Below are positions 1 to 21,197 of a DNA stretch of 21,197 nt, in pieces. How positions within the stretch are numbered: the first letter of the stretch is position 1; the number at the start of each line of letters is the position of its first letter. Location of the stretch: positions 1 to 21,197 of the IMG/VR virus record IMGVR_UViG_3300044695_003508. One strand, written 5' to 3'. Under the pieces are notes generated by a model. That model saw nothing but the letters and a program-made list of their open reading frames with translations. It made no database searches and had not been told where the DNA came from. The position numbers and the translations under genes are program-made. Source of the stretch: a virus.

Positions 1-177
1 CAGGATTTTCTTGAACGCTTGGCGCTTATCTATGGATGCGACGCATCAGACCTGCTTGACGTTGACCCGCTCCGGCCAGACCCACCCAGGTTGGTCTATT
101 CGCGATTGCGCCGAGCCTCGCCAGAAATCCAACAGCGCGCGCTTGCCGTTCTGGACGCCATACTAAAGGCAGGCTGA
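1..177 (+). CDS. XRE-family transcriptional regulator, C-terminal part (5' end outside window)
   Basis: The frame is open from base 1 and ends at a double stop (TGA then TAA). It encodes the last 58 residues of a protein whose start lies off the left edge. The opening residues, LERLALIYGCDASDLL, have the form of the last helix of an XRE/lambda-repressor-type helix-turn-helix domain, where 'LExLAxxxGVxxxDLL' is typical. A short tail of about 35 residues follows, rich in Arg and Ala, with no peptidase or dimerisation domain visible. It lies just upstream of the early promoter region and on the same strand, so it could regulate that operon. The recognition helix itself is not in the window, so assignment rests only on the domain's closing helix and the position. 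Confidence 0.6.
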   Translation, partial: QDFLERLALIYGCDASDLLDVDPLRPDPPRLVYSRLRRASPEIQQRALAVLDAILKAG

Positions 178-227
178 TAACCCGGAAAACCGGCAGCTCT
201 CTGGCGCGATAAAATATTGTGCGCCTA

Positions 228-243
228 AAGCACTTTTGTGCTT
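228..243. promoter_or_regulatory. Palindrome overlapping early promoter, candidate repressor operator
   Basis: AAGCACTTTTGTGCTT is a perfect inverted repeat with 6-bp arms and a 4-bp spacer. Its right end overlaps the first two bases of the candidate -35 box (242-247). That placement suits an operator that blocks polymerase. A second, looser inverted repeat (GGCGC at 203-207, GCGCC at 221-225) lies just upstream. As RNA the 228-243 repeat could also form a short hairpin behind the regulator gene, but the stem is weak and no proper U-tract follows, so an operator is the better reading. Confidence 0.4.
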
Positions 244-270
244 GACCGGCATGTGCCTGTGATGCACTAT
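242..270 (+). promoter_or_regulatory. Candidate early promoter
   Basis: TTGACC (242-247) matches the sigma70 -35 consensus in five of six positions. A 17-bp spacer is followed by CACTAT (265-270), a weak -10 match. It is the only likely promoter in the 118-bp gap before the first gene of the plus-strand operon, whose start is at 296 behind the ribosome site AGGGAGA. The poor -10 suggests dependence on an activator or a modest basal level. Confidence 0.4.
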
Positions 271-295
271 CTCCCCACACCACAGGGAGACGGCA

Positions 296-634
296 ATGCC
301 CAACTACACGAACCATCCGCACTATCCGCCCGGATTTGCTGGCACCAATTACGAAGCCAGCCTCGTTCCCGATGAAGTCAACGTGTCGCTGGAACAGTTC
401 AGCTTCGGGCCGTTCATCATCAGCCTCGAAGGCATGAACGACCGCATCGAAGCGGTTTACGACACCGAACTTGGCCACGTTATCGGCTACCGCGAATACC
501 ATGAAGGCGCGTGGCGTCGCTACATGATGCCGGTCTGCCTCGCCGATGTCATCGAGGCATGGTTCACGACTGGCGATGGCCTTCGCGCTGTCCAGCAGGC
601 AATCCAAGAAGCGATTGAGGAGGCGCTGTCATGA
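296..634 (+). CDS. Hypothetical protein, first gene of early operon
   Basis: The product is 112 residues and I do not recognise its family. It is acidic, soluble-looking and without membrane segments. The middle (about 45-75) alternates charged and aromatic residues as in a small beta-rich fold, and the last 30 residues look helical. The ATG at 296 is well supported: it follows an ACAGGGAGAC leader with the Shine-Dalgarno core 6-10 bases upstream, and no other start fits between promoter and gene. The stop overlaps the next start as ATGA. As promoter-proximal gene of the early operon it may act early in infection, but that is inferred from position alone. Confidence 0.75.
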   Translation: MPNYTNHPHYPPGFAGTNYEASLVPDEVNVSLEQFSFGPFIISLEGMNDRIEAVYDTELGHVIGYREYHEGAWRRYMMPVCLADVIEAWFTTGDGLRAVQQAIQEAIEEALS

Positions 635-747
635 GCCTCTTCATCGCAGCAATCCGCAAGGCCAATGCGACTGACATCATCGCGCTGGCAATCATCATCG
701 CAACCGGCGCTCTGGGTTACGCGCTAATACCTGTGGTGCAGCCATGA
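631..747 (+). CDS. Tiny single-pass membrane protein (38 aa)
   Basis: A 38-residue protein made almost entirely of one hydrophobic segment (about residues 15-35, IIALAIIIATGALGYALIPV), preceded by a short N-terminus with Arg and Lys. By the positive-inside rule the N-terminus would be cytoplasmic. It is joined to both neighbours by ATGA overlaps (631-634 and 744-747), which strongly supports its reality despite its size. Function is unknown. Tiny inner-membrane proteins in phage early operons sometimes act in superinfection exclusion or lysis timing, but nothing here shows which. Confidence 0.6.
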   Translation: MSLFIAAIRKANATDIIALAIIIATGALGYALIPVVQP

Positions 748-986
748 GCAATATTGACAACGGCGGGCCAGCGTTTCCACTCAATCACGAGATCCCACAT
801 CCAAAGGGTCTTAGATACGATGTGCATTGGGACGGCATGACCCTCCGCGACTGGTTCGCAGGGCAAGCGCTAACAATAGTTTACATGCGCTTTGAAACGT
901 CTGCAGACCCTTGCCCAAGCGATTTGGCAATGCAGGCATATTTCATCGCCGACGCCATGCTTGAAGCCCGCATGGTGCAGCCATGA
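744..986 (+). CDS. Phage hypothetical protein of the 'GMTLRDWFAGQAL' type
   Basis: An 80-residue protein with the pattern of a widespread small phage protein: an N-terminal 'NGGPAFP' stretch, a central 'GMTLRDWFAGQAL' core (about residues 31-43) and a C-terminal helix ending 'AYFIADAMLEAR'. I recall this family from many tailed phages and prophages, always without a proven function. ATGA overlaps at both ends tie it to the two small membrane-protein genes that flank it. No signal peptide or membrane segment is visible. Confidence 0.75.
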   Translation: MSNIDNGGPAFPLNHEIPHPKGLRYDVHWDGMTLRDWFAGQALTIVYMRFETSADPCPSDLAMQAYFIADAMLEARMVQP

Positions 987-1135
987 GCGAGCTAATCGGC
1001 CTTCTCATCTTCGCTGGCCTTGTCGGCTTTTTGTGCGCCGCTGCACTTCGCGGGACTGTCAACGCCATCGCACCAGAGCCAGACGGTGAGCCGGGACGGA
1101 CGCCAGAAGAACGCTATCGGAGGACGCAGGAATGA
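983..1135 (+). CDS. Small single-pass membrane protein (50 aa)
   Basis: A 50-residue protein with one hydrophobic N-terminal segment (about 4-23, LIGLLIFAGLVGFLCAAALR) and a charged tail, 'PEPDGEPGRTPEERYRRTQE'. The layout is that of a small type I/III membrane protein with a cytoplasmic tail. The ATG overlaps the preceding stop (ATGA, 983-986) and its own stop overlaps the next start (1132-1135), so it belongs to the coupled operon. It is the second tiny membrane protein within 500 bases. Function unknown. Confidence 0.6.
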   Translation: MSELIGLLIFAGLVGFLCAAALRGTVNAIAPEPDGEPGRTPEERYRRTQE

Positions 1136-1341
1136 GCCTCGCAGACGCCTTTATCAGCCTTGCCAAGACGCAGCGCCGCCTTGCCGGTGAATACGCCGCA
1201 GACCTTCGCGCTGGTCGTTATCCGATGTCAGCCGACAAGCATCGGCGCGAGATTATCCGACTGCGCGCCGCTGCCCGTGAGCATCTGGAATGGGCGCGGC
1301 GGGAACGTCAGTGGACAGACAGAAGGGAAGCCGCAGAATGA
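1132..1341 (+). CDS. Small charged helical protein, hypothetical
   Basis: The product is 69 residues, basic and Arg/Ala/Glu-rich, and should be almost wholly helical ('IIRLRAAAREHLEWARRERQW'). No family recognised. It is coupled by ATGA on both sides and sits directly before the Gp157-like and ERF genes, so it may accompany the recombination module; position is the only evidence. Confidence 0.6.
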   Translation: MSLADAFISLAKTQRRLAGEYAADLRAGRYPMSADKHRREIIRLRAAAREHLEWARRERQWTDRREAAE

Positions 1342-1829
1342 ACCCGCAATTCCTTCAGCAGCTTCGCGCTGCACATGCCTCGCTGATCGAGGCACACCCA
1401 GAACTGGCAACCGATGACGACTTCCTTGCGGACGTAATCGAAGGCGAGACCGACGCGCCTGCCATCATGGAACGGCTCGTTATCGAACGCCGGGAAGCAC
1501 TCGCCAACGGTGAAGCGATGGACAAATTGGCGGAGGATTACGCGAGATTGTCCGACCGCTGGACAGCCAGAGCCGAAGCCCGCCGCAAGCTGATGGGCTT
1601 GGTTCTGGACGCAACCGGGCTGCGCAAGATGGCCACCCCAGCCGGAACTGTGAGCATGTCACCGGGCCGCGTGTCGCTGTCACTGGCAGACGATTTTACG
1701 CCACCGCAGGGCTATGCGCGAACCAAGATTGAACCCGACAAGGCTGCCATCAAGGCAGCGCTAGAAGCCGGAGAAGTGATGCAGGGTGCGTCACTCGTGA
1801 CCGGCAAGCCAATCGTGAAGGTGCTGTGA
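1338..1829 (+). CDS. Siphovirus Gp157-like protein
   Basis: A 163-residue protein. The N-terminal half is a long helix (about 40-95) containing 'LAEDYARLSDRWTARAEARRKLM'-like heptads. The C-terminal half has the family's marker order: 'DATGLRKMATPAGTVSM', then a beta strand, 'P.GY.RTKIEPDKAAIKAALEAGEVMQGASLV'. That matches the siphovirus Gp157 family, common beside annealing proteins in phage recombination modules. The molecular role of the family is not settled. The ATG at 1338 is chosen because it overlaps the previous stop as ATGA; an in-frame upstream start would run deep into the previous gene. The ERF gene follows with a TGATG overlap, so the two are probably made together. Confidence 0.8.
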   Translation: MNPQFLQQLRAAHASLIEAHPELATDDDFLADVIEGETDAPAIMERLVIERREALANGEAMDKLAEDYARLSDRWTARAEARRKLMGLVLDATGLRKMATPAGTVSMSPGRVSLSLADDFTPPQGYARTKIEPDKAAIKAALEAGEVMQGASLVTGKPIVKVL

Positions 1830-2470
1830 TGATCCAGACCAGTGACAATGTGGACAAGCTGTTCGTCGCCATTCACGCCGCTCAAGGCGCGATGCGTGGT
1901 GCTACCAAAGACAGCAAGAACCCGGCATTCAAGTCGTCGTATGCCTCGCTGGAAAGCGTGATCGACACCGCACGCCCTGCCCTGCAATCGGCCAATCTGG
2001 CATTCACGCAGGCACCTGGTGCGTTGGTGGACGGTGCCATCGAAATCACCACGATGCTGATGCACACAAGCGGCCAGTGGCTCCGCTCGACGCTTCATGT
2101 GCCGCTGCAAAAGCGGGATCCGCAAGGCGTTGGCTCGGCTATCACATACGGATGCCGGTATGCGCTGATGGCCACGCTTGGTCTGCCTCCGGTGGATGAT
2201 GACGGCGAAGCTGCAATGGACCGCACGCCACCCCTCAAGGCAGGCTATTCACCGCCGCCAAAGGCACCGCCACCGGCTGCGACTGACAGCCCTGCCCTCG
2301 CCACTATCACGGCAGCATTGAAGCTGTGCGATACGATTAAGGCGCTTGACGAATGGTGCGAAAGCGACACGAACAAGGTTGCGTTTAACGCCCTGTCTGA
2401 CAGCGAATACGACACGCTCAACAAGCGCATTTTGTGGGTTCGCGATAAACTTGTCAGGGAAGCAGCGTGA
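1829..2470 (+). CDS. ERF-family single-strand annealing protein
   Basis: A 213-residue recombinase of the ERF (essential recombination function) type, which anneals complementary single strands and serves phage recombination or circularisation. The core domain (about 5-130) shows both family signatures: 'KNPAFKSSYASLESVID' near residues 30-46 and 'VGSAITYGCRYALMATLGL' at 101-119, followed by the acidic 'DDDGEA'. A Pro/Ala linker (about 135-155) leads to a small helical C-terminal part. I chose ATG 1829, which shares its A with the preceding stop and has GAAGG upstream; a GTG one codon earlier (1826) is possible. With the Gp157-like and HNH genes it forms the recombination part of the early operon. 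No phage exonuclease is visible beside it. Confidence 0.88.
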   Translation: MIQTSDNVDKLFVAIHAAQGAMRGATKDSKNPAFKSSYASLESVIDTARPALQSANLAFTQAPGALVDGAIEITTMLMHTSGQWLRSTLHVPLQKRDPQGVGSAITYGCRYALMATLGLPPVDDDGEAAMDRTPPLKAGYSPPPKAPPPAATDSPALATITAALKLCDTIKALDEWCESDTNKVAFNALSDSEYDTLNKRILWVRDKLVREAA

Positions 2471-2799
2471 ACATCGGCCACAACATTCCGCCTTCTGAGC
2501 AGTGGTATCACGCCGCCCAGAAGTGGGCTGACCTGAACGCTGCCGCCGACATGCTGGAGGAAGGCAAGAGCGCCTTCCTCTCGCAAAAGATGATCAGACT
2601 TGGCGACATGCCGGTGAGCAGGGCCGAGTTGACTGTGAAGGCTTCACCGGAGTGGGCGGACTACATCAAGAAGATGGTGCGCGCACGCGAACAAGCGAAC
2701 CTTGCGCGGATCGAAGCCGAGTTTCTGAAAATGAGATTTACCGAATGGCAGGCGCAAGACGCGAACCAGCGCCAAGAATTGCGGATGGTGCGGACATGA
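2467..2799 (+). CDS. Hypothetical helical protein next to ERF
   Basis: A 110-residue, largely helical protein starting at GTG 2467 (GTGA overlap with the ERF stop). The C-terminal half reads 'RAREQANLARIEAEFLKMRF' and then continues as charged helix, a pattern I recall from small unnamed proteins beside recombinase genes in alphaproteobacterial prophages. No catalytic motif or membrane segment is seen. The location suggests an accessory to DNA recombination, for instance a partner of ERF, but that is inference. Confidence 0.65.
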   Translation: MNIGHNIPPSEQWYHAAQKWADLNAAADMLEEGKSAFLSQKMIRLGDMPVSRAELTVKASPEWADYIKKMVRAREQANLARIEAEFLKMRFTEWQAQDANQRQELRMVRT

Positions 2800-3176
2800 A
2801 ACGCAAGCGCATCAGCACCAAGGCCCGGCTCGCCATCTTTGAGCGCCATTCCGGCGAATGTCACTTGTGCAAAGGAAAGGTGCAGGCCGGAGAAGCATGG
2901 GACGTGTCGCATGAAATCCCGCTGGAATTGCTAGGCGCTGATGACGAAACCAACTGGCGTGTTGCCCATCGCAAGTGCCATCGCGCCCACACCGCAACGG
3001 TTGACATTCCAGCGATAGCCAAAGCCAAGCGCCGGGAGGCTATCGACAAGGGCGCGAAAGCACCACCAGCCAAGCCCATCCAATCCGCAGGCTTTGCGCC
3101 GAAACCCGCGAAACCATCCACCGCACGCCAGCCCGACAAGTTGGCTGCACTGCCTCGAAGGGCGATCTACCGATGA
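2796..3176 (+). CDS. HNH endonuclease
   Basis: A 126-residue HNH nuclease, a metal-dependent DNA-cutting fold. Visible residues: zinc-type Cys22 and Cys25 in 'CHLC', the first catalytic His in 'DVSHEIPL' (His39), Asn53 in 'DETNW', and 'HRKCHRAHT' (58-66) supplying Cys61, His62 and His65. All expected elements are present, so it should be active. The last 50 residues are a basic, Pro/Ala/Lys-rich tail likely to bind DNA non-specifically. It is read from ATG 2796, overlapping the previous stop as ATGA. HNH proteins in phages may be packaging-associated or homing nucleases; inside the recombination operon and far from the head genes, a role in DNA processing is more likely than packaging. Confidence 0.85.
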   Translation: MKRKRISTKARLAIFERHSGECHLCKGKVQAGEAWDVSHEIPLELLGADDETNWRVAHRKCHRAHTATVDIPAIAKAKRREAIDKGAKAPPAKPIQSAGFAPKPAKPSTARQPDKLAALPRRAIYR

Positions 3177-3442
3177 AACTAGATGACGTGCAAATTGAAG
3201 GTCTCATTGACTGGACAAATGACCCGTTCATACGCGGGCCGCATGAAACTGCGCACATCGCCAAGTGTCTGCCGGACACCATCCGCTCCCTTGCAACCGA
3301 GGTGCAGGCAACCCGCGCATTGCTCGCCAGCTTCGATGAGGATTGGCTAGAGGAAATCATCACTGACAGCATAGACCTAGACTGGACGCCACGCACCGCA
3401 GCTAAGGCTATCGTGCGAGCGATGAAGGGGGGGGATACATGA
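3173..3442 (+). CDS. Hypothetical acidic protein (89 aa)
   Basis: The product is 89 residues and acidic ('FDEDWLEEIITDSIDLDW' near residues 54-71). No family recognised and no membrane segment. Joined by ATGA to both neighbours. A run of eight G (3427-3434) near its 3' end encodes part of 'KGGD' and sits just upstream of the next start, where it can act as that gene's ribosome site. Confidence 0.6.
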   Translation: MKLDDVQIEGLIDWTNDPFIRGPHETAHIAKCLPDTIRSLATEVQATRALLASFDEDWLEEIITDSIDLDWTPRTAAKAIVRAMKGGDT

Positions 3443-3639
3443 CACGCCCTGCCCGCGTCACGATGTCAGACATGGCAAGGGCCGTCCGTGCGGCTGATGC
3501 TGGACGTGTGCCGCGTGCCGTCGAGATAGCGCCTGACGGGACTATCCGCATTGTGCCAGTTGACCCATCACCCCGGCCCGTCATAATGCCCGCACCGTGG
3601 ACGCCAGACCAGTGGCTTGGATATGGGAAGGCCGACTAA
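3439..3639 (+). CDS. Small phage hypothetical protein (66 aa)
   Basis: The product is 66 residues. The plan, 'VTMSDMARAVRAADA' helix then 'RAVEIAPDGTIRIVPVD' beta hairpin, is one I recall in many short proteins of alphaproteobacterial phages, which pair a small helix with a 'DG(T/R)I' strand. No function is established. The tail is Pro/Trp-rich. ATG 3439 overlaps the previous stop (ATGA) and lies 4 bases after a G8 tract acting as Shine-Dalgarno; the stop shares its last A with the next start (TAATG). Confidence 0.6.
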   Translation: MTRPARVTMSDMARAVRAADAGRVPRAVEIAPDGTIRIVPVDPSPRPVIMPAPWTPDQWLGYGKAD

Positions 3640-3851
3640 TGCCCGACATCAGCATGTGCGCAGACGACGAATGCCCCGCCCGGTCAAGGTGCTACCGGCA
3701 CAAGGCCAGCGGGACGGTGCCGAGCGAATATCAGCAGGCGTTCACGGATTTTCAGCGGCAGCCGGAAGACGAACGGTGCGGCGATTTCTGGCCGGTTTTA
3801 CATACAAACCGCATTTTTGTAGTGCAAAGCGAACAGAAGGGCAAGCCATGA
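3639..3851 (+). CDS. Small cysteine-rich phage protein, possible metal binding
   Basis: A 70-residue protein starting 'MPDISMCADDECPARSRCYR'. The three cysteines in the first 18 residues plus 'ERCGDFW' later (about 46-52) suggest a small zinc knuckle. I recall similar short proteins ('MCxxxxCPxRxxCYR ... RCDxFxP') from alphaproteobacterial phages, all unnamed. Start at ATG 3639 shares its A with the previous stop. ATGA coupling to the next gene. Function unknown; nucleic-acid or protein binding through the metal site is a guess. Confidence 0.65.
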   Translation: MPDISMCADDECPARSRCYRHKASGTVPSEYQQAFTDFQRQPEDERCGDFWPVLHTNRIFVVQSEQKGKP

Positions 3852-4057
3852 CTGACAGACAAGCACTTGAACAAGCGTTAGCCGTCTTGATTGCAATCAT
3901 GCAGATGAGCGACCGCGTTAAAGAATGCGGCGGGCTTACGTGCCTATCAGGCATTGCCGCTGCAAACACTATGCAGAACAGCATCCAGAAGAATGGCCCG
4001 CGCTTGGCAAAACTGGCGATGCACCTGCGCGACGTGTCGAGCGAGGCCACCCCATGA
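3848..4057 (+). CDS. Hypothetical helical protein (69 aa)
   Basis: The product is 69 residues and mainly helical, with two cysteines in 'ECGGLTCLSG' (about 27-36). No family recognised. The start context CAAGCCATGACTGACA (3842-3857) is repeated exactly at 4441-4456 before another operon gene. ATGA overlaps on both sides. Longer upstream extensions of the frame are rejected because they run antisense to no advantage and across the previous gene. Confidence 0.55.
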   Translation: MTDRQALEQALAVLIAIMQMSDRVKECGGLTCLSGIAAANTMQNSIQKNGPRLAKLAMHLRDVSSEATP

Positions 4058-4392
4058 CTGACAACGAACTGGCCGACGCCATCGAGCGGCTGACACGCGA
4101 GCGGGATCAAGAGCGCCACGCCAGACAACTGCACAGCGCCGAGATTGCGCGGCTGACGATCGAGCGGGATGAGGCGCGGGGTGGGCGGGAAGCTCGCCAT
4201 CGTGCGTGGCTAGAAGCCAAGGCCCGCATCGCCGAGCTGACCCGCGAGCGGGACGAGGCGCAACGTGAGAACATGGACATGGTGTGGCAACGGCGCAGTG
4301 CAGAGTTTCGCGCCAAAGCCGCCGAAGCCCGCATCACCAAGCTGGAAGCGGCGCTGGATAGCTTACTGCGCGATCAGCATGGCCGGCTATGA
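4054..4392 (+). CDS. Coiled-coil protein, hypothetical
   Basis: A 112-residue protein that is one long, highly charged coiled coil. The segment 'LTRERDEA' and its variants occur three times (near residues 12, 33 and 61), spaced 21 and 28 residues, that is three and four heptads. The DNA shows the same repeats. There is no globular domain, membrane segment or catalytic motif. It starts MTDNELA, almost the same as the gene at 4447, which also begins MTDNELA. Probably an oligomeric scaffold or spacer; function unknown. Confidence 0.6.
   Translation: MTDNELADAIERLTRERDQERHARQLHSAEIARLTIERDEARGGREARHRAWLEAKARIAELTRERDEAQRENMDMVWQRRSAEFRAKAAEARITKLEAALDSLLRDQHGRL
4087..4262 (+). repeat. Three imperfect in-frame DNA repeats in the coiled-coil gene
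   Basis: About 29-base copies start at 4087, 4150 and 4234. They share CTGAC followed by CGAGCGGGA and a GAGCGC/GAGGCGC end. Spacings of 63 and 84 bases keep frame and heptad register, as expected if the coiled coil grew by internal duplication. Confidence 0.6.
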
Positions 4393-4450
4393 CGACTGCA
4401 TCGCAGACCACGCCAACCGCGCACGAACCGCATTGGAGGACAAGCCATGA
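4379..4450 (+). CDS. Possible 23-aa mini-gene filling the only gap in the operon
   Basis: ATG 4379 (inside the end of the coiled-coil gene) opens a 23-residue frame, MAGYDDCIADHANRARTALE and three more, whose stop forms ATGA with the next start at 4447. Without it this would be the only untranslated gap in a chain of stop/start overlaps. No clear Shine-Dalgarno precedes it, so it may be translated by re-initiation or be a remnant of a longer gene. Low certainty. Confidence 0.3.
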   Translation: MAGYDDCIADHANRARTALEDKP

Positions 4451-4635
4451 CTGACAACGAGCTAGCCCTTCTCGCCTCGCAGCGCCTGCCCGGCTTCGAG
4501 ACCGTCCGCGTCATCGCGTCTGAGTTGCGCGAGGCACGGAAGCGCGTGGAGTATCTGGAGGGCGAGTTGCTACGGGTTAAAGCCGCCGCCACATACGGCG
4601 CGAAGATGGTCAAGGAAATGAGGGACGCGCTATGA
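4447..4635 (+). CDS. Small coiled-coil protein, hypothetical
   Basis: The product is 62 residues, 'MTDNELALLASQRLPGFETV' then a helical, heptad-like stretch ('LREARKRVEYLEGELLRVKA'). The first seven residues and the surrounding 16 bases copy the start of the gene at 4054, suggesting duplication or recombination of gene starts. GGAGG at 4436-4440 is the ribosome site. ATGA overlap with the next gene. Function unknown. Confidence 0.55.
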   Translation: MTDNELALLASQRLPGFETVRVIASELREARKRVEYLEGELLRVKAAATYGAKMVKEMRDAL

Positions 4636-4820
4636 ATGAATGGCAACCGATTGAGACAGCGCCTGAAACGCCATTCGTGAATTTCTTAGTCGTAGAACAA
4701 TCAGACATTTATTTTGCATTTCAGGATGACGAATTGCAGTGGTGGGTCAGGTCGGAAGCCCGACAATCCTGCGACCCAACCCACTGGATGCCACTCCCCT
4801 CCCCACCGGAGGCCAAATGA
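4632..4820 (+). CDS. DUF551-like protein
   Basis: A 62-residue protein beginning 'MNEWQPIETAPETP' and ending 'PTHWMPLPSPPEAK'. These bracketing motifs define the DUF551 family, small proteins of unknown function common in phages and prophages. The body between them is a short beta-rich segment ('FLVVEQSDIYFAFQDDELQW'). All family landmarks are present, so it is probably intact. ATGA overlaps join it to both neighbours. No function can be inferred beyond belonging to the early operon. Confidence 0.75.
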   Translation: MNEWQPIETAPETPFVNFLVVEQSDIYFAFQDDELQWWVRSEARQSCDPTHWMPLPSPPEAK

Positions 4821-5170
4821 CCAGCCAAGCCAGCACAAGCATCCCTGATGGCGCATACGTCGCTGATGAGTTCAAGACACATCAGGAAGGGGACGTGGTG
4901 AGCATCTATGTTCCCGACAACCCGCTTTTGCATGACGACTGGACGCCACCACCACCACCGCCAGCCGATATGGTCGATCGCGCTGTATCGCTTTGGGGTT
5001 ATGCCGCGCTTATCATTATGAAAGATGGCACATTCCGGCTGACATTTGACACCGAGGACGCCTTTCACAATGAAGCCGGCGATATTGTCAGCCCTGAATT
5101 CGCCGCCGCCGTCATCAAGGAATTTGAACACGCCGCCATCATCCCGAGCGGGACAGTTCCGGCTGATTAG
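4817..5170 (+). CDS. Hypothetical protein, last gene of early operon
   Basis: The product is 117 residues and acidic, with a run of six prolines (about 44-49, within 'WTPPPPPPADMVDR') dividing a beta-rich N-terminal half from a C-terminal half with 'ALIIMKDGTFRLTFDTEDAF'. No family recognised, no membrane segment. ATG 4817 overlaps the DUF551 stop as ATGA. It is the last gene before the convergent spacer. Confidence 0.65.
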   Translation: MTSQASTSIPDGAYVADEFKTHQEGDVVSIYVPDNPLLHDDWTPPPPPPADMVDRAVSLWGYAALIIMKDGTFRLTFDTEDAFHNEAGDIVSPEFAAAVIKEFEHAAIIPSGTVPAD

Positions 5171-5217
5171 TCCAAATCCGGACTGAAATGCACCGAACGG
5201 GATAATTCAGCAGATTG

Positions 5218-5256
5218 CAGCCTGTTTTTCCGCCGATGAAAACAGACCGCAGGCTG
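5218..5256. terminator. Hairpin in the spacer between convergent operons
   Basis: The 112-bp gap between the plus-strand stop (5170) and the minus-strand stop (5283) holds CAGCCTG (5218-5224) pairing with CAGGCTG (5250-5256). Inside it is an alternative stem CTGTTTT/AAAACAG (5222-5228, 5239-5245). The position suits a bidirectional terminator, but neither side has a good terminal U-tract, so strength is doubtful. Confidence 0.35.
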
Positions 5257-5282
5257 ACTAGAACGACCGCTTCGCCTCTTCC

Positions 5283-6116
5283 CTACTCATGCCGAGTTGT
5301 TGCGGGCGCAGTCAATTCTTGCTTGCCAAACAAAAGCACTTCGGGTCCGTCAACGTGGCCCGACAGCCCCTCAAAACCTGCGCGCTTAAACAGGCTTTGA
5401 GCGCCTTCATCGCCCTTGTAAATATCGCCGCGCAAGCGAGCATACAGCGGATAACCTTCGCCATACGTCCGCTCAATGAGATTTGCTATGGCCTCGCGGT
5501 TTTGGGGTTCTGCCGCCGCTATTAGGCGGGCCTTGTCGGCTTGAGTACCGGCATAGTCGCCATAGCGATGCCCGAGGCCATTATATATATCGCGGGACCG
5601 CTGCGGCAGTGTGTAGGTCGTCCCCTCGCCAGCGTAACGACCTGCGACGTTCGGTGCCGGGGTGGTGTAAACTCCGGGGCCTAGTGGGCCACGAACAGAC
5701 GGCGTTAATTCGGTAAGCCCCGCGCGCGGAGAACCGTGCATAAGCGGATCTGAAAATGTGCTGCCGAGAGCGCCTTTCGGAACGCCGGCACCTCCACCGA
5801 GCGTCATCAGGCCCGCAATGTCTGCCGAACGCTGGATTGCCTCGTCGCTCATAGGGTCTGCTTTGCCTTGGTAAACCCTGTTGGCAAAATCAGCAAAGTT
5901 GTATGGCACCTTAGCCAGCTCAGCCGGCCATGACTGCAAGATGGCTTCCTTGATGCCAGCACGGTAATCCTGCGCCCGCCGCTGGTCCGCTTGATACAGG
6001 TCGGACGCCATGCCCCGCAGCGACATGTCAGCATCCTGGCGCTGGTCCGGAAATGCGGCCATCGGCTGGCCAACGCCGCGCATCATGGCTTCGGCTATTT
6101 TATATCGTGCGTCCAT
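5283..6116 (-). CDS. Protein with C-terminal ADP-ribosyltransferase-like (ART) domain
   Basis: A 277-residue protein. The N-terminal 120 residues are helical and resemble no enzyme; a Gly-rich patch (107-119) leads into a C-terminal region with the motif order of ADP-ribosyltransferases of the H-Y-E type: 'LMHGS' (His127), 'GPLGPGVYTTPAPNVAGRYA' (Tyr150, second Tyr161) and a late strand 'GPEVLLFGKQEL' (Glu259). This would transfer ADP-ribose from NAD to a target. I read the family from motifs, not from a database match. The start at 6116 is chosen for the GAGGAAA ribosome site 5-11 bases upstream; a longer start would overlap the DUF3310 gene. It ends the accessory operon. It could be injected with the DNA or made in the host; a remnant domain is also possible. 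Confidence 0.6.
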   Translation of the reverse strand: MDARYKIAEAMMRGVGQPMAAFPDQRQDADMSLRGMASDLYQADQRRAQDYRAGIKEAILQSWPAELAKVPYNFADFANRVYQGKADPMSDEAIQRSADIAGLMTLGGGAGVPKGALGSTFSDPLMHGSPRAGLTELTPSVRGPLGPGVYTTPAPNVAGRYAGEGTTYTLPQRSRDIYNGLGHRYGDYAGTQADKARLIAAAEPQNREAIANLIERTYGEGYPLYARLRGDIYKGDEGAQSLFKRAGFEGLSGHVDGPEVLLFGKQELTAPATTRHE

Positions 6117-6126
6117 GTCGCTTTCC

Positions 6127-6366
6127 TCAGTTATCACGCGGCGCAAGGTGATTGATGGCTCGCCTGATGTGCCATTCGGCCTTCTGTGCCTGTTCCATCG
6201 TGTCGCCCTTCTTGCCAGCGCGGAGAAGGTATTTCAGGGCCGCCGCGATGTTATAAGCCGCAGCCGGGTTGCCGTTTTCGGAGACGGCTGACAGCACGTC
6301 CTCCATTACGTCGATCGCCTGCCATTTGGCATTCTGGTAGTGGTGCGGGTTTATCGTGTCAGTCAT
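6127..6366 (-). CDS. DUF3310 family protein
   Basis: A 79-residue protein with the pattern 'INPHHYQNAKWQAIDVMEDV' followed by 'NIAAALKYLLRAGKKGDTME' and 'AEWHIRRAINHL'. These are the landmarks of DUF3310, a small phage protein family, sometimes loosely labelled nucleotide kinase; no activity is proven and no kinase motif is present here. ATG 6366 lies inside the end of the phosphoesterase gene (8-base overlap) behind GAAGGTGAAG. It is translated with its neighbours as one operon. Such proteins are usually found among early or metabolic phage genes, so its presence on this strand hints that the 5283-7848 operon is not a structural one. Confidence 0.8.
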   Translation of the reverse strand: MTDTINPHHYQNAKWQAIDVMEDVLSAVSENGNPAAAYNIAAALKYLLRAGKKGDTMEQAQKAEWHIRRAINHLAPRDN

Positions 6367-7441
6367 TGCGCTTCACCTTCGTCTTTGCGCCGCGCTCGAA
6401 CCTGCTTCGGAGCCAGTCCAGATAGTCCGCGCCTTCCTCGACAGTCGGTGCGCACCAGACCCGCGAGCGGCAGTTGTCGGGCTTGGCGGGGTCGATGATA
6501 ACCATTGCAGATGGGTGGATCTTGCGCGCCCTGAACTGCCCCTGTTTCGCGTAATCGTCCACAACCTTATAGCCCGATGTCCGCACCAATTGCGTCACGG
6601 TTCCGCATGGCATCACGTCTCCGGCATCTGCTCCCATGTGCAGGTGGCCAGCGACAACGATATGGTCCCGGTGTCCAAATAGCTGCTCCCTCGCCAAGCC
6701 GTGAAGCGGGTTGAATTGCGAATTGCCTTTGAAATTGTGCCTTGCGTTAATCCGCGTCTCGACGCCGTTCGGATGGTCGAGCGCGAGCCTTACGCCGTGC
6801 GGCTGGTCAACGCCTTCCGAGCCTCGCATGATCCAATCGAGGGGATCAGATGGCCCAGACCATGCGTCATGATTCCCCCGCACAAGGAACAGCCAATTGA
6901 CGCCAGCGCCGCGTAGCATCCATTCGGCCAGCCGCCACGCATCTGAGACAGTCGTGCCGCTTTCGGCGTATAGGCGTTGAAGCCTGCCCACCCAGTTATC
7001 GGTGATGTCCCCGATGTTGCCTGCGAACACGTATTCAGGCCGCTTGGCAGCGATGGCCAAATGGTCATGCAGCAGCTTGAAATTGCACCCGGAGTTATCA
7101 ACGTGCGGATCACCGAACACCATCAGCCCCACCGGGCCGGGTGTATTCAATCGGATGCGGATGAGGTGCGTGGCGTCGTCTGCTTCAATGACACGTTCGC
7201 TTTCGGCGATGCGCTTTTTTATCAGGTCGGCCAGTGGCAGTTTGGATGATGGCAGGACCGGAGCGACGAAGGGCCTTGACTGAGACTGAGCCTTGAGCGC
7301 TGTGGCCCGGTTCAAGCGGTTGGCGAATGTCTTGCGCGGGATGCCGAGCGCGTTGGCCGCATGAGTTTGGTTTCCGTTAAACTGCTCAAGGGCGCGAAAA
7401 ATGGCGTCAACGTCAGCGGCTGAAAGTGACGGCGCTCCCAT
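6359..7441 (-). CDS. Fis-type HTH / metallophosphoesterase fusion
   Basis: A 360-residue two-domain protein. Residues 9-46 ('VDAIFRALEQFNGNQTHAAN' then 'ALGIPRKTFANRLNRA') are a Fis/HTH_8-type DNA-binding helix-turn-helix. Residues about 103-330 are a calcineurin-like phosphoesterase with all metal motifs: GDPHVD (Asp111, His113), GNIGDITDNW (Asp145, Asp148), RGNHD (Asn190, His191) and AGHLHMG (His266, His268), plus His235 in 'ARHNFKG'. It should hydrolyse a phosphodiester or phosphomonoester; the substrate cannot be read off. I recall similar fusions in alphaproteobacterial phages. ATG 7441 shares its A with the preceding stop (TAATG). The N-terminal HTH suggests DNA targeting, or descent from a small terminase/regulator-like module. 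Confidence 0.85.
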   Translation of the reverse strand: MGAPSLSAADVDAIFRALEQFNGNQTHAANALGIPRKTFANRLNRATALKAQSQSRPFVAPVLPSSKLPLADLIKKRIAESERVIEADDATHLIRIRLNTPGPVGLMVFGDPHVDNSGCNFKLLHDHLAIAAKRPEYVFAGNIGDITDNWVGRLQRLYAESGTTVSDAWRLAEWMLRGAGVNWLFLVRGNHDAWSGPSDPLDWIMRGSEGVDQPHGVRLALDHPNGVETRINARHNFKGNSQFNPLHGLAREQLFGHRDHIVVAGHLHMGADAGDVMPCGTVTQLVRTSGYKVVDDYAKQGQFRARKIHPSAMVIIDPAKPDNCRSRVWCAPTVEEGADYLDWLRSRFERGAKTKVKRND

Positions 7442-7848
7442 TAGCTGCGCCACCCCATGATGCGGGCGACGATCTGGTCCCATGCCTCCGGAGGTATGCG
7501 GGCTGAACCGCAATACATGCCAGCCGGACCAACCAGGATAGCGCCGCCGATGGGCAGGAACACCAACGCCGCGCTGGCCGAATTGCTGATGGTAGCAGGC
7601 GGGATGCTATCGTATATAGCTGCGGCTCGTTTAGCCTGTTCCGGTGTCAGGTGGACAATGGCAGCGCCGGCCCGGTCGGCCTGTTCTGTCGCTTGCGCGA
7701 GCGTGACGCATTGTGGTGCAGAATTTTGCGCATTTGACCGGCTCGCGACTGTTAGAACGAACAGCAGGACCAGAAACCACACGATAAAATCCATCGGGCG
7801 GGTGACACGGCGCATCGGAGGCGTGCCGGGGATGGCATCCTTGAACAT
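7441..7848 (-). CDS. Exported or membrane-anchored hypothetical protein
   Basis: A 135-residue protein, first gene of the accessory operon. After a basic N-terminus comes a strongly hydrophobic stretch (about 20-36, DFIVWFLVLLFVLTVAS) ending 'SRSNAQNS', which fits either a signal peptide cut after 'SNA' or a membrane anchor. The mature part has two cysteines (about 47 and 112) that could form a disulphide, and a second hydrophobic segment (about 93-111). No family recognised. Start ATG 7848 has AAAGGA 6-11 bases upstream; internal ATGs at codons 12 and 19 would give a more usual signal peptide and are possible. Its export fits an envelope role. Confidence 0.6.
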   Translation of the reverse strand: MFKDAIPGTPPMRRVTRPMDFIVWFLVLLFVLTVASRSNAQNSAPQCVTLAQATEQADRAGAAIVHLTPEQAKRAAAIYDSIPPATISNSASAALVFLPIGGAILVGPAGMYCGSARIPPEAWDQIVARIMGWRS

Positions 7849-7894
7849 GGGAGTTCCTTTCGGGGGGGGCCTGCTAAAAAAGCAAAATTGCCTG

Positions 7895-7922
7895 TTGACA
7901 CGTCGCAGATTTGCGATATTAT
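7895..7922 (+). promoter_or_regulatory. Sigma70-type promoter of the regulatory island
   Basis: TTGACA (7895-7900, perfect -35), 16-bp spacer, TATTAT (7917-7922, five of six to the -10 consensus). It is the best promoter I see in the window. It faces the 72-aa gene at 7949 and the HTH gene at 8164. The leader would be about 20 nt and includes an ACAGGGAGAC ribosome-site element shared with the left operon. Confidence 0.75.
7903..7916. promoter_or_regulatory. Palindromic operator between -35 and -10
   Basis: TCGCAGATTTGCGA is an inverted repeat with 5-bp arms and a 4-bp centre. It occupies the promoter spacer almost exactly, ending next to the -10. A dimeric HTH protein bound here would occlude RNA polymerase. 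The likely binders are the 61-aa HTH protein of the same transcript (autoregulation) or the regulator cut at the left edge. Confidence 0.6.
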
Positions 7923-7948
7923 GGGGACATCAACAGGGAGACACGGAC

Positions 7949-8167
7949 ATGATTACAATTTTAAAAGCCTGCCGCATCGCTAAGTCTCACGGCCTGCCCG
8001 TGGGCCGCTGGGAAATCAGGAAGCTCATCGTCCCCAGCATGGAACAGGCAAACACTTACGGAGCGCGTGGTGCGTGCTCCCACAGTCTCTTTCAATCATA
8101 TATGCGTCAGGAAGCATGGGAGCGTAACGCTGACGCCTTTGCACGCCAAAACGAGGATTACGAATGA
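7949..8167 (+). CDS. Hypothetical protein of the regulatory island (72 aa)
   Basis: A 72-residue, basic, soluble-looking protein. No family recognised. 'ILKACRIAKSHGLPVGRWEI' looks like a helix-turn of nucleic-acid-binding type, but there is no firm motif. ATG 7949 follows the promoter at 7895 and the AGGGAGA ribosome site (7935-7941). The frame is open further upstream, but that extension runs antisense over the exported-protein gene and precedes the promoter, so it is rejected. The stop overlaps the HTH gene's start (ATGA, 8164-8167), so the two are co-translated. Confidence 0.65.
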   Translation: MITILKACRIAKSHGLPVGRWEIRKLIVPSMEQANTYGARGACSHSLFQSYMRQEAWERNADAFARQNEDYE

Positions 8168-8349
8168 CACCCGCAGACCTCACCGCATGGCGCAACACCC
8201 TCGGCATATCCAATGCCGAGGCTTGTCGTCGTTTGGGCATCGCACCGAACACATGGACCGCATATGAGCAGGGCCGGTCTGCCATCCCGCGATACATTGC
8301 CCTTGCATGTGCTGCGCTTATCCGTGGCGTCCAGCCGTGGCCTGATTAA
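8164..8349 (+). CDS. Small XRE/Cro-like helix-turn-helix protein
   Basis: A 61-residue protein that is one helix-turn-helix domain: 'LTAWRNTLGISNAEACRRLG' (helices 1-2), 'IAPNTWTAYEQGRSAIP' (recognition helix, about 26-38, and turn), and a closing helix 'RYIALACAALIRG'. The size and absence of any effector domain are typical of Cro-like phage repressors; the 'IPRYIALACAAL' ending is one I recall from alphaproteobacterial phage regulators. It is co-translated with the 72-aa gene. It probably binds the palindrome in its own promoter and perhaps controls neighbouring minus-strand genes. Confidence 0.8.
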   Translation: MTPADLTAWRNTLGISNAEACRRLGIAPNTWTAYEQGRSAIPRYIALACAALIRGVQPWPD

Positions 8350-8387
8350 CCGTCGATGGGTGTGTTCAACGCGGGCTAAAACTGTTG

Positions 8388-8609
8388 CTAGCCGTCGATC
8401 TGGCCGTCATCGCGCCAGTGGTCGATTTGCCGTTGCAGGTCGCGGAGAAGTTCCGTCGCGAGACCGTGGCCTAGGTGCTGCGAAACGACAGCAAGCCCCG
8501 CGTGCATGACACCGGCAGCGGCTATCGGTTGCAGAATGGCGGGGATGATTGCCAGACGGTCGAGAGCGTCCATCGCGTGCTCGTCGGTCTGCGCGTCTAG
8601 GAATGTCAT
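8388..8609 (-). CDS. Small protein ending the lysis cassette, hypothetical
   Basis: A 73-residue protein started at ATG 8609, which overlaps the previous stop as ATGA; a longer start at 8630 would cut further into that gene. The middle (about 20-47, LAIIPAILQPIAAAGVMHAG and onward) is moderately hydrophobic but contains polar residues, so one weak membrane segment or an amphipathic helix is possible. The C-terminus is charged ('LRDLQRQIDHWRDDGQ'). It might be part of the holin system given its place beside the XhlA-like gene, but no family is recognised. Only 38 bases separate its end from the convergent HTH gene. Confidence 0.55.
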   Translation of the reverse strand: MTFLDAQTDEHAMDALDRLAIIPAILQPIAAAGVMHAGLAVVSQHLGHGLATELLRDLQRQIDHWRDDGQIDG

Positions 8610-8833
8610 CTGGGCGTGAACGTGAGCCACGGCATGAACGCCGCAAGCTTTGCGCTAACGAACCCACCGAGCGCCGCAGCCGTCAGGATAAGCCATCTAG
8701 CCCCGCGTGCCTGTTGGAGCAAATCGTGCATGGCCGTGACCTTGGCTGACATGCCGTCCACCGCATCCGTCAAGTGCTTCAGGTCGCTTTCGAGTTTAAT
8801 CACCCGGTCTCGCGTGTCTGTGGATTCGCTCAT
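8606..8833 (-). CDS. XhlA-like coiled-coil protein with C-terminal membrane segment, possible holin component
   Basis: A 75-residue protein. Residues about 8-40 form an amphipathic coiled coil ('RDRVIKLESDLKHLTDAVDG'), followed by a basic hinge 'ARGAR' and a single membrane segment (about 47-67, WLILTAAALGGFVSAKLAAF). This is the plan of haemolysin XhlA-type phage proteins, which sit in the inner membrane and take part in host lysis. ATG 8833 overlaps the spanin stop as ATGA behind a G-rich ribosome site; a start 15 bases upstream is possible. With no multi-pass holin in the cassette, this is the best candidate for the pore-forming or lysis-control role. Confidence 0.65.
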   Translation of the reverse strand: MSESTDTRDRVIKLESDLKHLTDAVDGMSAKVTAMHDLLQQARGARWLILTAAALGGFVSAKLAAFMPWLTFTPR

Positions 8834-9042
8834 GTCCGCCCCCAACATCCGGCGCGGACGCCTGCTTCAAAGTGCCGTGAAATCCGCCGCTCGCCGTCGC
8901 GGGTTGTGGCCGTCACCGTCATCAGGCTGTCAGTCAGAACGCCGCAGGGTTTACTTACCGGGACTGAGGATGCACACGCCCCGAGCGCGGCTCCAATCGC
9001 CGCCAGCGGCAAAGCAATCGTCAACATTCTGGATGCCTGCAT
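8830..9042 (-). CDS. Rz1-like outer-membrane spanin lipoprotein
   Basis: A 70-residue lipoprotein whose start lies inside the Rz-like gene in another frame. Residues about 7-23 are a hydrophobic signal ending in the lipobox 'LGAC', so lipidation would be at Cys23. The mature part is short, with one further Cys near 33 and another near 67. Rz1-type spanins link the outer membrane to the inner-membrane Rz partner and disrupt the outer membrane at the end of lysis. The 92-base overlap with the Rz-like gene, in a different frame, is the classic arrangement. The frame is open further upstream, but the lipoprotein signal fixes the start at 9042 (or 9027). Confidence 0.75.
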   Translation of the reverse strand: MQASRMLTIALPLAAIGAALGACASSVPVSKPCGVLTDSLMTVTATTRDGERRISRHFEAGVRAGCWGRT

Positions 9043-9217
9043 CGGCCTTGTCCTTTGCCTTCTGGTTTGCGTCTGTGATTGTTTTGATTGCCTCGGCTTT
9101 TCCAGCCTCATAGGCGGCATTCGTCGCGCGCCAGTGGTACAGGCCCGCAGCGACAAGAACGCCGGCCACAAGCCACGCTGTGAGCGGGACGGCACGTAAA
9201 AGCGAAAGGGGCATCAT
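8951..9217 (-). CDS. Rz-like inner-membrane spanin
   Basis: An 88-residue protein with an N-terminal membrane segment (about 10-27, VPLTAWLVAGVLVAAGLY) and a periplasmic helical part ('YEAGKAEAIKTITDANQKAK'), then a short tail with two cysteines ('DDCFAAGG' and 'GVCILS'). This is the plan of Rz-type i-spanins, which span the periplasm and pair with an Rz1 lipoprotein. Cysteines may allow disulphide-linked dimers. It is shorter than lambda Rz (153 aa), as in many alphaproteobacterial phages. ATG 9217 overlaps the endolysin stop (ATGA). Confidence 0.75.
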   Translation of the reverse strand: MMPLSLLRAVPLTAWLVAGVLVAAGLYHWRATNAAYEAGKAEAIKTITDANQKAKDKADAGIQNVDDCFAAGGDWSRARGVCILSPGK

Positions 9218-9888
9218 TCGTCACCGCCTTGTGGTCCGCGAGCGTCATCCCATCGGGCATAAATGGCCAGCGCCGCACCTGCGAAGATCAGCACACCGAT
9301 GACGATGCCTAGAACCGAGCCGGTGCTAAGTGGACCGGATGCCTGCTCCAGTGCCGTGCGGGTTTCGGAGACGGCCACCGCCGCGCCACCCATCAGGGAC
9401 ACGGCACCACCGGCCATCGTGCGGGACCGTGACAGGTCCGTGACCTTGCGTTCGGTGATGGGTTCTTCCGCCGCAGCCTCGGGCGGGATATTCTTTGCCG
9501 GAAAGCTGGCCCAAGGAAGCTGCCAGTGCGGGCCGTCTCTGAATTTTCGCCAGTCTCCGCCCCACTCGATTGGCACGCCTTCGGCCTGTGCAGCGCTCTT
9601 GATGGCCCTCGCGAGGGGATAATACAGCGGCCAATCCCATGACACATTGCCGGAAGCATCCACCGGCACGATGTCAACCGCGTGGCCTGTCAGGTGGCGT
9701 GAGTTCAGCGTCTTGGATGCGCCACGCTTCACAAGTTCGCGCTGCCGAGCCATGGTGCGTGTGCCTTCGATAACGCGGAACCGGGGTGCGCCTTCACGGG
9801 CTGCACGTTCGACAACGCCGACAAGCGCCAGGTGGACGCCTTGCAGCTTATTGTTGGATGAATGATCCAGCTTCCATGCGGTTTTCAT
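9214..9888 (-). CDS. Endolysin: M15-family peptidase with C-terminal membrane anchor
   Basis: A 224-residue protein. The N-terminal 130 residues are a peptidoglycan peptidase of the M15 (VanY / L-Ala-D-Glu peptidase) type: 'SRHLTGHAVD' supplies zinc ligands His65 and Asp72, and 'DGPHWQLP' gives the third ligand His121. A linker with Pro/Glu-rich and Gly/Ala-rich stretches (about 131-188) leads to one membrane segment (about 189-211, STGSVLGIVIGVLIFAGAAL) and a short charged tail. Most Gram-negative phage endolysins are soluble or carry an N-terminal SAR/signal segment; a C-terminal anchor is less common. ATG 9888 follows CAGAGGTGACGC. It would cut peptide cross-links once in the periplasm. 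Confidence 0.85.
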   Translation of the reverse strand: MKTAWKLDHSSNNKLQGVHLALVGVVERAAREGAPRFRVIEGTRTMARQRELVKRGASKTLNSRHLTGHAVDIVPVDASGNVSWDWPLYYPLARAIKSAAQAEGVPIEWGGDWRKFRDGPHWQLPWASFPAKNIPPEAAAEEPITERKVTDLSRSRTMAGGAVSLMGGAAVAVSETRTALEQASGPLSTGSVLGIVIGVLIFAGAALAIYARWDDARGPQGGDE

Positions 9889-10032
9889 GCGTCACCTCTG
9901 GTTAATGCTGCGACCGACTTCGTGGGAAATTGCGCCCCAGTTCGTGTTGTGCCGTGGCGCTGCACAACCGGCGAGGATGACGGCAAGCAGGCCGATGATT
10001 GCAACGCTTTTGTAAGTTGTTTTCATGCGTCA
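9881..10032. repeat. 14-bp direct repeat flanking the small lipoprotein gene
   Basis: GTTTTCATGCGTCA occurs at 9881-9894 and again at 10019-10032. On the minus strand each copy contains the upstream stop/start region and the first codons (MKT) of a gene: the endolysin and the lipoprotein. The copies are 138 bases (46 codons) apart, so recombination between them would remove the lipoprotein gene cleanly. Confidence 0.7.
9892..10026 (-). CDS. Small lipoprotein (44 aa) just upstream of endolysin
   Basis: ATG 10026 starts a 44-residue protein, MKTTYKSVAIIGLLAVILAG then Cys21. The hydrophobic segment and 'LAGC' lipobox predict a lipoprotein, leaving a mature part of only 24 residues ('CAAPRHNTNWGAISHEVGRS' and four more). 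No family is recognised. A role as a second Rz1-like protein, a lysis regulator or a surface-exclusion lipoprotein is possible. It starts 4 bases after the stop of the 161-aa gene and ends 3 bases before the endolysin start, so it is tightly packed in the same operon. A 14-base sequence around its start is repeated around the endolysin start. Confidence 0.65.
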   Translation of the reverse strand: MKTTYKSVAIIGLLAVILAGCAAPRHNTNWGAISHEVGRSINQR

Positions 10033-10515
10033 GCGCCCCCACATCTGCACGGATAAATTTACTCCGTAAGCTGGCCATTGAGGCCACTGCGCCGGAGTTG
10101 ACAGCCGAAACCCCATTTCCGCGCATCCGTCAGAAAGTGGAACCCAAGACGCGAAGCCGGAGCGTTGCCCGCCTCCGGCATGGGCTTCGGTAACTTGTCC
10201 CATCAGGCGGTTGATGTCCGTTGTCGTGTCGCCGGGAGCGCGAAAAACAATTTGCATGTCGGCTGTGCAGGGTGTCGTCCCCTGCGTGATAATCAAAAGC
10301 CCACTTAAAAAGGCGGCTTTTGCATCAGCGCCGACGCCAAATGGTTTTAGGTCGATAGTGTGCCAAGTATTCGGCTGAAATGTGCCGGATGGAGGTTGCG
10401 TGCCAATCATCGCGTAAATGGCATTGTTGGCGTAAAGTCTGGCGGGACCGTTTACGACATAGATTTCAGACAACCGAGACCATTGCATAGGCCGTGGTGG
10501 GCCTTGGGTTGTCAT
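10030..10515 (-). CDS. Hypothetical protein downstream of the fibre gene
   Basis: A 161-residue, probably beta-rich protein with many aromatic and Pro residues. Visible stretches include 'SEIYVVNGPARLYANNAIYA', 'TWHTIDLKPFGVGADAKAAF' and 'VPLSDGCAEMGFRL'. No membrane segment or catalytic motif. No family recognised. It follows the fibre-like gene with an ATGA overlap and has the look of a beta-sandwich tip or fibre-associated domain, so a host-recognition or fibre-attachment role is plausible but unproven. Confidence 0.65.
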   Translation of the reverse strand: MTTQGPPRPMQWSRLSEIYVVNGPARLYANNAIYAMIGTQPPSGTFQPNTWHTIDLKPFGVGADAKAAFLSGLLIITQGTTPCTADMQIVFRAPGDTTTDINRLMGQVTEAHAGGGQRSGFASWVPLSDGCAEMGFRLSTPAQWPQWPAYGVNLSVQMWGR

Positions 10516-11324
10516 GCTGGAACCTCAATGATTGTCAGTCGCGAAATAAGACGCCCGCCGCCACGCCCGCCGCCAGAAATGCCATTTAAAACAAAACTTC
10601 CAGAATTCGCCGCGCCTCGAATTTTAAAGGTTGTTGCGCTGGTTGTGCCGGCAGCCATCTCATGCTCTAAAATTACCGGAATAAGCGCGTCAGCAATTCC
10701 GATTGAGTTATTTGATTGCGTAAGAGCCGCAGCAGTGGCGTCTTGAAACAAGCCAATCTGGACCGAGGCAGATGCGGATGGGCAGCAATGCACAACCGCT
10801 GTGATAATCAGTCGATTGGTTGTTGCTCGTGGCGTGATGGCAAGGCTGAGATATTCAGCGCCTTCCGTATTTTGCATGATGTTATTGCCAAAAGCTCCGG
10901 CGACCGAGTTTGACAAATAACTTGAATTGCTTGTCGTGTATGAAATAGCTCTGTAACGGCCATCACCGAAGGACCGGCTCACCGCGTGGTCAGCAACCGT
11001 GGCCGCTGCGACTGAAAACGCCTGAGCCGATGAACCAGCAAGCGCCGCCTTTTCGGTGTCCAGTTCAACAATAGCAGATTGAGTGTTCGTCGCCGCGATG
11101 TTGCCAGCCGGGGTAAATGGCGTATTCGTCGCGCTGATGCCGAGGTTCGTCCTCGCATCCGACGCATTGGCTGCACCTGTGCCACCAGCCGAGACGGGAC
11201 GGGCTGCATTGGCATCCGTGACAAGATCGTCTATCGTGGTGTTATAAGCCGCGCTCTGGATGGTGGTTCCAGAGACAACGCTGGGTGAGCCTTTCGAGTA
11301 GATGCCTCCGCCTGATCTGGGCAA
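10512..11324 (-). CDS. Tail fibre / tip-like protein
   Basis: A 270-residue protein. The N-terminus holds 'SGTTIQSAAYNTTIDDLVTD', then 'RPVSAGGTGAANASDARTNL', the 'GGTGA..A..AR.NLG' repeat common in phage tail fibres. After a Ser/Ala/Thr-rich shaft (about 60-125) comes a beta-rich C-terminal domain (about 130-270) with 'LSLAITPRATTNRLIITAVV' and a Gly-rich 'GISGGGRGGGRL'. This suits a trimeric receptor-binding fibre. The start is an unusual TTG at 11324, chosen for the AAAGGAT ribosome site 6-12 bases upstream and because the family motif begins soon after. An intrinsic terminator ends only 18 bases before this start. Confidence 0.75.
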   Translation of the reverse strand: MPRSGGGIYSKGSPSVVSGTTIQSAAYNTTIDDLVTDANAARPVSAGGTGAANASDARTNLGISATNTPFTPAGNIAATNTQSAIVELDTEKAALAGSSAQAFSVAAATVADHAVSRSFGDGRYRAISYTTSNSSYLSNSVAGAFGNNIMQNTEGAEYLSLAITPRATTNRLIITAVVHCCPSASASVQIGLFQDATAAALTQSNNSIGIADALIPVILEHEMAAGTTSATTFKIRGAANSGSFVLNGISGGGRGGGRLISRLTIIEVPA

Positions 11325-11342
11325 GGTCGTATCCTTTCAACG

Positions 11343-11366
11343 AAAAAACCCGCCGGTTAGGGCGGG
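11343..11366 (-). terminator. Intrinsic terminator after the ejection-protein genes
   Basis: On the minus strand CCCGCC (11366-11361), a 6-nt loop and GGCGGG (11354-11349) form a G+C stem directly followed by six T (11348-11343). This is a textbook rho-independent terminator. It sits after the long minus-strand gene that stops at 11525 and just before the fibre gene. Read on the plus strand it lacks a U-tract, so it acts in one direction. Confidence 0.85.
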
Positions 11367-11380
11367 CTGTGAGGTCTGAT

Positions 11381-11689
11381 TTGAAGCAATTGCTGATTAA
11401 GGCCGTTCAGGCCGGTCTGATACTCTGGTGGACGGTCGCCATAGCCATTGACACTAACGACCCGAAGTTGACGCTGGTCACGTTCTTCGTTGCCATCGTG
11501 GCTGTTGGATTTGTGGGCGGGCTGCTAACGAACATTTGGGACTGGATTAGAGTTCGCTTGACCCGGCGCTTTCGCAGTGTTTCCAGCAATTGTGAGCAGC
11601 TTCAGGACCAACGCCTTAGCAGCGGGAGTGGGTCCGTTCTCCTTGGCAATGCGCCCGAAAAGCCTGGTCGCATCGGAGTTGGTAAGTAG
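11381..11689 (+). CDS. Putative two-pass membrane protein on the opposite strand
   Basis: A plus-strand frame opening at TTG 11381, with GAGG 7-10 bases upstream, encodes 102 residues starting MKQLLIKAVQAGLILWWTVA. Two hydrophobic helices are clear: about 8-23 and 31-50 ('LTLVTFFVAIVAVGFVGGLL'), linked by a short polar loop 'DTNDPK' and followed by a basic stretch 'RVRLTRRFR'. By the positive-inside rule both ends would be cytoplasmic. Its first 144 bases fill a gap between minus-strand virion genes; the rest lies antisense to the end of the ejection-protein gene. No promoter is obvious. It may be a moron gene (for example superinfection exclusion), or a chance frame; a GTG at 11369 is an alternative start. 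Confidence 0.45.
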   Translation: MKQLLIKAVQAGLILWWTVAIAIDTNDPKLTLVTFFVAIVAVGFVGGLLTNIWDWIRVRLTRRFRSVSSNCEQLQDQRLSSGSGSVLLGNAPEKPGRIGVGK

Positions 11690-13603
11690 CTTTGCGATAG
11701 CCTCGGTTTTTCCAGAAAGCTGGTATTGATCCCAGCGCTTGCCGATGTCCCGGAAGATGCCAACGCCGCCCGTGGTTAACCCACGTCTGACCAATGCGCC
11801 GCTTTCAAGCTCCTGCGTCATGGTCTGATTAAACGCTGTTGGAGACCCCTTCTGAAGCCGCTGCCCGGTTGCTTCAAGCACGTCTAAAAACCTGCCGAAC
11901 CCCTGCGCGCGAACGTCCCCATTGGGAAGCGCCCTAATCGCCGCGTCAAGGCTTGCGGCCTGTTCGGAGTTGCCCCTGATTTGTGCAGCAAACTTTGCAC
12001 CGCCGAACTGGTTTGCCCCAGTCGCATTGTTCTTCGTGGCTTCAGCGAAAATAGTGCGCGCGTGCTGCCCCACAAGATCAGTCGCAGCCTTTGGGTCTTT
12101 CCTCACCAAAAGGCTGACAGTTTGCGCCACTTCAGGAGACGACCCGGCTTGTGGCCGCGACGGGAAAAGCGCAGTAGTCTGCCTTCCCACGTCTGCGGTT
12201 CCTGAAAGTGTCCCGATTTGGCCTTCAGTCAGCGGCTCAAGGTATCTGCCGCGCATTCTTTCTTGAGCAGCGCGAGCGGTTGCATATGAGCCAGTCGGCC
12301 CACCTGTAGCGGTTTCTGCGGCTTGCATCAGCGGAGCGCGGGCGCTTTCAAAGTTGGCTGCCATCGTGTTCGATGTGCTGGCTTGTCCGGGAAGCGCCGC
12401 ATTCTGCCCACGCTCGCGCAAGATGCGCTGCACAAGGTCGATTGTGCCAACACTGTCATCAGGCAGATTTGCAATCGTTCTGTTAAGGGCCGGGTTGCCC
12501 CTGATCTCGCCAAGTATCCGCGCAAAAAGCGGGTCAGCCTGGAACCTTGCAAAATCCTGCGGGGCAAGGCGGGCCGCCTCAGATGCCTGATAGGCGGGCC
12601 GCGTAGCCGCATTAATAGCGCTTTGCGTGTCATCAATGGTGCCGCTTGCCGCATTCCTGACCGCTATGCCAGTTTGTCCCGGCAGTGCTGGATTAGGTGC
12701 AAGCTGGTCAAAGGCTTGTAGCCCCGCCTGCTGAACCTGACCGGGCCGCTGCGACATAAACTGCCCCATAACGGGAGCGCCGCCCTCGCTGTTTTCAACA
12801 AGGCGCTGGCTTTGTGCGAGGCGGTTATATCTTCCGCTTGTCACTTGGTTGAGTGCTTCAACAGGCGTCAGCGGCAAGCCACGCTGCGCAGCTTCCGTCA
12901 TCAGCCTGTCAGCGGCTTCCAATTCAGCGCGAGGGATAGATCCGCCCGCCATTCTTTCAATGGCAGACTGTGCCGAACTTGGCCGCTGCAATGCAGCCAT
13001 GCCGAGACCAGTAGTTAGAGCAGCGGCACCGCGCGCCCACGGCTCAAGAGATGTTCCCTTGGTCAGTTGTCCAGCGGTTTCGGATGCAACGCCGGGGGCA
13101 ACGCCGTAAAGAATGGCATTCTTGAATGCCCCGCCCGGTCCTAGAAGAGCGCCGGGTATAAACTCGCCAACAGTCTTGGCATACTCGCCCGCCATGGTCT
13201 GCGGCTTGGGAATGTTGGCGTCCATTGCGGACTTGGCAGCGTCTAGCCCGCTATCAATGAATGACGGCTTGATTTCCCTGCGCTTCTGTTCTTGTGGCGA
13301 AAGCTGGTCCATGCCGAACAAAGACCGGAAGCCGCTATCGGCAAGCCTCACGCCACCTTCCACGGCATCCCGCGCCATACGTGGCAGATTGAACATTCCA
13401 AGCGTGCCATATGCAACGCCAGCCGGTGCCTGAATGGCAACGTCTTTGACGCCACGGCCTAGCCCGGTGTCGAACATGCCTGGCTCTGGCTGTGCAAGCG
13501 CGCGCAATTCATCATCGGACAGGTCGCGAACGCTGCGCTGCGTTGTTTCCTGCCTTCCGGCCATGCGGCGAAGTTCTTCGTCTGACAGCTTTGAAAGGTC
13601 CAT
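11525..13603 (-). CDS. Large internal virion / DNA ejection protein
   Basis: A 692-residue, Ala/Gln/Arg-rich, mostly helical protein. It opens with two copies of a short motif: 'LSDEELRRMAGRQ' and 'LSDDELRALAQ' (about residues 6-37), as often seen at the N-terminus of podovirus internal proteins. A Gly/Ala/Pro-rich region (about 40-210) contains moderately hydrophobic stretches such as 'TVGEFIPGALLGPGGAF'. The rest is helical with no enzyme motif. Position right after the transglycosylase-bearing protein, length and composition match ejection proteins that enter the host envelope with the DNA. ATG 13603 shares its A with the previous stop (TGATG). The gene ends before a strong terminator. Confidence 0.7.
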   Translation of the reverse strand: MDLSKLSDEELRRMAGRQETTQRSVRDLSDDELRALAQPEPGMFDTGLGRGVKDVAIQAPAGVAYGTLGMFNLPRMARDAVEGGVRLADSGFRSLFGMDQLSPQEQKRREIKPSFIDSGLDAAKSAMDANIPKPQTMAGEYAKTVGEFIPGALLGPGGAFKNAILYGVAPGVASETAGQLTKGTSLEPWARGAAALTTGLGMAALQRPSSAQSAIERMAGGSIPRAELEAADRLMTEAAQRGLPLTPVEALNQVTSGRYNRLAQSQRLVENSEGGAPVMGQFMSQRPGQVQQAGLQAFDQLAPNPALPGQTGIAVRNAASGTIDDTQSAINAATRPAYQASEAARLAPQDFARFQADPLFARILGEIRGNPALNRTIANLPDDSVGTIDLVQRILRERGQNAALPGQASTSNTMAANFESARAPLMQAAETATGGPTGSYATARAAQERMRGRYLEPLTEGQIGTLSGTADVGRQTTALFPSRPQAGSSPEVAQTVSLLVRKDPKAATDLVGQHARTIFAEATKNNATGANQFGGAKFAAQIRGNSEQAASLDAAIRALPNGDVRAQGFGRFLDVLEATGQRLQKGSPTAFNQTMTQELESGALVRRGLTTGGVGIFRDIGKRWDQYQLSGKTEAIAKLLTNSDATRLFGRIAKENGPTPAAKALVLKLLTIAGNTAKAPGQANSNPVPNVR

Positions 13604-16188
13604 CAGCGTAGTCCCCTGCGCTTCATTTCGGCTTCAATTTCAGCCTGCGACGGTTGCCCTTGCTGAGACGGTGGTGGGGCAGACGTTGTGCCGGGTGCAG
13701 CATTCGGCGGCGGCTTTTTCTTCCCAAAGTCGCGAACAACATCTGACATAGACCTAGCTTCAGCTTGAAGCCTGCGCAGTTCCGCAATGCCATCCTTACG
13801 GTCCAGTTCACCCATTTGGACGCGCATCGCAATTTCGCCGCGAGCCATGCGGTTTTGGGAAACCTTCTCGATGGTGTCAATTATCAACTTGTTGCCTTCT
13901 GGCGTGTTCATAAGCTGAGGCAGCGATTCCTTGAACATCTTGGCGTCAAAGTCCGACGTTGCACCAGAGCCAGGCAGTCGCTGCTGCGGGGTCAGCCTAT
14001 TGATAAGTGTGTTGAATGCCTCAATATCGGAGATGCCATCTGTCTTGATGCCAAAGCGGCCAAGCAAGCCCTTGGCAACAGCCGGAGCGCCGAAGTCAAT
14101 ACGCCCTCCAAGCCGGCGCAGTTCAGTCACCAATTCAAGGTTCTGAGCCGCCACATCGCCGTCGCCGACCATCTCATCAAATCGCTTTGCCAGTGCTTTG
14201 CTAGTTTCAACACCAAAAGCATCTTGTGCCTTTTGGCTTGCATCAACAGAAACGCTTGCTGCCCCTGCCCTCGCCTTCTGGAGTTTATATTCATCCATGC
14301 GCAAAATCGGAAGGCCAGCTTCTCGGCGCTGTTTGTTGGCCTGAGCCAAATCTTTCTGATCATTAGTTGGGGCAACGCCACCCAATCGCGGATCAATGTT
14401 AAGCGCTTCGGCTGTCTGACGGTTCTGGGCTTCAGTCCGCGCCCGGTCTGCTTCCGCCTGCGCCCTTGCACGTTCCGTCTGGATTTCAGCCATGGCTAGT
14501 TGACGGACTTCAGGGTTGTTCATGGAGTTGCCTGCCACCGATGCGAGATATGCAATCCGGCTGTTGGCTTGTGCCGGGGCCTGTGCAGGGCCGCTCGCCA
14601 TTGTATCGCCCTGCGATACGCCTTGAACAGAACCGCCGCCAGCGGGCATCTGTGGGGCTTGTGGGACGAATGCGTTGTATATCTGCGCCGGAGGTGCGCC
14701 GATGGCTGACCGTGGGTCTGGCCTGTCCTCCCGGCGTGCGAATTCGCTTTCGATGAACTGCATCGCGCCTGCACCGTTCTCGCTTGCTTCCATAGGTGTG
14801 ATGGGCTGGCGCATGGCTGGCGGCACAAGTGGGGATTGTGGAGGCCGGTTGTTCGCGGCTGGCAGTGCCACCGTGTCGCGTGCAGGAATAACGAAAGACG
14901 CTTGTTCGGCACCTGGAGCTAGCTTGTCGGGGTCACCCGCCCATGATGGCGCAAGGCCCTGCCCTGCAAAAGCCGGTGCGCGTTGTGGAAGGCCGGCTGT
15001 CACCTGATCGAAGGTTGCGCGATCCATTTGAGGCGGCATCGGGACTGGGGCTTGTGCGATGGCGTCCTCTGGCTGGACCATATCGCGAGGCACAAACGGG
15101 TTAAGCCCGCCGCCCATGGGGTCAGGCGAGAACATGCTATTGAACTGGCCGGGTTCATTGCCGGCATAGGGCAAGCCCTGTTCCGCCGCCATCTGCGCTT
15201 CCATCATGCGCGTCTGTTCTTCGTTGTCGGCAATGCCCTGCCCCATTGCATCGGCAGTCGGGGCCATGTCGCGAGGCAGGAACGGGTTGTATCCGCCGCC
15301 CATCATTTCGGAGCCGCCAGCCTGCAATTCGCCAGCGCCGTCCTGCATCTGCGCATCGTTGGACTGTGGGCCGGCTGATGCTGTTTGAAGCGGCATCGGT
15401 GTAGCGCCGGGGCCGGGACGCACAACCGGCGTGCCGAATTTGTTAATCCACTGGTTCGCGAATGCGCCAGCCGTCATGCCTGCCCCTCGATTAAGGCGGG
15501 CAGCGGCATTGCCGACAACCGATGATGCAAGCGCGTCGGGGTTCGCCAGAAGCTTTGCCGCACCGCCCGCGCCCTGCTGATGCGCAAGATAAAGCTCGCC
15601 AGCACTCGGCTCACGGCCAAGGCGACGCGCAAGGAAATCACGGTTATCTGCCGCCAAGCGCGCCGCCGCCGCCGTTGCCTCTACGGGGTCGAACCTATTC
15701 CGCAAGCCATATTGCCGTGCTGTGCCATCGATAAACTGGAATAATCCGCCCGCCGACGAATTGGGGTTTTTGGCGCTTGGGTTAAAGTTGCTTTCAATCT
15801 GGGCTGCCCGCGCAAGATAGCCCTGCGGCAAGCTATGCTTGGCTTCCTTCTCTGCGAACAATTGCGCAAACTGTTCCGGTGCGGCGACAACCCGCGTTGC
15901 GCCCGATCCCGTCGCAACCGGATTGCCAGCCGATGCCATAGGCGAGCCGAAACCGCTGTAGATGCCCCGCATGGCATCAGCCGATGAAGCGTTGCTGGCC
16001 TGTTCGGCGGCATCAGCACGCGAGCCTAGCACCGCAGCCTGCAAACCTTGACCGATGGCGTTCAAGCCCTCGCCAACGTCACGGGGAGCGCGACCGGTTT
16101 GCATAAGGCGAGCAATCATCGCACGCTTGCGCTTGATGCTTTCGGGAGATGCGTCGGCCTTGTTGCCGTCAAAGAAACCGATGGCCAT
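13603..16188 (-). CDS. Internal virion protein with lytic transglycosylase (SLT) domain
   Basis: An 861-residue protein. Near the N-terminus (about 105-215) is a soluble lytic transglycosylase domain: 'AAQIESNFNPSAKNPNSSAG' with catalytic Glu132, then 'GLFQFIDGTARQYG' and 'GELYLAHQQGAGGA'. It would cut glycan strands so that the DNA can pass the murein during ejection. A long Pro/Met/Gln/Ala-rich disordered part (about 245-575) contains a duplicated 'NPF(L/V)PRDM' motif. The C-terminal third is helical, with a short Pro-rich end. ATG 16188 shares its A with the upstream stop; a GTG one codon earlier (16191) also fits. With the 692-aa protein it probably forms the ejectosome. Confidence 0.85.
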   Translation of the reverse strand: MAIGFFDGNKADASPESIKRKRAMIARLMQTGRAPRDVGEGLNAIGQGLQAAVLGSRADAAEQASNASSADAMRGIYSGFGSPMASAGNPVATGSGATRVVAAPEQFAQLFAEKEAKHSLPQGYLARAAQIESNFNPSAKNPNSSAGGLFQFIDGTARQYGLRNRFDPVEATAAAARLAADNRDFLARRLGREPSAGELYLAHQQGAGGAAKLLANPDALASSVVGNAAARLNRGAGMTAGAFANQWINKFGTPVVRPGPGATPMPLQTASAGPQSNDAQMQDGAGELQAGGSEMMGGGYNPFLPRDMAPTADAMGQGIADNEEQTRMMEAQMAAEQGLPYAGNEPGQFNSMFSPDPMGGGLNPFVPRDMVQPEDAIAQAPVPMPPQMDRATFDQVTAGLPQRAPAFAGQGLAPSWAGDPDKLAPGAEQASFVIPARDTVALPAANNRPPQSPLVPPAMRQPITPMEASENGAGAMQFIESEFARREDRPDPRSAIGAPPAQIYNAFVPQAPQMPAGGGSVQGVSQGDTMASGPAQAPAQANSRIAYLASVAGNSMNNPEVRQLAMAEIQTERARAQAEADRARTEAQNRQTAEALNIDPRLGGVAPTNDQKDLAQANKQRREAGLPILRMDEYKLQKARAGAASVSVDASQKAQDAFGVETSKALAKRFDEMVGDGDVAAQNLELVTELRRLGGRIDFGAPAVAKGLLGRFGIKTDGISDIEAFNTLINRLTPQQRLPGSGATSDFDAKMFKESLPQLMNTPEGNKLIIDTIEKVSQNRMARGEIAMRVQMGELDRKDGIAELRRLQAEARSMSDVVRDFGKKKPPPNAAPGTTSAPPPSQQGQPSQAEIEAEMKRRGLR
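15079..15303 (-). repeat. Imperfect 39-bp internal duplication in the transglycosylase gene
   Basis: Two copies (15079-15117 and 15265-15303) match at about 32 of 39 positions and encode MGGGLNPFVPRDM and MGGGYNPFLPRDM. They lie in the disordered part of the protein, 186 bases (62 codons) apart and in frame, which suggests duplication of a short interaction motif. Confidence 0.65.
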
Positions 16189-17357
16189 CACTTTTTCCCC
16201 GCGTTGAAGAGGGCACCGTAGTTGACCTTGAGATAGCCGCTTTCGGGGTCTTTCTTGACTGCATCAGGGCGCTTTTTGCGCACCTCTTGAGCCATGACGC
16301 CGATCTGCTTTTCGCCGCTGTCCTTCATGGTGTATTCGTAAAGCTTGTGGCCCTTGAGGGTGCCGACCGGCTCGATGTCCTCTTTCAGCCGCTCGTCCGA
16401 AAACCGGAACAGGCTCAAGGCCGAGCCACCAAGGCCCATCAGCCCGCCAAGCATGCGCTGGTTTGACTGCTCTTCGGCCTGCCAGCGCTGGAACTGCTGC
16501 GCATCGTAGTTGTTGATGATGCCGGCGTTGTCAGTCGTTGGAATGCGCGACGAATTGAATGCTTGAAACTGCGGCATCGCCACCTGCGTGCCAGACGCCA
16601 GCGCCATCGCCTTGTTGATGGGCTGGTTATCAAGCGCGAACGCTTCCTGCATGGTCTGCGCCCTGCCCGACAGGCCGGCGTTGTATTGGTCCATCTGGGC
16701 AGCGTTGCCGAAGCCAGCCGACTGACGGGCGAGATCCGCAAGGCGGGATTGTTCCTGCCCCGAAGCCAGGATAGCAGCCATGCGAGCGTCATTCGACTGC
16801 TGCCCGAAGTTGGACATTGCCCGGTCATAGCCAGACGAACCGAGCTTGATGCCCTGATTGCTCAATTGCGTTTCAAGGGCTGCCCGGTCTTGTTGCAGCT
16901 TGGGGTTGATGCGCGAGAACAAGGCATCTTCCGTGCGCTGCCGGTCTGCCGTGAACTCGGTGTCATAGTTCGTGCGAAGCTGGCCCAATTCAGGGCGCGG
17001 GCCGAGGTCAGCCGCCGTCAATTGCTTCTGCATGTTGCCGATCAAGTCGCGGGACGTGTTCGCGCCGAGCGTGGCAAGGTTCAGGTTCGCTTGATTGTTC
17101 TGCGCAAGGGTCTGCTGCCGAACAGGTGACAGGCTTTCAGTCCGTGTGAACGTCGGGATGTCATACGATTGATTGGTGTATGGGTCCGTGAACTGGTAAG
17201 TTCCGGTCTGGTTCGTCATCTGGGTCGAACCATCCGCGCCAATCAGGTTCGCATTGCTCATGAAGTTGTTAGCAATGGCGGTGCTGATATTCGCGCCGGT
17301 CTGGGCCGCCGATGTCTCCTTGGGAGGTGTCGGGGGTGGTGGACTGCTGCCGCCCAT
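16188..17357 (-). CDS. Virion protein with C-terminal S74 self-cleaving chaperone domain
   Basis: A 389-residue protein. It starts with a Pro-rich 'SSPPPPTPPKE' segment and continues as a Gln/Asn/Ala-rich, helical body (about 20-310), which resembles head- or tail-internal proteins of podoviruses. The last 73 residues are an intramolecular chaperone of the S74 type: 'SDERLKEDIEPV' with the Ser320/Lys325 cleavage dyad, then 'KQIGVMAQEVRKKRPDAV' and 'YLKVNYGAL'. Such domains assist trimer folding and then cut themselves off. ATG 17357 is chosen for the CAGGAG ribosome site 9-14 bases upstream; a start at 17399 would overlap the GNAT gene. Its body does not look like a fibre, so a trimeric internal or tail-hub part is likely. 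Confidence 0.75.
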   Translation of the reverse strand: MGGSSPPPPTPPKETSAAQTGANISTAIANNFMSNANLIGADGSTQMTNQTGTYQFTDPYTNQSYDIPTFTRTESLSPVRQQTLAQNNQANLNLATLGANTSRDLIGNMQKQLTAADLGPRPELGQLRTNYDTEFTADRQRTEDALFSRINPKLQQDRAALETQLSNQGIKLGSSGYDRAMSNFGQQSNDARMAAILASGQEQSRLADLARQSAGFGNAAQMDQYNAGLSGRAQTMQEAFALDNQPINKAMALASGTQVAMPQFQAFNSSRIPTTDNAGIINNYDAQQFQRWQAEEQSNQRMLGGLMGLGGSALSLFRFSDERLKEDIEPVGTLKGHKLYEYTMKDSGEKQIGVMAQEVRKKRPDAVKKDPESGYLKVNYGALFNAGKK

Positions 17358-17358
17358 G

Positions 17359-17811
17359 TCAAGAACTCCTGATAAATCTGGATGCGTCGCGCTGCTCAAC
17401 CGTCAGCGTCATGAATGAGCCGGCCTTGCCCTTGCCCCGTAGGTTCGGGATTAGGATTTGGTCAAAGCCAAGTGACTTGATGATGCGAATAACGCGGGTG
17501 TTTTCCGGATCGTTCTGGGTGACCAGAAGCTGACACCCCAACTCGTCGAAGGCGTATCGGGCAATCTCACGGATAACCATTCGCGAAAGCCAGCTTTCGT
17601 CACGGCTTGCCGCTGAAAACTCGATAGTTCCATGTCGCGGGTTCCAATCGTGGAACGCCACCGCGCCTTTAAGCTTCTGGCCCTTGAACACACCGAAACA
17701 CAGGTTCGGCGTTTTAAGCTGCCGCTCGTCGTCGTAAATCTGATCGGACAGCCAGCCGGCCAAAGCGTGATTGAACTCGCTGTCCGCGCCTTGCGCCCAG
17801 ACAATCTGCAT
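17359..17811 (-). CDS. GNAT-family N-acetyltransferase
   Basis: A 150-residue protein of GNAT plan: beta strands 'LCFGVFKGQKLKGAVAFHDW' and 'HGTIEFSAASRDESW', then a helix 'LSRMVIREIARYAFDELGC', strand 'QLLVTQNDPENTRVIRIIKS' and 'LGFDQILIP', the expected order for an acetyl-CoA-binding acetyltransferase; the Gly-rich acetyl-CoA loop is reduced. Phage tail operons often carry such a gene next to the nozzle and internal protein genes; it may modify a virion or host protein. It starts at ATG 17811, sharing its T with the stop of the nozzle gene (TGATG type), and ends one base before the S74 gene. Confidence 0.75.
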   Translation of the reverse strand: MQIVWAQGADSEFNHALAGWLSDQIYDDERQLKTPNLCFGVFKGQKLKGAVAFHDWNPRHGTIEFSAASRDESWLSRMVIREIARYAFDELGCQLLVTQNDPENTRVIRIIKSLGFDQILIPNLRGKGKAGSFMTLTVEQRDASRFIRSS

Positions 17812-19415
17812 CAGACGATAAGCCCGCCCTGTTCATAGGCGATGTCGAACGCCACCAGTTCAACGCGAGGCAATGGCGTGACGCCGTAGGTGACTTGAAC
17901 CTGTGGAGCGAATGAAAACCCGGTTTCACCGATGCCCACCCAGCCGGTTTTGTAAGACGCCTTGATGTTGGACGTGTCCCACAAGGCGCTGTCCCATAGC
18001 CCGCTATCCCATTCCGAGGTCAGGAAGTTCGCAGGTGATGACGGCGCGCTAGGCAACGTCTCGGCGTAGTCAATCGAGCCGCTCACTTTGGCAATGATTG
18101 GCGTTGCTGCCTTGAAGATGGTTCGGGCCATCGTGATTGTCTTGGTCACGCCGGGTGCGTCCAGATGGTCAAAGGCCCCGCTGTAGGCTGCCGTGTAAGG
18201 CACCCCATCGTCAGACCCGCCCGCTTCCATCTCATAGATGCAGCCATCGTTCGCGCCGAAATAGCCACGGCCATTGAACAGCGACATGCACCGGGTCTGC
18301 CAGTTCGTGAACCTTGCCCATGCGCCCGTCTGGATGTTGCAGACAAAACAAATGTCATCCAACCCGGTCACGGGAGGCAGGGACACAACCATCATCGAAT
18401 TGGCTGACCACTTCAGGATCTCGAAGGGCAGCGAAACCCGGTCCTTGGCTTCCTTCCGCCATTCCGGTTCTATCGCGCGAGACACTGCCGACAATGACAA
18501 CGCAGCGCTGTCCTTGCTGACGGCTTCCGACAGGGCAATGACGCCTTCTTCAGTCGCAATGAGCAAGTCGCCACCGGCCTGCATGATTGCCTTCATGCCG
18601 AGCGGGCGGCTGATGTTATAGACGCCTTGGATAGACCATTTAGTCGGGTCTGACGGGTCGGTGCCTTGATAGATTGCCACCTCGCCAGTCGTGGAGACGA
18701 ACACGCATTTCTGGTTGACGCCATCGCCGGCATCCAGCGACCATGTAGCGCCGAACAGCAACGCGCCGCCATCCTGGAACACGCCGGCAAGGGAAATGTC
18801 CTGAGCCGCACCGCCTACGCTATCGACGGGCAGGAACCATGCCGTCTGGGTGCCGCCCTGCACCATAAAGATGCGATTGCTGTAAACCCAGCCCTGAGAC
18901 AGAAGCGAGGTTGTCACGCCCGTGATGGCCGGGGTTGAAACGCCCGTAATCGCCGTGAAGCTGGAGCCGTCATACAAAAGAGGCGAGTTCGTGCCGTTAA
19001 AGCAATATTGATAAATCCCGCCCGTGGTCGTCATTTGCACGGTGGAATAATAGCCCGATGTCCTGCCTGTCACGGTTGCCGAGATTGGCGTTGTCGGCGT
19101 GGAAGGCGTCGTGATGTCGTAAACCTTGTCGAGATCAGCGGCAAAGCGCTTGCGACCGGCTGAACCGATATATTCCCACATGGACCGCACCGGAATAGCG
19201 CCGGCCAACGTAGCACTCTTGGCGCGTCCACCCCGCACGCGAATGCCGGTTGTGGTGGGAAACCAATTGTCTAGGGTCAGTGCCGTTTCAGGTGACTGAA
19301 CAGCGTAGTTTTCGGACAGCACCCAGCCCCTACGTGGTGCGGGGAATGTCTTGGCCTTCAGCGCTGCCGGTCGGGCTGCCGTTGGTCTAACCTGACCTCT
19401 TGCGGGCCGGATCAT
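17811..19415 (-). CDS. Tail nozzle / hub protein (P22 gp10-like stabilisation protein)
   Basis: A 534-residue, beta-rich protein. After a basic N-terminus comes 'ENYAVQSPETALTLDNWFPT' and 'GIRVRGGRAKSA', then repeated short strands with 'W' and 'G' corners ('GGIYQYCFNG', 'LLYDGSSFTAITG', 'RGYFGANDGCIYEM') as in a beta propeller. This is the pattern of P22 gp10-type 'packaged DNA stabilisation' or nozzle proteins, which close the tail tube below the adaptor. Position right after two adaptor-like genes and before the ejection proteins agrees. Near the C-terminus 'SEWDSGLWDSALWDTSN' repeats the Trp-Asp motif. ATG 19415 overlaps the previous stop as ATGA. I infer the family from layout and composition. 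Confidence 0.65.
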   Translation of the reverse strand: MIRPARGQVRPTAARPAALKAKTFPAPRRGWVLSENYAVQSPETALTLDNWFPTTTGIRVRGGRAKSATLAGAIPVRSMWEYIGSAGRKRFAADLDKVYDITTPSTPTTPISATVTGRTSGYYSTVQMTTTGGIYQYCFNGTNSPLLYDGSSFTAITGVSTPAITGVTTSLLSQGWVYSNRIFMVQGGTQTAWFLPVDSVGGAAQDISLAGVFQDGGALLFGATWSLDAGDGVNQKCVFVSTTGEVAIYQGTDPSDPTKWSIQGVYNISRPLGMKAIMQAGGDLLIATEEGVIALSEAVSKDSAALSLSAVSRAIEPEWRKEAKDRVSLPFEILKWSANSMMVVSLPPVTGLDDICFVCNIQTGAWARFTNWQTRCMSLFNGRGYFGANDGCIYEMEAGGSDDGVPYTAAYSGAFDHLDAPGVTKTITMARTIFKAATPIIAKVSGSIDYAETLPSAPSSPANFLTSEWDSGLWDSALWDTSNIKASYKTGWVGIGETGFSFAPQVQVTYGVTPLPRVELVAFDIAYEQGGLIV

Positions 19416-20020
19416 GGGGAACGGTCCCGCGCGTCATAGGCTGCGTAATCAGCCAGAGCCGCTTCAAATTCGGCCATCTGGTCGGCGAAGTCCTGCCCGA
19501 CATGGCGACGTTGACGCCAGATCGCGCCCTTCACAAGCAAGTCCTCGGGGAAGAGCGCTGTCTCGGCATCAACGCTCATGCGGCTGGTGCCGTTGGATGC
19601 CCAATTCAGGGTTTGCACCGTAACGCTGGCCGTCGCGGCATTGGCGAGGAACGGGTAGAAGCTGATGGTTGAACCGACAAGCCGGAAGAACCGTGGCGTT
19701 CCCTCGATAGGGGTCAACGATGCCCATTCATCAGGCGACAGGCCACCACGAACCGGAACGCCGCCAGCGTTCACCGCATTGCCGTTTATCAGGCGCGAGA
19801 AGCCCGCAGGCAGGGCATGGGCCACAAGCGCGCCCGTGCCTGTCACGGTCGTTGTCTGCCGCAGCGCGCCCCAATCCACGCGCCGTGCAACATCAAGGCC
19901 AGTATCGTTGATGAACTGCACGATATTGACAATCTCGCGCGCGGTCGAACCGCCAGCAGTAGGTGGGACATCCAGAGCCGTGTTGCGGGCAACATCTTGG
20001 GCTATCGTGAGCAGCGTCAT
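19412..20020 (-). CDS. Head-to-tail adaptor / tail accessory protein
   Basis: A 202-residue protein. The N-terminus is helical ('TLLTIAQDVARNTALDVPPT', then 'VNIVQFINDTGLDVARRVDW'), followed by 'LPAGFSRLING' and a beta-rich middle, and a final helix ('DQMAEFEAALADYAAYDARD'). This is the plan of short podovirus adaptor proteins, which form a ring under the portal. The preceding 196-aa gene has the same general plan, so the two may be related or form successive rings. ATGA overlaps on both sides. The exact family is not certain. Confidence 0.6.
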   Translation of the reverse strand: MTLLTIAQDVARNTALDVPPTAGGSTAREIVNIVQFINDTGLDVARRVDWGALRQTTTVTGTGALVAHALPAGFSRLINGNAVNAGGVPVRGGLSPDEWASLTPIEGTPRFFRLVGSTISFYPFLANAATASVTVQTLNWASNGTSRMSVDAETALFPEDLLVKGAIWRQRRHVGQDFADQMAEFEAALADYAAYDARDRSP

Positions 20021-20607
20021 GGTGTGATTGTCCTTTGCCGCACGATGCCGTTAGCCCAACGGTCCCGCTCGTCATTGATGAGCATGTCATTCAATGCGCC
20101 TGCAAATAACTGGTCGGTCATTGCCGCAAGTTCTGGATCGCGCAGGAACTTCGCAGCCTCAAAGCCGACCGCGTATAGGTAAACCTGCGGATGGGCAGCC
20201 AGAAGCCAGTTGCTCGTCGTGGTTGATGTCGTCAGCGTCGGGATGGCTGCGTAGTAGATGACCGACCGCGTTCCGGTTGCGCCGTAAACCAGCACATTTG
20301 AACCCGAGACAGCGTAGGCGTCATCACCGGATGCAGTGTCGCGCGTATCAACGATTGAACCCGCCCGCATGGTCGTTGTGGGGTTGAAAAACAGTGAGAT
20401 GATTTCAAGGCAATCAGCCGGCAAAGGCGCAACGCCATCGGTGAAGGTCAACGTCCCGTTGGTGATCTGCTGCCGGGTGCGCAGCTTCTTGTTCAACGTC
20501 GCCTCGGCCATCTTCACCAAGCGAGGGAACACGTCGCTAATGGCACGATTGCCGACATGCTCCGAGACGGCTAGCCGAAGATCCAGATAGTCCGCAAAAG
20601 CGCTCAT
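20017..20607 (-). CDS. Phage adaptor protein (SU10-adaptor type)
   Basis: A 196-residue protein with the order: 'LVKMAEATLNKKLRTRQQ' helix, beta strands 'GTLTFTDGVAPLPADCLEII' and 'DAYAVSGSNVLVYG', 'SVIYYAAIPTL', then 'NWLLAAHPQVYLYAVGFEAA' and a C-terminal helical bundle ('ALNDMLINDERDRWANGI'). I recall this pattern ('LP.D.LE', 'IYY..IP.L', 'NWLL..P..YLYG...EA') from the SU10-type adaptor proteins of podoviruses. It would sit between portal and tail. ATG 20607 overlaps the previous stop (ATGA); an upstream start at 20631 is less likely. Confidence 0.75.
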   Translation of the reverse strand: MSAFADYLDLRLAVSEHVGNRAISDVFPRLVKMAEATLNKKLRTRQQITNGTLTFTDGVAPLPADCLEIISLFFNPTTTMRAGSIVDTRDTASGDDAYAVSGSNVLVYGATGTRSVIYYAAIPTLTTSTTTSNWLLAAHPQVYLYAVGFEAAKFLRDPELAAMTDQLFAGALNDMLINDERDRWANGIVRQRTITP

Positions 20608-20930
20608 ACGGTCCCATCCTTTGTCCGCCACGCCTTGTTATCGCTGTCATTAAGCCAGCGTGACACAAAGGCGGTATCGCCTTCCGTATGGGCCTGCGCC
20701 ATGCCGCTATCGTAAAGGACGTTGAGCGGGATTGACGCGACGTGGTGATAGTCGCCCGACCATCCTGGCGCTGCCATGTTCCGCTGCGCCGTGTTGATAT
20801 CAATGGTCGGCTCGACTTCGTAATCTGTCCGGAAGGTGAGTGTGCCGTCTGGGTTCTCACGTCGCCAGACCTGCCGGCCCAGCTTCGGTTGCCAGTCGTG
20901 CAGGATCCAGTCACCATCACGGATCTGCAT
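20604..20930 (-). CDS. Hypothetical protein upstream of adaptors (108 aa)
   Basis: A 108-residue protein starting at ATG 20930, one base after the previous gene's stop. 'QIRDGDWILHDWQPKLGRQV' and 'NPDGTLTFRTDYEVEPTIDI' give a beta-rich N-terminal half; the C-terminal half has 'VASIPLNVLYDSGMAQAHTE' and 'FVSRWLNDSDNKAWRT'. I recall similar small proteins between capsid and adaptor genes in podoviruses; they have no named function. The frame extends upstream, but across the neighbouring gene. Likely a connector or virion part. Confidence 0.65.
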   Translation of the reverse strand: MQIRDGDWILHDWQPKLGRQVWRRENPDGTLTFRTDYEVEPTIDINTAQRNMAAPGWSGDYHHVASIPLNVLYDSGMAQAHTEGDTAFVSRWLNDSDNKAWRTKDGTV

Positions 20931-20931
20931 G

Positions 20932-21126
20932 TCAGCCGCCCTTGTGCCGTTCGAACATGCCGGCTTCGATGCCGTCAAAGGCAGCATCAACCGACACTTC
21001 GATGATCGAACCGGCAACAACGCGGTCCTCGGTGCCGTCCGGTTTTTCCTCGCGCCAGAAGTCGCGAATGACCTTGACCTTGACCGAGCTAACGGCAACG
21101 GGTGCGGGGGATTTGGTATCTGCCAC
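20932..21126 (-). CDS. Small hypothetical protein of the head-completion region
   Basis: The protein is 64 residues if read from GTG 21126, which has GAGG 6-9 bases upstream. An ATG at 21168 would give 78 residues, but that codon lies inside a strong hairpin likely to be a terminator, so I prefer the GTG. The core 'SVKVKVIRDFWREE', 'AGSIIEVSVDAAFDGIEAGM' and 'FERHKGG' is a beta-rich small fold, similar to short proteins I recall just after capsid genes in podoviruses. No function is known. It is packed one base from the next gene. Confidence 0.6.
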   Translation of the reverse strand: MADTKSPAPVAVSSVKVKVIRDFWREEKPDGTEDRVVAGSIIEVSVDAAFDGIEAGMFERHKGG

Positions 21127-21158
21127 AATGGCCTCGACGGGTTCGGGTGAAATGGAAA

Positions 21159-21180
21159 GGGGCGGCATTGCTGCCGCCCC
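21159..21180 (-). terminator. Strong hairpin, probable partial terminator after upstream capsid-region gene
   Basis: On the minus strand GGGGCGGCA (21180-21172) and TGCCGCCCC (21167-21159 region) form a 9-bp perfect stem closed by the tetraloop GCAA, followed by TTTCC. The stem is very stable but the T-tract is short, as in phage terminators that let part of the transcription through. The ATG at 21168 lies at the 3' foot of the loop. Confidence 0.6.
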
Positions 21181-21197
21181 CTGTGGGCTAGTCTCTA

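Follow-up and report, generated by a model that had tools for sequence, protein, structure and literature searches.

A predicted H-Y-[EDQ] ADP-ribosyltransferase behind a conserved leader in a variable slot at the end of a phage late operon

The last gene on the late strand of a podovirus-like phage raises the question of what its product is and how it could come to act on a host. The window analysed here is the whole 21,197-nt stretch of a 21-kb IMG/VR virus record (IMGVR_UViG_3300044695_003508). A preliminary description had placed an ADP-ribosyltransferase (ART)-like protein at 5283–6116, and these coordinates were correct, with the gene reading on the minus strand from 6116 down to 5283. 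The effector ORF (277 aa, a conserved leader plus a C-terminal ART domain) begins with an ATG at 6116 and ends with a stop at 5283–5285, and the plus strand across this interval was full of stops. A ribosome-binding-like GAGGAAAG (6121–6128, minus strand) lies 4 bases 5' of the ATG, overlapping the stop codon of the preceding gene, and given this spacing, translation of the ORF looks real.

The phage resembles Rhizobium phage RHph_N2, EBPR podovirus 2, and Sulfitobacter phage pCB2047-C in gene order and homologues. The earlier suggestion that the gene ends a phage accessory operon was right about the end but not clearly about the operon: it is the last gene of the late strand, which carries tail, internal virion, fibre, and lysis genes. 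It follows a Fis-type helix-turn-helix plus calcineurin-like phosphoesterase gene (6359–7513, minus strand; family-library matches) and, immediately upstream, a DUF3310 gene (6127–6366, minus strand; PF11753, E = 3.5e-11), whose stop is 10 bases before the effector ATG. The early strand converges on the effector gene from the opposite side, and a strong hairpin just 3' of the gene (5216–5251, minus strand; z = -3.1), common to L001, L003, and L007, lies in between and is the probable end of both the late and early transcription units. The position after the lysis genes suggests late expression. The phosphoesterase belongs to a phage 'DNA repair exonuclease' family (phrog_7339), is 93–97% identical in L001 and L003, and has an unusual N-terminal fusion to the Fis-type helix-turn-helix. 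Elsewhere on the late strand, a GNAT acyltransferase gene (17359–17811, minus strand) has tail genes on one side and virion genes on the other, an arrangement also present in RHph_N2 and pCB2047-C.

Direct searches with the effector protein returned nothing significant from Pfam, PHROGs, NCBIfam, PADLOC, or PDB sequences, with no match at all in PADLOC and NCBIfam. The Pfam ART-PolyVal model (PF18760) did not match the protein at E ≤ 1 and found nothing in its record at E ≤ 10. The route in was through intermediates. A tblastn search of INPHARED phages gave only a weak match, to Octadecabacter phage DB2 gp6, which is 49% identical to the effector over 41 residues around HGS...GPGVYTTP and itself has a sub-threshold match to PF18760 (E = 7.7e-4). 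Searching IMG/VR with the two aligned proteins retrieved L025, L026, and L027, and further scans added L037, L038/L039, and L042. Five distinct homologues were 48–59% identical to the effector over the whole C-terminal domain. A profile built from the window domain, L025, and L026 matched the L027 ART repeats (E = 5e-12) and DB2 gp6 (E = 1.2e-5), and PF18760 matches L027 above the cut-off (E = 3e-20). Against the nearest relative, the L026 domain, PF18760 scored 24.7 bits (E = 4.6e-5) versus a cut-off of 31.2. In L038 the window-type domain directly precedes a second ART-PolyVal domain that passes the threshold (E = 9e-12). Thus the proposed profile search against ART families failed directly, as no curated model matched, and succeeded through this chain. 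Other searches were empty or spurious: tblastn against PLSDB gave nothing, profile searches of 398 genomes gave essentially nothing, and PF18760 found essentially nothing in 299 genomes of one phylum, where no control matched either. Seven Pseudomonas matches from a genome contig scan were GntR/FadR-type regulators with a chance resemblance to LGSTFSDPLMH.

The ART domain spans about aa 121–269 (5310–5756, minus strand), as delimited by the homologue alignment, the AlphaFold2 model, and fold matches. The three landmark residues are where the preliminary description had put them: His127 in MHGS (codon 5736–5738, first catalytic motif, strand 1), Tyr150 in GPGVYTT (5667–5669, second motif, strand 2), and Glu259 in DGPEVLLF (5340–5342, third motif), all on the minus strand. 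The motif pattern, defined post hoc, occurred in 0 of 200,000 residue shuffles. All three residues, plus Asp256, were invariant in the effector and its five phage homologues (6/6), and two L027 ART-PolyVal repeats also kept His127 and Tyr150. The last strand begins with Glu259, three residues after Asp256; the residue after this strand is Gly/Asn in the subfamily and Asp/Glu in the L027 repeats, in a region where the alignment is uncertain.

The predicted fold agrees with this assignment. An AlphaFold2 model from an eight-row alignment (pLDDT 78.5, pTM 0.74) has strands at 126–129, 148–152, 166–169, 250–253, and 259–262, thus at all three motifs, with a helical stretch in between; a model from the leader homologues only (pLDDT 37) was not used. 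Foldseek against viral models (BFVD) gave six matches at E ≤ 1e-3, some of them named PolyVal ADP-ribosyltransferase or ART-PolyVal-like, and the named PolyVal ART matches had a probability of 1.0. The best PDB match was weak (6kyf, E = 0.027, probability 0.87, TM 0.37/0.43); this entry is the anti-CRISPR ART AcrIF11 (PMC12421852). The PDB matches after it were mostly tankyrase and PARP1, all of them weak and none passing 1e-3. The fold matches support an ART fold and no specific subfamily. The ART-like assignment was therefore borne out by the chain to ART-PolyVal, the invariant H-Y-E residues, and the predicted fold, and placement of the C-terminal domain among the H-Y-[EDQ] ARTs, as a putative divergent branch beside Pfam ART-PolyVal, is well supported. 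We did not file it as a strict ART-PolyVal member because it falls short of the curated score and its third residue is apparently different.

A dead or non-enzymatic ART-fold domain serving as a structural or binding module seems improbable to us. Many polyvalent-protein domains have putative roles only, and a weakly similar ART module in L001 carries Arg and Phe for His and Tyr, but six otherwise diverged proteins keep the three catalytic residues and their flanking motifs unchanged.

As accessory cargo, the gene occupies a fixed slot that closes the late operon. In the close relative L007 the flanks are 97.9% and 98.9% identical and the effector gene is absent: about 7 bp separate the DUF3310 gene from the hairpin region, so the cassette without counterpart is 5258–6132 (minus strand). 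L008 likewise lacks the gene, and L001/L002 and L003 have an effector gene at the same place as the window. The end of this operon is generally variable, since L003 also has an extra 123-aa gene between the phosphoesterase and DUF3310 genes (L003:1248-1619) that is absent from the window. In L001, the effector is separated from the shared hairpin by several additional minus-strand genes, one of them helix-turn-helix-like (L001:9017-10466).

The N-terminus had been described as an unrelated stretch of 120 residues. Only its first 30–55 residues or so form a conserved leader, and the remainder is variable. The leader (aa 1–55; 5952–6116, minus strand) was identical to that of L001 over residues 1–55 and to that of L003 over residues 1–30, so that residues 1–30 are identical in all three phages carrying it, and the sequences then diverge. 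Across the linker (aa 56–120; 5757–5951, minus strand), similarity to L001 stops near aa 110; that to L003 has already stopped near aa 30. Codons 1–55 had 11 synonymous and 0 nonsynonymous differences from L001, codons 1–30 had 7 and 0 from L003, and codons 56–110 had 15 and 23 from L001. With synonymous changes only in the leader and a changing body behind it, the leader is held by protein-level selection, as judged from the three distinct sequences in which it is known. No similarity was detected between it and the window's two long virion proteins. An I-A-E in the leader resembles the T4 maturation-cleavage motif L/I-X-E (PMC9026906), and we set it aside, as so short a match is probably chance.

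Behind the leader, the C-terminal modules of L001/L002 and L003 differ from the window ART. The L001 body weakly resembles ART-PolyVal at both ends (RAxxMG[FY]D...YRG and AGFDAV..HEVL), with Arg and Phe where the window ART has His and Tyr, and it is probably a different ART. Counterparts of the L003 body domain occur in Roseobacter phage CRP-902, in phage C72C1, and in a polyvalent protein that also has an InPase domain; the L003 domain has no name in any family library. The L003 protein (L003:1876-3381) is 501 aa long, and its C-terminal domain recurs in portal-proximal and polyvalent phage proteins. The same leader with other C-termini, or no gene at all, in close relatives suggests a plug-in slot for anti-host weapons, holding an H-Y-E ART (window), a probable different ART (L001), an unnamed phage domain (L003), or nothing. 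A more specific proposal, which we advance tentatively and regard as rather doubtful, is that podovirus-like phages with this slot use a capsid-targeting leader unrelated to that of T4, with exchangeable modules or none, and that the ART would be a defence blocker delivered with the DNA.

Swapping of C-terminal modules behind a common N-terminus is also a feature of polymorphic toxins, among which HYD2 ARTs are found (PMC9503650). The gene might on that ground encode a toxin for competition or lysogenic conversion, aimed at other cells and not at infection. We consider this very improbable: neither an immunity gene nor a secretion signal nor a trafficking domain was recognised, the neighbour is a convergent early gene, and the homologues sit in phage head and packaging operons.

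The genomic setting of those homologues bears on delivery. The window ART domain stands behind unrelated N-termini in L025, L026, L037, L038, and L042. It is encoded between TerS and TerL in L026 and between TerL and a P22-like portal in L038/L039; in L025 it precedes the major head gene by two genes, and in L037 it is part of a protein with a cell-wall hydrolase domain. The relatives in L026, L027, L037, and L038 are multidomain, whereas the 277-aa window protein has one recognised domain. The L027 protein (L027:2948-8191) is a polyvalent protein of >1,748 aa in which two ART-PolyVal domains were recognised, along with another ART-like repeat where YRG replaces the His motif. That at least three of the ART homologues are encoded amid head or packaging genes hints at packaging. 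Phage ARTs are often packaged in the virion (PMC9503650), surveys consider that such ARTs are packaged and then injected (PMC5512222, PMC9503650), and a capsid-targeting leader is all that T4 internal proteins have in common (PMC3012670). Homologue context, surveys, and the T4 example together favour a late-made, packaged ART.

Our slightly preferred explanation is an accessory H-Y-[EDQ] mono-ADP-ribosyltransferase on a virion-targeting leader that enters the host with the DNA and modifies a host component. The effector would be made late, at the end of the late operon; the 30–55-residue leader, by analogy, would most likely direct it into the virion; the packaged ART would be ejected together with the phage DNA; and in the host it would use NAD+ to modify a component such as the transcription or defence machinery. 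The accessory status of the gene and the head and packaging context of several homologues are consistent with the earlier proposal of an effector that is injected or made in the host; packaging, catalysis, and a host target are inferred. Weighing against the packaged ART, the window gene lies beside lysis-end genes and not head genes, the leader is unlike the long virion proteins of the window and is represented by three distinct sequences only, and the protein matches no curated ART model and has a best PDB fold match of only E = 0.027.

The main rival, possible rather than probable in our view, is an ordinary moron ART, made in the infected cell and left unpackaged, that would modify a host defence or a superinfecting competitor. 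Its model is AcrIF11, which modifies the Cas8f subunit of type I-F CRISPR. The accessory cassette and its distance from the head genes suit such a moron, as does the best PDB match to AcrIF11, which has similar variable helices between the strands bearing the catalytic residues (PMC12421852). That similarity is weak, however, and the window protein did not match the 6kyf sequence at E ≤ 10. No anti-CRISPR-associated regulator gene was recognised beside the effector, and its position after the lysis genes suggests late expression; an early-acting defence blocker made at that stage would help little if it were not packaged.

Whichever route applies, phage H-Y-[EDQ] ART effectors are a known kind of protein. 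New here are an ART branch that no curated model recognises, a constrained leader with exchanged modules, and a natural empty site. Phage ARTs are common effectors, few with known targets or delivery routes. Where a single locus combines a constrained leader with exchanged modules, the leader would predict further effectors in related genomes and would offer a simple handle, as a reporter fusion would test delivery directly. The natural empty-site relative is a near-isogenic contrast for the effector's benefit.

Compared with ART-PolyVal (PF18760; Iyer et al. 2017, PMC5512222), the window domain shares the His in strand 1, the Tyr in strand 2, the ART fold, and phage origin, and its close relatives occur in multidomain proteins or head/packaging operons. 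It differs in that the protein is below the Pfam cut-off, short, and has one recognised domain and a phage-group-specific leader; its third acid is apparently Glu259, which lies within DGPE and opens the last strand, in contrast to the Asp in strand 5 of the family description (HYD2). AcrIF11 (6kyf; PMC12421852), the best solved-structure match, has the same His/aromatic/acid layout with a variable helical part between, without the long N-terminal leader of the window protein. The T4 internal proteins IPI–III (PMC3012670, PMC9026906) are likewise accessory, with varying bodies and a short conserved N-terminal leader, but theirs is 10–19 residues compared with 30–55 in the window group, whose phage is podovirus-like and whose packaging by the leader is putative. 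The preliminary description had drawn a parallel to T4 Alt, ModA, and ModB, which are phage ARTs acting on the host, Alt being packaged and injected. This parallel stands for function and not for descent: because the T4 enzymes belong to the R-S-E clade (PMC5512222) and the window motifs are H-Y-E, they are functional analogues and not relatives.
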